DNA from: Halorubrum amylolyticum
GTDB taxonomy: Archaea; Halobacteriota; Halobacteria; Halobacteriales; Haloferacaceae
DNA: 64,000 nucleotides
Assembly: GCF_004114995.1 (NCBI RefSeq)
Contig: NZ_SDJP01000006.1
Coordinates: 1-64,000, forward strand
Direction: 5' to 3'
The stretch's first letter is position 1. Each line of letters starts with the position of its first letter. Below are positions 1 to 64,000 of the stretch, piece by piece. The notes beneath the pieces are model-generated. The model was not told where the DNA came from and ran no database searches. It worked only from the letters and a program-made list of their open reading frames with translations. The translations under genes were made by a program, and so were the position numbers.

Positions 1-97
1 GAGGATGTAGACTGACTCCCTGCTGGCAGACCATGTGTCTGTCATAGGCCACCACCTACGAGATAGTGACGAAATCAGACGGGGCTAAACACGTACG

Positions 98-108
98 AAA
101 ATAATATA
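98..108 (+). promoter_or_regulatory. TATA box of the phnDCE operon
   Basis: An A/T-only stretch (AAAATAATATA) lies about 30 nt before the ATG at 134. This is the archaeal TATA spacing expected for a leaderless transcript, so the message probably begins at or next to the phnD start codon. Confidence 0.5.
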
Positions 109-133
109 CCATGCGAGTCGAACGCACAACTGT

Positions 134-1303
134 ATGTCCGACAACAGGTGGTCGGCGAATCGGCGAACATTTGTCAAGACGGCCGGTGCGGCCGGGGTAG
201 TCGGACTCGCCGGCTGTTCCGACAGCAGCGGCGGGGACAGTGGCGATGGCGGCGACGGCAGCGATGGCGGGTCGGGCGACGGGAGCGACGGTTCGGACGG
301 CGGCACGGCGGGGGACTCCGGGAACTCCGCGACGGAGGTTACGTGGGTGTTGAACCCCGCGGAGGAGGAGATCGACATCCAGGTGCAGTACCAGCCGCTG
401 TTCGAGTACCTCGAGTCCGAGCTCGACGTGGAGATCGTCGAACAGCCGACCGCGAGCTACTCCGGCACCGCACAGGAGCTCCGACGCGCCGCGGAGGGCG
501 ACCGGCTCTTCGCGGACGTGTCGCCGGGCGCGGTCGCGCAGATCCCCGGCGAGCTCGACGTGACGGGGATGCGGGTGGCGTACGGCGCGGAGCAGTACTT
601 CTCGCTCATCACGACGACGACCGACAGCGGTATCGAGTCGCTCTCGGATCTGGAGGGCGAGGTCGTCGCGTCGGCCGCGCCCACCTCGGTCTCCGGGACG
701 CTGTTCCCGCTGTACATGCTCAGCAACGCCGGGATCGACATCGGGAGCGCCCCCTCCGGCTCGCCCGAGGACTTCGAGCTCCGGACCTCCGACCACACCA
801 CGGCCCGCGAACAGCTCATTCAGGACGACCGGATCGCGGCCGCCGGGACGGGCGCGTTCTCCACCGCGGCGCACGTCCCGCAGGAGCAGTTCGACGAGAT
901 GTCACAGGAGTTTGTCGAGGTCTCGGCCGAGTACGACGGTGCGGGCGAAAGCGACCCCGAGATGCAGCTCCTCGCGGTCTCCGACCCGATCCCGCGCGCG
1001 CCGATCGTGAGCAACGCCGCGTGGGAGGAGTCGCTCAAAGACGACCTCCGCCAGCTGATGATCGACGCGCCACAGGAGGCGTTCGAACACGAGTCGCAGG
1101 CGGACATCGCCGAGGCGCTCAACGTCGACCCCGCGATCCTCGACATGGACGAGTCCGAACTCAGCGAGGACCAGCAGGACGACTTGGAGCTAGTCGAGGC
1201 GCACGCGCTCTGGTTCAGCGGCGTCGTCGAGGCGAGCGTCGAGGACTACGACCCCGTCGCGGAGCTCGGTCAGGAGCTCGGCTTGGAGTGGAGCACGCTC
1301 TAG
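134..1303 (+). CDS. phnD: Phosphonate/phosphate ABC transporter substrate-binding lipoprotein (PhnD-type)
   Basis: This is the periplasmic-type binding protein of an ABC importer for phosphonates or phosphate/phosphite-like oxyanions. The N-terminus has a Tat motif (NRRTFVK, residues 9-15) and a lipobox ending at Cys28 (LAGC), so the protein is exported folded and lipid-anchored. A Ser/Gly/Asp linker (about residues 29-66) precedes the binding domain, which starts near TEVTWVLNP and has PhnD-like segments such as VQYQPLFEYLE. The 389-residue length is slightly above bacterial PhnD because of the linker. An ATP-binding protein and a permease follow on the same strand (28 nt gap, then 22 nt), forming one operon. 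The substrate cannot be told from sequence; phosphate is as possible as phosphonate. No C-P lyase genes are present nearby. Confidence 0.88.
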   Translation: MSDNRWSANRRTFVKTAGAAGVVGLAGCSDSSGGDSGDGGDGSDGGSGDGSDGSDGGTAGDSGNSATEVTWVLNPAEEEIDIQVQYQPLFEYLESELDVEIVEQPTASYSGTAQELRRAAEGDRLFADVSPGAVAQIPGELDVTGMRVAYGAEQYFSLITTTTDSGIESLSDLEGEVVASAAPTSVSGTLFPLYMLSNAGIDIGSAPSGSPEDFELRTSDHTTAREQLIQDDRIAAAGTGAFSTAAHVPQEQFDEMSQEFVEVSAEYDGAGESDPEMQLLAVSDPIPRAPIVSNAAWEESLKDDLRQLMIDAPQEAFEHESQADIAEALNVDPAILDMDESELSEDQQDDLELVEAHALWFSGVVEASVEDYDPVAELGQELGLEWSTL

Positions 1304-1331
1304 GCTGAGCGGCTACTCACACGCTTTCTTT

Positions 1332-2117
1332 ATGACTCACATCGAAGTAGACGGCCTTACGAAACGGTTCGGCGACACAGTCGCGCTCGACGACGTGTCC
1401 TTCGAGGTCCCCGCCGGCGAGTTCGTCATCGTGCTCGGGGTCTCGGGGTCCGGGAAGTCGACGCTGCTGCGAACGCTGAGCGGGCTGCTCTCGCCGACCG
1501 AGGGCGAGATCCGGATCGACGGCGAGCCCATGATCGAGCCGCGCCCGTCCGTCGCGATGATCTTCCAGCAGCACAACATCATCGGCGACATGACGGCGTA
1601 CTCGAACTCGCTTTCCGGCGGCGTCCACCGCTCGGGATTCGTCTCCAGCGTGCTGCAGCTTCAGGATACCGAGGAGAAGCACCGCGCCCTCGACGCCCTC
1701 GACACGGTCGGGCTCTTGGACGAGGCCGAACAGAAGGCACGGAGCATGAGCGGCGGCCAACAGCAGCGCGTGGGGATCGCCCGCGCGCTCGTCCAGCGGC
1801 CGGAGGTCTTGCTCGCCGACGAGCCGGTCGCGAGCCTCGACCCCGGCAGCGCACAGAGCGTGATGGGGTACCTCCGGACCGCCTCCGAGGACCGCGATCT
1901 GACGACCTTCTGTAGCCTCCACCAGGTGAACATCGCCCGGAAGTTCGGACACCGGTTCATCGGGCTGCGAGACGGCAAGAAGGTGTTCGACGGGTACCGG
2001 GACGACCTGACGATCGACGTCATCGACGACCTCTACGGCGACATCGACACCGAGGGGATGTTCGTCCGCGACGACGGTGACGGTAGCGGCGCGACCGACG
2101 AGGTCGCGACGACGTGA
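1332..2117 (+). CDS. phnC: Phosphonate/phosphate ABC transporter ATP-binding protein
   Basis: This cytoplasmic ATPase subunit powers the importer formed with the PhnD- and PhnE-type neighbours. The 261-residue protein has a Walker A motif GVSGSGKST (residues 36-44), an ABC signature MSGGQQQRVGIARAL followed by Walker B LLADEP, and the H-loop His in SLHQVN. The size matches PhnC. It lies 28 nt downstream of the binding protein and 22 nt upstream of the permease start chosen here. The C-terminal tail after the NBD is acidic, as usual in haloarchaea. Confidence 0.9.
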   Translation: MTHIEVDGLTKRFGDTVALDDVSFEVPAGEFVIVLGVSGSGKSTLLRTLSGLLSPTEGEIRIDGEPMIEPRPSVAMIFQQHNIIGDMTAYSNSLSGGVHRSGFVSSVLQLQDTEEKHRALDALDTVGLLDEAEQKARSMSGGQQQRVGIARALVQRPEVLLADEPVASLDPGSAQSVMGYLRTASEDRDLTTFCSLHQVNIARKFGHRFIGLRDGKKVFDGYRDDLTIDVIDDLYGDIDTEGMFVRDDGDGSGATDEVATT

Positions 2118-2139
2118 CGAGAACGGAGCTGATCTACGA

Positions 2140-3228
2140 GTGACAACAGACACCACGGATTCCGACGGGACGCGCTCGGAGGCGGTCGGCGTCGACGACG
2201 CCGCCGACGTTCCGGACCGCATCGCCGAACAGTTCGAGAACATCAAACGGACCCGTCGCCGTCGGGCGCTCGGGTGGCTCGGGCTCGCGGCCTTCCTCGT
2301 GTTCACGACGCTGCAGGCGTTCGCCGCGACGGAGCTTTTGAACCCCGACGCGCGCCTCGAAACGTTCACCGAGTCGTTGACCGGGTTCTTCCCGATCACG
2401 GACCACTTCGGCGTGCTCCCGTTCCTCGACATCGGCCAGTACGTCGGGTTCATCAGACAGGAGAACCTGCTGTACGACCCCGCGATCGGCGGGCTGCTGT
2501 TCCAGTTCCCCCCGAACCCGACGGACATCTACGCGTTCTTCTTCCAGGAGCTCGGGATCTTCCAGATATTCGGGGAGGCCGGCATCACGCTCGCGATGGG
2601 GTTCGTCGGGACGATCCTCGGGTTCCCGTTCGCGCTGATCTTCGGGACGCTCGGCTCCGAGCGCGTCACCCCGTTCCCCTTCAACTTCATCTTCCGCGGG
2701 ACGATGTCCTTCATCCGGGCGATTCCCGCGATCATCTGGACGCTCATCTTCATCCCGTTCCTCGGGCTCGGTCCCGCCTCCGCCGCGCTCGCGATCGCGT
2801 TCGATACGATCGGGAACCTCGGCCGGCTGTTCGTCGACGAGCTCGAAGAGATCGAGGACGGGCCGATCGAGGCGATGCGAACGACCGGGGCGAGCAAGCC
2901 CCAGATCGTCTTCTTCGGCATGCTGAGTCAGGTCCGGACCGGGTTCATCGCGTGGACGCTGTACATCTTCGAGATCAACGTCCGCGCCGCCGTCACCGTC
3001 GGCGTCATCGGCGCCGGGGGGCTCGGCTACGTCCTCACCTCCCAGCAGAACCTGCTGCGGTTCACCGAGATGATGGCGACGCTGCTCGCCATCTTCCTGC
3101 TCATCATCTCCGTCGAGCTGTTCAGCCAGCGGCTCCGGTCGCGGCTGCGCTCCGACGACGTGGAGATGAGCATCTGGGAGCTCATCACCGGCTTCCCGCG
3201 CCGGATGATGGAATCGGCGATGAAGTGA
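2140..3228 (+). CDS. phnE: Phosphonate/phosphate ABC transporter permease (PhnE-type)
   Basis: This is the membrane subunit of the importer. A GTG at 2140 (VTTDTTDSDG) is preferred: an upstream in-frame ATG at 2077 would overlap phnC by 41 nt and add a basic N-terminus unlike haloarchaeal proteins. The 362-residue product has an Asp-rich cytoplasmic N-terminus, a first membrane segment near GWLGLAAFLVFTTLQAF, and a binding-protein-dependent transport core with several helices. The EAA-type loop reads IEAMRTTGASKPQIVFFGML, which contacts the ATPase. Only one permease gene is present, so it probably acts as a homodimer. Confidence 0.87.
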   Translation: MTTDTTDSDGTRSEAVGVDDAADVPDRIAEQFENIKRTRRRRALGWLGLAAFLVFTTLQAFAATELLNPDARLETFTESLTGFFPITDHFGVLPFLDIGQYVGFIRQENLLYDPAIGGLLFQFPPNPTDIYAFFFQELGIFQIFGEAGITLAMGFVGTILGFPFALIFGTLGSERVTPFPFNFIFRGTMSFIRAIPAIIWTLIFIPFLGLGPASAALAIAFDTIGNLGRLFVDELEEIEDGPIEAMRTTGASKPQIVFFGMLSQVRTGFIAWTLYIFEINVRAAVTVGVIGAGGLGYVLTSQQNLLRFTEMMATLLAIFLLIISVELFSQRLRSRLRSDDVEMSIWELITGFPRRMMESAMK

Positions 3229-3349
3229 ACGCGGGAGCGCTCCGCCCGCCGCGCCCCGTTCGAGGCGGACCGCGGCCGTCGGAGTGGACGACCGCCCATC
3301 GAACTGTCACAAGGGAAACCGACTTTTCCGTCCCCCTCCGAGGGGACGT

Positions 3350-4063
3350 ATGAGCACCTTCGAACCGCCCGCGGAGACGCTGGCGGACGTGGTTCTTGTC
3401 GACTACGGCCTCGGGAACCTCCGGTCGGCGACCCGCGGGTTGGAGCGCGCGGGCGCGTCGGTCGAGATTACCGACGATCCCGAGGCGTTCGCGGCCGCCG
3501 ACGGCGTCGTCCTCCCGGGCGTGGGCGCGTTCCGCGAGGGGATGGAGAACGCCGGCCCGCTGCGCGAGGCGCTGACCGACCACGCCGACGCCGGCCGCCC
3601 CCTGTTCGGGATCTGTCTCGGGATGCAGATGCTCCTCACCTCCAGCGAGGAGGCCGACCACGAGGGGGAAGGCGAGGTGACCGGCCTCGATCTGGTCCCC
3701 GGCACCAACGTCCGGTTCGACGTGGACCGCAAGGTGCCGCACATGGGGTGGAACGAGCTCGAAGTCGCGCGCGATCACCCGCTGGTCGAGGGCGTAAACA
3801 GACGGGGGTCGGAGACCCCGCAGGCAGACGGACCCATGGGAGGGTCCGTCGACGGCGAGTACGCCTACTTCGTCCACTCGTACTACGCCGAGCCCGACGA
3901 CCCGGACGCGGTCGTCGCCACCGCGGACTACGGCGTCGACTTCCCCGCGGTCGTCGCCAACGAGGCCGGCAACGTGTTCGGCACGCAGTTCCACCCCGAG
4001 AAGAGCGGGGAGACCGGGCTCCGCATCCTCCGGAACTTCGTCGAGTACTGCGCGGAGCGGTAA
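3350..4063 (+). CDS. hisH: Imidazole glycerol phosphate synthase, glutaminase subunit HisH
   Basis: This glutaminase supplies ammonia to HisF in histidine biosynthesis, making imidazole glycerol phosphate and AICAR. The ATG at 3350 gives 237 residues; the open frame extends to 3284 but the extra N-terminus is unlike HisH. The class I glutaminase features are present: DYGLGNLRSA at the start, the oxyanion strand GVVLPGVGAF, the nucleophile Cys in GICLGMQML, and the His/Glu pair in QFHPEKSG. About 17 residues (NRRGSETPQADGPMGGS) interrupt the usually continuous VEGV-DGEYAYFVHSYY region; the DNA there forms two hairpins. The gene stands alone, as his genes are usually scattered in haloarchaea. 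Confidence 0.92.
   Translation: MSTFEPPAETLADVVLVDYGLGNLRSATRGLERAGASVEITDDPEAFAAADGVVLPGVGAFREGMENAGPLREALTDHADAGRPLFGICLGMQMLLTSSEEADHEGEGEVTGLDLVPGTNVRFDVDRKVPHMGWNELEVARDHPLVEGVNRRGSETPQADGPMGGSVDGEYAYFVHSYYAEPDDPDAVVATADYGVDFPAVVANEAGNVFGTQFHPEKSGETGLRILRNFVEYCAER
3801..3850 (+). repeat. Double-hairpin insertion inside hisH
   Basis: Two inverted repeats lie within the coding sequence. The first is GGGGTC (3805-3810) pairing with GACCCC (3814-3819) around a 3-nt loop. The second is a perfect 9-bp stem, GACGGACCC (3827-3835) with GGGTCCGTC (3842-3850), around a 6-nt loop. Together they encode a low-complexity loop that HisH proteins do not normally have. The reading frame is kept. Confidence 0.7.
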
Positions 4064-4090
4064 GCCCCCCGAGTCAGCGGTCGGGAGGAT

Positions 4091-5104
4091 TCACAGCCCG
4101 TCGTACGGGCCGGGCTTCGCGGCGGTGAGCCGGTCGACCTGCTCGTCGGAGAGGTCGATCGAGGCGGCCGCGAGGTTCTCCGCGAGCTGGTCGGTCGTGC
4201 GCGCGCCGACGATGGGCGCGGTGACGCCGTCGCGGTGGGCGAGCCACGCGAGCGCGGTCTGTGCGGGCGTCGCGTCGACTTCGTCGGCGACGGCGTCGAG
4301 CTCGTCGTGGAGGTCGAAGTTCTCCTCGGTGAGGTACGCCTCCTGGAAGCGGCTGGACTCGGCGGCCTTCGACTCCTCGGGGAGGTCCTCGTCGCGGTCG
4401 TACTTCCCGGTCAGGAACCCCTGTCCGAGCGGGCTCCACGGGGAGACGGCGAGGTCGCGCTGGCGCGCGAACTCCAGGTAGTCGCCCTCGACCTCGCGGT
4501 CGACGAGGTTGTAGCGCGGCTGGAGCACTTTGAACGGCTCCCAGCCCTCGTTGCGGGCGATCTCGTTGGCGCGGGCGACCTTCCACGCGTTCGGCCGGAG
4601 CGTGGAGGCGCCGAGGTAGTGGACCGTGCCGGACTCGACGAGCCCGTTCAGCGTCTTCATCAGCTCGCGGGCCGGCGTCCCGTCGTCCCACCGGTGGATG
4701 TAGAGGACATCGATGTAGTCGGTGTCGAGCCGGTCGAGGAGGGCGTCGACGCGGTGGCGGACGTTCTTGCGGTTCGTGCCGCGGCTGTTCGGGTCGCCGT
4801 CGCGGATCTGCCAGTACACCTTCGACGCGATCGTGTAGCGCTCGCGGTCGCGCTCGGCGAGCCAGTCGCCGATCCAGCGCTCGCAGTCGCCGCCGCCGTA
4901 CACGTCGGCGGTGTCGATGTAGCGCCCGCCGGCGGCCTCGTACCCGTCGAGCAGCTCGCGGGCGCGGGCCTCGTCGATCTCCACGTTGCCCGCCTCGGTG
5001 ACGCGGCCGAACCGCCACGTGCCGAGCTGCAGCTCGCTCGTGCGGAGGCCGGTTCGACCGAGGGGGACCGTACCGAGGTCGATCTCGTCGAGTTCTGGAG
5101 CCAT
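4091..5104 (-). CDS. Aldo/keto reductase
   Basis: This is an NADP(H)-dependent oxidoreductase of the AKR superfamily, a soluble TIM barrel; the substrate is unknown. In the 337-residue protein the catalytic tetrad can be placed: Asp in IDTADVYGGG with the following Tyr, Lys in TIASKVYWQI and His in YIDVLYIHRWD. The C-terminal cofactor signature reads APIVGARTTDQLAENLAA. The length fits the general stress/YajO-like branch. It is convergent with hisH, with 27 nt between the stops. Its upstream region carries a decayed membrane-protein fragment. Confidence 0.88.
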   Translation of the reverse strand: MAPELDEIDLGTVPLGRTGLRTSELQLGTWRFGRVTEAGNVEIDEARARELLDGYEAAGGRYIDTADVYGGGDCERWIGDWLAERDRERYTIASKVYWQIRDGDPNSRGTNRKNVRHRVDALLDRLDTDYIDVLYIHRWDDGTPARELMKTLNGLVESGTVHYLGASTLRPNAWKVARANEIARNEGWEPFKVLQPRYNLVDREVEGDYLEFARQRDLAVSPWSPLGQGFLTGKYDRDEDLPEESKAAESSRFQEAYLTEENFDLHDELDAVADEVDATPAQTALAWLAHRDGVTAPIVGARTTDQLAENLAAASIDLSDEQVDRLTAAKPGPYDGL

Positions 5105-5271
5105 CGGTCGATCGGTAGTGCCCGTCGCCGCAAAAACTTACAGCAATCGGATGCGACGTGTGAACGCGTGTCGGACAACGGTGGCGGTCCGACGGTGAGC
5201 CGGAGTGGGGGAGCCGGACCGGCGTCCTCGGCGACGCCGACGCCGACGACACCCAGTCGCCCGCCGCGTCC

Positions 5272-5423
5272 GGTCGACCCGGCCACGAGGCCGCGGTCGA
5301 CTCGAACGGCTCGGAGTACTGCATCAGCGTCGTGCCGAGGATCGCCATCACGAGCACGTACCCGACGGCGAAGGCGTTGATCGTCTCCGCGAGCGCCGGG
5401 TCGTACGCCTCCGAGCGGGACAC
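5272..5423 (-). pseudogene. Probable remnant of a membrane protein
   Basis: The 379-nt gap between the reductase start (5104) and the next gene (5484) contains one stretch on the minus strand with good coding character. From a GTG at 5423 it reads SRSEAYDPALAETINAF, then one strong hydrophobic segment AVGYVLVMAILGTTLM, then QYSEPFESTAAS. After this the frame becomes ordinary GC-rich shadow sequence with no conserved features. It resembles one membrane helix of a larger transporter, perhaps TrkH-like, but the family is not recognisable. It may be a gene fragment or a very small membrane protein. Confidence 0.35.
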
Positions 5424-5483
5424 CGTCCGACGGGCGTCTGCCGCGCACCAAACGCTAAGTGCGCCCGGTCCGAGGGAACGGGT

Positions 5484-5792
5484 ATGTGGCGCTCCCGGAA
5501 GAGCCGGGACCGGCGAACGGTGATCTGCATCGCGTGTGGCGACTCGGTGCTGCGCGAGGACGCGCGCGAGTACGACAAGGAGGGGAACCGCTGGGACCGG
5601 CGCGACAAGGCGTTCGAGTACCCCTGTACCGACTGCGACGACGAGATCTGTCACCAGCCGCGCGACGGGCTCGAATCGATGATCCTCTCCATCGAGTCGG
5701 ACGGGCTCTCCCGCGAGGAGTTCCTCGACCGCTACGCCGACGCGGTCGCCGACGCCGGCGAATCGCCCGGTCGTTCGGAGCGCGACCGGTAA
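5484..5792 (+). CDS. Small zinc-ribbon-like haloarchaeal protein
   Basis: A 102-residue soluble protein of a family seen in haloarchaea (possibly DUF7562; the number is from memory). It has two cysteine pairs, CIACGD near residue 17 and CTDCDDEIC near residue 48 followed by HQP, which would bind one zinc ion. The C-terminal half is an acidic helix region (SREEFLDRYADAVADAG). The ATG at 5484 is chosen because it begins MWRSRK, directly before the conserved block. It lies 46 nt before the GIDE-domain gene. Function unknown; a nucleic-acid or protein-binding role is only a guess. Confidence 0.72.
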   Translation: MWRSRKSRDRRTVICIACGDSVLREDAREYDKEGNRWDRRDKAFEYPCTDCDDEICHQPRDGLESMILSIESDGLSREEFLDRYADAVADAGESPGRSERDR

Positions 5793-5838
5793 CGCAACCG
5801 ACACGCCTTCCTCCCGCGGTTCGAAACCCGACTGACAC

Positions 5839-6702
5839 ATGCTCCTCCGTTCGACGCCCGCCGCCCCTTCGGCTCCGATCCAGACCGCGATCGATCCCCT
5901 CCCGACCCTGATCGGCGTCGCCGCGCTGCTCGTCGGCCTCGCGTTCCTCGCCCACGGCGGGCGAGGCTCGCTTGACGCGGTCCGCATCGCCCGCGCGGCC
6001 GCGACCGACCCTCGGTCGCTGCACGCCGGCGACCGCCGGGTGCGAATCACCGGACGCGCCGAGCGCGCGTCGGACGCTCACGGCGGATCTGCCGTCGATG
6101 AAGACGGGTCCGAGACGCTCCCCGCCCCGTTCACCGACGAGGGGTGCCTCTGTTGCGCGTACGACGTGTCGGAGTACCGGAGTCAGGGGAAGGGCCGGTC
6201 GTGGGTGTCGATCGACTCCGGCGAGGCGGGGGTCCCGTTCCGCGTCGTCGTCGACGGCGTCGGCGTCCGCGTCGACCCCGCGGCCGCCGACTTCGCGTTC
6301 GGCGTCGACGAGGACGTCGAGGTCGCGGCTGACGAGACGCCGCCCGAGCGCGTCCGGCGGTTCACGGACGCGGTGGAGGCCGTCGACGAGTCCGAGACCG
6401 GGTGGGAGCTCGGCCCGCTCACCGTCGGCAACGATCCCAAGCGCCGGTACCGCCAGCGCGTTCTCCGTCCCAGCGACGACGTGACGGTCGTCGGCGACGC
6501 GACCGCCTTCCCGGACGCGCCGGTCGGCGAGGTGAAAGCGCGGATCGACGGTGGCTCCCCCTTCGTGGTCGGCGACGCGAGCGCGCGCCGCACCGCGCTC
6601 CGGCTGGTCGGCCGGTCGGCGGTGCCGGTCGTCCTCGGCCTCGTCTCGCTGACGGTCGCGGCGTTCGCGCTCTCGCCAGTCCTCGGTGCGGTCGTCGGGT
6701 GA
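5839..6702 (+). CDS. GIDE-domain membrane protein
   Basis: The 287-residue protein has an N-terminal membrane segment (TLIGVAALLVGLAFLAH), a soluble central domain, and a C-terminal pair of hydrophobic segments (VPVVLGLVSLTVAAFAL). The central domain resembles the GIDE/BAM domain of eukaryotic MULAN-type E3 ligases: the LHAGDRRVRITGRAE start, a CLCCAYDVSEY strand, the GKGRSWVSIDSGE turn, and an ending YRQRVLRPSDDVTVVGDA. There is no RING finger, so ubiquitin ligase activity is not implied. Prokaryotic GIDE proteins are uncharacterised membrane proteins. Confidence 0.72.
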   Translation: MLLRSTPAAPSAPIQTAIDPLPTLIGVAALLVGLAFLAHGGRGSLDAVRIARAAATDPRSLHAGDRRVRITGRAERASDAHGGSAVDEDGSETLPAPFTDEGCLCCAYDVSEYRSQGKGRSWVSIDSGEAGVPFRVVVDGVGVRVDPAAADFAFGVDEDVEVAADETPPERVRRFTDAVEAVDESETGWELGPLTVGNDPKRRYRQRVLRPSDDVTVVGDATAFPDAPVGEVKARIDGGSPFVVGDASARRTALRLVGRSAVPVVLGLVSLTVAAFALSPVLGAVVG

Positions 6703-6791
6703 GACCGGGGACGCTTCGTCTCGCCCTCGGTCGGTCGCCGCCGCCTCTCCGCCCCGACAGGCCTTTCTAACGGACACGCGTTGGTCACCGT

Positions 6792-8093
6792 ATGTCAGAC
6801 GACGAGCCGAAACCGGGGTCCGCGGAGGACCAGGGTCCCGTGACGATCACGCCGGAGCTGGCCGACCGCCTCGCCGAGAAGCGGGCGGAACTGTTCGAGG
6901 AGTTCGAGATCCGCGACGAGTTCCCGAGCGAGGTCCTCCGCGAGGCCGAGGCGCGGACCGAGGGCGTGTACGACGAGATCGAAGCCGAGATCGACGAGCG
7001 CGAGGACCTCCGCGACCTGACGACGTGGACCACCGACCCGATCGACGCGCAGGACTTCGACGACGCCATCTCGATCGAGCGGGAGGAGGGCGCCTACCGG
7101 TTGTGGGTCCACATCGCCGACGTGACCCACTACGTCACCCCCGACACCGCGATGTGGGAGGAGGCGGTCGAGCGGGCCAACACCGTCTACCTGCCCGACT
7201 ACACGATCCACATGCTCCCGCCGGTGCTCGCGGAGACCGTCTGCTCGCTCGTCCCGAACGAGGACCGCCTCGCGCACACCGTCGAGATGGAGATCGACGA
7301 CGAGACGCTCTCCTTCGAGAACATCGAGATCTACAAGTCCGTCATCAACTCCGACGAGCGGCTCACCTACAACGAGTGTGAGGAGCGGCTGGAAGACCCC
7401 TCGCTCCCCCTCGGCGAGGAGAACGCCCTCGCCTTCGAGCTCGCCGACCGCATGCACGAACAGCGCAAGGCGGACGGCTCGCTCGTCCTCAATCCCCGCC
7501 GGGACCGCGCGCACACCATCATCGAGGAGTCGATGCTGAAGGCGAACAAGGCGGTGACGCACACCCTGATGTGGGACCGCGGCGTCGAGGCGATGTACCG
7601 CGTCCACCCGCAGCCGACCCCCGATCAGTGGAGCAAGGCGTTAAAAGAGATCCAGGAGCTCGACTCCGTCTCCATCCCGGGCGACGCGTGGGGCGACGAC
7701 CCGCGGAAGGCGGTCAACGCCGCCCTCGAAGAGTCGCCCGGCCGCCAGCTCAACAAGATCCAGCGCGCCGTGCTGAAGGTGATGCCCCGCGCGAAGTACA
7801 TGAACGACCCGTTCGGCGGCCACCACGCGCTCAACTTCGACATCTACGGCCACTTCACCTCGCCCATCCGCCGGCTCTCGGACACGATCAACCACTGGAT
7901 CGTCCACGAGAACGACGTGCCGGAGAACCTCATCGAGCTGTGCGACCACGCCAGCGACAAGCAGAAGGACGGCGAGACCGCCGAGCGGCACTACAAGCAG
8001 TTCCTGCAGGAGGTCGGGCTCGACCCCCACGCCGTCAACAACCGCGGCGTCGAGATCGTCGACGACCCCGAGGAAGCGAAACACACGGTCTGA
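6792..8093 (+). CDS. rnr: RNB-domain ribonuclease (RNase R/II family)
   Basis: A predicted 3'-5' exoribonuclease acting in the cytoplasm. The 433-residue protein is an RNB catalytic domain with a short N-terminus and without the cold-shock and S1 RNA-binding domains of the roughly 800-residue bacterial enzymes. The metal-binding aspartates are in DPIDAQDFDDAI (Asp82, Asp88, Asp90, Asp91). Later RNB blocks are visible: YRLWVHIADVTHYV, NTVYLPDYTIHMLP, and YGHFTSPIRRLSDTINH near the C-terminus. This short form is typical of haloarchaea, the main archaeal group lacking an exosome. The gene is monocistronic. Confidence 0.9.
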   Translation: MSDDEPKPGSAEDQGPVTITPELADRLAEKRAELFEEFEIRDEFPSEVLREAEARTEGVYDEIEAEIDEREDLRDLTTWTTDPIDAQDFDDAISIEREEGAYRLWVHIADVTHYVTPDTAMWEEAVERANTVYLPDYTIHMLPPVLAETVCSLVPNEDRLAHTVEMEIDDETLSFENIEIYKSVINSDERLTYNECEERLEDPSLPLGEENALAFELADRMHEQRKADGSLVLNPRRDRAHTIIEESMLKANKAVTHTLMWDRGVEAMYRVHPQPTPDQWSKALKEIQELDSVSIPGDAWGDDPRKAVNAALEESPGRQLNKIQRAVLKVMPRAKYMNDPFGGHHALNFDIYGHFTSPIRRLSDTINHWIVHENDVPENLIELCDHASDKQKDGETAERHYKQFLQEVGLDPHAVNNRGVEIVDDPEEAKHTV

Positions 8094-8183
8094 ACCTCTC
8101 GGACATCTCTTTGCGTTCGCGTTCTCGCGCCTCCCGCCTGCCGTCGGCCGAACCTTGATGCGGTCGGCCGTCCATCCGCCGGC

Positions 8184-9563
8184 ATGGTAATCGACCGCAT
8201 TGTCGATCGCTGCGAGACCGTCGACGGCGACCGCCCCGACCTGCCGGCGCACCTCCTCGACTGGTTCGCCGTCGCGATCGGCGGGGCGGCCCACGCCGAC
8301 TCCTCGCCCGCGATCCGCGACGGGATCGACCGGATCGCCGGGCCGACCCCCGACCCGGCGACGGACGAGACGGCCACCGTCATCCCGACCGGCGAGCCGA
8401 TGACGCCCGCGGACGCCGCGTTCGCGAACGGCGCGTTCGCGCACAGCCTCGACTTCGACGACACGCACCTCCCCTCCTCGCTGCACCCGGGCGCACCGAC
8501 GATCGCGGCCGCGCTCTCGGCCGCCGAGGCCGCCGAGGCGAGCACGGACCGGTTTCTCGCGGCGGTCGCGGCCGGCTACGACGTGGCCTGCACCGTCGGC
8601 GAGGCGGTCGGCCCCGACTCCCACTACGACCGCGGCTTCCACGTGACCGCCACCTGCGGGACCTTCGGCGCGGTCGCGGCCGCCGGCGTGGCGCGCGGGC
8701 TCGACGCCGACGGGCTCCGGAACGCCCTCGGGATCGCCGGGAGTCAGGCGGCCGGCTCCCTCCAGTTCCTCGCGAACGGCGCGTGGAACAAGCGGCTCCA
8801 CCCCGGGCTCGCCGCCCGCCGCGCGATCGAGGCGACCGATCTGGCCGCCGCTGGCGTCGTCGGCGCGGCCGACCCCCTCGACGGGGAGCACGGCTTCCTC
8901 GCGGGGTACAGCGACGACCCGAACCCCGCGGCGTTCGACCGGCTGGGCGAGCGCGACGCGGTCGCGGAGACGGGGCGCAAGCCGTACCCCTGCTGTCGGT
9001 ACCTCCACTCCGCGATCGACGGGCTCCGGGAGATCGCGCCCGCGGTCGACCCCGCCGACGTGGAGTCGATCCGGATCGCGATCCCGAGCGCCGGCGTCCG
9101 GCTCACGGGCGACCCGATCGAGGCGAAACGGCGCCCCGAGAGCTTCGTCGACTGCCAGTTCTCGGCGCCCTTCGCCGCCGCGCTCACCCTCATTGAAGGG
9201 TCGGCCGGCGCCGAGTCGTTCCTGCGGGCCGTCGGTCGGTTCGACGACCCGCCGCGCTGGGACGACCCCGAGATCCGGCGGCTGATGGAGGCGACGACCG
9301 TGACGACCGACGAGGCGATCGAGCGCCGGTTCCCCGCAGAGTGGGGCGCCGACGTGGCCGTGACCGCCGCGGGCGAGACTCGCGAGCGCTCCGTGAGCAT
9401 CCCGCTCGGCGAGCCCGCAAAGCCGATGTCCGACGCCGACGCGCGGGCGAAGGCCGAGGGATTGCTCGCCGGCACCGGCGTCGACGCCGACCGCCTGACG
9501 GCGGTGATCGAGTCGCTCGACGGGCGATCGGTCGCGGAGCTGGTGGACGCGGCGACGGTGTGA
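8184..9563 (+). CDS. MmgE/PrpD family protein
   Basis: The 459-residue protein belongs to the family that includes 2-methylcitrate dehydratase (PrpD) and cis-aconitate decarboxylase. Family features: AHSLDFDDTHLPSSLHPG (the conserved D-D-T-H region), AGYDVACTVGEA, FHVTATCGTFGAVAAA and HPGLAARRAIEATDLA. The C-terminal lid region contains KPYPCCRYLHSAIDG. No prpB or prpC is next to it, so a methylcitrate-cycle role is not supported by context; the substrate is best left as an unassigned organic acid. The ATG follows an ordinary intergenic region of 90 nt. Confidence 0.87.
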   Translation: MVIDRIVDRCETVDGDRPDLPAHLLDWFAVAIGGAAHADSSPAIRDGIDRIAGPTPDPATDETATVIPTGEPMTPADAAFANGAFAHSLDFDDTHLPSSLHPGAPTIAAALSAAEAAEASTDRFLAAVAAGYDVACTVGEAVGPDSHYDRGFHVTATCGTFGAVAAAGVARGLDADGLRNALGIAGSQAAGSLQFLANGAWNKRLHPGLAARRAIEATDLAAAGVVGAADPLDGEHGFLAGYSDDPNPAAFDRLGERDAVAETGRKPYPCCRYLHSAIDGLREIAPAVDPADVESIRIAIPSAGVRLTGDPIEAKRRPESFVDCQFSAPFAAALTLIEGSAGAESFLRAVGRFDDPPRWDDPEIRRLMEATTVTTDEAIERRFPAEWGADVAVTAAGETRERSVSIPLGEPAKPMSDADARAKAEGLLAGTGVDADRLTAVIESLDGRSVAELVDAATV

Positions 9564-9614
9564 AAGGAATGAGGTCTAGCGGTTCTGTCGGCGACCTCGC
9601 GGTCAGCCGGAGCG

Positions 9615-10067
9615 CTACTCGTCCTCGCTCGGCTTCCCGACGATCACCGGGCGGTCGGCGTTGAGCAGGACGGTCTGGCTGACGCTGCCGAACAGCGCCT
9701 TCCCGACCGGCGAGCGCTTGCGCATCCCGATGACGATCGCGTCCACGTCCCGGTCGTCGGCGACTTCGAGGATCGCCTCGGCCGCGTCCCCGACGTGGAG
9801 CTCCCGGTCGTGAACGATCCCGAGCTCGTCGAGCCGCGCCTCCACGTCGGTGAGTGAGTCGGGAATTCCGCGGAGCTCCTCGATCGACTCGTTGACCTCG
9901 TCGATGACGGACGACCCGGCCTCGTCGGCCGGCGCGTCGACCGACTCGTACACGTGCAACAGGGTGACCTCGATCTCCGCCGGCTCGACGGGGAGCGATT
10001 CGAGGATGCCGGCCTGCGAGAGCGCGCGCTTCGACTCGATGTCGACCGGCAACAGGACGTGGTACAT
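9615..10067 (-). CDS. Universal stress protein family protein
   Basis: A 150-residue UspA-fold protein, cytoplasmic and probably dimeric. The first strand reads [12 protein letters not shown], and the nucleotide-binding end motif is [20 protein letters not shown] followed by RPVIVGKPS, matching the G-2x-G-9x-G-S/T pattern of ATP-binding Usp proteins. It is convergent with the MmgE/PrpD gene (51 nt between stops). Usp proteins are numerous in haloarchaea and the specific role is unknown. Confidence 0.87.
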
Positions 10068-10114
10068 ACCCCACGATTCAGCACGGCTTCCCTTAAAAGC
10101 GACCGTCGGAGCAA

Positions 10115-11401
10115 TCAGTCCCGCCGCGTCGCGAACCGGGTGACGGCGGCCGCCGAGAGCGCGCCCATGACCGCGATGCCCGCGAGGACGACGAACAGCT
10201 CGCGCGGCCCGGCCCGGGTGAGGACCGCGCCCGAGAGCGCGGCGCCGAGCGACCCGACGCCGAAGATCCCGAGGTACGTGTAGCCGAACGAGATGCCGCG
10301 CGCCTCGCTCGGGGAGTAGGCCGCCACCGTCGCCTGCGAGAGCGGCTGGACCGTGAACAGCGCGACGCCGAGGGCGAGCGAGGCCGCGAGGAACGTCACC
10401 GTGGTCCGCCCCGCGGGAACGAACAGGAGCGCGAGGGCCGCCAGAATCCCCATCAGCGCCATCAGTCCGCGCTCGGGCGGCACGCGGTCGGCGATCCGCC
10501 CGCCGAGGTATTGCCCGAACACGCCGACGGTGAGGACCGCCACGTACAGGTACCGGCCCACGTCGAACTCCTCGGCGTACGGGCTCTCCGGATCGATGAG
10601 CTGCACGTCGATCAGCCCGCCGAGCACGTCGCTGAGGAGATCCGGCAGGAACGTGAGGAACGTTCGGTAGTAGAGTCCGCTGAACGTGACGAACGCGAAC
10701 ACGATCAGGAACCCGCCGGCGAGCAGCACGCGGGTGTCGTCGACGATCGTCGCCGCCGAGATCTCGCCTTTGGTGCCGCCGCCCTCTCCGTCACCGTCGC
10801 CGTCACTGTCACCGTCGCCGTCACCGGCCTCGGCCCCCCGGTCGGTCATCGCGGCGCCGACGTCGACGGTCGCCCCGTAGGCGGCGACGACGACCACGGG
10901 AGCCGTGAGCGCGGCGGCGACGATCCGCCAGTCGAACGCCAACAGCAGGAGCGCGGTCGCCAGCGGTCCCAGAGCGATCCCGAGGTTCCCGCCGATCCCG
11001 TGGTAGCCGAGCGCGGTCCCTCGCTGGTCCACCGTCTTCGAGAGCAGCGACAGCCCCGCCGGGTGGTAGACGCTCGCGGTGATCCCCCACGCGCCGATCG
11101 CGACCGCGAGCGTGAGGAGGTTGGGCGCGACGCTCACGAGCAGGAACGAGCCGGCCATCCCCGCGAGACACGCGAGGATGAGCGGCTTCGATCCGAAGCG
11201 GTCGACTAGGATTCCGCCGGGCAGCGCCCCGACGCCGAACAGCCCGTAGCCGACCGTCACGACGAGCCCGAGGGCGGCCGCCGTCGTCGAGAACTCCCCG
11301 ATCCACACGGTCAACAGGATCGGGATCGACAGCTCGTAGGTGTGGACGAGCCCGTGCGAGCCGGCGGTGAAGGCCACGATCCGTCGTTCGGCGCGGTCCA
11401 T
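10115..11401 (-). CDS. MFS transporter
   Basis: A 428-residue, 12-helix major facilitator transporter. The signature loop between helices 2 and 3 reads [17 protein letters not shown], and the matching loop in the second half is [14 protein letters not shown] central cytoplasmic loop of about 40 residues is very acidic and repetitive (runs of Asp-Gly-Asp from GAC/GGC repeats near 10790-10830). The loop [19 protein letters not shown] is hydrophilic and probably extracytoplasmic. The substrate is unknown. A second MFS gene lies just upstream on the same strand (105 nt apart); the two are not close copies. Confidence 0.87.
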
Positions 11402-11506
11402 TGGGGACGGGTTCTCTGTCGGCCGGCATAGGTCCGAGGGTACCCGCCGCGGTTGCCGCGAGACGGGAGGCGGCGGGTGCGGGTGCGAGGGGCGCCAGGA
11501 GCGGGA

Positions 11507-12700
11507 TCACTCCGCCATCGCCGTCTCCCCGACGGGCGGGTCCGACCGGATGACGGCGACGACGAGGACGGCGGCGACGAGACACACCCCGGACAGCAGC
11601 GTCCAGCTCGCCCGGTAGTCGAAGGCGTCCGCGAGGTAGCCGAAGGCGGGCGGCGCGAACAGCGCCCCCGAGGTCAACGCGAGCTGGCACCCCGCGGTCG
11701 CGCTTCCCATCTGCTCCGAGGGGACGAGCGTCGCCATACAGGAGTAGTAGACGCCGGTGAACCCGAGGACGAAGAAGCCGAGCGCCGCGAACGCGATCCC
11801 GGCGTTCGTCTGCGTCGAGGTCCGCGCGACGACGAGAAACAGGGCCGCGCTGGCGACCGTCTGTACGAGCAGGATCGCCCCGATCCGGGTCTGCGGGTCG
11901 CCGGGGAGGTGATCGGAGAGCCAGCCGCCCAGCAGCCGCCCGCCGCTTCCGAACAGCTGGACGATCGCGAGCACGACGCCGCCGAACGCGACCGACGCGC
12001 CGATCGACTCTTCGACGTAGAGCACGGTGTACCCCGTGGTCGTGAACAGCGCGGCGCCGAGAAACAGCCCGGAGACGGCCAACAGCACGTACGGCCGGTT
12101 CGACGCCAGCCCGCGGAGGTCCGGATAGCTGCTCGTGCCGCCCCCCGCGCCGCGGTAGAGGACGTAGAAGCCGGCCGCGACGACGACGCCGACCCCGGCC
12201 GCGATGAGGAACCCGATCTCCCAGAAGAAGTAGCCCGCGAGCCCGGTGACGAGCAGGGCACTGATCCCGCTGCCGCCGGTGACGCCGACCTGCTTGATCC
12301 CCATTGCGGTGTTCTGGCGGCCGGGCGCGATGCTGTCGTACACCGCCTTGTTCGTCCCGGGCATCGCGGTGCTGTACACCGAGCCGAGCAGGAAGACGGC
12401 CGCCAGAAGCAGCGCGTACGTCGGCGCGCCGGCGACGAGCACCATTCCGGCGGCGAGCCCGACGAGCCCGAGCGAGAGCGTTCGCCGCTCGCCGAACCGG
12501 TCCGTGAGCGCGCCGACCGGCAGCAGGAACACCGCGTAGCCGAGCGTGAGCGTCGTGACGACGATGCCGACCCTGAACCGTGAGAGCCCGAACTCGTCCC
12601 GGAAGAAGGGGGTCGCCGCGAAGACGGTGTAGTAACAGATGCTCGCCGACACCTGCCACAGCGTGACCAGCGACACCGTCCGCCAGTAGGCGCGATCCAT
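11507..12700 (-). CDS. MFS transporter
   Basis: A 397-residue, 12-helix major facilitator protein. The N-terminus reads MDRAYWRTVSLVTLWQV and the helix 2-3 loop is LPVGALTDRFGERRTLSLG; the second-half loop is GGWLSDHLPGDPQTR. The pattern is that of an oxalate/formate-type or nitrate-type MFS carrier, but no substrate can be assigned. Two MFS genes side by side may reflect related substrates or an old duplication; identity between them is low by eye. Confidence 0.85.
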   Translation of the reverse strand: MDRAYWRTVSLVTLWQVSASICYYTVFAATPFFRDEFGLSRFRVGIVVTTLTLGYAVFLLPVGALTDRFGERRTLSLGLVGLAAGMVLVAGAPTYALLLAAVFLLGSVYSTAMPGTNKAVYDSIAPGRQNTAMGIKQVGVTGGSGISALLVTGLAGYFFWEIGFLIAAGVGVVVAAGFYVLYRGAGGGTSSYPDLRGLASNRPYVLLAVSGLFLGAALFTTTGYTVLYVEESIGASVAFGGVVLAIVQLFGSGGRLLGGWLSDHLPGDPQTRIGAILLVQTVASAALFLVVARTSTQTNAGIAFAALGFFVLGFTGVYYSCMATLVPSEQMGSATAGCQLALTSGALFAPPAFGYLADAFDYRASWTLLSGVCLVAAVLVVAVIRSDPPVGETAMAE

Positions 12701-12864
12701 TCACCGTCAGCCACCGCATCCCGATCCATAAGCGGTCCGCTCTCGGCAATCGGCGGTCGCCGCGGCGGCCGGCGGAACTACGGGACCCCAGTCCCCCGCC
12801 ACCGGTCCGAGCACGGATCGCCACGACGCGAATCCTTATGCGACGCGGCGGTGCACGTCAGCGT

Positions 12865-14127
12865 ATGCCACGAGACTGGCGCGATTCGGTCGATCTCACC
12901 GAACGGCAGGCGCTCGTTCGGCGGAGCATCCGCGACCTCTGTTCGGAGTTCGACGACGAGTACTGGCGGGAGCGCGACCGCACGGCCACCTACCCGCAGG
13001 AGTTCGTCGACCGGCTCGCCGCCGACGGCTGGCTCGGCATGCTGATCCCCGAGGAGTACGGCGGCGTGGGGATGTCGACCAGCGAGGCGGTCGTGATGAT
13101 GGAGGAGATCGCGGCCAGCGGCGGCGGGTTCGCCGCGCCCCAGTCGATCCACGGCGGGATCTACAACTCCGTCCCCATCGTGAAGTACGCCGACGAGGAG
13201 CTGAAGGCGGAGCTACTTCCGAAGGTCGCCGCGGGCGAGGAGACGATCCAGGCGTTCGGGCTGACCGAGCCGAACGCCGGCTCCGACTCGACGGCGATGA
13301 CGACGCGAGCGGAGCGCGAGGCGCGGAGCGCCTCGGACCGAAGCGCCTCGGAACGGAGCGGCACCGCCGCGGAACGCGACGGCGACGAGTACGTGATCAA
13401 CGGCGAGAAGGTGTGGATCTCCCGCGTGGAGGACAGCGACTACCTCGTGTTGATGGCGCGGACGACCCCCCGCGAGGAGGTCGACAAGCGGACCCGCGGC
13501 ATCTCGATGATCCTCGTCGACCTGGAGGACGCCTACGCCGACGGGCTGGAGATCGAGCGCATCCCCAAGACGGCGAGTCGAGCGGTCCACTCCTACCAGC
13601 TCTACTTCGACGACGTGCACGTGCCGGCGTCGAACCTGATCGGGGAGGAGGGCGAGGGGTTCTACCAGGTCCTCGACGGACTCAACGAGGAGCGGCTGGT
13701 GATCGCCGCGGAGTGTCTCGGCCTCGGCGAGACCGCGCTGGAAAGCGGGATCGACTACGCCACCGAGCGCGAGGTGTTCGGCGGGCCGATCGGCGCCAAT
13801 CAGGCGATCCAGCACCCGCTCGCGGAGGCGTACGCCGACCTGCTCGCCGCGAAGAAGGTGATCTACGACGCCGCCGACCGACTCGACGACCTCGACCGGA
13901 CCGAGGCCGGCGCCGAGGCGAACGTCGCGAAGTACCTCGCGGCCGAGGCCGCGTTCGAGGCCGCCGACGCCGCGGTCCAGACCCACGGCGGGTTCGGCGT
14001 CGCGCGCGAGTACGACGTGGAGCGGTACCTCCGCGAGGCCCGGCTGACCCGGCTCGTCCCGGTGACCCAACAGCTCGCGCTCAACTACCTCGGCGAGCGC
14101 GTGCTCGGGCTCCCGCGGTCGTACTGA
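12865..14127 (+). CDS. Acyl-CoA dehydrogenase
   Basis: An FAD-dependent dehydrogenase catalysing alpha,beta-oxidation of an acyl-CoA in fatty acid or branched-chain amino acid breakdown. The 420-residue protein has the family blocks AFGLTEPNAGSDS (FAD/substrate loop), INGEKVWISRVEDSDY, DGLNEERLVIAAECLGLG and the C-terminal QTHGGFGVAREYDVERYLREARL. The start at 12865 (MPRDWRDSV) lies about 29 nt after a TATA-like TCCTTATG, consistent with a leaderless message; an upstream in-frame ATG at 12838 overlaps that box. Between NAGSDSTAMTT and DGDEYVINGEK there is an extra Ala/Ser/Glu/Arg-rich segment of about 22 residues encoded by imperfect DNA repeats (13305-13380). Confidence 0.9.
   Translation: MPRDWRDSVDLTERQALVRRSIRDLCSEFDDEYWRERDRTATYPQEFVDRLAADGWLGMLIPEEYGGVGMSTSEAVVMMEEIAASGGGFAAPQSIHGGIYNSVPIVKYADEELKAELLPKVAAGEETIQAFGLTEPNAGSDSTAMTTRAEREARSASDRSASERSGTAAERDGDEYVINGEKVWISRVEDSDYLVLMARTTPREEVDKRTRGISMILVDLEDAYADGLEIERIPKTASRAVHSYQLYFDDVHVPASNLIGEEGEGFYQVLDGLNEERLVIAAECLGLGETALESGIDYATEREVFGGPIGANQAIQHPLAEAYADLLAAKKVIYDAADRLDDLDRTEAGAEANVAKYLAAEAAFEAADAAVQTHGGFGVAREYDVERYLREARLTRLVPVTQQLALNYLGERVLGLPRSY
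13305..13380 (+). repeat. Imperfect short tandem repeats inside the acyl-CoA dehydrogenase gene
   Basis: The segment is built from variants of GGAGCG, GAGCGCCTCGGA and GAAGCGCCTCGGAA. It encodes a Ser/Arg/Glu/Ala-rich loop not found in typical acyl-CoA dehydrogenases. The frame is preserved, suggesting an in-frame expansion. Confidence 0.6.
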
Positions 14128-14312
14128 CCCGGCTGTTAGCCCAGAGTCGTCGAGCGCGTATAAACAGCCGCCGGCACCACTCGATCGCGTATGGACACCA
14201 ACCCCAATCGCGCACAACACCCACTCCCGATCTCAAGCCGTCGCTCCGCATCCCCGGTCGAAACGAGAGAACCGCGAAAACGCGTCCCGTCGGTCCGAGG
14301 TCGAAACCGGCG

Positions 14313-14966
14313 TTAGCGGGCCGCGGCGGCGACGCGCTCGCGCTCCTCCTTCTGCGAGATGGAGTAGGAGCGCTCGGGGTCGTAGTCCGCGGCCGTGACG
14401 AGCTCGTTGGCGAGCGCCTCGGCGGCGGCGGTGCTCGACTTGTACGTCGCGTTGGCGACGCCGTCGGAGATGAACAGCAGGGCCTGATCGACGCGGCGCT
14501 GGGGAGCGACGTCGACCGCCTTGGGGACGGAGATCCCGCCGTACTTCAGCCGAACGGTCTCCTCGCGGGGCGCGGCGTTCTCGACGGCCGTCACGAGGAT
14601 CTGGACCGGGTTCCCCTCGGTCCGCTCGTGGATGATGTCGAAGGCGTCGCGGACGATCCGGGTCGCCTGCTGTTTCTTGCCCGTGTTCTCGTCGGTCTGC
14701 ATCAGGCGGTTGATCATCCGCTCGACCAGGGAGATCTCGCTTTTCTTGAACTGTTTTGACGCGTGACGGCCCATGGTGTGGGCGATGGGCGTCACGGTCA
14801 TGTAGCGCTTCGTCGAGGGGTCCTCGTAGGCGATCTCGGTGACGTCCCAGACGCCGAACAGCTTGGCGTTCTCGTTGGCTGCCTCGCTGGACGCGGGCGC
14901 GTCCGGCTCCGGCTCGTCGGCGGCGACGTCCTCGTCGGACGGCGCCTCGGTCTCCTCACCGCTCAT
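14313..14966 (-). CDS. rps7: 30S ribosomal protein S7
   Basis: Head protein of the small ribosomal subunit. The 217-residue protein starts with an acidic haloarchaeal extension ([19 protein letters not shown]) and then the S7 core: [56 protein letters not shown] and [15 protein letters not shown]. Its ATG overlaps the rps12 stop by four bases (14963-14966), so the two are translationally coupled. No elongation factor fusA follows within the window: the next gene is the convergent acyl-CoA dehydrogenase, 185 nt away. Confidence 0.97.
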
Positions 14967-15391
14967 CTGACGGGCTTCTCCGCGTTTCCGCGAACCAGTT
15001 CGATCATGGAGACGCCGTTGACTTTCTCGACCTTGTAGTTGACACCGGAAAGGTCGCCCATCGCGCGACCCTTCGCCCCGCCGATCCCGGCGATCGTGAC
15101 CTCGTCGTGCTCGTCGATGAACGAGATGGCGCCGTCACCGGGACAGAACGCGGTGACCTGCTTCCCGTTCTTGATGAGCTGCACGCGGACGCACTTTCGG
15201 ATCGCCGAGTTCGGCTGCTTTGCCTCGATCCCGACCTTCTCCAGCACGATCCCGCGGGCCTGCGGGGCGCCTTCGAGGGGGTCGGACTTCTTCTTGAGCC
15301 CGCGCTCTCGCCGAGCGTACTCGGAGTCGGACCAGCGGCGCTTCTGCCGGTCCTGTTTGAGCTTACGGGCCGCGTATTTTCCGTTCGCCAT
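14963..15391 (-). CDS. rps12: 30S ribosomal protein S12
   Basis: Decoding-site protein of the small subunit. The 142-residue protein has the archaeal S12 signature [20 protein letters not shown] and the loop [20 protein letters not shown]. It is the first gene of the rps12-rps7 pair. The ATG at 15391 is about 28 nt downstream of a TATA-like CTTAAGTAG, so the pair appears to have its own promoter rather than depending only on the rpo operon upstream. Confidence 0.97.
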
Positions 15392-15414
15392 CGTACATCC
15401 ACTTCCGAACGGAG

Positions 15415-15425
15415 CTACTTAAGCG
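15415..15425 (-). promoter_or_regulatory. TATA-like box of rps12-rps7
   Basis: On the minus strand this reads CGCTTAAGTAG, centred about 28 nt before the rps12 ATG at 15391. The spacing fits a leaderless archaeal promoter. Confidence 0.45.
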
Positions 15426-15514
15426 TCGTCTTTCGACGCGGAGAAACGCCCTCAGATCGCTCGAACGGTACCTCTCGTCCGTTCTGAGAGTGTTTTGCGA
15501 AACGAGACGATCGA

Positions 15515-15571
15515 AAACGACGGGCGCTCTCGCCGGCTTACCGGCTCAACGGTTTCGAGCGCCCGTCGTTT
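15515..15571. terminator. Long nested hairpin between the lipoprotein gene and rps12
   Basis: AAACGACGGGCGCTC (15515-15529) pairs perfectly with GAGCGCCCGTCGTTT (15557-15571). The 27-nt loop contains a second hairpin, GCCGG(CTTA)CCGGC. It sits 44 nt after the stop of the lipoprotein gene and before the rps12 promoter on the same strand, where a transcription stop would be expected. There is no clear T-tract, so a processing site or regulatory RNA structure is also possible. Confidence 0.5.
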
Positions 15572-15614
15572 CGTCTGGAACCGAACCGGAACGATTCAGA
15601 AACGCGTCCGCAAG

Positions 15615-16427
15615 TCAGGCGCTCGTCTCCTCGCGCGCCTCCTCGACCCACTCCGGTTCCGACACCGTCGCGCCGAGGTCGCGGTAGTCGATGTCGACGT
15701 CGACGGTCGCCTCCTGGTCGTCGTGCGGGCCCGCCCACGACTGTTCGAGTCGCGGCACCACGCCGGACTCGTACACGTGAACCGTCGCCGACGCCGTCTC
15801 GACCGTCTCGGGGACGTTCCGGTCGCCCTCGAAGGCGTCGGCGGTGAACCGCGCGGTCGGCTCGCCGCGCACCTCTCCCTCGCCGTCGCTCGTCGGGTTC
15901 CACAGGTTCAGTCCCTCGTACTCCGTCTCGCCGCTCGCCGTCTCTCCTTCGACGCGAATCCCGGTCACGACCTCCGAGCGCATCGCCCCTTCGAGGCCGT
16001 CGACCGATCGGTCGACCGACTGGCGGCCGTACTGCGTCTCGCCGCCGATCCGCTGGCGGACCAGCGCCTCGCCGTCGGCGACGTACAGCTCCGACACGTC
16101 GGTCTCCTCGGTCTCCGTCAGCTCCTGTCGCACGTACTGGCGCCCGTTCTCGAGGTCGTAGGCGGACTCGTACTCCTGGGAGGGAAGCCACCGGCTCGGC
16201 TCCGCGTCCCCGTCGTGGGTCGTCTCCGCCGTCGAGAACAGCGTGGCGCCCCCGGCGTCGACGAGCGCCTCGACGTGGCTCTCCGAGAGGGCCGCCACGT
16301 CGAGGCCGTCCTCGTCCCGCCAGTCGACCTCGGGAAACGGGCGGTCCGGTCCGCCGCCGTCGAGACAGCCGGCGATTCCGACGGCGACTCCGGTCCCGAC
16401 TCCGGTGAGAAAGCCTCTGCGGTCCAT
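15615..16427 (-). CDS. Haloarchaeal Tat lipoprotein of unknown function
   Basis: The 270-residue protein begins MDRRGFLTGVGTGVAVGIAGC, a Tat motif followed by a lipobox at Cys21, so it is exported and lipid-anchored. The exported part contains repeated beta-strand-like segments, including a DNGRQYVRQELT-type stretch written ENGRQYVRQEL, and recalls haloarchaeal DUF7537-type lipoproteins. No enzymatic motif is visible. Its position is odd: it lies between nusA and rps12, which are normally neighbours in archaeal rpo/str operons, with 44 nt to nusA and 223 nt to rps12. Confidence 0.75.
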   Translation of the reverse strand: MDRRGFLTGVGTGVAVGIAGCLDGGGPDRPFPEVDWRDEDGLDVAALSESHVEALVDAGGATLFSTAETTHDGDAEPSRWLPSQEYESAYDLENGRQYVRQELTETEETDVSELYVADGEALVRQRIGGETQYGRQSVDRSVDGLEGAMRSEVVTGIRVEGETASGETEYEGLNLWNPTSDGEGEVRGEPTARFTADAFEGDRNVPETVETASATVHVYESGVVPRLEQSWAGPHDDQEATVDVDIDYRDLGATVSEPEWVEEAREETSA

Positions 16428-16471
16428 GCCGCGACAAACGAGCGCGTCGGCAAAAGGGCGTGGGTTCCGCG

Positions 16472-16891
16472 TCAGGTGAGCTGGATGTCGTCGATGTCGA
16501 AGTGCCGCTCCGCCAGCGTCCGCGCCGTCTCGATGTTGGCGCCGTCCGCGCCGATGGCGACGCCGCGGTCCGGCTCCGGCACCTCGACGTACGCGACCCG
16601 GTCGTTCTGCTCGGAGATCGTCACGGCGTTGACCGCCGCGGGCGAGAGCGCGCTCGCGACGAACGCCTCTGCGGTGTCGGCGTCCTCCACCAGTTCGACG
16701 GACTTGCCGAGTCGGCGCTCCGCCTCCTCGACGGTCTCGCCGGCCTGTCCGATCGCGGCGGCCATCTCGCCGGCCGGCACGAGGAACACGAGCCGGTCGC
16801 CCTCCACGAGGCAGTCCTTCGGCGCGACCCCGGTCAGCTCGTCGAAGCGACCGATGTAGCGCCGGGCCTCGTCGGAGAGCTCGACGTACAT
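16472..16891 (-). CDS. nusA: NusA-like transcription factor (KH domains)
   Basis: Archaeal NusA homologue of 139 residues, consisting only of two KH RNA-binding domains, without the S1 and N-terminal domains of bacterial NusA. The GxxG-like loop reads GEMAAAIGQAGETVEEAER in the first KH and DRGVAIGADGANIETAR in the second. Its ATG overlaps the rpoA2 stop by one base (16891), so it is in the RNA polymerase operon and probably binds nascent RNA during elongation or termination. Confidence 0.92.
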   Translation of the reverse strand: MYVELSDEARRYIGRFDELTGVAPKDCLVEGDRLVFLVPAGEMAAAIGQAGETVEEAERRLGKSVELVEDADTAEAFVASALSPAAVNAVTISEQNDRVAYVEVPEPDRGVAIGADGANIETARTLAERHFDIDDIQLT

Positions 16892-18105
16892 TAGTCGTCG
16901 CCCACGACGCGCGACCCCATCCGGAGGTCGACGTCGCCGGTACCGAGCGAGATCGGCTTGCCGGCGATGACGTTCTCGATGACCCCGTCGAGCTCGTCGT
17001 ACTCGCCGTGGATCGCGGCGTCGAGCAGGTGATTGACCGTCACCTCGAACGCCGCGCGCGCGAGCACGGAGTCCTTCGAGCCCGAGATGCCGTGGCGACC
17101 GATCGACTCGATCTCGCCGTTGTTCGTCATGATGTCGGCCACCAGCATCAGGTGGCGGACGTTCACGTCGTCGAGCCCCTGCTCTTCGAGCGTGTTCTTC
17201 GTCTCGTCGATGATCGTCTCGCGGGCCGCCTCGACCCCGAGGTTGCGGTAGATCTCGTGGATGTTGTTACACGTCGTGCGCGAGGCGTCGACGCCCTCGA
17301 TGTCGAGGGCGTCGCCGAACGCCGACCCCTCGGTGTAGAGGACGAACTCCTCGTCGCCCTCGATCTCCTCTTTCCGGATGACGACGCGTTCGATCTCCTC
17401 GATCCCCTTGAACACGATCTCCCGGAGCCGCTCGACGAGCTGGAGCAGCTCGCGGTAGCTCGGCTCGTTCGGGCCGAACTCCACGACGGTCCCCGACTGC
17501 CGGGCGTCGACGCCGAGCGAGTCCTCGATCGTCTCGGCGATGATCCCGGCGACCTCGGACGGGTCCGACTGGGTCGGCCACCGTTCGAGGAGGGTGTCGT
17601 CGTTCAGGTCGATCCGCACCAGCATGTCCGCGACGTTCGTCGACACGTCGCCGAGCGCGAGGATGCGCGTCGCCTCGATGGACCAGACGACCTCGTGGGC
17701 CTTCTCGCGGTCCGTGGCGTGCTCGCCTTCGAGGTGAACGGTCATCATCGGCGTGTCCGGCGTCTTCCGGGCGTCCACCAGCTCGATGAGCCGGGGAAGC
17801 CCCTGCGTGACGTCGATTTCTGCAACCCCAGCGTAATGGAACGTATTCATTGTCATCTGGGTCCCGGGTTCACCGATCGATTGGGCAGAAACAGTGCCCA
17901 CAGGGTCCAGAGGATCAACCCGCGTCTCGCGGTACCGGTTCTCGACGCCCGTCGCGATCTCGGTCGCCTGCTCGACGGTGACCCCGCCGGCCTCCCCGGC
18001 CTTCCGGTCGATCGCCTCGTACACCTCGCCTTTGAGGCGGGTGGGAAGCTCCGTGGCCTCCACGACCGCCTCGATGTCGTCGGTGACGTGGTCGTACTCA
18101 GTCAT
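16891..18105 (-). CDS. rpoA2: DNA-directed RNA polymerase subunit A''
   Basis: C-terminal part of the largest RNA polymerase subunit, split from A' in archaea. The 404-residue protein contains the bridge-helix/trigger-loop region: [20 protein letters not shown] and [18 protein letters not shown]. It starts eight bases inside the end of rpoA1 (18098-18105), giving translational coupling for 1:1 assembly. No intein interrupts the conserved sites. Confidence 0.97.
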
Positions 18106-21025
18106 CCGACTCCACCCCCGAGGCCTTGTTCAGGCCCGGTCCGGAATGCTCCGAGAGGTTCGTCGGCGGCGCGCGCTCGCCGAGGAACCGCTCCTTCTCG
18201 TCGTCGGACTCGAACTCGGAGTCGACGACGCGGTCGACGATGTCGTCGACGTCGATGCCGTCGCCCTCGCCGGAGGAGACCTTCACCGGCGAGGTGCCGT
18301 CCTCGCCGAACTCGAACTGGATGATCCGGCCCGAGGTGTCCCGGACCGTGCCGTCGTACTGCGCCTCCAGCTCGGAGAGCGCGTTGATGAGCCGGCGCTG
18401 GAGGTAGCCGGACTTGGAGGTCCGGACCGCCGTGTCGACCAGCCCCTCGCGGCCGCCCATCGCGTGGAAGAAGAACTCCTCGGGCGTGAGCCCGCCGCGG
18501 TAGGAGTTCTCCACGAAGCCGTGCGCCTCCGCGGACAGGTCGTTCTCCTTGTAGTGCGAGAGCGTCCGGTCCTCGTAGCCGCGGTTGATCCGCTCGCCGC
18601 GGACCGCCTGCTGGCCGACGGAGCCGGCCATCTGCGTGAGGTTCAGCATCGAGCCACGCGCGCCGGAGCGGGCCATCACGACCGCCGGGTTGTCGTCGCC
18701 GAAGTGCTGGTCGGCGATCTCACCGGCCGAGTCGCGGGCCTTCCCGAGCGTCTGCATGATCTTCATCTCCAGCGTCTCGTCGACGCCGCGGCCCGGGAGC
18801 GACTCCAGCTCGCCGGCCTCGTACGTCTCGATCAGCTCCTGAACGCGGTCGTAGGCGCTCTGGATCGCGTCGTCGACCTGCTCTTCGGCCTCCGGCGGGA
18901 TCGACTCGTCGTCGATCCCGATCGAGAACCCGAAGTGCATGATCGCGCGCATCGCCAGCGACGCGATCTCGTTGATGAACACGCGCGAGCGCGTCTCGCC
19001 GTACTCCTTCGTGAGAGTGTCGACGACCTCGCCGCCGAACGCGCCGACGGCGTCCTCGTCGATCGTCCCCTCGACCAGCTGACCGTCCTCGATGAGCACG
19101 TCGTCGCCCGTCGAGGAGGTGAACTCCAGCGAGAGGTCGTCGGGGAGCAGCTCCGAAAACAGCGTCCGGCCGGTCCAGTACTCGCGCCCCTCGTCGTCGA
19201 CGCCGTCCGCCTCGGGCAGCTCGTCGACGCGGGTCGCGCGCAGCAGGTCCAGCGCCTGCGTCTCGGTGAACTCGGGGTTCGAGTGCGTGAGCAGGTACGT
19301 CCCCGAGATGTGGTCCTGAATGGCGCCGATGATGTTCCCGCCGAACCGCGGCGAGAGGATCTGCTCTTGAACGCGCATGAGGACGCGCGCCTCGGCGCGG
19401 GCCTCCTCGTTTTGCAGCGCGTGCATGTTCATCTCGTCGCCGTCGAAGTCGGCGTTGTACGGCGGACAGACGACGGTATTGAGCCGGAACGTCTTGTACG
19501 GCATCACCACGACCTCGTGGGCCATGATGGACATCCGGTGGAGCGAAGGCTGCCGGTTGAAGATCACGATGTCGCCGTCGACGAGGTGGCGATTCACCTC
19601 CCAGTCGGCCTCGACCTTCTCGGCGAGCTCCTCGCAGTTCTTCTCGGTCACCTTCAGCCGGCGACCGTCGGGACGGCGAACGTAGTTGGCGCCGGGATGG
19701 GCCTCCGGCCCGTTCCGGACGTACTGACGCGCCTCGTCGACGTTGCGCTCGGTGACGTTGAGCGTCTGGGTCATCTCCATGGCGACCCGGTCCGGGACGC
19801 CGACTTCGTTCAGCGAGAGGGTCGGGTCCGGCGAGATGACGGTCCGGGCGGAGAAGTTAACGCGTTTGCCCGAAAGCGAACCGCGGAAGCGACCCTCCTT
19901 GCCCTTCAGCCGCTGGCTGAGGGTCTTGAGGGGGCGGCCGGAGCGGTGTCGCGCCGGCGGCGTCCCGCTGATCTCGTTGTCGACGAACGTGGTGACGTGG
20001 TACTGGAGCAGCTCCCAGAGGTCCTCGATGATCAGCTGCGGAGCGCCCGCCTCGCGGTTCTCCATGAACCGCTGGTTGATCCGGATGATGTCGACCAGCT
20101 TGTGGGTGAGGTCGTCCTCGGAGCGCTGGCCGTTGTCGAGCGTGATCGATGGGCGCGTGGTGACCGGCGGGACCGGGAGGACCGTCAGGATCATCCACTC
20201 CGGTCGGGAGTGCTCGGAGTCGATGCCGAGGACCTCCAGGTCCCCGTCCGGGATGTCCTCGAACCAGTCGCGGATGTCCGAGGGCATCAGCTTGTTCATG
20301 TCCTCCTCGGTGAGGTCGATGTCGAGCGCCGTCTCGATGGCGCGGCGGTCCTCCTTGCGCGGGCGGAACTCGCCGGCCATGATCTCGTTGACCCGGTCGA
20401 CGGCGATGTCGGTCTTCTCGGCGAGTTCCTGCGGCGAGGTGCCCGGGTCGTCCTCCTCCTCGTCGGGCTGCATCGCCGCCGCGATGCGCTCGGAGTAGTC
20501 GCCCGAGAGCACGTCTTGGACCTCGTAGTAGGTGGTCGGCTTCTCGTGTTTGATGTCCGCCTGCGGCTCGCCGCAGAACGGGCACGTCGACGCCTTCCGA
20601 GCCTGCCGGACGGCGGCCTTCAACACGTCGTGTTCGTCGTCGCCGAGCTCCTGCGCCCGCTCGTAGCGGTCGCGGAACTCGTCGCGCTGTGCCTCGTCCA
20701 AGGCGAGCTTGCCGCACTCCCGGCACGTCGAGCGGAGCAGCCGCCGGATGAGCTTCGTGAAGCCCACGTGGATGACGGGCGCGGCCAGCTCGATGTGGCC
20801 GAAGTGGCCGTTACAGGAGCCGGAGTGAGAGCCGCAGGTCCGGCACTCCAGCCCGGGGTCGATAACGCCGAGTCGCGGGTCCATTAGCCCCATATCGATC
20901 GGGTAGCCGTCGTCGTCGTACGTGTCGGCCGTGATCACCTTCGTCGCGGACATGTCCCGGTACGTCTCCGGGTCCATGAGGCCGAAGTCGATGCCGCCGA
21001 GCACTTTCGGTGTTTGCATTGACAT
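18098..21025 (-). CDS. rpoA1: DNA-directed RNA polymerase subunit A'
   Basis: N-terminal part of the largest subunit, 975 residues. Zinc site: [18 protein letters not shown] near residue 60, and a second cysteine cluster CRECGK and CPFCGEPQ. The catalytic magnesium loop [13 protein letters not shown] is around residues 522-534. The clamp/active-site segment [20 protein letters not shown] is also clear. It starts directly after the rpoB1 stop (21026), with no spacer. No intein is visible. Confidence 0.97.
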
Positions 21026-22855
21026 TTAAATCGCGTCCTCCAGTTCGAGCTTCGGTCGGATGCCCAGGGCGATCATCTCGTCGAGCAGCAGCTTGAACGC
21101 GTAGCTCACTTCCAGCTCGTGGATGTCGTCCTCGTCGCCAGTGACCGGGTCGTACACCCGGCGCTGTTCGCGGTCCTCGACGGCGACGAGCCCGGTCTCC
21201 GCGGAGACGTGCACCGTCTCGGCGTCAGAGGACTCCAAGAGCCGCTCGTTGAGCACCATCGACGCGCCGTGGCCGATGATCGTGTCGCGCTCCATCTCCC
21301 CGACGCGCAGGCCGCCCTCGCGGGCGCGCCCCTCGGTCGGCTGGCGCGTGAGCACCTGCACCGGTCCTCGCGAGCGGGCGTGGAGCTTGTTCGACACCAT
21401 GTGGTACAGCTTGTGGTAGAAGATCGTCCCGACGAAGATCTCCGCCTCGATCTTCTCGCCGGTGACGCCGGAGTACATGACCTCCTTGCCGGAGGATTTG
21501 AAGCCGTGCTCCTCCAGTCCGCCGCGGAGTTCCTCCTCGTCTTCGCCTTGGAACGGCGTGCCGTCGACCCGCGAGCCGCGCAGCGAGCCGACCTTGCCGC
21601 CGAGCATCTCCAGCACGTGGCCAACCGTCATCCGGGACGGGAGGGCGTGCGGGTTCATCACGAGGTCGGGGACGACCCCCTCCTCGGTGAACGGCATGTC
21701 CTCCTGGGGCGCGAGGTGGCCCACGACGCCCTTCTGGCCGTGTCGGGACGCGAACTTGTCGCCCAGTTCGGGGACCCGCTGGTCGCGCACCTTCACCTTC
21801 GAGAGCTTGGAGCCGTCCTCGCCCTCCATCAGCGTCACCGTGTCGACGACGCCGGATTCGCCGGAGCGCATCGTCACGCTCGTCTCACGCCGCTTCTGCG
21901 GGGAGAGCCCGCCCATGTCGTCGGGCTCTTCGAGGAACCGCGGCGGGCTGGTCTTGCCGAGCAGCACCGAGGACTCGTCCACCTTCGTCTCGGGGTTGAC
22001 GAGGCCGTCCTCGTCGAGGTGGGTGTACGCGTCCTCGCCGCGCGCGCCGCGCACGTCCTGCTCGGGAATCTCGAAGCGGTCCTCTTGGCCGCCGGGGTAC
22101 CGCCGCTCCTCGCCCTCGTAGGTCCGGAAGAAGTGCGAGCGGGTGAGCGCGCGGTCGACGGAGCCCTGGTTCATCACCAGCGCGTCCTCGATGTTGAAGC
22201 CCTCGTAGGACATCACGGCGACGACGAAGTTCTGCGCCGCCGGCCGCTTGTCGAAGCTGATCTGGTCGGACGTCTGCGTCTTCACCATCGCCAGCTGCGG
22301 GTAGTGCAGCAGGTGCTGACGCGTGTCCGGCCGGATGCGGTAGTTGGCCGAGGGGAGTCCGAGCGACTGCTTCATCATCCCCGCGCCCATCGTAATTCGC
22401 GGGCTCGCGTTGTGTTCGGGGTACGGGATCATCCCCGCGCCGATACCGAACACGAGCTGCGGGTCGATCTCGAGGTGCGTGTGGTCCTCGGTCACGTCTT
22501 CCTCGTCGACGGCGACGAGGATGTCCTCCTCCTCCTCGGCGTCGATGAACTCGACGTAGCCGCGCTCGACGAGGTCCTCGAACTCGACCTCGCCGCGTTC
22601 GAGCGCCTCGATCTCCTCGTCGCCCAGCAGGGGCTCGCCGTTCTCGACGACGATCAGCGGACGGCGGGCGCGCCCCGCGTCCGCGTTGACGATCACTTCC
22701 TGGGTCCGGTCCTTGACCGAGACGTTCACCATCTCCGAGACGTCGCCGCGTCGGCGGGCCTCGCGGATCTGTTCGGCGAGGGCCTCGGGGTCCGGGTGAG
22801 TCCCGACGAGGCTCCCGTTGACGTACACCTTCGCTTCGCGTTCTGCCTGAGCCAT
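21026..22855 (-). CDS. rpoB1: DNA-directed RNA polymerase subunit B'
   Basis: C-terminal part of the second-largest subunit (B is split into B'' and B' in haloarchaea). The start is the ATG at 22855 ([14 protein letters not shown]), two bases after the rpoB2 gene; a longer reading to 22912 would overlap rpoB2. The 609-residue protein contains [18 protein letters not shown], the conserved lysine region [15 protein letters not shown], and [14 protein letters not shown]-type sequence written [15 protein letters not shown], all near the active centre. Confidence 0.97.
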
Positions 22856-22856
22856 G

Positions 22857-24422
22857 TTAGTCGTCCGCCGTCTGTCGTTCGACGCCCTCGATGCCGGGAA
22901 TCCCCTCGACACCCATCGACGCCAGTTCTCGTTTCAGCCCCTGTTCGTCGTCCACGGTCTGTGAGAGCTCCATCGCCTGCGCGAAGTTCTTCACGAGTCC
23001 GCAGTTCGGCCCCTCCGGCGTCTCGGAGGGACAGATGCGACCCCACTGGGTCGCGTGGAGGTCCCGCGCCTCGAAGTGCGGCTGCGAGCGCGACAGCGGC
23101 GAGCGCAGGCGCCGGAGGTGCGAGAGCACGCCCATGTAGTCGGTCCGGTCGACGAGCTGGGAGACGCCCGAGCGGCCGCCCACCCAGTTCCCCGTCGCGA
23201 TCGGGTGTTCGAGCCGCTCGGTCAGCACGTCGGAGCGGACGACCGTGTTGACGGTGAGCTCGCGGTTCCGCATGTTCGCGCGTTCGAGCTGGTACTTCAC
23301 GTCGCGAGCCAGCTTGTTCAGCGCGGTCCGGAAGAGGTCGCGCATCAGGTCCCCGGAGACCTTCAGGCGCTTGTTGGCGTAGTGGTCCTTGTCGTCGGCC
23401 TCGCGGCGGTCCAAGGCGAGCTCGAAGCACGCCTCGGCCATCCGGCAGAGGTAGTACGCCTTGTTGATCCGCACGTCCTCCTCGTCGACGCCCTCCTCGT
23501 GGAGGTGCGGGAGGAGGTATCGGTCGATGACGTAGTTCGCCCGCTTGAGCTGGTAGTTCTTCCCCTGACCGGAGGCGACGCGCTCGCCGAGGGTCTCGAT
23601 CGCCCCCTCGGTCGTCTGCACGTCGGCCTCCTCCAGATTCTCCAGCATGAACTTCACGATCTCGGGGTCGTCCGAGACGCGGTGGACGATCTCCTCGTCG
23701 GACTCGAGTCCGAGCGCGCGGACGAGGGTCACGAAGTCGATCGAGCCCGAGACGGACGGGAACGACACTTCGAGCAGCCCCTCGCGGTTGCGCTCGCAGA
23801 GCACCAGCGCGCGGTAGCCGCGGCGCTGGGAGAACGTCTTCGCGACCTGGATCTCGTCGCCGTACTTCGAGTCGTACTCCGCGAGGATCTTGTTGGGCGC
23901 CAGGTCCTCCGAGGTCATCAGCACGCGCTCGGAGCCGTTGACGATGAAGTAGCCGCCGGGGTCGACGGGGTCCTCGCCGATATCGATGAGCTCCTCGTCG
24001 GAGAAGCCGGCCATGTTACACTTGTCCGAGCCGACCATGATCGGCATCCGGCCGACCTTGGTCTCGGTCGTGTCGACGACCTGTTCGGGTTCGTCCTCGC
24101 CGCCGCGCACGATGGACATCTCCATGAACACGGGCGCCGAGTAGGTGATGTTGCGGAGGCGCGCTTCCTGTGGGTACAGCAGTTCCTCGGACCCGTCGGC
24201 CTCGCGGACGCGCGGGGTGACCATCCGCACGTCGCCGAGCTCGACGTAGACGGGCTCTTGCCCCTCCTTGTCGCCGATGTCGGTCTCGATCGTCTCCTTC
24301 TCGTCGACGACCTCCTGCATGCCGCGGTCCAGGAAGTTGTTAAAGGATCGGAAGTGGTGTTCGGCGAGCCGTTCGTCCGAGAAGTACTCGCGTGACACCA
24401 CGCGTCGGTCTTGCCTGTTCAT
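22857..24422 (-). CDS. rpoB2: DNA-directed RNA polymerase subunit B''
   Basis: N-terminal part of the second-largest subunit, 521 residues. It carries the protrusion, lobe and fork regions, with [33 protein letters not shown] and the C-terminal [18 protein letters not shown]. Its start overlaps the end of rpoH by four bases (24419-24422). It ends one base before rpoB1. Confidence 0.97.
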
Positions 24423-24646
24423 GAGACGACTAGTCGGTACACGACCGCTTCCTCGGTCGTGCGAGAGTTTCGAACGATCTTCACCACGTCGCCGACCTCG
24501 GCCTCGTCGGGGATCGCGGGATCAGTGCGTTTGATCTTCGGTAGGTTCGTCCGTTTCACGTCGTACTCCGCCAGAACCTCGTCGACCTCTTCGGGTTCGA
24601 GGAGGACGTGGTCCGGGACGAGTTCGTGTTGGCTTACGTCTACCAT
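24419..24646 (-). CDS. rpoH: DNA-directed RNA polymerase subunit H (Rpb5-like)
   Basis: Small jaw subunit of 75 residues, equivalent to the C-terminal domain of eukaryotic Rpb5. Typical sequence: [20 protein letters not shown], then [20 protein letters not shown] and a VVYRLVVS ending. It is the first gene of the rpoHB2B1A1A2-nusA operon. Confidence 0.96.
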
Positions 24647-24999
24647 GGGTGGTGGTTATTGAGAGAAGCTATCACGAGATACTACAGATCGCTATATGCG
24701 CCAACGTCATAAGGCTTGCCAAGCGGCTCCGCCACGCGCGGCTCACGGCGACGGGGGCGTGCGATACTCCTACTCATGCGGGTATCACACAAAAGGGTAC
24801 CGCCGCGATCGACCGCGCCGGTTCATCCGATCGGCCCCATCGATCGAGTTCAGACGGCCAAAATCCCGGCGTCGCGTCGACCTCGTCGGGGATCGCGATC
24901 GGCTCATCGGCAACCCCGTCTCTCCCTGTCACCGGTCACCACCGTCGCCGGGGATGACAAGCCTTATTTGCCAGACAGGGGTACGAATGAGTGCGACAA
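24647..24999. promoter_or_regulatory. Gap holding the rpoH and tRNA-Asp promoters
   Basis: No gene is seen in these 353 bases. Two TATA candidates face the rpo operon on the minus strand: CGCATATAGC (24691-24700), giving a start near 24669, and CCTTATGAC (24706-24714). On the plus strand CCTTATTTG (24962-24970) lies about 35 nt before the first tRNA-Asp. The middle of the gap (24720-24950) shows nothing recognisable. Confidence 0.5.
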
Positions 25000-25072
25000 G
25001 CCCGGATGGTGTAGTGGCCCATCATACGACCCTGTCACGGTCGTGACGCGGGTTCAAATCCCGCTCCGGGCG
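25000..25072 (+). tRNA. tRNA-Asp (GTC), copy 1
   Basis: A 73-nt cloverleaf. The acceptor stem GCCCGGA (25000-25006) pairs with TCCGGGC (25065-25071), with G as discriminator. The anticodon arm CGACC-CTGTCAC-GGTCG gives anticodon GTC. The T arm is GCGGG-TTCAAAT-CCCGC. CCA is not encoded. It has its own TATA box about 35 nt upstream. Confidence 0.97.
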
Positions 25073-25101
25073 TCCCCACGCTTCGGGGTCTGTCGCTGTT
25101 T

Positions 25102-25174
25102 GCCCGGATGGTGTAGTGGCCCATCATACGACCCTGTCACGGTCGTGACGCGGGTTCAAATCCCGCTCCGGGCG
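25102..25174 (+). tRNA. tRNA-Asp (GTC), copy 2
   Basis: Identical in sequence to copy 1 and separated from it by 29 nt. No separate TATA box is obvious in the short spacer (CCCCACGCTTCGGGGTCTGT-type sequence), so the two are probably co-transcribed. The spacer carries a small hairpin, CCCC-ACGCTTC-GGGG (25074-25088 region), that could mark processing. Confidence 0.97.
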
Positions 25175-25310
25175 TTTTCGACGAACAACTCGGCGAGCGC
25201 AGCGAGCCGTTCGTCGGAAACGCTCGCACAAGGGTTTGAACCCTATCAGTCGCGCGCAGCGAGCAACGCGAGCGAGCCGTCTGATTCCGGTTCAAATCCC
25301 GCTCCGGGCG
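25175..25310 (+). repeat. tRNA-Asp 3'-end remnant and flanking repeat
   Basis: Bases 25289-25310 repeat the last 22 nt of the tRNA-Asp gene exactly (T-loop through discriminator). Between the intact gene and this remnant lie haloarchaeal repeat-like sequences, including a palindrome AGGGTTTGAACCCT (25231-25244) and two GCGAGCGCAGCGAG-like stretches. This looks like a duplication or attachment-site scar at the tRNA 3' end. No integrase gene is nearby. Confidence 0.75.
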
Positions 25311-25403
25311 TATTCTGTCGCCGCCAATCGACGAGCGAGGAGCGGCGCGACGAGCTCTCCTAGAAAGTCGACTCCGCAGGCGATCGATCGCGGCCGTCCG
25401 GAT

Positions 25404-26408
25404 TCACAGGTCGAGCAGCTCCCGCAGCTCCGCCACCAGCGACTCCGTTTTCTCGTCCGGATCGTCGTCGTCGTCGACGGGGGTGCGCCCGTCGAACGTC
25501 TCGTGGACCATCGAGACGCCCTCGGCCAGCGTGTCGAGGCCGTAGCCGCCTTCGAGGACGTAGGCGTTCGCGGCCCCGATGGCGTCAGTGACCGAACGGA
25601 GCCGGTCGGTCATCAGCGCGTACCCCTCCGAGGAGACGCGCATCCGCGAGATGGGATCGTGCCGGTGGGCGTCGAACCCGGCCGAGACGATCACGAGGTC
25701 GGGGTCGAACCGTTCGAGCGCCGGCGCGACCGCCTCGTCGATGGCGTACAGGTAGTCGGCGTCGCCCGCGCCGGCCGCGAGCGGGAGGTTCACGGTCGTC
25801 CCCTCCCCCTCGTCGCGGCCGGTCTCGTCGAGCGCGCCGGTGTCCGGGTAGAGCCCCTCCTCGTGGATCGACGCGTAGAACACGTCGCCGTGCTCGTAGA
25901 ACACGTCCTGGGTGCCGTTCCCGTGGTGCACGTCCCAGTCGAAGATGGCGACCCGGTCCGCCGCCCCGTCGTCGAGGACGGTCTGGGCCGCGACGGCGGC
26001 GTTGTTGAAGAAGCAAAAGCCCATGGCGTCGTCGGGCACCGCGTGGTGGCCCGGCGGGCGTCCGAGCGCGAAGGGGGTGTCCCGACCGTCGTCGCCGTCG
26101 AGCGCGGACCGAGCCGCCCACTGCGAGAGGCCGGCCGAGGCGAGCGCGGCGTCCCACGTCCCCTCGCTCGCGACTGTGTCGGGGTCCCAGCTCCCGCCGC
26201 CGTCGGCGACGAACGCCTCCAGCTCGTCGACGTACTCGGCGTCGTGGACCGCGACGATCTCCTCGCGGCTCGCGGGGTCCGCCTCCGCGTACTCGACCCC
26301 GTGTCGCTTCGCCAGTCCGCGGCGGATCGCGCGCAGCCGGTCCGGGTTTTCCGGGTGCCGTTCGCCGGTGTCGTGTTCGAGACACCGCTCGCTGTAGCCG
26401 AAGCGCAT
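25404..26408 (-). CDS. Histone deacetylase family protein
   Basis: A zinc-dependent class I/II-type deacylase of 334 residues (HdaI/AcuC/HDAC superfamily), cytoplasmic. The signature sites are intact: RPPGHHAVPDDAMGFC (charge-relay histidines), IFDWDVHHGNGTQDVF (zinc Asp and His), VIVSAGFDAHRHDPIS (zinc Asp) and NAYVLEGGYGLDTLAEG (Tyr in the GGY loop). Its ATG follows the histone stop codon with no spacer, so the two are co-transcribed and probably coupled. In Haloferax a homologue (HdaI) is reported to be essential. The natural substrate is not known; the adjacent histone has only one lysine. Confidence 0.92.
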   Translation of the reverse strand: MRFGYSERCLEHDTGERHPENPDRLRAIRRGLAKRHGVEYAEADPASREEIVAVHDAEYVDELEAFVADGGGSWDPDTVASEGTWDAALASAGLSQWAARSALDGDDGRDTPFALGRPPGHHAVPDDAMGFCFFNNAAVAAQTVLDDGAADRVAIFDWDVHHGNGTQDVFYEHGDVFYASIHEEGLYPDTGALDETGRDEGEGTTVNLPLAAGAGDADYLYAIDEAVAPALERFDPDLVIVSAGFDAHRHDPISRMRVSSEGYALMTDRLRSVTDAIGAANAYVLEGGYGLDTLAEGVSMVHETFDGRTPVDDDDDPDEKTESLVAELRELLDL

Positions 26409-26840
26409 CTACTCGAACAGCGCGAAGTACGTCTCGATGTCCTCGGCCTGTACGGTCCGTCTGTCGGCGTGACGCGCGAGCGTCGCGGCCGCGCTCGCGA
26501 CGTTGTCGGCGTAGTCCTCCAAGATGTCGGCCAACGCGATCCGCGCGTCGACGCCGACTCGGTATCGGTCGTCGATCCGGAGCCGCGCGATGCGGTCGAT
26601 GGGGGCGACGGGAAGGGTGAGATCCTCGCGGCTGATCACCTGTTCGACGCCGAAATCAGATGCCATCAGCGTCTTCCGTCCGTCCTCGGTTGCCCGTTCG
26701 GCCGCGTTGATCGCCAGCTCCGCGCCGTGCGCTTGGATCCGGCGAGCCAACTCCTCGGCGGCGTCCGCGCTCACGCGGAGGTCCCCGGCGTTCCACCGGA
26801 TGATCCCGTCGACCGGCGCGAACGGCAACTCGACACTCAT
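26409..26840 (-). CDS. hstA: Archaeal doublet histone
   Basis: A 143-residue protein with two histone folds in one chain, as in Halobacterium HpyA and Haloferax HstA. Fold 1 runs from LPFAPVDGIIRWNAG to about residue 66 (GRKTLMASDFGVEQ). Fold 2 runs from LTLPVAPIDRIARLR to the end (RRTVQAEDIETYFALFE). The start is the ATG at 26840 (MSVELPFAP); an upstream in-frame ATG would add a Cys-rich N-terminus absent from histones. The protein is acidic and contains only one Lys, at GRKTL. Whether haloarchaeal histones package DNA or act more like transcription regulators is debated. The deacetylase gene abuts it. Confidence 0.93.
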   Translation of the reverse strand: MSVELPFAPVDGIIRWNAGDLRVSADAAEELARRIQAHGAELAINAAERATEDGRKTLMASDFGVEQVISREDLTLPVAPIDRIARLRIDDRYRVGVDARIALADILEDYADNVASAAATLARHADRRTVQAEDIETYFALFE

Positions 26841-26930
26841 ACACACAGTCGCGTCCGTGCAGCGTAAAACGTTTCCGTTACCCACTCTCCGCCGCCGAGC
26901 GACTGCGTCGTCGCTACTCGCGCCGTTGCT

Positions 26931-26993
26931 GCCGTCGCCCGTCGCGCTGCCATCGCCCGTCGCGCTGCCATCGCCCGTCGCGCTGCCGTCGCC
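26931..26993 (+). repeat. 18-bp tandem repeat upstream of the histone gene
   Basis: Three copies of GCC(G/A)TCGCCCGTCGCGCT (26931-26948, 26949-26966, 26967-26984) plus a half copy GCCGTCGCC. It lies in the 159-nt gap between the RPA gene stop and the histone start, 90 nt upstream of the histone ATG. Confidence 0.85.
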
Positions 26994-26999
26994 ACCCGA

Positions 27000-28511
27000 T
27001 CAGAACACGTCGTCTGCGTCGATCGTCCCGTCGCGCTCCGTTCCCCGCACCGTGATCTCCTCGCCGAGCCGGAGGCTCGCGTCGGTCTCGACGCTCTTCG
27101 TGCGCTGGCCGTCGTCCAACACGACGGGGTCGCCGGTCTGAACGACCGTTCCGGTGAACTCGACGTCCTCGGCCGACCGCTCCGCCGTCGCGGCCGCGGC
27201 GCCGCCGGCTCCGCCGGCTCCGCCGCTCTCGCTGCCGGCCCCGCTGCTCCCGTCGTCTCCCCCGGTCTCGCCGGCGACGGCCTCGGTGGCCGCCTTCTGC
27301 CCGTCCTCGGCGAAGGCGCCGAGCCCGGTGTCGCTCGCGCCGCGGTCGTCACCCTCGGTGCCGGCGCTTGACGTCCCACCCGCGCCCCCGCCCGCCGCGT
27401 CGCTCCCCTCGTCGAGGACGGTGACGGTCGAACGCCAGTTCGCGGAGGCCTCCAGATCGTCCTGCCAGCCGTCTTGGACCTCCACGTCGGTGAAGACGAC
27501 GCGGTCGGCCAGCTCGATATCGCGGTCGGCCTTGTCGCCCCACAGCGCGACGCGGATCTCGCCGGTGTCGTCCTTGATCCGGACGTTCCGGACCTGCCCC
27601 TCGGAGCCGTCGTCGCGGTCGAACGTGCGCTTCGGGTCGGTTTCGATGACGCCCCCACCGATGTCGACGGTCTCGTCGATCTCCAGCTCGGCGATGTCCG
27701 TCGCCTCCGGGACGTACTCCACGTCCTCGTCGACGCGCTCGACGGTGCCGCGGTCGCCGACGTGAAGCTCTAAGTCGCCGTCGCGCTCGCGGACGTAGCC
27801 GTCGCCGACCTCGACGACCTCGCCGGCCTCGAACTCCTCGGCGAGATCGGCCTTCCCGTCCCACAGCGTCACGCGCACGCGACCCGTCTCGTCGCCGACG
27901 GTGAGATTGGCGACTCGCCCCTCGGAGCCGTCGTCGCGGTCGAACGTGCGGATCGAGTCGGTGTCGAGCACCTGCCCGACGAGGTCCACGTCGGAGGCAC
28001 CGAGCGAGAGGTCCTCCACCCGGTAGGTGTCGAGCACCTGTACGTCGACCTCGGCGTCCTCGTCCGGCTCGATCTTGTCCGCGCTCACTTCGAGCCCGCT
28101 GTACCCTTCTTTCGGGCGGCCCATGACGCGGAGCACCTGTCCGACCTCCAACTGCTCTTCGGCCGCCGCGGCCATGTCGTCCCACAGCGCGACTCGCACG
28201 GAGCCGGAGGCGTCCGCGATATCGACGTTGCAGACGCGGCCCTCCTCGGCCTCCTCGTCGTCGCGCTCGAACGTGCGGATGTCGCCGATGGAGGTCACCT
28301 TCCCGAGGAACTTCACGTCGTTCATGCCGGGCTCGATGTCGGCGATCGTCTCGGCCTCCTCGTCGCGCAGCTCGTGGGCGATGAGCATCGCGGCCGTCTC
28401 CTCGTCGGCGAGTCCGCCCATCTGCTCGACCTTGTCCTCGACGGCCGCCTCGAACTCCTCGAACTCGACGTCGGTGTCGAGATCCTCGTAGACGTCCTCT
28501 ATCACTCCCAT
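27000..28511 (-). CDS. rpa2: Replication protein A-like ssDNA-binding protein (multi OB-fold)
   Basis: A 503-residue single-stranded DNA-binding protein. At least three OB folds share a repeated core, FDRDDGSEGRVANLTVGDET and DGSEGQVRNVRIKDDTGEIR, each followed by VRVALWDD, VRVTLWDG or IRVALWGD. A low-complexity Gly/Ala/Ser/Asp linker (about residues 385-460) joins a final OB-like domain ending LGEEITVRGTERDGTIDADD. No zinc finger is seen, unlike the rpa3 product in this window. The start is at 28511 (MGVIEDVYEDL). The single-gene setting beside the histone gene matches my memory of rpa2 in Haloferax; the number is by synteny and should be treated as probable. Confidence 0.82.
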   Translation of the reverse strand: MGVIEDVYEDLDTDVEFEEFEAAVEDKVEQMGGLADEETAAMLIAHELRDEEAETIADIEPGMNDVKFLGKVTSIGDIRTFERDDEEAEEGRVCNVDIADASGSVRVALWDDMAAAAEEQLEVGQVLRVMGRPKEGYSGLEVSADKIEPDEDAEVDVQVLDTYRVEDLSLGASDVDLVGQVLDTDSIRTFDRDDGSEGRVANLTVGDETGRVRVTLWDGKADLAEEFEAGEVVEVGDGYVRERDGDLELHVGDRGTVERVDEDVEYVPEATDIAELEIDETVDIGGGVIETDPKRTFDRDDGSEGQVRNVRIKDDTGEIRVALWGDKADRDIELADRVVFTDVEVQDGWQDDLEASANWRSTVTVLDEGSDAAGGGAGGTSSAGTEGDDRGASDTGLGAFAEDGQKAATEAVAGETGGDDGSSGAGSESGGAGGAGGAAAATAERSAEDVEFTGTVVQTGDPVVLDDGQRTKSVETDASLRLGEEITVRGTERDGTIDADDVF

Positions 28512-28818
28512 ACGCGTACCTCTTCGGTTGTCGAGTCCGCGGATAAGCGTTGTCCTTGCGGGGGTCTCGCGGTCGAATCGGCGCGCTCGTTCCGCGGGCG
28601 CCGCGGCGTCGCCGTCGCGGGTCGGGACGTCGTCATACCCGTCCATCGGTCCCGTCGATACAAAAGGTGTGCAATCCGGATCGGCGCCGGCGGATCTCCT
28701 CGCTCTTCCCCTTCTGATCCGTCCTCCCTCGGCACGTATCGTCCGGTGATCAATCGCGACCGTTCCTCGATCGCGCCGTGTGCGACCGACCGCCACGCGT
28801 CTCGCGGACCGTAACCGT

Positions 28819-28827
28819 CTTAAGTAC
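28819..28827 (+). promoter_or_regulatory. TATA-like box of tRNA-Arg
   Basis: CTTAAGTAC lies about 26 nt before the expected transcript start and 30 nt before the mature 5' end of the tRNA at 28849. Confidence 0.4.
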
Positions 28828-28848
28828 TAGCGCGGTACGTCTATTCGA

Positions 28849-28921
28849 GTCCTGGTAGGGTAGTGGACTATCCTCTTGGCTTGCGGAGCCAGGGACCGGA
28901 GTTCAAATCTCCGTCAGGACG
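28849..28921 (+). tRNA. tRNA-Arg (GCG)
   Basis: A 73-nt cloverleaf. The acceptor stem GTCCTGG (28849-28855) pairs with TCAGGAC (28914-28920) with one G-T pair; the discriminator is G. The anticodon arm TTGGC-TTGCGGA-GCCAG gives anticodon GCG, reading CGC/CGU arginine codons. The T arm is CGGAG-TTCAAAT-CTCCG. The 3' end is repeated twice in full downstream. Confidence 0.95.
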
Positions 28922-29494
28922 TTTTCGGATGCACCAAACGGCGAGCATCGCGTGCCGTGCGCATGTCCAAAAACTCCGCGGAGATTTGAGCAGGAAAGTC
29001 GCAGCGGCCGAGCGAAGCGAGGCCGACCGTCTTTCCGAGTTCAAATCTCCGTCAGGACGCTCACTTTGCGGCTGCCTCACTTCGTTCGGCAGCCGCGGCG
29101 TTCGGTCCTGACGTGCCTCACGCTCGTTTCACTCGCGTGAGACTCCGTCAGGACGTTTTCGGATGCACCAAACGGCGAGCATCGCGTGCCGTGCGCATGT
29201 CCAAAAACTCCGCGGAGATTTGTGCAGGAAAGTCGCAGCCCGGGAAGCGAACGAAGTGAGCGACCCGGACCGTCTTTCCGAGTTCAAATCTCCGTCAGGA
29301 CGCTCACTTTGCGGCTGCCTCACTTCGTTCGGCAGCCGCCGCGTTCGCGCCCTGACTTGCCCTGCGCTCGCTTCGCTCGCGGCGTCGCCGCTCGCAACGA
29401 GGGCTCCCTGCGGTCGCCCTCGCACCGCTCGCGCAGGACTCCGTCAGGACGTTTTCGGATGCACCAAACGGCGAGCACCGCGAGCCGTGCGCAC
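28909..29494 (+). repeat. Tandem array derived from the tRNA-Arg 3' end
   Basis: Two full units and a partial one start at the tRNA tail CTCCGTCAGGACG: 28909-29142 (234 nt), 29143-29438 (296 nt) and from 29439 on. Each full unit contains TTTTCGGATGCACCAAACGG, a shared 3'-of-tRNA segment, then an exact copy of the last 23 nt of tRNA-Arg (29037-29059, 29280-29302), then a hairpin CGGCTGCC/GGCAGCCG, then a divergent GC-rich part. No open frame with coding character lies in this 597-nt gap. Confidence 0.85.
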
Positions 29495-29518
29495 GTTGAC
29501 GACCGCAAAACACGGTGG

Positions 29519-31375
29519 TCAGTCGTGCGGGTGGAACCGCTCCATCGCGCGCTTGACCGCGTCCGTGTCGCCGATGAAGGTGACGTGGTCGCCGTACTCC
29601 AGCACGCTGTCCGCCGACGGTACGCGGTTCTCGCCGTCACGGCTGACGACGGCGACGAAGGTGCCGTCGGGGATCTCCGCGTTGAGGTCGCGGATCGTCT
29701 TCCCGGCGAGGGTCTCCGCGGTCACTTCGACCTCCTGTATGTCGTGGCTGTCGCCCAGTTCGTTCATCCAGTGGGTGATCGCCGGGCGCTCGATCTCGTC
29801 GTCGATGGCGACGGCGGTGGCGGTCGGCGAGTCGATCGCCTCGACACCGATGCTCTCGAAGGCCTCGACGTTGTCCGGTTCGTTCACCCGCGAGTACACC
29901 GCCTCGACGCCGAACTTCGTGATCGCGAGCTGGCACGCGAGGAGGTTGATGTCGTCGTCGCCGGTCACCGTGATCACCCGCTTGGCGTCCCCGATGCCCG
30001 CGCCGCGCAGCGCCTCCGTGTCGCTGCCGTCGCCCTCGTACACGGTGAACCCCTCCGAGCGCGCCCGTTCGACCGCTTCGTCGTCGCTCTCGACGATGAC
30101 GACGTACTCTCCCCGCCGCTCCAGCCGTGTGGCGAGCGCCCGGCCGACCCGGCCGCCGCCGATGATCATCGTGCGCATTGGTGACACTCCGAGAACGTCG
30201 CCGATCTGCCGCGCCAGCCCGGCCTCGATCGCGACCGTCGCGAAGATGACGGCGAACACCGTCCCGACCAACAGCTCTCCCGCAGCCACGTTCCCCGCCA
30301 GCTCCAGCTCGATCGCGAACAGCGTCGCCACGCTCGCTGGGATGATCCCGCGGGGACCGACGCTGGCGATGAACAGCCGCTCCGGCCGCGTGAACCGCTC
30401 GACGCCGGCGGTCGCGATGAGCGCCCCGAGCGGCCGCAACACGAGCATGACCGCGAGCACGATCCCGACGGCGCCGACGCCGAGTTCCGCGATCGCCTCG
30501 ACGTCGATCAGCGCGGCCAACGAGATGAACACGAACGAGAGGACGATGAGCGTCGTGTTCTCGGCGAACCGCTCGATCTCCTCTCTGTTGTCGATATCCA
30601 GGTTCCCGAGGATGATCCCGCTCGTCGCCGCCGCCGCGATTCCCGCCTCGGCGGCGACGGCCTCGGCGGCCGCGAACGCCCCCACCGCCGCCGCCAACAC
30701 GAGGAACTGCGACGCCTGCACGTCGCGCTCGGGGACGTAGTCGCTGTTCAACAGGAGGTAGATCGCCGCCGCCGCGAACACGCCGGCGGCCACGCCGACG
30801 CCGAACCGCCGGAGGAACGAGAGCACGGTCGCCGGGACGCCGAGGTCGTCGAGCAGCAGCGTCTCGAAGATCACCACGGCGACGATCGCGGCCGTCACGT
30901 CGTTGATTATCCCCTCGGTCTCCAGCGCGGCCGCGACGTGGTCCCTCACCCGGACGACGTTGAGTATGGGCGTGATCACGGTCGGTCCCGTCGCCACGAG
31001 CAGCGCCCCGATGAGCAGCGCGATCTCCCAGTTTGCCCCCTCGAAGAACCGCACCGCCGCCGCCGTTCCGAGGAACATCACGAGGGCGCTGACCGTCACC
31101 AGCCGAAGCGACACGGTCGACGCGCCCCGGATACGCTCGATCCGGAGCGCGAACGCCCCCTCGAAGACGATGATCGCCACGCTGAGCCCGACGATGATCT
31201 CCAGCCCGTCCCCGAACGTCTCGAGGGTCACGAGCCCCAGCACCTCCGGCCCCAACACGACCCCAATGAGGAGGTAGAAGATGACGCTCGGCACCTTCAG
31301 CCGGTGAGCGACCAGCTGCACGGCGAGCCCCGACACGAGAATCGCCGCGACGGCCGGCAACAGACTACTGGACAC
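29519..31375 (-). CDS. Cation:proton antiporter with TrkA-type regulatory domain
   Basis: A 618-residue membrane protein. Residues 1-390 form a CPA-type (NhaP/KefB-like) antiporter with about 12 helices; the transport core motifs are ALLVATGPTVITPIL and ALETEGIINDVTAAIVAVVI. Residues from about 397 form a Rossmann TrkA-N domain (TMIIGGGRVGRALATRLERR, with GDGSDTEALRGAGIGDAKRV), and the end is a TrkA-C/RCK-C domain (TIRDLNAEIPDGTFVAVVSR). It would exchange Na+ or K+ for H+ under control by a nucleotide or ligand. It stops 25 nt after the tRNA-Arg repeat array. The exact ion is unknown. Confidence 0.88.
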   Translation of the reverse strand: MSSSLLPAVAAILVSGLAVQLVAHRLKVPSVIFYLLIGVVLGPEVLGLVTLETFGDGLEIIVGLSVAIIVFEGAFALRIERIRGASTVSLRLVTVSALVMFLGTAAAVRFFEGANWEIALLIGALLVATGPTVITPILNVVRVRDHVAAALETEGIINDVTAAIVAVVIFETLLLDDLGVPATVLSFLRRFGVGVAAGVFAAAAIYLLLNSDYVPERDVQASQFLVLAAAVGAFAAAEAVAAEAGIAAAATSGIILGNLDIDNREEIERFAENTTLIVLSFVFISLAALIDVEAIAELGVGAVGIVLAVMLVLRPLGALIATAGVERFTRPERLFIASVGPRGIIPASVATLFAIELELAGNVAAGELLVGTVFAVIFATVAIEAGLARQIGDVLGVSPMRTMIIGGGRVGRALATRLERRGEYVVIVESDDEAVERARSEGFTVYEGDGSDTEALRGAGIGDAKRVITVTGDDDINLLACQLAITKFGVEAVYSRVNEPDNVEAFESIGVEAIDSPTATAVAIDDEIERPAITHWMNELGDSHDIQEVEVTAETLAGKTIRDLNAEIPDGTFVAVVSRDGENRVPSADSVLEYGDHVTFIGDTDAVKRAMERFHPHD

Positions 31376-31454
31376 GTCTACCGCTCGTAGATTCCCCGCC
31401 CTTCTTAGTGTACTGGTGCGGCGACCGTCCCGTCACCGACCGCGTTTCCCCTCC

Positions 31455-31606
31455 GCCCTCCGACCCACCGGCACTCCGCCCTCCGACCCACCGGCACTCC
31501 GCCCTCCGACCCACCGGCACTCCGCCCTCCGGCCCACCTGCACTCCGCCCTCCGGCCCACCTGCACTCCGGCCCACCTGCCCTCCGGCCCACCCGCCCTG
31601 TCCTCC
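31455..31606 (+). repeat. 23-bp minisatellite
   Basis: Five tandem units in the 288-nt gap between the antiporter and the DUF309 gene: three of GCCCTCCGACCCACCGGCAC+TCC (31455-31523), two variants with GGCCCACCTGCAC (31524-31569), and shortened units to 31606. On the minus strand it would read as WVGGRSAGGSEGG-type repeats without a start or conserved domain, so it is treated as noncoding. Confidence 0.88.
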
Positions 31607-31663
31607 GGGGGACCGTCGCCGTCGGTCTCGCCGCTTATGTGTCGGGAACGTCCACGGACCGGT

Positions 31664-32410
31664 ATGACCGATCGCGAGCCCGCCCCCGGCGACCGAGAGT
31701 GCCCCGCCGAGGGCCCCGCAGAGGACGCCGTCGAGGGCGACGACGACGAGCGCGCGGACGACGGTCGGCGCGCGGACGTTCCCCCGACCGTTCCCGCCGC
31801 GCTCCGCGCCGGCGTCGCCCTGTTCAACGAGGGGCACGTCCTCGCGGCGCATGACCCGTGGGAGGCGGCGTGGCTCCCGCTCGGCGAGGGTCCCGACGAA
31901 CGTCCCGACGAGCGTCTGCTCCACGGGCTGATCGCGACCGCGGCGGCGACCCATCACGCTTCTGGCCGCAACTGGTCCGGAGCGGCCGGCTGCGCGAGCA
32001 ACGCGGTCGAATACTTCGACGGGATCGGGTCGGCGCCGCGGAGAGTCGACATCGACCCTGTCCGGGACTGGTGTCGCCGGCTCGCGGCCGACCCGGAGAC
32101 GAGCGAGCGCGCGGCCCCGCCGACGCTCCGAATCGACGGGACGGCCCCGCGGTTCGGCGACCTCGACCTGTCGGCCGCGCTGCTCGCGGCACCGGCGTTG
32201 GCCGGCGCGGTCGCTTCCGGCGACGAGGAGACCTTCGAGACCGCGGCGGCGCTCGCGCGCGAGGAGCGCGGCACCGGCCGGACGACCTTCGCGGAGTTGC
32301 TGTTCGCGTTCCTCCGCACGCCCGACGCCCGCCCGCAGGTGGCCGCGCGGCTCGCGGATCATGTGGAACTGGCGGAGCGAAAGCGGCGGGACGTCAACGA
32401 CCTGTTTTGA
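31664..32410 (+). CDS. DUF309 domain protein
   Basis: A 248-residue soluble protein. After an acidic N-terminus (residues 1-40) the DUF309 signature is clear: GVALFNEGHVLAAHDPWEAA with the conserved Asn, His and Trp, then ERLLHGLIATAAATHHASGR and a GAAGCASNAVEYFDGI helix. The family is all-helical and of unknown biochemical function. The ATG at 31664 lies after the minisatellite; a longer reading from 31637 adds a basic peptide and is unlikely. The C-terminus extends beyond the domain with an Ala/Arg/Glu-rich helix. It is convergent with azf. Confidence 0.82.
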   Translation: MTDREPAPGDRECPAEGPAEDAVEGDDDERADDGRRADVPPTVPAALRAGVALFNEGHVLAAHDPWEAAWLPLGEGPDERPDERLLHGLIATAAATHHASGRNWSGAAGCASNAVEYFDGIGSAPRRVDIDPVRDWCRRLAADPETSERAAPPTLRIDGTAPRFGDLDLSAALLAAPALAGAVASGDEETFETAAALAREERGTGRTTFAELLFAFLRTPDARPQVAARLADHVELAERKRRDVNDLF

Positions 32411-32422
32411 GCGGTCACCCGG

Positions 32423-33325
32423 TCAGGCGCCGTCGGTCGGCGTGTCGGGGTCCGTGGGGAAGTTTGGATCGGCCGGGGGGTCGTCGAGGCCCGGGTGGCC
32501 CCCGTCTCTGACTGGTTCGTCGCCCTCGGTGGTGCCGTCGGTTCCGGCCTTCGGCTCCCCCTCGAACGTGTAGTCGCCGGAGTTGTCGGCGGGGTCGTAA
32601 CCGAGGGCCTCGCGGGCGCGCTCGAGCGAGTAATAGCGTCGGTCGTTGTTCGAGATGCCGTAGACGATCTCGTAGCCGTAGTCGGCCTGCAGACACCGGT
32701 TGAACAGGTGCGCGCAGTCGCGGTGCGAGAGCCACATCGCCTGCCCGCGCTCGTACTCCCGCGGCGGGTGGTCCTTCGTGAGGTTGCCGACGCGGACGCA
32801 GACGACGCTCATCCCGTGTTCGTCGTGGTGGAAGCGCCCCAGCGACTCCCCGGCCGCCTTCGAGACGCCGTAGAGGTTCCCGGGGCGGGGGAGCTCGGTG
32901 CCGTCGAGCCGGTAGCCGTCGTCGGGGCGGTACAGGTCCGGCGTGCGGTCCTCGGTCTCGTAGCCGCCGACGGCGTGGTTCGAGGAGGCGAACGCGAACT
33001 TCTCGACGCCGGCGTCGACCGCGGCGCGCATCACGACCTGCGTCCCGTCGATGTTGTTCCGGAGGACGGAGTCCCACGGCGCCGTCTTCCGCGGGTCGCC
33101 CGCGAGGTGGATCACCGCGCCGACGCCGTCCACCGCCTCCCGGACGGCGTCCGCGTCGGTGATGTCGGCGACGTACCGGTCGGCGTCGGTGACCCCGTTT
33201 GGAACCTTCGCCGCCGGGAGCGGCTCCCTGTCGAGGAGTCGCCACTCGTAGTCGTCGCCGATGCCGCGGAGGATGGCCTGCCCCACCCGTCCGCCGGCGC
33301 CCGTCAGCAGGACCGGCTCGTCCAT
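32423..33325 (-). CDS. azf: Archaeal NAD-dependent glucose-6-phosphate dehydrogenase (Azf)
   Basis: An extended short-chain dehydrogenase of 300 residues that oxidises glucose-6-phosphate with NAD+ in the haloarchaeal oxidative pentose phosphate pathway. The Rossmann motif is TGAGGRVGQAI; the catalytic Ser and Tyr-x3-Lys are in FASSNHAVGGYE and NLYGVSKAAGE. Segments such as PPREYERGQAMWLSHRDCAH and YGISNNDRRYYSLERAREAL match, from memory, the Haloferax volcanii Azf protein. The C-terminal tail after DNSGDYTFEGE is an acidic extension. A TATA box about 30 nt upstream of the ATG suggests a leaderless message. A related uronate dehydrogenase function is the main alternative. Confidence 0.88.
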   Translation of the reverse strand: MDEPVLLTGAGGRVGQAILRGIGDDYEWRLLDREPLPAAKVPNGVTDADRYVADITDADAVREAVDGVGAVIHLAGDPRKTAPWDSVLRNNIDGTQVVMRAAVDAGVEKFAFASSNHAVGGYETEDRTPDLYRPDDGYRLDGTELPRPGNLYGVSKAAGESLGRFHHDEHGMSVVCVRVGNLTKDHPPREYERGQAMWLSHRDCAHLFNRCLQADYGYEIVYGISNNDRRYYSLERAREALGYDPADNSGDYTFEGEPKAGTDGTTEGDEPVRDGGHPGLDDPPADPNFPTDPDTPTDGA

Positions 33326-33350
33326 TCGGTCGTACGTGGGCGCGAGACGG

Positions 33351-33360
33351 GCATATATGC
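33351..33360 (-). promoter_or_regulatory. TATA box of azf
   Basis: GCATATATGC, itself a palindrome, is centred 30 nt upstream of the azf ATG at 33325. Confidence 0.55.
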
Positions 33361-33395
33361 CACGGTTCGGTCGCGGCGCGGTGGTCGTCCCCTCG

Positions 33396-33746
33396 CTACA
33401 GCTTCTCGCGCGAGACGCTCACGCCGGTCGGGGTGACGACGATCTGGTCGTCGCCCTTCTGGACGATGTCGCCGTCGACCTCCTGGGCGACCTGCCGCAG
33501 TTCGTCGATGATGTGTTCGATCGTCCGGTCCGATGTGGAGTGACGGGTGATGTCCGCGATGACGAAGTCGCCGTCGTAGACGGCGTCTTTGATCGGGATC
33601 ACGTCGCCCTGATCCCCGATCTCCGCGATGTGTACTTGCATGCCCGTGTCCGCGTGCGCCTCGGCGAAGTCGTCGAGGTCGAGCTCGACGTAGTCGTCGA
33701 CGGAGCGGTTCCCGCCCCCGCCGAGGATCTTGCTCATAATACCCAT
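33396..33746 (-). CDS. sepF: Archaeal SepF cell-division protein
   Basis: A 116-residue SepF/DUF552 protein, the membrane anchor of the FtsZ1/FtsZ2 ring in archaea. The N-terminus MGIMSKILGGG is the short amphipathic membrane-binding helix, followed by a linker and the SepF core: MQVHIAEIGDQGDVIPIKDA, DGDFVIADITRHST, HIIDELRQVAQEVDGDIVQ and a C-terminal VVTPTGVSVSREK. The start at 33746 keeps the amphipathic helix; ATG at 33737 (MSKIL) would also do. Longer readings have a basic Cys-rich N-terminus. It is followed on the complementary arrangement by azf but is not obviously in one operon. Confidence 0.9.
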   Translation of the reverse strand: MGIMSKILGGGGNRSVDDYVELDLDDFAEAHADTGMQVHIAEIGDQGDVIPIKDAVYDGDFVIADITRHSTSDRTIEHIIDELRQVAQEVDGDIVQKGDDQIVVTPTGVSVSREKL

Positions 33747-33807
33747 ACACACCACACGACGAGGTCGGACATTAGTTCTTACGTCAGACGCTACGTCGCA
33801 CTGGCCG

Positions 33808-36603
33808 TCATCGGTTCTCGCCGAGCCGCTCCTGCCACTCCTGTACCCGCGACAGCAGCTCCACCGGCGCGGTCTCTGCGACGTCGACATCGCTCAGCTC
33901 CTCGATCACGGCGCGGATCTCGGTGTCAAGCCGGTCGGTCTCCGCGGTCTCGCCGGGCTCTCCGGCGCGGGGTGACACCGACTCCGGCTCCGCTCCGTTC
34001 CGGTTGTTTTCGGGCTCGGCCGCACCGGGTACCCCGGAATCGCCGTCGCCCTCCCCCGCGAACGACCCGGACGAGAGGTCGAAGACGACCTGTTCCGGGT
34101 CACCGTTGGCGGTGCCGGCGGAGCTCTCGCCCCCGCGGTCCCCGCCCCGCGATCCCCCCTTCGCCTCGATCGCCTTCTCCTCGCGGAGCCGGTCGAGCAC
34201 CGTGTCGGCGCGGGAGACGACCGGCTCCGGGACGCCGGCGAGGTCGGCGACGTGGACCCCGTACGACCGGTTCGTCGGGCCGTCGCGGACGGTCCGGAGG
34301 AACGTCACCTCCCCGTCGCGCTCGTCGACGGCGACGTGGACGTTGGCGACTCGGGGGAGGTGGTCGGCCAGCGTCGTCAGCTCGTGGTAGTGCGTAGCAA
34401 AGAGCGTTCGCGCGCGCACCTCGTTGTGGAGGTACTCGGTCGCGGCCCACGCGATCGAGATGCCGTCGTAGGTGGCGGTGCCGCGCCCGACCTCGTCGAG
34501 GATGACGAGGGAGTCGGCGGTCGCCGAGTGGAGGATGTTCGACAGCTCCTGCATCTCCACCATGAACGTCGAGCGCCCCTGCGCCAGCTCGTCGAGCGCG
34601 CCGACGCGGGTGTAGATCCCGTCGACGAGCCCGACCGCGGCCGCCCGTGCGGGGACGAACGACCCCGCCTGCGCGAGCAGCTGGATCAGCGCCGCCTGCC
34701 GCATGTACGTCGACTTCCCGCTCATGTTCGGGCCGGTGACGATGAGGAAGCCGCGCTCCCCGTCGAGCCGGAGGTCGTTCGGCACGAAGTCGGTCGTCCG
34801 CTCGACGACGGGGTGGCGCCCGGCCTCCACGTCGAGCCGGCGCTCGTCGGTCAGATCGGGGCGCGTCCAGTCGTTGCCGGCGGCGTGGGTCGCCAGCGAC
34901 GCGAGCGCGTCGATCTGGGCGACCGACCGCCCCACGTCCTGCAGCAGTTCGGCGTCGGCCGCGACCCGCTCGCGCAGCTCCTCGAACAGCTCGTACTCCA
35001 GCTCGCCGCGGGCCTCCTCCAGCCGGAGCACCTCGCGCTCCCGCTCTTCGAGCTCCTCGGTGACGAACCGCTTCGAGTTCTTCAGCGTCTTGATCTCGCG
35101 GTAGTGCTCGGGGACTCCGTCGGCCGCGGACTTGCCGACCTGAATGTAGTAGCCGTCCGTCTTGTTGCGGTCGACGGTGACGTGGCTCAGACCGTACTGC
35201 CGCTTCTCGCGCTCCGCGAGCGTGTCGAGCCACCCCTCGACCTCCTCGTGGCGCGCGATCAGCTCGTCGAGCTCGTCGTCGTACCCCTTCCGGAGCAGTC
35301 CGCCCTGCGTCTTCGTCTTCGGCGGGTCCTCCGCGAGCGCGTCCGCGAGCTCGTCGTGGAGGGTCGCGGCGCGCTCGCGGTCGATTTCTTCCAGCACCGC
35401 GGCGACCGGCGAGTCGGCGAGCGCGGTCCCGGAGACGGCGTCCGAGAGTTCGGGAACCAGCGCGAGGGAGTCCCGCACCGAGAGGAGTTGGCGGGCACCC
35501 GCGCTCCCGCTCGTCGCCCGCGCCGCGAGGCGTTCGAGGTCGTACGCGTCTCCGAGCGTCTCCCGCAGGCGGTCGCGCGCGAGCGCCGCCGACGCCAGCG
35601 CCTCCACCGCGTCGAGCCGGCGGTCCAGCTCCTCACGGTCCCGCCGCGGGCGCGTGAGCCACTCTCGGAGCAGCCGCCCGCCGGCGGCCGTGACGGTGTG
35701 ATCGACCGTCTCGAACAGCGAGCCGTCGGCGTCGCCGCGCATCGTCTCGGTGAGCTCGAGGTTGCGCTGGGTCGTGGCGTCGACGGCGACGTGGTCGTCG
35801 TCGCCGTAGGCGGTGAGGCGGGTGATCGACGCCAGCACGCCCGCGCCCGTCTCTTCGACGTAGCCGAGGACCGCGCCCGCCGCGCGCAGCGCCAGCTCGG
35901 AGTCGATCCCGACGCTGTCGGCGGTCTCGCGGCCGAACTGCTCGCGGACCGCGTGGGTCGCGCGCCCCGGCGCGAACGCCTCCGCGTCGAAGACGGAGAC
36001 CGACCCCGACAGGTCCTCGCGGACCGCCCCGAGCAGCCCGTTGTCGTTGCGGACGCGCGGCCCCGGAAGCACCTCCGCGGGGTCGAAGCGGTACAGCTCC
36101 GCGCGGAGGTCGTCGGCGGTCTCGACCTCGGTGACGAGAAATCGCCCGGTGGTCACGTCGGCGAGCGCGAGCCCGTAGGGGCCGTCGGCGTCGTCGCCTT
36201 CGGTCGCCGACGCGCCAGCGCCCGGCCCGTCCCCCTCGCGGACGACCGCCGCGAGGTACCGGGCGTCGTCGTCGGCGGTCTCCAGCAGGGTGCCGGGCGT
36301 GACGACGCGGGTGATCTCGCGGGCGTGGCCGTCGTCCGTCTCGTACTGGTCGGCGACGGCGACCCGGTAGCCGCGCTCGACGAGCGCCTTCACGTAGGGG
36401 GTGAGCTCCGAGAGCGGCACGCCCGCCATCGGGTACGACGAGCCGTGCGAGGACTTCTGCGAGACGGTGAGATCCAGCTCGTCGGCGACCAGTTCGGCGT
36501 CGTCCGCGAAGAACTCGTAGAAGTCGCCGCACTGCATGGCGAGGACATCCGCGTCGGTCTCCGCCTTGAGATCGAGAAACTCTCCGACGATCCCCGTTGG
36601 CAT
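33808..36603 (-). CDS. mutS: DNA mismatch repair protein MutS
   Basis: A 931-residue mismatch recognition ATPase. The N-terminal mismatch-binding motif is GDFYEFFADDAELVA (Phe-Tyr-Glu). The connector, core and clamp follow, with DRNKTDGYYIQVGKSA in the clamp. The ATPase domain has Walker A TGPNMSGKSTYMRQ, a DELAQGRSTFMVEMQEL loop, Walker B SLVILDEVGRGTATYDG and ATHYHELTTL. The region between the ATPase and the C-terminal helix-turn-helix (about residues 820-890) is a haloarchaeal acidic insertion. The gene is single; mutL is not in the window. Confidence 0.95.
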   Translation of the reverse strand: MPTGIVGEFLDLKAETDADVLAMQCGDFYEFFADDAELVADELDLTVSQKSSHGSSYPMAGVPLSELTPYVKALVERGYRVAVADQYETDDGHAREITRVVTPGTLLETADDDARYLAAVVREGDGPGAGASATEGDDADGPYGLALADVTTGRFLVTEVETADDLRAELYRFDPAEVLPGPRVRNDNGLLGAVREDLSGSVSVFDAEAFAPGRATHAVREQFGRETADSVGIDSELALRAAGAVLGYVEETGAGVLASITRLTAYGDDDHVAVDATTQRNLELTETMRGDADGSLFETVDHTVTAAGGRLLREWLTRPRRDREELDRRLDAVEALASAALARDRLRETLGDAYDLERLAARATSGSAGARQLLSVRDSLALVPELSDAVSGTALADSPVAAVLEEIDRERAATLHDELADALAEDPPKTKTQGGLLRKGYDDELDELIARHEEVEGWLDTLAEREKRQYGLSHVTVDRNKTDGYYIQVGKSAADGVPEHYREIKTLKNSKRFVTEELEEREREVLRLEEARGELEYELFEELRERVAADAELLQDVGRSVAQIDALASLATHAAGNDWTRPDLTDERRLDVEAGRHPVVERTTDFVPNDLRLDGERGFLIVTGPNMSGKSTYMRQAALIQLLAQAGSFVPARAAAVGLVDGIYTRVGALDELAQGRSTFMVEMQELSNILHSATADSLVILDEVGRGTATYDGISIAWAATEYLHNEVRARTLFATHYHELTTLADHLPRVANVHVAVDERDGEVTFLRTVRDGPTNRSYGVHVADLAGVPEPVVSRADTVLDRLREEKAIEAKGGSRGGDRGGESSAGTANGDPEQVVFDLSSGSFAGEGDGDSGVPGAAEPENNRNGAEPESVSPRAGEPGETAETDRLDTEIRAVIEELSDVDVAETAPVELLSRVQEWQERLGENR

Positions 36604-36670
36604 ATGTCCGTACTCCCGCCGTCGGCGGGTAAAACCCTACGGGTGTGCAGCCGCGCGCGGCGGTCGGCGT

Positions 36671-36727
36671 CGCTCGGCTTCCCGGACCTTGGCATCGCTC
36701 GGCTTCCCGGACCCTGGCATCGCTCGG
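36671..36727 (+). repeat. 25-bp direct repeat
   Basis: Two tandem copies, CGCTCGGCTTCCCGGACC plus YTGGCAT (36671-36695 and 36696-36720), and a partial third, CGCTCGG. It lies between the divergently transcribed mutS and ZIP genes, close to the ZIP start. Confidence 0.85.
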
Positions 36728-36766
36728 TGGGATTATGTGCGTTATCCGCGTACGCTCACGCGATCG

Positions 36767-37564
36767 ATGGTCGCGCTCGACGCGTTCGCGTTCGTCTTCG
36801 TCGCGGGGCTGATCACGGCGCTCGCGACGGGCGTCGGCGCGCTCCCGTTCTTCTTCTTCGACTCGATCAGCGACCGCGGCAACGTGGTGCTGTGGGGGTT
36901 CGCTTCCGGGATCATGCTGGCGGCGTCCCTGTTCGGCCTCGTCGACGAGGGGCTCGCCGAGGGGACGCCGGCGGAGATCGGGATCGGCGTGCTCGCCGGC
37001 GTGGCCCTCGTCGTCCTCGCCCACGACGTGCTGATGGACGCCGAGATCGACCCGCAGGAGTACGAGGAGGCCGACTTCAAGAAGCTCGTCCTGATCCTCG
37101 GCGTGCTGACGGTCCACAGCTTCCCGGAGGGGATCGCGGTCGGCGTCTCCTTCGCCGACCTCGGACTGGAGGGCGTGACCCAGCTGTTCGGGTTCACGGT
37201 CCCGCTTCTGGCGGTGTTCATGACCCTCGCGATCTCGATCCACAACGTCCCCGAGGGGACCGCCATCTCCATCCCGCTGCGGTCGATGGGCGTCTCGAAG
37301 TGGAAGATGGTGTGGTGGTCGGTGTTCTCCAGCCTGCCGCAGCCGATCGGGGCGGTCGTCGCGTTCGCGTTCGTCCGCTACGCCCGCGAGTTCCTCCCGT
37401 ACGGTTTCGGGTTCGCGGCGGGCGCGATGATCTACCTCGTCCTCTCCGAGTTCATCCCCGAGGCGCTCGAAACCGGGACGGACCTGCCGAGCGGCGGGAA
37501 GCCGGTGCTCGCCGGCGGGATCGCGCTCGGCGTCCTGCTGATGGTCCCGCTCAACTTCATCTGA
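36767..37564 (+). CDS. ZIP family metal transporter
   Basis: A 265-residue membrane protein with eight predicted helices that would import Zn2+ or other divalent cations. The binuclear metal-site motifs are VHSFPEGIAVGVSF in helix 4 and SIHNVPEGTAISIPL in helix 5. An intracellular loop DAEIDPQEYEEADFKK is acidic and lacks the His cluster of many ZIP proteins. The ATG at 36767 is chosen because the first helix begins right after it. It is convergent with thiD (47 nt between stops). Confidence 0.9.
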   Translation: MVALDAFAFVFVAGLITALATGVGALPFFFFDSISDRGNVVLWGFASGIMLAASLFGLVDEGLAEGTPAEIGIGVLAGVALVVLAHDVLMDAEIDPQEYEEADFKKLVLILGVLTVHSFPEGIAVGVSFADLGLEGVTQLFGFTVPLLAVFMTLAISIHNVPEGTAISIPLRSMGVSKWKMVWWSVFSSLPQPIGAVVAFAFVRYAREFLPYGFGFAAGAMIYLVLSEFIPEALETGTDLPSGGKPVLAGGIALGVLLMVPLNFI

Positions 37565-37611
37565 CCCGGCGGGCCGCCTGACCGCGGACGAAACCCTAGC
37601 CCCCGTCGAAC

Positions 37612-38466
37612 TTACGCGCCCCCGTCGAACGCGGTCGGGTTGACCGCGCCGGGGCCCTCGCCCACGTCGTAGCCGCGCCGGATCGCGGGACCCATCCCGT
37701 CGACCGCGGCGGCGACCGCCTCGCGGAGCGGTTCGTCGCGCGCCAGCCGGGCCGTGATCGCGCTCGACAGCGCACAGCCCGAGCCGTGGGTCGCGTCGGT
37801 CGCGACGCGGGAGTTCTCGAACCGGAGCGCGGTCGGCGAACCGGAGCCGTCCGCTCCGTCGTCTCCTCCCTCGCTCCCGACAACGAGCGTGTCGGTCACG
37901 CGCTCCCCGTCGCCGAGGTGACCGCCCTTCACGAGCGCGGCGTCGGCGCCGGCCGCAACCAGCTCCCGGCCCGCGCGCTCGGCGTCTGCCGGCGTCTCGA
38001 CCGGCCCGTCGACCAGCACCTCGGCCTCGTCGGCGTTGGGCGTGACGAGCGTCGCCGCCTCGATCAGCCCCTCGTAGGCGGCCTCCGCCTCCGGGGACAG
38101 CAGGCGGTCGCCGCTCGCCGCGACCATCACCGGGTCGACGACGACCGGGGCCTCGACCGCCGCGACCAGTCCGGTCACGGTCTCGACCGTCTCGGCCGCC
38201 GCGAGCATCCCGGTCTTGACCGCGCCTACGTCGAAGTCGTCGACGACGGCGTCGTACTGGCTCGCGACGTGCGCCGGCGGCACCGCGTGCACGTCGCGGA
38301 CGCCACGGGTGTTCTGGGCGGTCGTCGCCGTCACGACCGCGGTGCCGAAGACGCCGTGCGCGGTCATCGACTTCAGGTCGGCCTGTATCCCCGCCCCGCC
38401 GCCGGCGTCGCTGCCGGCGATCGCGAGCGCGACGGGCGGCGAAACGGGGTCGCGTCCAGATGGCAT
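37612..38466 (-). CDS. thiD: Hydroxymethylpyrimidine/phosphomethylpyrimidine kinase ThiD
   Basis: A 284-residue kinase of the ribokinase fold that phosphorylates HMP and HMP-P for thiamine biosynthesis. Signature sequences: [64 protein letters not shown] and the anion hole [12 protein letters not shown]. Archaeal ThiD is often fused to a ThiN (TMP synthase) domain; here the protein ends after the kinase. A TATA-like TTTAAGATA lies about 27 nt before the ATG. No TPP riboswitch is visible upstream. Confidence 0.92.
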
Positions 38467-38551
38467 ATTCGGGTGGTATCACTCGGTTATCTTAAACCGT
38501 GGCGATCGCCGCCGCCGAACGGCCTTTGCCCCTCGCGGCCGAACCGGCGGT

Positions 38552-39226
38552 ATGTCGAACACCGACGCCGCGGACGCCGCGGATGCCGCGGACGAACCGG
38601 ATCGCGACGCGCCCGAGTCGATCACCGTCTACTCCGACTACGTCTGCCCGTTCTGCTACCTCGGCCGGCAGTCGCTCGCGCGGTATCAGGAGACGCGCGA
38701 GGAGCCGCTCGCGATCGACTGGCACCCGTTCGATCTCCGGGCGGGCCAGCGCGGGCCGGACGGCGAGATCGACGAGTCCGCGGACAACGGGAAAGACGAG
38801 GAGTACTACGAGCAGGCCCGTGAGAACGTCCGGCGGCTACAGGAGGAGTACGACGCCGAGATGGCCCAAGAGCTGCGGTCCGACGTGGACTCGCTCCCGG
38901 CGCAGATCGTCTCGGTGCACGTCCGGGAGACCGCGCCCGACTCGTGGCTCGCGTTCGACGAGGCGGTCTTCGCCGCGCTGTGGCAGGATGGCCGCGACAT
39001 CGGCGACCGCGAGGTGCTCGCCGACATCGCGGAGCGCGTGGAGGGGTTCGACCCCGCCGTCGTCGACGAGGCGCTCGGAGACGACGACCTCCGCGACCGC
39101 GTCACCGACCTGTTCACCGCGGCGCGGGAGCGCGGGGTCACCGGCGTCCCGACGTTCGCGTACGACGGCCACGCCGCCCGCGGCGCGGTGCCCCCGGAGC
39201 AGCTCGAACGGCTCGTCGAAGGGTAG
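38552..39226 (+). CDS. DsbA family oxidoreductase (FrnE/2-hydroxychromene-type)
   Basis: A 224-residue thioredoxin-fold protein. The active-site motif CPFC is in [15 protein letters not shown], and the cis-Pro loop is [17 protein letters not shown]. The helical insert and [10 protein letters not shown]-type end fit the FrnE/PolS branch, whose members act as cytosolic disulfide oxidoreductases or isomerases; no signal peptide is present. The N-terminus contains an [10 protein letters not shown] repeat from a GCGGACGCC-like DNA repeat. It is divergent from thiD with 85 nt between starts. Confidence 0.85.
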
Positions 39227-39254
39227 TCACCGCCGCTTTCGACTGAGAACCGGA

Positions 39255-40109
39255 CTACTCCTCGCCGTCGCCGCCGTCTTCCTCCCCGCCACCGCCTCCA
39301 GCTCTCCGCTCCCCCTCTTCGTCGACGAGCCGATACGACAGGGACACCGCGCCGAGCGCGAGTGCGATCCCGCCGATCACGTCGGTGAGCCAGTGGATTC
39401 CGAGGTACATCGTCGCGATCACCACGCTCGTCGCGAGCCACGCGGCGATCGGCGTCCACAGCGGGTACTCCCGCCGGGTCAGGACCGCGAACGTCCCGAC
39501 GGTCACCGACAGCGACGTGTGCAGCGAGGGGAAGACGTTCGCCGGCTCGTTCACTTCGCCGGTCAGCGCCATGAACTCCGGGTTGTGGGTGAAAAGCAGC
39601 GAGGTCACCATCTCGGGCATGACGTTGCGCGGCCCGTGCGCGAGCACGACCGTGTACAGCACGAGCCCGATCGCGTAGTTGAGGGCGTACGCGACGATGA
39701 GCCGCTTCACCGTCGTCGTCCGCGGCAGGGCCAGATACGCGAGGAACGGGAACGCGAGCAGGAACACGTACCCGTACACGTACACCGACGAGAAGTACAT
39801 CGTCAGCTGCGGGGAGCCGAGCGTCGCCTGCACCCACGCGACGAAGTTCCCCTCCAAGGCGTAGATAGCCCACGTCAGCCGCAGGCCGAACAGCCCGGAG
39901 ATCGTCTGGAGCGAGCTCCGCCCGACCGCGCTCGCCAGGAGCACCACCACCAGCGCGGCGAGGGGTCTCCGGATCTCCCACAGCCGGTCGCCCAGGTCGT
40001 TCCAGAGCGCGTACAGCCGCCGCGGGCGGATGATGGCGACGCTCGCAGCGAGCAGCGCCGACCCAACCCACAGCACGAGCGAACTCACGACCGACAGAAG
40101 CGGATTCAT
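39255..40109 (-). CDS. PAP2-family membrane phosphatase
   Basis: A 284-residue membrane protein with about six helices. The phosphatase motifs are NVFPSLHTSLSVTVGTF (C2, with the catalytic His) and YLGIHWLTDVIGGIALALG (C3); the extracytoplasmic loop carries the N-terminal motif KRLIVAYALNY rather than a classical KxxxxxxRP. This places it with PAP2_3/inositol phosphotransferase-like members that act on lipid phosphates, possibly in glycolipid or glycan-carrier metabolism. The C-terminus is a Gly/Glu-rich tail. Its ATG overlaps the stop of the solute-binding protein gene by four bases, an unusual pairing. Confidence 0.83.
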   Translation of the reverse strand: MNPLLSVVSSLVLWVGSALLAASVAIIRPRRLYALWNDLGDRLWEIRRPLAALVVVLLASAVGRSSLQTISGLFGLRLTWAIYALEGNFVAWVQATLGSPQLTMYFSSVYVYGYVFLLAFPFLAYLALPRTTTVKRLIVAYALNYAIGLVLYTVVLAHGPRNVMPEMVTSLLFTHNPEFMALTGEVNEPANVFPSLHTSLSVTVGTFAVLTRREYPLWTPIAAWLATSVVIATMYLGIHWLTDVIGGIALALGAVSLSYRLVDEEGERRAGGGGGEEDGGDGEE

Positions 40110-42106
40110 GTGCTCGGCGCGAGCAGCCGCCCCTCCTCGTCGAACCGGTACCCGGCCTCGCGGAGCCGGTCACGGGCCGTCTCGGCGTCGAGCGAGCCGG
40201 ACTCGCCGATGAACGGGTGGACGGGATCGGTCTCTCGGTCCTCCCACCGGAGGTCCGAGGGCACCCACTCCGGAGTGGCGGCGAGCGGCGAGGCGGCGGG
40301 CTCGGCGTACCCGTCGAACGCGACGTCGACGAGGGTCTGTTTGTCGATCAACGACGCGAGCACCCCGCGGAACCGCGGGTTCGACAGCGGCGCCCGCCGG
40401 GTGTTGTATCCAACGTGATAGAACCCGCCGGACCGACCCGCGACGAGCCGCGCGTCGGCCTCGCGCCCGATCCGCGGGACGGCATCCGGGCCGAGGTTCG
40501 AAACGGTCGCGTCAGCGAACCCGTCGCCGACCGCCTGCACCGCGGCGATGTCAGACCCCATCACCTCGATCTCCAGCCGGTCGAACGCCGGCTTCCCGCG
40601 GAATCGCTCGGGGATCTCCGCCAGCGGGTCCGTCTCGTCGCCGCCCTGCCCGTCGTCCGTGCCGTCGGCCGACCCGTCTTCGCCGTCCGCCTCGCGCACG
40701 AGGAAGTGGTCCGGGTTGCGCTCGAAGGCGACCGACTCCTCGGGGGCGGCCTCGACGAAGCGCACCGGGCCGCTCCCGATCGGATTCTCGTTGTTCGTCA
40801 CCACGGCCTCGGTCGTCTCCGCGTCGAACTCGAACCCGGCGATCGTCGCCACCCCGGTCCGCTCCTCCCAGACGTGCTTCGGGAGGATCGGGACCTGGAG
40901 GGCGCGCACGCCGACCGCGTCGTTGACGCCGTCGAGCGTCAGCCGAACCGTCATCTCGTCGACGGCGGTTGCCGACTCGACGGCCGAGACGCGGCCGCGG
41001 AACGTCGGCGTCGGCACCGACGACTCGGTCGTTCCCATCGAGGTGTCCCGGAGGAACTCGTAGGTGAACACGACGTCGTCGGCCGTCACCGGCTCCCCGT
41101 CGTGCCAGTTGGCCTCTCGAAGCGACACCTCGATCACCGACTCGCCGACCCGGTCCCAGCGGGCGGCGAGCCACGGGATCACCTCCCCGTCGTCGATCAG
41201 CGCGAGCCGGTCGTACAGCAGGGAGGTGAAGGTGCCGTAGCGCCGGTACTCGGCGGCGATCGGGTTCCAGTTCTGCGTGATGCGCTCGTCGGTCGTCACG
41301 AGCCGGAGGGTGTCGGCGTCGTCCGCGTCGTCGCCGTCCGTGAGCGGGTTGTCGTCGATCAGCCCCCCGTCGGTCTCGTTGCCGGCGGTCCCGTCGGCGG
41401 CGGTCTCGTTGCCGTCGGCGGTCTCGTTCCCCCCGTCGTCGATCGTTTCGCTCCCGGACCCGCCTCCGTCTGTGCCTCCGTCCGCGCCGTCGACGCGCTC
41501 CAGCCCGAGCAGCCCTCCCACCGAGAGCGGCTGGCGGTTCGTCCAGTTCTCGAAGCGGTCCTCGCGGACCGCGGTGAGTGGGTCGGGAAACGCGACGACG
41601 GTGAACGGCTGTAGCTCGCAGAGGGTCCGCTGAAGGTCCGCAACGACTTCGCGCCGCTCGCCCCCGTCGGCCCGCCGCTGGCTCGCGAGCAGTTCGTCGA
41701 CGCCGTTGACGTCGGTGAGACCGAACGGGTTCTGCCACCCCGACTCCGCGGCGAACCGGGAGTGGATGTACCCGTACATCGCGTCGGGGTCGAACGGCTC
41801 CGCCTCCCGGAACTGTCCGACGTACACGTCGAAGTTGTGGTTGATGAGTACCTTCCGCCGGAGGTCGGTGTGTCCGAGCGTGTTGATCCGGGCGTCGACG
41901 CCCACCGCGTTCAGGTTCTTCGCGAGGTGTCTGGCGATCCGGATCGCGTTGGGGTCGCTGTCGGCGGGCGGGGCGTTGATCTCTACGGTTAGCTGCGAGG
42001 ACCGATCGCGCCCCGCGATGTTCCGCGTGCGGCCGAGACAGCCGGCGCTCAGGGCTGCGATCCCCGTTCCGGCGAGCAGCTCTCGCCGACCGATCTGCCG
42101 CGTCAT
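40106..42106 (-). CDS. Family 5 solute-binding lipoprotein with circularly permuted lobes
   Basis: A 666-residue exported lipoprotein of the dipeptide/oligopeptide-binding class (SBP_bac_5). The N-terminus has a Tat motif (IGRRELLAG) and lipobox Cys (SAGC, residue 23). The domain order is unusual. Residues about 35-205 (IARHLAKNLNAVGVDARINT, then FDPDAMYGYIH, NGVDELLASQRR) are what normally forms the C-terminal part of this family. A linker with three Asn-Glu-Thr sequons (about 208-257) follows. Residues 264-666 (LRLVTTDERITQNWNPIAAE, EPVTADDVVFTYEFL, NPIGSGPVRF, FERNPDHFL, FRGVLASLIDKQTLVDVAFD) are the normal N-terminal part, ending AETARDRLREAGYRF, where ordinary family members continue into the segment found here at the N-terminus. 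No permease or ATPase gene is adjacent. The start at 42106 is set by the Tat signal. Confidence 0.85.
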   Translation of the reverse strand: MTRQIGRRELLAGTGIAALSAGCLGRTRNIAGRDRSSQLTVEINAPPADSDPNAIRIARHLAKNLNAVGVDARINTLGHTDLRRKVLINHNFDVYVGQFREAEPFDPDAMYGYIHSRFAAESGWQNPFGLTDVNGVDELLASQRRADGGERREVVADLQRTLCELQPFTVVAFPDPLTAVREDRFENWTNRQPLSVGGLLGLERVDGADGGTDGGGSGSETIDDGGNETADGNETAADGTAGNETDGGLIDDNPLTDGDDADDADTLRLVTTDERITQNWNPIAAEYRRYGTFTSLLYDRLALIDDGEVIPWLAARWDRVGESVIEVSLREANWHDGEPVTADDVVFTYEFLRDTSMGTTESSVPTPTFRGRVSAVESATAVDEMTVRLTLDGVNDAVGVRALQVPILPKHVWEERTGVATIAGFEFDAETTEAVVTNNENPIGSGPVRFVEAAPEESVAFERNPDHFLVREADGEDGSADGTDDGQGGDETDPLAEIPERFRGKPAFDRLEIEVMGSDIAAVQAVGDGFADATVSNLGPDAVPRIGREADARLVAGRSGGFYHVGYNTRRAPLSNPRFRGVLASLIDKQTLVDVAFDGYAEPAASPLAATPEWVPSDLRWEDRETDPVHPFIGESGSLDAETARDRLREAGYRFDEEGRLLAPST

Positions 42107-42225
42107 GCGTTCGTCGACTGTTTCGCCCCTCGCGTATATCTCTTCTGTGGTGTCGCCGCCGGATCGAACCGCCAGTACGTCCGTCACTCCGCCAGAGACG
42201 ACCGCGAGAGCCCTCAAGCCTCCGT

Positions 42226-43440
42226 TCAGATCACGTCGGCGAGCGGCAGCGCCAGCCCGATCGCCCACCCCGCCAGCCCCGCCGCGAGCACCGGGCGATC
42301 CGCGGCGGCGCGCCCCGTCGCGGCGACGCCGAGCGCGGCGAGCAGGGCGACCCGGTGGACGAGGAGGTCGGGCGGCACCGCCACGCCGAGCGCGGCGAAG
42401 TCGATCACGAACCCCGCGCCGAGCCCGACGACGACGCCGAGAAGCGCCGCGCTCGGCTCCGACTCGGGCGTCCGAGCCACGACGAGCGCCGGAATCCCGA
42501 CCGCGATGACGAGGTACAGCGGGGCGGCGATGAGCTTCGGTCCGGCCCCGGGGTACGCGGTCTCCAACGCGACCCCCGCCACCCGGACGCCGACGATGAC
42601 GGCCGCGAGCGCGGCGCCGAGGACCGCGGCGTCGGCGTGTCGAACCGCCTCTCGCCGCGTCCGCTGCGCGAGTTCGACCGCCGCGGCCCGGGTCCGGCGT
42701 CGGAGCAGCGCGCCCCCTAGGGCCGCCAGCGACGCCAGTTCGATCACCGAGACCCAGCCGTCGCTCCAGCCGCCCTCGATACCGCGGTACTCGCGGCTGA
42801 CCTCGGCGTCGACCGCGCCGTGGATGAACTCGTCTTCGAGCCGCACCGACGGGTCGTCGATGCCCGGCACCGTGTGGCGGAGCCGGAACCAGTCGTAGTA
42901 TTCCTCGTGTGCCTGCACCGCGGTGTAGGCGCCGTCCGGCGACTCGTACGCCCGGAGGTGGTCGCGCACGCCGAGGTACGCCCCGTCGTGGAGCTCGAAC
43001 GTCTCCTCCAGCCAGACGCCGCCGTCCGGTCCCTCCACGTAGCTGTAGCGGTCGGAGCTGTGCGCGTCCGCCCAGTCGCGCTCGACGAGCGCTTCCACCT
43101 GCTCGACGTCGGCGGTCGCCGCCGCCTCGGCCGCCTCGGTCTCCTCCCAGTCGGCCCCCGACCGCCCCTCGATCGCCCGCCGCGTCGTCTCCGCGTCGGC
43201 GTCGAAGAGGACGTTGATCGCGAGCGTCCGGCCCTCGACCGAGGTGCTCCGGCTCGTGTACGGCCAGAGCCGGTAGTCGCCGTCGACCGCGATGAGCGAC
43301 GCCTCGTCCACCGCCGCGGGCGCCGGCTCGTCGACGGTCGGCGGCGGCGCCTCGTCGCCCGCGCCGGCGAAGAAGCCGGAGGCCGCGAGCCCGACGCCGA
43401 CCGCGACGAGGAGCGCGACGACGACCGTCGTCCGTCTCAT
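42226..43440 (-). CDS. Membrane protein of unknown function
   Basis: A 404-residue protein not recognised. It has an N-terminal signal anchor (TTVVVALLVAVGVGLAAS), an extracytoplasmic domain of about 200 residues rich in Glu/Asp with DGDYRLWPYTSRSTSVEGR and EEYYDWFRLRHTVPG, and then about six hydrophobic segments from SVIELASLAALGGALL to the end (GLAGWAIGLALPLADVI). The soluble part looks like a sensor or processing domain attached to a membrane bundle. It lies 119 nt upstream of the permuted solute-binding protein on the same strand, so the two may share a transcript, but no functional link can be shown. Confidence 0.7.
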   Translation of the reverse strand: MRRTTVVVALLVAVGVGLAASGFFAGAGDEAPPPTVDEPAPAAVDEASLIAVDGDYRLWPYTSRSTSVEGRTLAINVLFDADAETTRRAIEGRSGADWEETEAAEAAATADVEQVEALVERDWADAHSSDRYSYVEGPDGGVWLEETFELHDGAYLGVRDHLRAYESPDGAYTAVQAHEEYYDWFRLRHTVPGIDDPSVRLEDEFIHGAVDAEVSREYRGIEGGWSDGWVSVIELASLAALGGALLRRRTRAAAVELAQRTRREAVRHADAAVLGAALAAVIVGVRVAGVALETAYPGAGPKLIAAPLYLVIAVGIPALVVARTPESEPSAALLGVVVGLGAGFVIDFAALGVAVPPDLLVHRVALLAALGVAATGRAAADRPVLAAGLAGWAIGLALPLADVI

Positions 43441-43527
43441 GCGTCGTGTGAGGACGCCGGGAGAGAAACCGCTTTGGGTGTTTCTCGCGACCCCTTCCGC
43501 GTCTCCTCACCCACCAATCCTCCCCGC

Positions 43528-43830
43528 TTACCAGGTCTCGACGAACCCCTCCCGCACGTCCTCCGCGCACCCCTCGCAGTCGGGGTGGCCGCCCTCGAAA
43601 CACGACGGCCGCCCCTCTTCGTCGACGGGGACCGTCCGACGCTCCGCGTGCCGACGACAGACGATCCGGGCGCGCCCGTCGTCGTCGGTCGGGAGGTCGT
43701 ACCGCTTCGCCCCCGCGCCGTCGCCCGCCGGGTCGTCCTTCGCCTCGGAGTACGCCCGCTTTGCCTCCTCGAACTGCTCGCCCGCCTTGCGGAGCTGCTG
43801 GCGGATGACGCGTTCGAGTCGGTCGTCCAT
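43528..43830 (-). CDS. Small Cys/His haloarchaeal protein (DUF7091-like)
   Basis: A 100-residue soluble protein. The N-terminal half is a charged helix (ERVIRQQLRKAGEQFEEAKR). The C-terminal half holds ARIVCRRHAERRTVPVDEEG and RPSCFEGGHPDCEGCAED, with four cysteines and several histidines that could bind zinc. The family is found in haloarchaea with no known function; the DUF7091 name is from memory. A TATA-like CTATATCC about 24 nt upstream of the ATG suggests leaderless expression. Confidence 0.7.
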   Translation of the reverse strand: MDDRLERVIRQQLRKAGEQFEEAKRAYSEAKDDPAGDGAGAKRYDLPTDDDGRARIVCRRHAERRTVPVDEEGRPSCFEGGHPDCEGCAEDVREGFVETW

Positions 43831-44050
43831 AGAGGCCGTACCGGCGCGTCGGATATAGGTCCGTTGGCGATAGTGTCGCGCGTGGACACTTCGCGTGGTA
43901 CGGTTCCACTCGAAACGGCGCCCGCGCGTGGCTGACGGGCGTCAGACGCCACCCCGATCGATTGCGTCCGTGGATCTGCCGAGAGCTGAGAAAAACGCGG
44001 TTCGAGGCGCCAGAGTGGCTAATTCGTCCACTTTCACCGTGGTTGCGGGA
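43831..44050. other. Gap without genes upstream of rpa3
   Basis: No coding region, RNA gene or strong repeat is seen between the small Cys/His gene and the rpa3 promoter, apart from the minus-strand TATA-like box at 43851-43858. Confidence 0.4.
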
Positions 44051-44060
44051 TTTTTAATAC
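44051..44060 (+). promoter_or_regulatory. TATA box of rpa3-rpap3
   Basis: TTTTTAATAC lies 65 nt before the rpa3 ATG, predicting a start near 44082 and a leader of about 39 nt. The leader contains GGAGGCGGAG (44104-44113), a possible ribosome-binding site 8 nt before the ATG, unlike most leaderless genes here. Confidence 0.5.
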
Positions 44061-44120
44061 CGTGAGGAACCAACCGTCGTACGCCTCCCATTGAAACACG
44101 ACCGGAGGCGGAGACACCCC

Positions 44121-45047
44121 ATGAGCGAACTGCGACAGGAAGCGGAAGCGATGGCGGAACAGTTCTCGGACCACCTAGACGTGGATACCGACGAAATCGA
44201 GGAGCGACTGGAGAACCTCGTCAACGAGTACCGCGTCCCCCTCGACGAGGCGCGCCGGAGCGTCACCAACAGCTACCTCGAAGACGCCGGGATGGAGCGC
44301 GACGAGCTCGGCCGCGGCGGCAGCGAGTCCGTGCTCGTCGACGAGATCGACGAGGACGAGCAGTGGGTCGACCTGCGCGTGGAACTGGTCGACCTGTGGG
44401 AGCCCCGCAGCGACTCGATCTCGCAGGTCGGGCTCTTCGGCGACGAGTCGGGCACGATCAAGTTCGTCGCCTTCGAGACCTCCGACCTCCCCGAACTGGA
44501 GGAGGGACAGGCGTACGAACTCTCCAACGTCGTCACCGACGAGTACGAGGGGAGCTACTCGGTGAAGCTCAACCGGACCACCGGTATCACCGAAATCGAC
44601 GAGGAGATCGAGGTCGGCGACAACGCCGACACCGTCGAGGGCGCCCTCGTCGACATCCAGTCCGGCTCCGGGCTGATCAAGCGCTGCCCAGAGGACGACT
44701 GCACGCGCGTCCTCCAGAACGGGCGGTGTTCCGAGCACGGACAGGTCGAGGGCGAGTTCGACCTCCGGATCAAGGGCGTCCTCGACGACGGCGAGACCGT
44801 CACCGAGGTCATCTTCGACCGCGAGGCCACCGAGGAACTCACCGGGATGGGCTTGGAGGAGGCCAAGGACATGGCGATGGACGCGCTCGACACCACCGTC
44901 GTCGCCGAGGAGATGGGCGACGACGTGCTCGGGCGGTACTACCGCGTCACCGGCCCCACCTTCGGCCGGTACGTCCTGGTCGACGAGATGGAAGACCCCG
45001 GTGCCGTCGACGTTGAAAGCGCGCTGATCGAAGCGAGGTCGATCTAA
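44121..45047 (+). CDS. rpa3: Replication protein A, Rpa3-type
   Basis: A 308-residue ssDNA-binding protein used in replication and repair. It has an N-terminal helical region (SELRQEAEAMAEQFSDHLDV), an OB fold (WVDLRVELVDLWEPRSDSIS, then DESGTIKFVAFETSDLPELE) and a second domain containing a zinc finger, IKRCPEDDCTRVLQNGRCSE followed by His. The length and layout match Haloferax Rpa3 (about 311 residues, from memory). The gene stops immediately before the ATG of its partner gene, and the two products are known in Haloferax to act as a complex. Confidence 0.92.
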   Translation: MSELRQEAEAMAEQFSDHLDVDTDEIEERLENLVNEYRVPLDEARRSVTNSYLEDAGMERDELGRGGSESVLVDEIDEDEQWVDLRVELVDLWEPRSDSISQVGLFGDESGTIKFVAFETSDLPELEEGQAYELSNVVTDEYEGSYSVKLNRTTGITEIDEEIEVGDNADTVEGALVDIQSGSGLIKRCPEDDCTRVLQNGRCSEHGQVEGEFDLRIKGVLDDGETVTEVIFDREATEELTGMGLEEAKDMAMDALDTTVVAEEMGDDVLGRYYRVTGPTFGRYVLVDEMEDPGAVDVESALIEARSI

Positions 45048-45740
45048 ATGAGTCAATCCGCACCCACCCGAGAGGTCGCCCGGCGCGTGTTCGCGAGCGA
45101 GTTCAACGACGCCGGCTACACGTTCACCGAGTCCGACGACGAGCGCGCCCCCGTCTACGCGCTGTTGCCGACGGGCGAGTCATCGAACCGCGTGTTCTTC
45201 GTCGGCACCCTCACGGAGAAGGAGGACGTGGGCGAGGACGCCGAGTACTGGCGCGGCCGCATCGTCGACCCGACGGGCACGTTCTTCGTGTACGCCGGCC
45301 AGTACCAGCCCGAGGCCGCCTCCAAACTCCGCGATCTGGAACCGCCCGCCTACGTCGCAGTCGTGGGGAAGCCCCGGACGTACGAGACCGACGACGGCAC
45401 CGTCCGGGTCTCGGTCCGCCCCGAGTCGATCACCGAGGTCGACGTCGACACCCGCGACCGCTGGGTCGCCGAGACGGCCACGCGAACGATCGAGCGCGTC
45501 GCCGCGTTCGACGACGAGGGGAACGAGTACGCGCGGATGGCCCGCGAGGAGTACGACCTCGACCCCGAGACGTACAAGGCCGCCGCGCTGTCGGCCCTCG
45601 AAGACCTCGACGAGGGTGACGGCGACGAACTCGCGGGCGACGGCGACGAGTTCGCCGACGGCGGGTCCGCGAACGACGGGTCCGCGGGCGGCGACGCCGC
45701 CTCCGACGGGACGGAGCCGACCGGCGCGCCGGAGCCCTGA
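45048..45740 (+). CDS. rpap3: RPA-associated protein Rpap3
   Basis: A 230-residue partner of Rpa3 (COG3390 family) with an OB-like core: RRVFASEFNDAGYTFTESDD, RVFFVGTLTEKEDVGED, EYWRGRIVDPTGTFFVYAGQ and AYVAVVGKPRTYETDDGTVR. The C-terminal 40 residues are an Asp/Gly/Ser-rich tail (DELAGDGDEFADGGSANDGS). It follows rpa3 with no spacer, so expression is matched one to one. In Haloferax, rpa3 and rpap3 are co-purified and deletable together. Confidence 0.92.
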   Translation: MSQSAPTREVARRVFASEFNDAGYTFTESDDERAPVYALLPTGESSNRVFFVGTLTEKEDVGEDAEYWRGRIVDPTGTFFVYAGQYQPEAASKLRDLEPPAYVAVVGKPRTYETDDGTVRVSVRPESITEVDVDTRDRWVAETATRTIERVAAFDDEGNEYARMAREEYDLDPETYKAAALSALEDLDEGDGDELAGDGDEFADGGSANDGSAGGDAASDGTEPTGAPEP

Positions 45741-45810
45741 CGCGATCGGCGCGCCCTGGCTCCGTTTCGATCCCCGAGACGAGTCTCGATCTTGCGACCG
45801 TCTGACAAAC

Positions 45811-45820
45811 GCTTAAGTAG
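45811..45820 (+). promoter_or_regulatory. TATA-like box of the ribbon-helix-helix gene
   Basis: GCTTAAGTAG is centred about 29 nt upstream of the ATG at 45844, the spacing of a leaderless transcript. Confidence 0.45.
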
Positions 45821-45843
45821 TCGGCGCGCCGATCGGTCCGATA

Positions 45844-46248
45844 ATGGGCAACAAGAACAAGACGATCTCGTTCCGCGTCAACGAGGACGCGTTCGAGACC
45901 CTCCGCGACATCGCCGAGGAGCGAGACATCTCGCTGTCGGCCGTCTTCCGGGACTACGTGGATACGCTCGTTGCCCACGACGGACAGGTCCGGGTCGTCC
46001 CGGAGGCGGAGCTCGACAGCATGGGCGAGAGCAGGGAGTCGTTCCCCCCGAAGATCGAGGTCCCGAAGAGCTTCGTGCGCGAGCACGAGCGGCTGGAGCT
46101 CGAGGCCGACCACCTCCGCGAGCAGCTGGAGGAGCACAAACGCTACGTCAACTACCTCCGCGAGCAGTTGGAGGACGGCGACGAAGAGGTGATCCAGCTC
46201 GAGGACCTCGACGGCGAGCCCGACGAGCCTTCCTTCCGGCTCGGGTAG
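45844..46248 (+). CDS. Ribbon-helix-helix DNA-binding protein with coiled-coil tail
   Basis: A 134-residue predicted transcription regulator. The N-terminal 45 residues are a CopG/MetJ-type ribbon-helix-helix (KTISFRVNEDAFETLRDIAE, then RDISLSAVFRDYVDTLV). A linker leads to an amphipathic helix, EHERLELEADHLREQLEEHK and the following YVNYLREQLEDGDEE, with heptads suitable for a dimer or tetramer coiled coil. The overall shape recalls the larger haloarchaeal RHH regulators; I cannot assign a target. It stands alone between rpap3 and the dehydrogenase operon. Confidence 0.8.
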   Translation: MGNKNKTISFRVNEDAFETLRDIAEERDISLSAVFRDYVDTLVAHDGQVRVVPEAELDSMGESRESFPPKIEVPKSFVREHERLELEADHLREQLEEHKRYVNYLREQLEDGDEEVIQLEDLDGEPDEPSFRLG

Positions 46249-46510
46249 TTGAGGACGAAACGTCTCGTTTCCTTTCGGTACTCTCTTCGCCGGTTAGCCG
46301 TGGCCCCGATCGGCGGAGAAACCTACCCGATCGTTCGGTACTGTTCGCCGAAACGACGATATTGGCGAAAATATTGCCGAACGCAGCTTGGATTGTTCAA
46401 AAACGTCCGATTCTTCTCCAATCTGATGGACAGTTCCTCATCGCTCCTACCGATTTCTGACTATAATAAACTATTTACGAAAACAATAATACCCGGGCGG
46501 CGAACCGTTC
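46249..46510 (+). promoter_or_regulatory. A/T-rich control region of the 2-oxoacid dehydrogenase operon
   Basis: These 262 bases are strikingly A/T-rich for this genome. Imperfect dyad GGCGAAAATATTGCC lies at 46365-46379. TATA candidates are CTATAATAAA (46461-46470) and ACAATAATAC (46483-46492); the second would put the transcript start near 46511-46515. A regulated promoter is likely, but no known operator is recognised. Confidence 0.45.
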
Positions 46511-46514
46511 GTGT

Positions 46515-46538
46515 ATGAAGAGGTTGGTCCGACCGTGA
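46515..46538 (+). CDS. Seven-codon leader ORF overlapping the E1alpha start
   Basis: ATG at 46515 opens MKRLVRP and stops with TGA at 46536-46538. That TGA overlaps a GTG start (46535-46537) of the E1alpha frame in a GTGA arrangement. It is the first ATG after the predicted transcription start. It may be a translated leader that delivers ribosomes to the GTG, or chance. Confidence 0.3.
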   Translation: MKRLVRP

Positions 46539-47638
46539 GCGTGTTCGACAGGGCGTACGACGATCCGGTCCGCGTGCTCGACGAGGACGGGGAGGTCGTC
46601 GGCGACGTGCCGGACCTCGGCGGCGAGGAGTTCGTCGAGATGTACCGGCACATGCGGCTGGCGCGGCACTTCGACGGGCGCGCCGTGAGCCTCCAGCGGC
46701 AGGGGCGGATGGGGACGTATCCGCCGCTGTCGGGACAGGAGGGCGCGCAGATCGGCTCCGCGCACGCGCTCGACGAGGACGACTGGATCGTCCCCTCGTA
46801 CCGCGAGCACGGCGCGGCGCTCGTGCGCGGACTCCCGCTGAAACAGACCCTGCTCTACTGGATGGGCCACGAGGCGGGCAACGCGACCCCGGAGAACGTG
46901 AACGTCTTCCCGGTCGCGGTGCCCATCGCCTCGCAGGTCCCCCACGCCACCGGCGCGTCGTGGGCCTCGAAGCTCCGGGGTACCGACGAGGTGTTCCTCT
47001 GTTACTTCGGCGACGGCGCGACCAGCGAGGGCGACTTCCACGAGGGGGTCAACTTCGCCGGCGTGTTCGACACGCCGACCGTCTTCTTCTGTAACAACAA
47101 CCAGTGGGCCATCTCCGTGCCCCGCGAGCGGCAGACGCGGAGCGCGACGCTGGCCCAGAAGGCGGAGGCGTACGGGATCGACGGGGTGCAGGTCGACGGG
47201 ATGGACCCGCTGGCGGTGTACAGCGTCACGAAGGCGGCCGTCGAGAAGGCGCGCGACCCGGAGACCGACCGCCCGCGCCCGACGCTGATCGAGGCGGTCC
47301 AGTACCGGTTCGGCGCCCACACGACCGCCGACGACCCGACGGTCTACCGCGACGAGGACGAGGTCGAGCGGTGGAAGGCGAAGGACCCGATCCCGCGGCT
47401 GGAGCGCTACCTCCGGTCCGAGGGGGTGCTCGACGACGAGCGCGTCGCGGAGATCGAGACCGCGGTCGAGACGCGAGTAGCGGAGGCCATCGAGGCGGCC
47501 GAGTCGGAGGCGCGGCCGACGCCAAGGGAGATGTTCGAGCACGCGTACGCGGAGCTCCCGCCGGAACTGGAGCGGCAGTACGAGGAGTTCGCGGCGTTCC
47601 GCGAGGCGCGCGGCAACGAGGCGTTCCTGGAGGAGTGA
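46535..47638 (+). CDS. pdhA1: 2-oxoacid (pyruvate-type) dehydrogenase E1 component, alpha subunit
   Basis: The alpha subunit of the thiamine-diphosphate-dependent decarboxylase. GTG at 46535 gives MSVFDRAYDDP and 367 residues; GTG at 46511 is an in-frame alternative adding eight residues. ThDP/Mg motif: GDGATSEGDFHEGVNFAGVF ending in VFFCNNNQWAISVP. Substrate-side motifs include SLQRQGRMGTYPPLSGQEGA and SYREHGAALVRG, with the phosphorylation-loop equivalent RFGAHTTADDP. First gene of a four-gene operon; the next starts directly after its stop. Haloarchaea oxidise pyruvate mainly with ferredoxin oxidoreductases, so the true substrate could be a branched-chain or other 2-oxoacid. Confidence 0.9.
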   Translation: MSVFDRAYDDPVRVLDEDGEVVGDVPDLGGEEFVEMYRHMRLARHFDGRAVSLQRQGRMGTYPPLSGQEGAQIGSAHALDEDDWIVPSYREHGAALVRGLPLKQTLLYWMGHEAGNATPENVNVFPVAVPIASQVPHATGASWASKLRGTDEVFLCYFGDGATSEGDFHEGVNFAGVFDTPTVFFCNNNQWAISVPRERQTRSATLAQKAEAYGIDGVQVDGMDPLAVYSVTKAAVEKARDPETDRPRPTLIEAVQYRFGAHTTADDPTVYRDEDEVERWKAKDPIPRLERYLRSEGVLDDERVAEIETAVETRVAEAIEAAESEARPTPREMFEHAYAELPPELERQYEEFAAFREARGNEAFLEE

Positions 47639-48625
47639 ATGAGCGAGACACAGAACCTCACCGTGGTACAGGCGGTTCGAGACGGATTGTACACCGAGAT
47701 GCGCGAGGACGACGACGTCCTCGTGTTGGGTCAGGACGTGGGGAAGAACGGCGGCGTCTTCCGCGCGACGGAGGGCCTGTTCGACGAGTTCGGCGGCGAC
47801 CGCGTCGTCGACACCCCCCTCGCGGAGTCGGGGATCGTCGGCGCCGCGGTCGGCATGGCCGCGATGGGGCTCAGACCCGTCCCCGAGATCCAGTTCTCCG
47901 GGTTCATGTACCCGGGATTCGACCAGATCGTCTCCCACATGGCCCGCTTCCGCACCCGGAGCCGGGGGCGGTTCACGCTCCCGTTGACCTTACGCGCCCC
48001 GTACGGCGGGGGAATCCGGGCGCCCGAGCACCACTCCGAGTCGAAGGAGGCGTTCTACGCCCACGAGGCCGGGTTGAAGGTCGTCATCCCCTCGACCCCG
48101 TACGACGCGAAGGGGCTGTTGGCCGCGTCGATCCGCGACCCCGATCCGGTGGTCTTCCTCGAACCGAAGCTCATCTACCGGGCGTTCCGCGACGAGGTGC
48201 CCGAGGAGCCGTACACCGTCCCCATCGGCGAGGCGGCCACCCGCCGCGAGGGCGGCGACGTGGCAGTGTTCACCTACGGCGCCATGACGCGCCCGACGCT
48301 GGAGGCCGCCGAGACGCTCGCCGAGGAGGGGATCGACTGCGAGGTCGTCGACCTCCGAACCGTCTCGCCGCTCGACCGCGAGGCGATCGTCGAGGCGTTC
48401 GAGGCCACCGGGCGCGCCGTCGTCGTCCACGAGGCCCCGAAGACGGGCGGGCTCGCGGCCGAGATCACGGCGATCATCCAGGAGGAGGCGCTGCTGTATC
48501 AGGAAGCGCCCGTGAAACGGGTCACCGGGTTCGACGTGCCGTACCCGCTGTACGCGCTGGAAGATTACTACCTCCCGACCGCGGCGCGCATCGAGGAGGG
48601 TATCAGGGAGGCGGTGGAGTTCTGA
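47639..48625 (+). CDS. pdhB: 2-oxoacid dehydrogenase E1 component, beta subunit
   Basis: The beta subunit completes the E1 heterotetramer and binds the ThDP pyrimidine. The 328-residue protein contains VLVLGQDVGKNGGVFRATEG, DTPLAESGIVGAAVGMAAMG, the H-loop APYGGGIRAPEHHSESKEAF and the C-terminal RVTGFDVPYPLYALEDYYLP. The conserved glutamate in LAESGI activates the cofactor. The ATG follows the E1alpha TGA with no spacer and the stop is two bases before the E2 ATG. Confidence 0.92.
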   Translation: MSETQNLTVVQAVRDGLYTEMREDDDVLVLGQDVGKNGGVFRATEGLFDEFGGDRVVDTPLAESGIVGAAVGMAAMGLRPVPEIQFSGFMYPGFDQIVSHMARFRTRSRGRFTLPLTLRAPYGGGIRAPEHHSESKEAFYAHEAGLKVVIPSTPYDAKGLLAASIRDPDPVVFLEPKLIYRAFRDEVPEEPYTVPIGEAATRREGGDVAVFTYGAMTRPTLEAAETLAEEGIDCEVVDLRTVSPLDREAIVEAFEATGRAVVVHEAPKTGGLAAEITAIIQEEALLYQEAPVKRVTGFDVPYPLYALEDYYLPTAARIEEGIREAVEF

Positions 48626-48627
48626 GT

Positions 48628-50352
48628 ATGCCGGTCAAAGAGTTCAAACTGCCGGACGTGGGCGAAGGGGTCGCCGAGGGCGAACTGGTCACCTGGCTGG
48701 TCGCGCCCGGCGACCGCGTCGAGGAGGACCAGCCGGTCGCGGAGGTCGAGACCGACAAGGCGCTCGTCGAGGTCCCCTCGCGGTACGACGGGGTCGTCGA
48801 GGAGCTGTTCGCCGAGGAGGGCGACATCGTCCCCGTCGGCGACGTGATCATCTCGTTCCGCGTCGGCGAGGACGTCGAGGGCGGCGAGGCTGGCGGCGGA
48901 GAGGCGGCCGACTCGGCGACCGCGGAACGCGACGCCGACGCGGCGGAGACGGAGGCAGACGCGACAGACCCGGACGCCGACACCGGCGACGCCGATGTCG
49001 AGGCCGACACCGACGCGGGGGAGCCCGAAACCCCGTCCGGCCGGACCTTCGCGCCGCCGTCGGCCCGCCGGCTCGCCCGCGAACTGGGCGTCGACATCGG
49101 CGCCGTCGACGGGAGCGGTCCCGGCGGCCGGATCAGCGAGGCCGACGTGCGGGCGCGGGCGGAAGGCGGCGACGGCGACGAGGCCGGCGACAGCGACGGC
49201 GACGGCCCCGCCGTCGTTTCCTCGTCCGACGCGCCCGAGCCGAAGCCCGCGCCGACCCCGACCGACTCCGGGTCCGGCGGTCGTACGTCGGCCGTGAAAA
49301 AGCGCGGTGCCGACGGGGCGGACTCGGTAGCGGAATCGGGAGCCGCGGACGCCCCGTCTGACGCCCCCGAGCCCGCCGGCCGCGAGACGACGCTCGCGAC
49401 GCCCGCGACCCGGAAGGTCGCTCGCGATCTGGGCGTCGACGTCGACGACGTGCCGACCGACGAGACCCGGGACGGCGAGGCGTTCGTCACCGGCGAGGAC
49501 GTTCGGGCGTACGCGGAGGCGCTGGAGTTGGGGGCGGAAGCGGACGTTGACGACTCCGCACCCGAACCGAAGTCCGTCGACGCCTCGTCGACCTCGGCGA
49601 GCGCGGAGGCCGGCGGAGCTGCAACCTCCGCGGCCGAGGCGGACGCGCCCGGCGCGACCGACGAGACCGTCCCCTACCGCGGCGTGCGGCGCACCATCGG
49701 GAAGCAGATGGAGCGGTCGAAGTACACCGCCCCCCACGTCACTCATCACGACACCGCCGAGGTCGACGCCCTCGTGGAGGCGCGAGAGGCGCTGAAGCCG
49801 CGGGCGGAGGAGCGGGGGGTGACGCTCACCTACATGCCGTTCGTGATGAAGGCGATCGTCGCGGGGCTGCAGGAGTACCCGTACCTCAACAGCGAGCTCC
49901 GCGAGGACGACGAGGAGATCGTGTTGAAGGGCGACTACAACCTCGGGATCGCCGTCGCGACCGACGCCGGGCTGATGGTGCCGGTCGTCGAGGACGTCGA
50001 CGAGAAGGGGCTCTTCGAGCTGGCCGCAGAGGTCAGGGACCTCGCCTCTCGCGCCCGCGAGCGCAAGCTCAAACCGGCGGAGATGAAGGGGGGCACGTTC
50101 TCGATCACCAACTTCGGTGCCATCGGCGGGGAGTACGCCACGCCGATCATCAACTACCCCGAGACCGCGATCTTAGGGCTGGGCGCCATCGAGGAGCGCC
50201 CGGTCGTTCGCGACGGCGAGGTCGTCGCGGCGCCGACGCTCCCCCTGTCGCTGTCGATCGACCACCGCGTGATCGACGGCGCGGTCGCGGCCGAGTTCGC
50301 GAACACCGTGATGGAACACCTTGAACACCCGCTGCTACTGTTGACTCAATAA
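48628..50352 (+). CDS. pdhC: 2-oxoacid dehydrogenase E2 component (dihydrolipoyl acyltransferase)
   Basis: The 574-residue core enzyme that carries acyl groups on lipoate to CoA. Lipoyl domain: residues 1-78 with the modified Lys44 in VETDKALVEV. A long Asp/Glu/Ala linker follows. There are two peripheral-subunit-binding domains: a canonical one at about 138-180 (FAPPSARRLARELGVDIGAV, SGPGGRISEADV) and a second at about 255-298 (LATPATRKVARDLGVDVDDV) whose GxGxxGR turn is replaced by TDETRDGEAFVTGEDV. The catalytic domain begins near residue 348 (VPYRGVRRTIGKQMERS) and ends with the active site SIDHRVIDGA. Most E2 proteins have one binding domain, so the second is notable. The stop overlaps the E3 ATG (TAATG). 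Confidence 0.93.
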   Translation: MPVKEFKLPDVGEGVAEGELVTWLVAPGDRVEEDQPVAEVETDKALVEVPSRYDGVVEELFAEEGDIVPVGDVIISFRVGEDVEGGEAGGGEAADSATAERDADAAETEADATDPDADTGDADVEADTDAGEPETPSGRTFAPPSARRLARELGVDIGAVDGSGPGGRISEADVRARAEGGDGDEAGDSDGDGPAVVSSSDAPEPKPAPTPTDSGSGGRTSAVKKRGADGADSVAESGAADAPSDAPEPAGRETTLATPATRKVARDLGVDVDDVPTDETRDGEAFVTGEDVRAYAEALELGAEADVDDSAPEPKSVDASSTSASAEAGGAATSAAEADAPGATDETVPYRGVRRTIGKQMERSKYTAPHVTHHDTAEVDALVEAREALKPRAEERGVTLTYMPFVMKAIVAGLQEYPYLNSELREDDEEIVLKGDYNLGIAVATDAGLMVPVVEDVDEKGLFELAAEVRDLASRARERKLKPAEMKGGTFSITNFGAIGGEYATPIINYPETAILGLGAIEERPVVRDGEVVAAPTLPLSLSIDHRVIDGAVAAEFANTVMEHLEHPLLLLTQ

Positions 50353-51779
50353 TGGTCGTCGGAGACATCGCAACCGGAACGGAGGTACTGGTGATCGGGG
50401 CGGGACCGGGCGGCTACGTCGCCGCCATCCGCGCCGCACAGGAGGGGCTCGACACGACCTTGGTCGAGAGGGACGCCTACGGCGGCGCCTGCCTCAACCG
50501 CGGCTGTATTCCCTCGAAGGCGCTGATCACGGGCTCGGGGCTCGCCCACGAGGCCGGCAACGCCGAGTCGATGGGTATCCACGCGGACCCCGCCGTCGAC
50601 GTGGGGAAGATGGTCGAGTGGAAAGACGGGGTCGTCGATCAACTGACTGGGGGCGTCGAGAAGCTCTGTAAGGCGAACGGCGTCAACCTGATCGAGGGGA
50701 CCGCCTCGTTCGTCGACGAGCACACCGCCCGCGTCGCCCACGGCGGCGAGGGACAGGGCTCCGAGTCGATCGAGTTCGAGCACGCGATCGTTGCGACCGG
50801 CTCGCGCCCGATCCAGATCCCCGGCTTCGACTTCGCCGAGGACCACGTCTGGAGTTCCGCCGAGGCGCTCGACGCCGAGGCGGTCCCGGGCCGGCTCGGG
50901 ATCGTCGGCGGCGGCTACATCGGGATGGAGCTGGCGACGACGTACGCGAAACTCGGCGCCGACGTGACGGTCGTCGAGATGCTCGACGACATCCTCGACC
51001 CCTACGAGGACGACGTGAAGCGGGTCGTCCGCAAGCGTGCCGAGGAGCTGGGCGTCGAGTTCAACTTCGGCGAGGGCGCGAGCGAGTGGTCGGAGGCCGC
51101 CGACGGCGGCTACCTCCTCCACACGGAGACGGAGGAGGGCGAGGAATCGACGTACGGCGTCGACAAGATCCTCGTCGCGGTCGGCCGCCAGCCGGTCACA
51201 GACGGACTCGATCTGGCGAAGGCCGGGATCGAGACCGACGACCGCGGGTTCATCGAGACGGACGACCGGACGCGGAGCGCGGTCGAGCACGTCCACGCCG
51301 TCGGCGACGTGGCGGGCGACCCGATGCTCGCGCACGCGGCCTCGAAGGAGGGGATCGTCGCCGCCGAGGTGATCGCGGGCGAACCGGCCGCGATGGACCA
51401 GCAGGCGATCCCCGCGGCCGTCTTCACCGACCCCGAGATCGGCACGGTGGGGCTGACCGAGGCGGAGGCCGAGGCGGAGGGGTTCGACCCCGTCGTCGGT
51501 GAGATGCCGTTCAACGCCTCCGGCCGCGCGATGACGACCGGCCACACGGAGGGGTTCGTCCGACTCGTCGCCGACGGGGAGACCGGCTTCGTGCTCGGCG
51601 GGCAGATCGTCGGGCCGGAGGCCTCGGAGCTGATCGCCGAGGTCGCGCTCGCGATCGAGATGGGCGCGACGCTGGCGGACGTGGCGGCGACGGTCCACAC
51701 CCACCCGACGCTCGCGGAGGCGGTGATGGAGGCCGCGGAGAACGCCCGCGGACAGGCGATTCACACGCTGAACCGGTAG
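50352..51779 (+). CDS. lpdA: Dihydrolipoyl dehydrogenase (E3)
   Basis: A 475-residue FAD disulfide reductase that reoxidises dihydrolipoate with NAD+. FAD motif VLVIGAGPGGYVAAI; redox disulfide Cys47 and Cys52 in GGACLNRGCIPSKAL; NAD motif GIVGGGYIGMELATTYAKLG; second FAD site HAVGDVAGDPMLAHAASKEG; catalytic His-Glu pair in VHTHPTLAEAVMEA. It is the last gene of the operon; a T5 stretch follows 26 nt after the stop. It can also serve glycine cleavage. Confidence 0.95.
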   Translation: MVVGDIATGTEVLVIGAGPGGYVAAIRAAQEGLDTTLVERDAYGGACLNRGCIPSKALITGSGLAHEAGNAESMGIHADPAVDVGKMVEWKDGVVDQLTGGVEKLCKANGVNLIEGTASFVDEHTARVAHGGEGQGSESIEFEHAIVATGSRPIQIPGFDFAEDHVWSSAEALDAEAVPGRLGIVGGGYIGMELATTYAKLGADVTVVEMLDDILDPYEDDVKRVVRKRAEELGVEFNFGEGASEWSEAADGGYLLHTETEEGEESTYGVDKILVAVGRQPVTDGLDLAKAGIETDDRGFIETDDRTRSAVEHVHAVGDVAGDPMLAHAASKEGIVAAEVIAGEPAAMDQQAIPAAVFTDPEIGTVGLTEAEAEAEGFDPVVGEMPFNASGRAMTTGHTEGFVRLVADGETGFVLGGQIVGPEASELIAEVALAIEMGATLADVAATVHTHPTLAEAVMEAAENARGQAIHTLNR

Positions 51780-51805
51780 TCGAGAGCCGAGTCGACTGCT
51801 GCGTC

Positions 51806-51810
51806 TTTTT
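51806..51810 (+). terminator. T-tract at the end of the dehydrogenase operon
   Basis: TTTTT follows the lpdA stop by 26 nt in a short convergent gap and overlaps the stop codon of the opposite copper-chaperone gene. Oligo-T is the usual archaeal intrinsic termination signal. Confidence 0.4.
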
Positions 51811-52006
51811 AAGCCGACGCGTCGTAGCCCGCCTCGCTCACCGCGCTCACGAGCGCGTCCGGATCGGCGTCGCCCTCGACGGTCGCGGACTCGCTTTCGC
51901 GGTCCGCGGTCGCGCTCTCGACGCCGTCGACGCCTTCGAGCGCCTCCGTGACGCTCTGTTCGCAGTGCCCACACGACATTCCCTCGACCGTGATTGTCTG
52001 GCTCAT
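51809..52006 (-). CDS. HMA-domain copper chaperone (CopZ-like)
   Basis: A 65-residue single heavy-metal-associated domain. The metal site is the Cys pair in VEGMSCGHCEQSV, followed by VTEALEGVDGVESATADRES and a final LVSAVSEAGYDASA. It would hand Cu+ to the CopA ATPase encoded nearby. The ATG at 52006 (MSQTITVEG) is chosen; longer readings add a basic non-HMA segment. It is divergent from the Lrp/TRASH gene with 131 nt between starts, which may share control elements. Confidence 0.9.
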   Translation of the reverse strand: MSQTITVEGMSCGHCEQSVTEALEGVDGVESATADRESESATVEGDADPDALVSAVSEAGYDASA

Positions 52007-52110
52007 GACGGTTGTCAGTAGGGCCGGGGAACGTTTGTCGTTTTCTGCTTCGAGATCGGGGTTCGCGATCCCGTCTGGCTTTCGAATCCGAACCGTACCG
52101 CCCAACCGTC

Positions 52111-52118
52111 TTATATAT
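52111..52118 (+). promoter_or_regulatory. TATA box of the Lrp/TRASH regulator
   Basis: TTATATAT is centred about 24-27 nt upstream of the ATG at 52138, predicting a leaderless transcript. Confidence 0.65.
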
Positions 52119-52137
52119 CGGAGCCGTACCGGACCCC

Positions 52138-52737
52138 ATGCGCGACCTCGACGAGACGGACTTGGAGATCCTGTCGCTGCTGGCCGAGGACGCCCGCCGC
52201 CCGTTCAGCGAGATCGCCGACCGGGTGGGGCTGTCGGGGCCGGCGGTCTCCGACCGCGTCACGCGGCTGGAGGAGACCGGCGTCATCGAGGGGTTCACGG
52301 TCGACGTCGACCGGACGAAGCTCCGGGCTGGAGTTCCGGTGCTGGTGGACGTGGAGCTGCCGCCGAACCGTCCCGAGGCGCTCGACGCGGCACGGGATCG
52401 GGTTCGGGAGGCCGACGCGGTAGAGCACGTCTTCGTCACGGCCGAGGGCGACCTCCGCGTGTACGCCCGCGTCGAGGGCCGCAACGCGCGGGAGTGGGTA
52501 ACCGGACTGTTCGAGGGGGTCGCCGTCGAGGACTACACCGTTACGCTGGTCGACGAGTTCGAGTGGACGCCCTCGATCGAGGGCGTGGAGTTCGCGCTGA
52601 CGTGTGCGGAGTGTTCGAATACCGTTGATAGTGAAGGTGAGACGGCCCGGATCGACGGCGAGGTGTACCACTTCTGCTGTCCGTCCTGTCTGTCGCGGTT
52701 TCGCGAGCGGTACCAGCGATTGGAGGAGGGGATGTGA
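52138..52737 (+). CDS. Lrp/AsnC-type regulator with TRASH metal-sensing domain
   Basis: A 199-residue transcription regulator. Residues 1-60 are an AsnC winged helix (LDETDLEILSLLAEDARRPF, RVGLSGPAVSDRVTRLEETG). Residues 65-145 form an Lrp-like ligand/assembly region (VPVLVDVELPPNRPEALDAA). The C-terminal TRASH motif is LTCAECSNTV followed by GEVYHFCCPSCLSRF, a C-x2-C-x19-C-x3-C-like site. Lrp proteins with TRASH are the known copper-responsive activators of haloarchaeal copper ATPases (Halobacterium VNG1179C, from memory). The setting between a copper chaperone and copA supports the same role. Confidence 0.9.
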   Translation: MRDLDETDLEILSLLAEDARRPFSEIADRVGLSGPAVSDRVTRLEETGVIEGFTVDVDRTKLRAGVPVLVDVELPPNRPEALDAARDRVREADAVEHVFVTAEGDLRVYARVEGRNAREWVTGLFEGVAVEDYTVTLVDEFEWTPSIEGVEFALTCAECSNTVDSEGETARIDGEVYHFCCPSCLSRFRERYQRLEEGM

Positions 52738-52746
52738 CTCGGTGGA

Positions 52747-52762
52747 GCGGTTTATAAACCGC
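52747..52762. promoter_or_regulatory. Perfect 16-bp palindrome containing a TATA box
   Basis: GCGGTTTATAAACCGC is fully self-complementary and lies 9 nt after the stop of the regulator. The centre TTTATAAA is an ideal TATA box readable on both strands. It may be an operator overlapping a promoter, or part of a dispersed repeat. Confidence 0.5.
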
Positions 52763-52781
52763 TTTTGTGGGTAACTAGCGC

Positions 52782-53283
52782 CAAAGCCCCGGCCGTTCGG
52801 TAGTACGTGATTGATGAGTCGGCGGTGAACACCTCCAAAGCCCCAGCCGTTCGGTAGTACGTGATCGGCTTTTCTGCGGTGAACACCTCCAAAGCCCCAG
52901 CCGTGAGGGCGGCGCACGCTCGCTGCGCGCTTCGGTCGTTCGCTTCGCTCACTCGCTTCAGTGCTTACGTCGCCTGCGCCGCCCTCACGGCTGCCCCTTT
53001 GAGCCCCACCCCGCCCCGCACCTCACACCTCCCCAGCCTCGTCGGTGGTCCTCCGCTTCGCTCCGGACCACCGACTCCCTCGCGCGTGCGACTCGCGCCC
53101 CACGGGCGCTCGTCGGCACGCGCCACCGCCCCCATTCACATCGAGCTCATCGATCGCTTCCTTTTCTTGTCGCTCCCAGCCTCTCGGGGATGCCGGCCGC
53201 TTTGGATTCGAAGGTTTCGACCTGCCAAGAACCACGGTCTCGAAGCAGAAAACCGCCTAAGGGGGGAACACGTAGTAGTAGGT
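52782..53283 (+). repeat. 54-bp tandem repeats and long noncoding repeat region before copA
   Basis: Two 54-bp units start CAAAGCCCC(G/A)GCCGTTCGGT (52782-52835, 52836-52889) and a truncated third begins at 52890, running into CCGTGAGGGCGGCGC. The next 350 nt hold inverted repeats typical of haloarchaeal noncoding spacers, such as GAGGGCGGCG / CGCCGCCCTC and GGTGGTCC / GGACCACC. No coding region is supported. CopA therefore lies about 520 nt from the regulator. Confidence 0.8.
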
Positions 53284-56076
53284 ATGCCAACGAGAACAGC
53301 CCACCTGAACGTCACGGGAATGTCCTGCGCCAACTGCTCGGCGACGATCGAGGACGCGCTCGGCGACCTCGACGGGGTGGCATCGGCGAACGCCAACTAC
53401 GCCACCGACGAGGGATCGGTCGAGTACGACCCTGAGGCGGTGTCGCTCGGCGAGATATTCGACGCGATCGAGTCGGCCGGCTACGGCGCGGTCAGCGAGA
53501 CCGTCACGGTCGCGATCACGGACATGTCCTGTGCGAACTGCGCGGAGACCAACGCGGAGGCCCTCGAATCGACGCCGGGCGTGATCGACGCCGACGTGAA
53601 CTACGCGACCGACGAGGCGCGGGTCCGATACAACCCCGCCGACGCCACCCTCGGCGACCTCTACGACGCGATCGAGTCCGCGGGATACTCGCCGGTCCGG
53701 GAGGGCCGCAGGAGCGGCGGGGGCGGCGGGGGCGGCGGGGGCGGCGGGGGCGCCGGCGACGACGCGGGGTCCGGAGGGACAGCCGAAGGCGACGCCGGAC
53801 AAGACGCCCGCGACGCCGCCCGCGAGGAGGAGATCCGCAGACAGCTCCGCCTGACCCTCTTCGGGGCGGTCCTTGCGGTGCCACTGCTGGCGTTCATGGC
53901 CGACCACCTGCTGTTCGGCGGCGAACTCTTCCCGGAGAGCGTCTTCGGCGTCTCGATCGGGTGGGTCCAGTTCCTGCTCGCAACGCCCGTGCAGATCGTC
54001 TTGGGCCGGCCGTTCTACAAGAACTCCTACAAGGCGCTCGTGACGAACGGGCGCGCCAACATGGACGTGCTGATCGCGCTCGGCTCCACGACCGCGTACG
54101 TTTACTCGGTTGCGGCGCTCTCGGGCGTGATCGCCGGGAGCCTCTACTTCGACACGGCCGTGCTCATCCTCGTGTTCATCACGCTGGGCAACTACCTAGA
54201 GGCCCGCTCGAAGGGACGCGCCGGCGAGGCGCTCCGGAAGCTACTGGAGATGGAGGCCGACACCGCCACGCTCGTCGACAGAGCGGCGTCGGAGACGCCG
54301 CATGCAGACGGCGAAGCCGTCGACGGTGACGGGACCGAGCGAGAGGTCCCCGTCGACGAGGTCGAAGTCGGCGACCGGATGAAGGTCCGTCCGGGCGAGA
54401 AGATCCCGACGGACGGGGTGGTCGTCGACGGCCAGAGCGCGGTCGACGAATCGATGGTGACCGGCGAGTCGGTCCCCGTCGAGAAGGAGGCGGGCGACGA
54501 GGTCGTCGGATCGACGGTGAACGAGAACGGGCTACTCGTCGTCGAAGCGACGAAGGTCGGCGCCGACACCGCGCTCCAGCAGATCGTCCGCACGGTGAAG
54601 GAGGCGCAGTCGCGCCAGCCCGACATCCAGAACCTCGCCGACCGCATCTCGGCGTACTTCGTCCCGGCGGTCATCGTCAACGCCCTGCTGTGGGGGACCG
54701 TCTGGTTCCTCTTCCCCGAGGCGCTCGCCGGGTTCGTCGACGCCCTCCCGCTGTGGGGGCTCGTCGCGGGCGGACCGACCGCCGCGGGCGGCGCAATCTC
54801 GGTCTCGGAATTCGCGATCGTCGTCTTCGCCTCCGCGGTGCTCATCGCCTGCCCCTGCGCGCTCGGGCTGGCGACGCCCGCCGCGACGATGGTCGGCACG
54901 ACGATCGGCGCCAGACACGGCGTCCTGTTCAAGGGCGGCGACGTGCTCGAACGCGCCAAGGACGTCGACACCGTCGTCTTCGACAAGACCGGGACCCTCA
55001 CCGAAGGGGAGATGGAGCTGACCGACGTGGTCGCCTTCGACCGCGAGGGCGACCCGCTGCCCGACGGGGGCGCGGCGCAGCGGCGGGAGGGCGACGACGA
55101 CCTTCCGGCTCCTGACGCAGCCCTCGACGCCGACCGCGACGTCGAAGACGAGGTGCTCCGGCTCGCCGCGACCGCGGAGCGCGGCAGCGAACACCCGCTC
55201 GCCCGCGCCATCGTCGACGGCGCCGAGGCCCGCGGGATCGACGTGGAATCGCCGGACGACTTCGAGAACGTCCCCGGTCACGGGGTCCGCGCGACGGTCG
55301 CGTCGGACGGGTCGGACGGATCCGACGGCGGCACCGAGGTGCTGGTCGGTAACCGGAAGCTGCTGCGCGACAACGGGATCGACCCCTCCCCCGCCGCGGA
55401 GACGATGGAACGCTTAGAGAGCGAGGGGAAGACGGCGATGCTCGTCGCCCGCGTGCCCGCTGGCACGAACGAGGGACGGCTCGTCGGGATCGTCGCCGAC
55501 GCCGACACCGTGAAGGCGAGCGCGGCGGACGCCGTGGCGGCCCTCCGCGACCGCGGCATCGACGTGATGATGATCACCGGCGACAACGAGCGCACCGCTC
55601 ACGCGGTCGCCGAGCAGGTCGGAATCGACCCCGAGAACGTCCGGGCCGAGGTCCTCCCCGAGGACAAGTCCGACGCGGTCGAGGCGATTCAGGCCGGCGG
55701 CCGGCAGGCGATGATGGTCGGCGACGGCGTCAACGACGCCCCGGCGCTCGCGGTCGCGTACGTCGGCACCGCCATCGGCAGCGGCACGGACGTGGCCATC
55801 GAGGCCGCGGACGTGACGCTGATGCGCGACGACCCGCTCGACGTGGCGAAGGCGATCCGGATCTCGGACGCGACGCTCCAGAAGATCAAACAGAACCTCG
55901 TGTGGGCGCTCGGCTACAACACGCTGATGATCCCGCTCGCCTCGCTCGGCCTGCTCCAGCCCGCGCTGGCCGCCGGGGCGATGGCGCTGTCCAGCGTGAG
56001 CGTGCTCACCAACAGCCTGCTGTTCCGCCGGTACGAGCCCGACCGCGACTACCGGCTGCTCGGCCGGCTGCGGTGA
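53284..56076 (+). CDS. copA: Copper-exporting P1B-type ATPase
   Basis: A 930-residue membrane pump for Cu+. Two N-terminal HMA domains carry Cys pairs (Cys15/18 in [11 protein letters not shown], Cys83/86 in [11 protein letters not shown]). A 12-glycine linker (about residues 146-157) precedes the membrane part. The core motifs are complete: [15 protein letters not shown] (actuator), transmembrane CPC in [15 protein letters not shown], phosphorylation site [14 protein letters not shown] site [10 protein letters not shown], and hinge [15 protein letters not shown]. Acidic low-complexity insertions ([24 protein letters not shown]) sit in the nucleotide-binding domain loops. The start at 53284 ([12 protein letters not shown]) begins right before HMA1. 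The last 28 nt overlap the convergent lipoprotein gene. Confidence 0.95.
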
Positions 56077-56777
56077 GCGAGGCCGGACCGTCCGCCGTCA
56101 CGGCTCGCCCTCGTCACGCGGTACGCCTGATCGCCGTACCGGAATCGGGTCGTCTCGGCGTCGTCAACGATCCAGTCGGCCGTTCGCTCGTCCGTTCGGA
56201 GGACTACCCGTTCGACCGCTTCGTCCACGAACACGAGCAGATTTCGGTAGCCGCGATTCCGCCGACGCATCACCTGTTCGGCGATGATCGCGCGGTCGGC
56301 CGTCTGCGCCCGCTCCAGCGTGAGGATGGCCCGGTCTCCGTCGTCCACTTCACCGGTCGTCGCCGCCGCCGCCATCGTCCACGTCTCGCTCTCGCCTGCC
56401 GAGATGTTGAAACAGACACCGTCGTGAGCCGACGGGCCGATGTGGAACCACCGGTCGCCCCGCAGCTTGTAGAGGTTCCAGTGGCTGCAGCCGGTCGATT
56501 CCTCCGATCGATTGTGATACGTGAACTCGACGCGAGCGGGCAGCTCCGCCGTCTCGGTGCTCGGACGGACGAACCCTCGGGTCGTCTCGTCGGACTCGTG
56601 GTACCAGGTGACTTCGCTCTCGCTCGGGAGTTCCGGCACCGACAGCCCGGAGAACTCCGAGTCGATCGTCGGTCCCGATGCGTCCGCCGGGTCGGTTGCT
56701 TCGTCTTCGATCGTGTTGCAGCCGGCGATCGCCCCGACCGCGGCCGACAGACCGACGAGGAGGGAGCGTCGGCGCAT
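56049..56777 (-). CDS. Predicted lipoprotein of unknown function
   Basis: A 242-residue exported protein. [20 protein letters not shown] is a signal with lipobox Cys20 and an RRR-x-LL Tat-like motif. The mature part is beta-rich, with [20 protein letters not shown] and [20 protein letters not shown], which recall haloarchaeal lipoproteins with an immunoglobulin-like fold; two further cysteines could form a disulfide. It ends within the copA coding region on the opposite strand. No function is assigned. Confidence 0.75.
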
Positions 56778-56840
56778 ACCTCCGCTGTCCGCCAGCGTGT
56801 GAAGGGTCTTGTGGGGTCACTCGCCCACATTCTTAGCGTG

Positions 56841-56849
56841 CTTATAAAC
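56841..56849 (-). promoter_or_regulatory. TATA-like box upstream of the lipoprotein gene
   Basis: On the minus strand this reads TTTATAAGC, 64-72 nt before the ATG at 56777, predicting a leader of about 38 nt. Confidence 0.4.
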
Positions 56850-57023
56850 CTACAAATGAAACTGGGAAATTCTCGTGCTGGTGACCCCAAATTCGGTGCG
56901 AAAACTGACCGATATCTGATTAATAACTAAAAATTAGTAGTCCAGGTGATAGGAAGTGCGAAAATCCGCAAAAACCGATAAAGCAGCCGCTATTGAGTTG
57001 ATGAACTCTGAGTGGAAAAAGTG
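56850..57023. other. A/T-rich boundary before the insertion sequence
   Basis: Base composition shifts sharply to A/T here. A small palindrome ACTAAAAATTAGT is at 56926-56938. No clear terminal inverted repeat of the adjacent insertion sequence could be matched between this stretch and 58480-58560. Confidence 0.4.
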
Positions 57024-58181
57024 TTACCCGACTTCCCGTAGGAAGTCTCCCAATGCTCGAACGAACGTCTTCGCCGTGATCTCTGGTGGCGACCGGATCG
57101 GCTCGTCGAGCGCGACCTTGATTAGATAGTCTGTGAGCCGCCACAAATTGTAAATCAGCGTCGACAGCGCGAAGTTGCACAAGCGAAGCCGGTAGTCCGT
57201 TGACGACGTCTTCGGCATAAAGTCCTTGATCGACTTGTACTGGTTCTCGATATCCCAGCGCCGGCTGTATCCGTTCACGATACTCCTGATCTCCGCTGGT
57301 TCAACGCGATCTTCATTCGTCACGAATACCGCGTACTTCCCGTCAGCATCGTCACTCGTGCTCGGCGCGTACAGGTACTCAGCCTCGTGGTGTAGCTCGC
57401 CGTCGATTCTAACCGGAACGTCGTGCTTGACAGCTGCGTCCGCAGTCGGATGCTCCTGTATATTCTGAATCGCCGCCAAGTCATCCTCGTACGTCGGCAC
57501 TGGAGAGAGATACGTAAGCCCGCGCTCGTGAACATCTGCGTACACACGATTGACGTAGAATCCACGATCGAACATTACCGTGTCCAAATCGACGAACTGC
57601 TCTGCGCGGTCAAGTAACCGACTCACCAGGTCAGCCTTCGAATACGATGGCGAGTCGTCGGGCTCCCACGCAGAGTTCTCTTTGACCGGCTCGATACCGA
57701 GGACAATCGGTGCGTGATCCCCGACTAAGGTGATAGTGGCGTACTTGTAGCCGCGTTTGTACTCGCCGTCCTTCTTGTACCCGCTCACCATCTTCGGGTA
57801 GTCCGGCTTCGCAATACCTGCTTCTTTGTCCTCCCACGGCCAGACGTGGAACTGCTCGTGCGTGATGTCGATCGCCGCAACGGTCTCCCGAGAGTCAAAC
57901 GGATCGTCTCCACGAATCGAGTTGACGACGTTCTCTGTGGCGGCGTTGAACGCCGTCATAACGGAATCTCGAATCCGATCAATTTCGGGCATCGAATCAT
58001 CATCCACAAAATCCTCGAACGTGAGCTGACCGTCCGAGCCTTCCGGGGTTGCGATCTTCTTAATTGCCCGTAAGAAGGTGGAGTCGTCGCAGATGAGGTC
58101 GTCGTCGGTGAGCCAACCGTACTCGGCTTCTGAATGAGCACTTCCCTTGTTCGCGCAGATGCTCGCGAACATGTCCAGCAT
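57024..58181 (-). CDS. DDE transposase (IS4-group, ISH3-like), 5' end altered
   Basis: A 385-residue reading from the first ATG. The catalytic triad can be placed at Asp105 (AAIDITHEQF), Asp205 (TVMFDRGFYVN) and Glu312 (RRWDIENQYKSIKDF); the C-terminal part STDYRLRLCNFALSTLIYNL is typical of ISH3-like haloarchaeal transposases. Coding sequence clearly continues upstream of this ATG for 99 codons to an in-frame TAG (58479-58481), with no ATG, GTG or TTG in frame. The natural start therefore appears to be lost, and the element may be inactive. Confidence 0.82.
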   Translation of the reverse strand: MLDMFASICANKGSAHSEAEYGWLTDDDLICDDSTFLRAIKKIATPEGSDGQLTFEDFVDDDSMPEIDRIRDSVMTAFNAATENVVNSIRGDDPFDSRETVAAIDITHEQFHVWPWEDKEAGIAKPDYPKMVSGYKKDGEYKRGYKYATITLVGDHAPIVLGIEPVKENSAWEPDDSPSYSKADLVSRLLDRAEQFVDLDTVMFDRGFYVNRVYADVHERGLTYLSPVPTYEDDLAAIQNIQEHPTADAAVKHDVPVRIDGELHHEAEYLYAPSTSDDADGKYAVFVTNEDRVEPAEIRSIVNGYSRRWDIENQYKSIKDFMPKTSSTDYRLRLCNFALSTLIYNLWRLTDYLIKVALDEPIRSPPEITAKTFVRALGDFLREVG

Positions 58182-58478
58182 TACCTCGTCGGAGTATTTT
58201 TTGTGGGCCGCTCGATGGGTGTCGAACTCCGGAAGGACGTGTTTTCGAGCGAGTGTCAGGGTCTTCTGGGCCTTCTCCTTCTTGTACTCGTTCGCACTTT
58301 GTGACTCCTCCTCAGTGTCTGGGACTGATGGAAGGAGGCCTTCCGTGAGGACATCGTTGTCGAGAGCAACTTCCCGGATACCAGCAACTGTCCGATTCAG
58401 GCTTTTTTGAGTGTCCTCGCTGAACTGCGCGTGCGCGTACGAAAGCTCTTGTTGAGTGGGCGTATCCGAGAGATCGGT
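58182..58478 (-). pseudogene. Orphaned N-terminal coding part of the transposase
   Basis: In the same frame as the transposase this reads TDLSDTPTQQELSYAHAQFS and on through NEYKKEKAQKTLTLARKHVL and EFDTHRAAHKKYSDEV into MLDMF. It has protein-like composition but no usable start codon and is closed upstream by TAG. An original ATG just upstream of ACCGATCTC was probably lost by mutation or end truncation. Confidence 0.65.
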
Positions 58479-58534
58479 CTAAGATCCGATTTGCTGGCGC
58501 TTGGAAAGAGATTATGTACTATAACATACTATGA

Positions 58535-59859
58535 GGCATCATACTAAATGATCTACGGAATATCGCCTCTTCTATCCTTCCTGATATTGTCAAAGAACGA
58601 ACCTACTACTCTTATCACGAGAAACTAGCCGATCTGAAACATGAACAGATCTCTGATCTGAAGACGCGACGCCCAAGTGCGCCCGACCATGTTCTGATCG
58701 TTGTCATCGATGCCCTTCAGTCAGATTTCGTACCGGATCTCCCACTTGATTTTGGTTACGCAGTTGCGCCCGCTACATGGACGTTTCCCTCCGTGACGAG
58801 CCTCCATACCGGATTACAGCCGAGCTATCATGATGCAGTGGCGCACACTCACCCGGACGACGAAGAGTACGCGATGCCTGCACAAGTATGAAACATCCCT
58901 ACTTTCCCGTCGATCTAGAGGTAGCGGGCTACGAAACGTACGCTGGCTGTGGATTTGCCACCCCCTTTCTCTCCCTTCGCGGCTGGTACCAGACACATCG
59001 GTACCACGCGGATGAACCTACTGAGGAAGTCCTGTCGGATTACCATATATGACGACAGAGACGCAGTCAAACCGCTGCATACCTCCACCACGGTGATCTA
59101 CACACCCCGGTCGCCCCGCCGTCCAAATACGTGGCGCGGCGGGATGTGGATATAGATCTCCCAAAACTGGGTTACATTCACCGGTACAGGACAGATTTCG
59201 ATGGGGACGATCCTGACCACAGACGGTATAGGGAGCACAAACTCCGCCTACATAGGGCTGGGCTTGACTACGTGTCGGATCAGGTGTGGTCTCTCCTCGA
59301 CGAGATACTGGACGACACGCTTGTTATCGTGACCGGCGATCACGGTGAAGACTCTGGGAGTATCAGAATCTCGACCGTCGAATGACCGACTCCCGGCGGA
59401 ACTACTGCTTCGGATACGGTGATACGCCGTTTGACGTGATCGCTCGTGTCCCCCTAGGCGTCAGCGCACCAAATGATACACCGGTCCCTCGTGGTGGCTG
59501 GGCGTCGTTGCGCGACATACCTACAACTCTTCTGGACTCCTGCGTTGAGAACCGACAGGGCCCCGGGCACAGCTGGCACGACCCGATTCCGGCGGATCGT
59601 ACTGTGATTTGTGAAGCAAGCAGATACGGCGTTGCAGGAAAGCCGCGTATCGAGACGGATTCAAGCTGATTCGATCCTCAAGCGACGAAGTTACCTTAAC
59701 CGCCGAACTGACTGAAGACGGTGAAGTATTCGGTAACATTCCTACATCAATAGAGGAAAATCTTATAGCCGCGCTCCCTAACATGTGGGACGGGATAGAC
59801 ACTAGAGACAGCGTGTCCGAGGGAACACAAGAACGCTGGAAGCACTCGGATGCCACTAA
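58535..59859 (+). pseudogene. Sulfatase/alkaline phosphatase superfamily pseudogene
   Basis: A broken gene with at least three frame changes. Segment 1 (58535-58892) contains APDHVLIVVIDALQSDFVPD and APATWTFPSVTSLHTGL, the metal/active-site start of sulfatase-like enzymes, and stops at TGA. Segment 2 (58888-59052) contains DLEVAGYETYAGCGFATPFL and LRGWYQTHRYHADEP. Segment 3 (59131-59385) contains the metal motif DDTLVIVTGDHGED. Segment 4 (59382-59669) and the last part contain ARVPLGVSAPND and ERxEALG-like ends near 59857. Such enzymes occur in haloarchaeal glycosylation clusters, which fits the glycosyltransferase next to it. Confidence 0.78.
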
Positions 59860-59941
59860 AAAAAAGCTCGATGAAAATATAGCTGGCAGTCGTCTTTGCC
59901 TCTCCATAATCCCGCGTTCCGACGCGGTGGTAGATGAATAC

Positions 59942-59948
59942 ATATAAA
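59942..59948 (+). promoter_or_regulatory. TATA box of the glycosyltransferase gene
   Basis: ATATAAA lies about 30 nt upstream of the ATG at 59975, predicting a leaderless transcript. Confidence 0.6.
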
Positions 59949-59974
59949 TCGCTTTCTTTCGAGAAGTCGATCAA

Positions 59975-61042
59975 ATGAGGATTGTAGGGTTGGCTAGGCA
60001 ACTTGGAAGGCCTGGCGGTGCGGAGGAGTCGATGCGAACTCTGTTTGAAAACCTGGCGGCCAACCATCAGACCGTCGTGTTTGGACACGCGAACAGGAAA
60101 TCAAACCGGGGCGGGACGGTCACCCGACAGGTATTCACTACAGACGCGGATTTACCTCCTATTGTTCGCCTCCCGGGGATGTACCTAGAGTTCTACCTAC
60201 GTTTCAGGCACGACCTAAAAAAATTCCGTCCGGCACTCATTTTCGCACAACACGAGCTCGCCCTGCTGGGGACGAGACAAGACGCTCCGCAGGTCCTGTT
60301 CTTACGGGATGAATCGCTGCTGTACTCGGACCCTTCCAAGGACGAGACCAGACAGACAGCGCGCAAACGGGCGGAGCGTGCTGCCAAACGACGCCTATAT
60401 GAGAAAGTCATTTACGGGTCTGACCTACTCATTGCAAACAGCGAACATACTGCAAAGAAGTATGAGCAGCAGTGGGATATCATTCCCGAGGTGGTCTACC
60501 CATTTGTCGACGTATCGGAGTTCAAAGTTGAATCGACAGGAAATAAGATCCTCCACGTCACCCCGACTATGAACAAGGGGATCGACGTGACACTGGACGT
60601 TGCAGACCGACTACCCGACAAGGATTTCCTTGTTGTCGGACAGGAACCCCCATTAAGTGTCCGCGAACGCATCCGGAACAGTCCAAACGTGGTGTATAAA
60701 GGATACGTCGACGACATGCGAGACGTGTACCGGGAAACAAAACTTCTATTGATGCCCTCTCGATGGGAAGAACCGTTCGGACGGGTTCCGCTGGAGAGCG
60801 GGATTAGCGGTATACCGGTACTCTGTTCGGGCAGTGGCGGCCTCTCCGAGGCCGTCGGCGACGGCGATCTGATCGTCAGTTCTAACGACCCAGCGGCGTA
60901 TGTACGGGCCATCGAGTCGGTGCTGTCCGACTACGAGATGTACGCTAAACGGGTGCGGCGGAACGCGTTGGCGAAGAGCGCACCAAACCAGATAAAAAAA
61001 CTAAAAAATATTGTGAAAAGGCGACTGGACGTAGAGCTATAG
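59975..61042 (+). CDS. Glycosyltransferase family 4 protein
   Basis: A 355-residue GT-B enzyme predicted to add a sugar from a nucleotide donor to a glycan or lipid carrier on the cytoplasmic face. The N-terminal domain starts MRIVGLARQLGRPGGAEESM with the Gly-rich loop; the C-terminal domain holds ILHVTPTMNKGIDVTLDVAD, YKGYVDDMRDVYRETKLLLM and the donor-binding RWEEPFGRVPLESGISGIPV, then GSGGLSEAVGDGD. Codon use is more A/T-rich than in the left part of the window. With the adjacent sulfatase pseudogene it may be the survivor of a surface-glycan cluster. No other intact gene of that pathway is in the window. Confidence 0.87.
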   Translation: MRIVGLARQLGRPGGAEESMRTLFENLAANHQTVVFGHANRKSNRGGTVTRQVFTTDADLPPIVRLPGMYLEFYLRFRHDLKKFRPALIFAQHELALLGTRQDAPQVLFLRDESLLYSDPSKDETRQTARKRAERAAKRRLYEKVIYGSDLLIANSEHTAKKYEQQWDIIPEVVYPFVDVSEFKVESTGNKILHVTPTMNKGIDVTLDVADRLPDKDFLVVGQEPPLSVRERIRNSPNVVYKGYVDDMRDVYRETKLLLMPSRWEEPFGRVPLESGISGIPVLCSGSGGLSEAVGDGDLIVSSNDPAAYVRAIESVLSDYEMYAKRVRRNALAKSAPNQIKKLKNIVKRRLDVEL

Positions 61043-61114
61043 TGAGATGTTGGATAGCCGATCAATCGACAGTATTCCTTAAGAATCGCTTGACTACTGG
61101 CCGCGTTAAGTTTG

Positions 61115-61640
61115 GCGTTAATTCTGGTAGGCTCCGGTCGCTTCGAACTAGTTTTGAGCCATCTCTAGAGCCTCATTACTGAAGATATTCCCAAGCGATT
61201 ATTTCTATATTATGTCTCTCGAAATACACGTTCGATGTCGTTCCAATTTCTATATTTAATGATTTGGAATCGAGATCTACCTTCAGCAAGAATTTGCCTG
61301 TGATAGTCTATATCATCAATACAACATTTACATTATCAAACTGGTGGTGCTGGTATAGCCCGATCAAAAAGCATCATGTTGTTTGTTAATTCTCGATTGG
61401 ATAGGAGCTCACCTGGAAGAACTCGTTCGTATACGGATCAACCGCACCGTGCAGCAAAAACTGCTGACCGTGAAATGGGGTTCAGATAAGAACGAAAAGC
61501 AAGTAGAACGATTTTTGAACACTCCATGCCCGAAATTATTCGCCTCATTCAAAATAGTGACTGCTTCAGGTTAGATATTCTGAATCGAGAGGTGACATCT
61601 GAGTCCGCAATGAAGACAGTTCATTGAGAAAGCACACCAA
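61115..61640 (-). pseudogene. Decayed IS6-type transposase
   Basis: On the minus strand, in shifting frames, one can read QFLLHGAVDPYTNEFFQVSS (61410-61465), matching the YAAVDPETNELLH-type strand of haloarchaeal IS6/ISH transposases, and YRNWNDIERVFRE (61213-61255), matching the RNSVERVFREIKRR segment. Stops and frame changes separate them, so the gene is dead. The rest of the 61043-61780 gap is A/T-rich without other recognisable content. Confidence 0.55.
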
Positions 61641-61672
61641 CTGTCTCTCTACTACGTCTTTCTACGTCCTAC

Positions 61673-61709
61673 ATGAGAGCGAGTTTGTTTAACCAACAAT
61701 CGCTCTCAT
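61673..61709. repeat. 10-bp inverted repeat
   Basis: ATGAGAGCGA (61673-61682) pairs perfectly with TCGCTCTCAT (61700-61709) around a 17-nt loop. It lies about 70 nt beyond the stop of the winged-helix gene, and just outside the decayed IS6 sequence. It may be a terminator-like hairpin or an insertion-sequence end. Confidence 0.55.
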
Positions 61710-61779
61710 ATTGTGCCAGTTTTGGTTAATTTACCTCTATCGACATAGTATAAATTATGTCAATTCGGAAAGTTACCAT

Positions 61780-62100
61780 TTAACTGTCAGTATCAGTGTC
61801 TTCGATCGATTCATTGTCCAGCTTATTATTTACTTCTTCCTCAATATACTGCCAATCTTCGGTGTCCAAACGCCCCTCGAGGTATAACTCGCCGTCTTCA
61901 GTAATCACATAGACACCATTTCCAAGATGATCAACTAATCTTTTTTTGGCTAACTTCTTACATCTCCGATCCACCTGTTGACGCGAATATCGGATCGGGC
62001 CTTCTCGCTTCATTTTGGTGGGAGAACCGGATTTATGTTCAGATAAATACTCTAGGATACGGTCATCTGCCGCAGTCATCCAACTACCCGCATATCTCAT
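61780..62100 (-). CDS. Winged-helix DNA-binding protein (PhiH1 repressor-like)
   Basis: A 106-residue predicted regulator. The start at 62100 gives MRYAGSWMTAADDRILEYLS, the typical opening of haloarchaeal PhiH1-repressor-like proteins, followed by a helix-turn-helix (GPIRYSRQQVDRRCKKLAKK) and the wing VDHLGNGVYVITEDGELYLE. The tail is acidic. These proteins are common on haloarchaeal plasmids, proviruses and integrated elements. It is divergent from the small-gene operon to its right, with 219 nt between starts, a layout typical of a repressor facing the genes it controls. Confidence 0.82.
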   Translation of the reverse strand: MRYAGSWMTAADDRILEYLSEHKSGSPTKMKREGPIRYSRQQVDRRCKKLAKKRLVDHLGNGVYVITEDGELYLEGRLDTEDWQYIEEEVNNKLDNESIEDTDTDS

Positions 62101-62295
62101 AGAGCACTCTCTTGTTTCAAGGTCTATATTACGGTCGGATCGCACTCCCAATATCTTGTAGCTATTCAGATAGTCTCCGTAATATTAATAGGACAAGCGC
62201 GTATGTGTCTAGTCACGGAACCCGAGTGACGAACCCTCGGCTCGTGAGAAAGTGTAGAAACCCCGGCCGCGGTGTTCCAGCACCCGGCCGGGACG

Positions 62296-62319
62296 GGTTC
62301 TGTGCCATAACACAGAACC
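62296..62319 (+). promoter_or_regulatory. 9-bp inverted repeat touching a start codon
   Basis: GGTTCTGTG (62296-62304) pairs with CACAGAACC (62311-62319); the next three bases are the ATG at 62320. It could be an operator for the divergent winged-helix protein or an RNA hairpin that hides or frames the start. Confidence 0.5.
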
Positions 62320-62511
62320 ATGCTAATGCTGGCAACTGTGGGGCTTAAGCCCTGCGAGACGACTGACGGATCGAATAGTAACAGCACCGACTGTAGTCTG
62401 TGTGAAAACACAGCCGACGGCTACGACTCTGTCTTCGACGGCCTACTCTGTACACCGTGCGCTACGACACGCAGCGTCGACGAGGACACCGTGGAGGGGC
62501 ACAATGTCTAG
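62320..62511 (+). CDS. Small double-CxxC zinc-ribbon protein
   Basis: A 63-residue protein, first in an overlapping operon. Cysteine pairs TDCSLCEN and GLLCTPCATT are about 20 residues apart and could bind one zinc. The start at 62320 directly follows an inverted repeat; ATG at 62326 is an alternative. Its last 8 nt overlap the next gene. The family is not recognised, but small zinc proteins of this kind are common on haloarchaeal plasmids. Confidence 0.62.
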   Translation: MLMLATVGLKPCETTDGSNSNSTDCSLCENTADGYDSVFDGLLCTPCATTRSVDEDTVEGHNV

Positions 62512-62821
62512 CCACACCGAAAACGACGACATCTCCCTTTCCGACCTCTCAGCAACCCACCGCGACCTGCTCTGGGTACTCTCTCAGACTGGCCCCAGCG
62601 AGAGCCGTCCGCTCCACCACGCGCTCAGCGACTACTACACCGACGGTATCGACAAAGATCGAGTCTGTGATACACTCGAGGAACTCGTCGAACGCGACCT
62701 CGTTACCAAACAAACCCACGACACGACCGAGTACCGACTCACCGAGTCGGCCCGCCGCGTACTCTCCGCGCGGCAAGCGTGGCAAGCTGGCACTCACAAC
62801 GCTGCGGGAGGGCACGAATGA
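62504..62821 (+). CDS. Small winged-helix protein
   Basis: A 105-residue protein with a predicted winged helix-turn-helix: LSATHRDLLWVLSQTGPSES, KDRVCDTLEELVERDLVTKQ and THDTTEYRLTESARRVLSAR, in which the last part is the wing and recognition end. It overlaps the zinc-ribbon gene upstream by 8 nt and the next gene by an ATGA. Probably an element-encoded regulator; target unknown. Confidence 0.72.
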   Translation: MSSHTENDDISLSDLSATHRDLLWVLSQTGPSESRPLHHALSDYYTDGIDKDRVCDTLEELVERDLVTKQTHDTTEYRLTESARRVLSARQAWQAGTHNAAGGHE

Positions 62822-63294
62822 CGCGACCCAGCGATCCAGAAGCCGCAGATCTCTCCCAGCTTTCACGCATCTCGCTCGACACCAACCACCCGATCTGCCA
62901 AGTCTGCGGCCAACCCCTCCACGAAGGCGACGATATCACCGCCTACGCCTACCGCGCGGCCGGCGAACCCGCGTACGCGATCGGCTACATCATGTGCGGA
63001 GCAGATATCCACGAACACCCGACTGTCTTCACCCGCGGTGTTCGTGAGTACGTCCTCACAGGCCACATCGGGACCTGTACGAATACACAGACCCAATCGA
63101 CGACGTACATCCTGCTGGATCCAACGATCGTCGTCACGAGTCCTACGGCGACTACAGATCTACACGTCCACCCGGACGCCCCAACACCACGGAGCCCAAC
63201 CCACCCGACACCACAGGAGCCCACGCCGCTTCTTACTGCGGTTCGCGAACACGCCCGCTCTGATGGTGGCTCCCCACCCGAGGGGACAGAATGA
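62818..63294 (+). CDS. Small zinc-site protein of an accessory element
   Basis: A 158-residue protein. After RISLDTNHPICQVCGQPLHE it has a treble-clef-like cysteine pair, and the later GYIMCGADIHEHPTVF contributes Cys and His. The C-terminal 50 residues are Pro/Thr-rich and disordered (PTPRSPTHPTPQEPTPL). It starts in an ATGA overlap with the winged-helix gene and ends in an ATGA overlap with the next frame. Function not known. Confidence 0.68.
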   Translation: MTRPSDPEAADLSQLSRISLDTNHPICQVCGQPLHEGDDITAYAYRAAGEPAYAIGYIMCGADIHEHPTVFTRGVREYVLTGHIGTCTNTQTQSTTYILLDPTIVVTSPTATTDLHVHPDAPTPRSPTHPTPQEPTPLLTAVREHARSDGGSPPEGTE

Positions 63295-63338
63295 TCCCGG
63301 CTGTCGTGACCCACCAACTCACCCACCGGTGATCGCTC

Positions 63339-64000
63339 GTGGGACTACGCCAGCCTGCGGCCCGCGAGCGAGGGATCCGACTCATCAGCCACGAGACCGC
63401 CCTCTCCACAGAAGGGATCGTCTGTACTGCGGTCTCACCGCGAGTAACTGAGTGGATTCCAGACCTCCTCGCCGAACTCAAGCCGCACACCGAACGGGCT
63501 ATCCGCAATTGTACCGCCACAGATCCGTGGCACGCAAGCGCACAGCTTCTCAACCAAACCCTGCCAGCGTGGCAGACCATAGACAAAAAATGGACCGATG
63601 ACGTCGCTGAAGCCGTCGCGTACACCCGGGCGATTACGAGCCTTGCGCTGACCTATACAGACACCGACGTCGACGCACTCAGTACGTACCACCAACAGCG
63701 ACACGCCAACCTAACCGATACGGTTACCACCATCGGCACGGGGCGCGGCCCAGTCAACGGAGACCTCGGCGCACTCGCGAACGGCCCGGTCGCGCTCCAT
63801 CGAGAACTCGAGGACCAACTGGAAGTCCTCACACTCCTGTTGGACGGCAACGCGTGGACCTCGCTCACGGGTCGGCGGACGGGCGTCCGCGCACTCGCGG
63901 CGATCGCCGTCCTCGCCGACGGGTTCGATGTGCGGATCGTCGCGTCCCCGGCGGTCCAACGACACCTCACCAAGCGGTATCCCAAGTGGACCGAGTGTCA
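63339..64000 (+). CDS. Accessory-element protein, cut by the window edge
   Basis: At least 220 residues, running off the right end. The frame is opened by an ATG at 63291 (in an ATGA overlap) but has an in-frame TGA after 13 codons (63330-63332). The long reading resumes at GTG 63339, LRQPAARERGIRLISHETAL, continues through EWIPDLLAELKPHTERAIRN and DPWHASAQLLNQTLPAWQTI, and reaches GDLGALANGPVALHRELEDQ and LTKRYPKWTEC at the edge. No known domain is recognised. Either the true start is GTG 63339 or the gene carries a nonsense mutation near its start. Confidence 0.6.
   Translation, partial: MGLRQPAARERGIRLISHETALSTEGIVCTAVSPRVTEWIPDLLAELKPHTERAIRNCTATDPWHASAQLLNQTLPAWQTIDKKWTDDVAEAVAYTRAITSLALTYTDTDVDALSTYHQQRHANLTDTVTTIGTGRGPVNGDLGALANGPVALHRELEDQLEVLTLLLDGNAWTSLTGRRTGVRALAAIAVLADGFDVRIVASPAVQRHLTKRYPKWTEC

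Follow-up and report, generated by a model that had tools for sequence, protein, structure and literature searches.

The window analysed here, 64,000 nucleotides of a Halorubrum amylolyticum contig, carries on its minus strand an open reading frame of 666 amino acids (ATG at 42106, stop codon at 40108-40106). A preliminary description had proposed that it contains the parts of an oligopeptide-type binding protein in swapped order. The locus raises the question of whether one complete solute-binding protein (SBP) with a rearranged chain is encoded here, and with which partner such a protein may act.

The window protein is a circularly permuted SBP

The first 30 residues (42017..42106, minus strand) comprise a Tat signal and a lipobox (RR7-8, Cys23), in which R7, R8, G22 and C23 are unchanged in an alignment of 58 relatives. 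Export by Tat and lipid anchoring are predicted from these motifs. They are followed by residues 38-203 (41498..41995, minus strand), which Pfam, a canonical profile and hhalign identify as the segment with which canonical SBP_bac_5 proteins end. An acidic low-complexity linker, residues 206-262 (41321..41491, minus strand), bridges the canonical C- and N-termini; its predicted confidence (pLDDT) is below 50 over most of residues 208-259 and its length varies strongly among relatives. A short acidic repeat in this linker holds three N-E-T sequons, and the linker could be N-glycosylated. The canonical N-terminal and central blocks occupy residues 264-657 (40136..41317, minus strand) according to Pfam and hhalign, and end in the breakpoint helix REAGYRF. 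All motifs quoted in the preliminary description are present, although ELQPFTVVAFPD, given there as repeated, occurs in a single copy.

The swapped order was borne out by all three comparisons. Positions 1-279 of the PF00496 (SBP_bac_5) profile matched residues 308-654 (E 9.5e-48), and positions 290-359 were matched by the N-terminal 204 residues when these were searched alone (E 7.6e-4); the protein scores 163.6 bits against a curated cut-off of 32.4. On a profile made from 29 canonical haloarchaeal SBP_bac_5 proteins, the signal and lipobox are followed by columns 385-517 and then by columns 14-376, and all 22 relatives tested showed the same arrangement (columns ~380-517, then ~50-376). Similarly, when the permuted and the canonical alignments were compared by hhalign, the N segment (residues 30-205) corresponded to columns 445-578 (probability 97.8, E 1e-12) and the core (residues 264-666) to columns 117-435 (E 2e-44). 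The two column ranges touch without any overlap and are complementary, so that all canonical blocks are covered; the matches are thus neither collinear nor those of two non-complementary partial domains. Since its SBP_bac_5 blocks stand in swapped order, the protein was classified as a permuted variant and not as a canonical member of the family. It represents a complete family 5 SBP with a natural circular permutation.

The breakpoint is common to 177 permuted copies, in which the core ends at median column 376 and the N segment starts at median column 383. It lies in the loop that follows the (L)xxAGY helix, and profile searches placed it after about residue 340 of Escherichia coli DppA and about residue 356 of OppA. 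A single breakpoint in so many copies excludes chance or misassembly as the source of the permuted order. It also bears on the alternative that the gene is an artefact, or that two partial SBP genes were joined into a non-functional one. Foldseek matched the AlphaFold2 model to the SBP_bac_5 proteins NikZ, AppA and AccA with only moderate TM-scores (TMt ~0.5), and at least one copy, in Salinigranum, is split into two annotated genes, as such a fusion would allow. A value of ~0.5 is, however, expected from a sequential aligner that matches only the larger piece of a permuted chain, although a partial match would fit it too. Against a fusion stand the common breakpoint, by which two partial genes were ruled out, the complementary and non-overlapping halves, the conserved residues in both of them, and reading frames that are intact in tens of species. 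The model itself, built from 58 orthologues, is a confident single fold (mean pLDDT 84, pTM 0.82) with 418 residues at pLDDT of at least 90, most of the N segment included, and with disorder limited to the signal region and the linker (~208-259). We therefore consider a fusion artefact extremely improbable.

No solved permuted structure was among the matches listed in the PDB profile searches; the matches listed were canonical chains, aligned in one or two swapped pieces. The breakpoint falls inside domain III of OppA, which spans about residues 271-470, and the lipid anchor would therefore be shifted from domain I to domain III. Judging from the breakpoint position, the anchor at the new N-terminus would thus belong to the lobe in which canonical proteins have their third domain. 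The canonical cleft motifs are conserved in the alignment of permuted SBPs, and the window protein would presumably still close on a ligand between its lobes.

Distribution and origin of the permuted form

The preliminary description had suggested a survey of haloarchaeal homologues for the same order, and this revealed a large, conserved family. Within the relatives covered by the search, almost every genome of the window's genus and most of the sampled haloarchaeal families contained the full permuted order. It is also present in a non-haloarchaeal family of the same phylum (Archaeoglobus-like) and, as checked against the canonical profile, on alphaproteobacterial plasmids of Nitratireductor, Maritalea, Roseomonas and Ketogulonicigenium. 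Further plasmid candidates from Phaeobacter, Streptomyces, Salipiger, Cetobacterium, Cytobacillus, Rhizobium and Agrobacterium proved to be canonical; they had been mis-scored as permuted because they were judged by match range alone.

Two additional SBP_bac_5 loci were noted in the genome of the window. One (L005, G000:C12:268092-268904) encodes a second permuted protein with a very long tree branch and has a permease gene directly downstream. The other (L003, G000:C3:73359-73940) is an open frame of 306 amino acids that matches SBP_bac_5 positions 168-364 only and is probably a truncated canonical SBP gene. The split Salinigranum copy is located on a plasmid of S. rubrum (L086, 6658-7771), where it is annotated as two substrate-binding proteins and followed by an intact PAP2 gene; it is probably a broken copy or the result of a frameshift.

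Most permuted relatives outside the window's lineage lie in standard operons with two permease and two ATPase genes. This setting applies to many haloarchaeal copies and to the alphaproteobacterial ones, those of Nitratireductor having the permeases downstream. The presence of permuted copies in such dipeptide/oligopeptide-type ABC operons indicates that the permuted fold is compatible with ordinary ABC import. A tree of rotated sequences unites the SBPs that are linked to a PAP2 gene, as in the window, in one clade (SH-aLRT 99 and 100), which is nested inside the permuted ABC-linked clade. The window lineage arose within permuted ABC-linked proteins.

The Archaeoglobus-like permuted SBPs group with canonical bacterial proteins in the tree, which suggests an independent permutation, and a Natrinema pair stands apart. 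A single clade for all permuted SBPs was rejected by the AU test (p 0.003), in a quick tree with long branches. With the same reservation as to tree and branches, these groupings suggest that the permutation occurred at least twice at the same loop. Among the Archaeoglobus-like loci (L192-L195), the permuted SBP genes of L193 and L194 adjoin divergent permease and ATPase genes, and the L192 protein carries a PGF-CTERM C-terminal anchor motif.

Pairing with a PAP2 gene

The stop codon of the window SBP gene overlaps the start codon of the next gene in an ATGA sequence (40106..40109, minus strand). This second gene (39255..40109, minus strand) encodes an integral membrane enzyme of the PAP2_3 family (PF14378, E 5.7e-17) in which the GPRN, PSLHT and GIHWxxD motifs are intact. 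The preliminary description, whose permutation reading is supported here, had missed this coupling and the fact that no ABC transporter is adjacent. Upstream of the SBP gene, a predicted membrane protein of 404 amino acids with zero Pfam matches is encoded (42226-43440, minus strand).

A PAP2 gene lies directly downstream in 92 of the 126 permuted loci examined (L084 onward), nearly all of the remaining ones belonging to the ABC-linked clade. Of 84 orthologous pairs for which a start was called, 70 have a spacing of -4 or -1, or 66 of 80 when four doubtful starts are left out, and the pair recurs on Haloarcula, Haladaptatus, Salinigranum, Haloferax and Natronorubrum plasmids as well as in further genomes. 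In the window lineage, the two genes form a translationally coupled unit, co-translation being no proof of physical contact between the products. Outside the genus, both genes were found in 12 genomes, neither in 11, and the SBP gene only in one, at a contig end (Fisher p 1e-5, a value inflated by the relatedness of the haloarchaea compared). In two genomes both genes are present without being adjacent, which argues for a functional tie beyond neighbourhood. Tandem SBP-PAP2-SBP-PAP2 arrays were found in Natrialbaceae (L091, L156, L161, L167, L174, L183 and L191). Their first and second units split in the SBP tree as well as in the PAP2 tree (SH-aLRT 91-94), indicating that the pair was duplicated as a unit. 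PAP2 paralogues (~42% identical) also occur without a binding protein.

Two observations were made in the surroundings of these pairs. In Natrinema (L182, L187), a second SBP gene lacks a PAP2 gene of its own. Aryl-sulfate sulfotransferase genes lie no more than a few kb upstream of the pair on Haloarcula, Salinigranum and Haloferax gibbonsii plasmids (L084, L086, L087).

No ABC genes of the DppBCDF/OppBCDF type were found beside the window SBP gene or beside any PAP2-linked orthologue examined. An orphan permuted SBP might still serve an ABC importer whose permease is encoded elsewhere, with the PAP2 gene merely co-regulated. This is the main rival to a partnership with PAP2, and the conserved cleft motifs, the permuted relatives in ABC operons, and the other SBP_bac_5 and permease genes of the genome, including the second permuted SBP beside its permease, agree with it. 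It does not account for the absence of ABC genes beside every PAP2-linked copy examined, nor for the stop-start overlap, the duplication as a unit and the joint presence or absence with PAP2, and we regard it as unlikely.

The partner protein was also modelled with confidence (pLDDT 93), and the GPRN, PSLH and HxxxD motifs are invariant in 39 orthologues. The solved structures nearest to the model were the IPC synthase 9vj4 and yeast Aur1-Kei1 (9ivc), followed by PgpB and LpxE, with zero matches better than E 0.001. Taken together, the motifs, the model and its nearest structures point to a putative, probably active exofacial phosphotransferase or phosphatase. The family match, the PSLH and HxxxD motifs and the nearest fold liken it to PAP2_3 enzymes such as Aur1/IPC synthase, from which it differs in being archaeal, in its low identity (~16%) and in being encoded together with a binding protein.

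Proposed role and comparison with known systems

We propose, with a probability of roughly 0.55, that the permuted SBP of the window lineage has switched its partner from an ABC permease to the probably exofacial PAP2 phosphotransferase or phosphatase. The SBP would be exported by Tat, held in place by a lipid at its new N-terminus and close on a ligand, and it would act together with the PAP2 enzyme at the outer face of the membrane instead of supplying an ABC permease with a nutrient. It may present a head-group, a phospho-compound or a lipid-linked substrate to the enzyme; alternatively, it may sense a ligand and regulate the enzyme. The fuller proposal, in which the SBP serves an Aur1-like PAP2 enzyme from outside the cell, as its substrate receptor or as a regulatory subunit, and the permutation arose more than once at one loop, is put forward tentatively, at somewhat under even odds.

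Haloarchaeal chemotaxis uses orphan lipid-anchored SBPs, BasB and CosB. By this precedent, the window lipoprotein might detect an extracellular compound in taxis or stress while the PAP2 enzyme makes or clears a lipid-derived signal, a role that would also fit the strong coupling of its gene to that of a lipid enzyme of the membrane. However, the annotated loci do not share a transducer, kinase or regulator as a regular neighbour, and such a sensor is quite improbable. The change of partner to the PAP2 enzyme remains our preferred reading.

The window SBP resembles the canonical SBP_bac_5 or cluster C proteins (OppA, DppA, AppA, NikA) in having all blocks, the cleft motifs and a lipoprotein export signal, but its chain is permuted and its lineage has no neighbouring ABC permease partner. 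That binding-protein folds can tolerate permutation is shown by the engineered circularly permuted binding proteins that serve in biosensors; those are man-made, whereas the permutation described here is natural, ancient and widespread. Another comparison is offered by LpqW, a mycobacterial protein whose structure (2grv) has an SBP fold. As is proposed for the window SBP, it is an SBP_bac_5-type lipoprotein linked to exofacial lipid metabolism and not to an ABC importer, but the match between the two is marginal and confined to the C-terminal part of LpqW (E 0.068), for which a permutation is not reported. LpqW regulates the synthesis of phosphatidylinositol mannosides, LM and lipoarabinomannan (PIM/LM/LAM) (PMC12421883). 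It may serve, by analogy and not as a family assignment, as a working example of how an SBP-fold lipoprotein can take part in the lipid metabolism of the envelope.

The preliminary description knew of no published account of a permuted SBP_bac_5 protein. Our search likewise found none in the open-access literature, subscription journals lying outside its scope; two candidate papers merely listed SBP_bac_5 or cited permutation in other settings. Binding proteins rank with the most thoroughly studied protein folds. This branch of the family thus appears to be widespread yet undescribed, and it seems to have escaped notice in archaea and proteobacteria because domain searches label its members simply as SBP_bac_5. 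The permuted SBPs offer a natural experiment on how docking to ABC permeases depends on chain topology and on the position of the anchor, and they probably exemplify a permutation that recurred at a single loop. The window lineage, in addition, is a candidate for a change of partner from a permease to a lipid-phosphate enzyme, which raises the question of the role of haloarchaeal PAP2 proteins at the cell surface.
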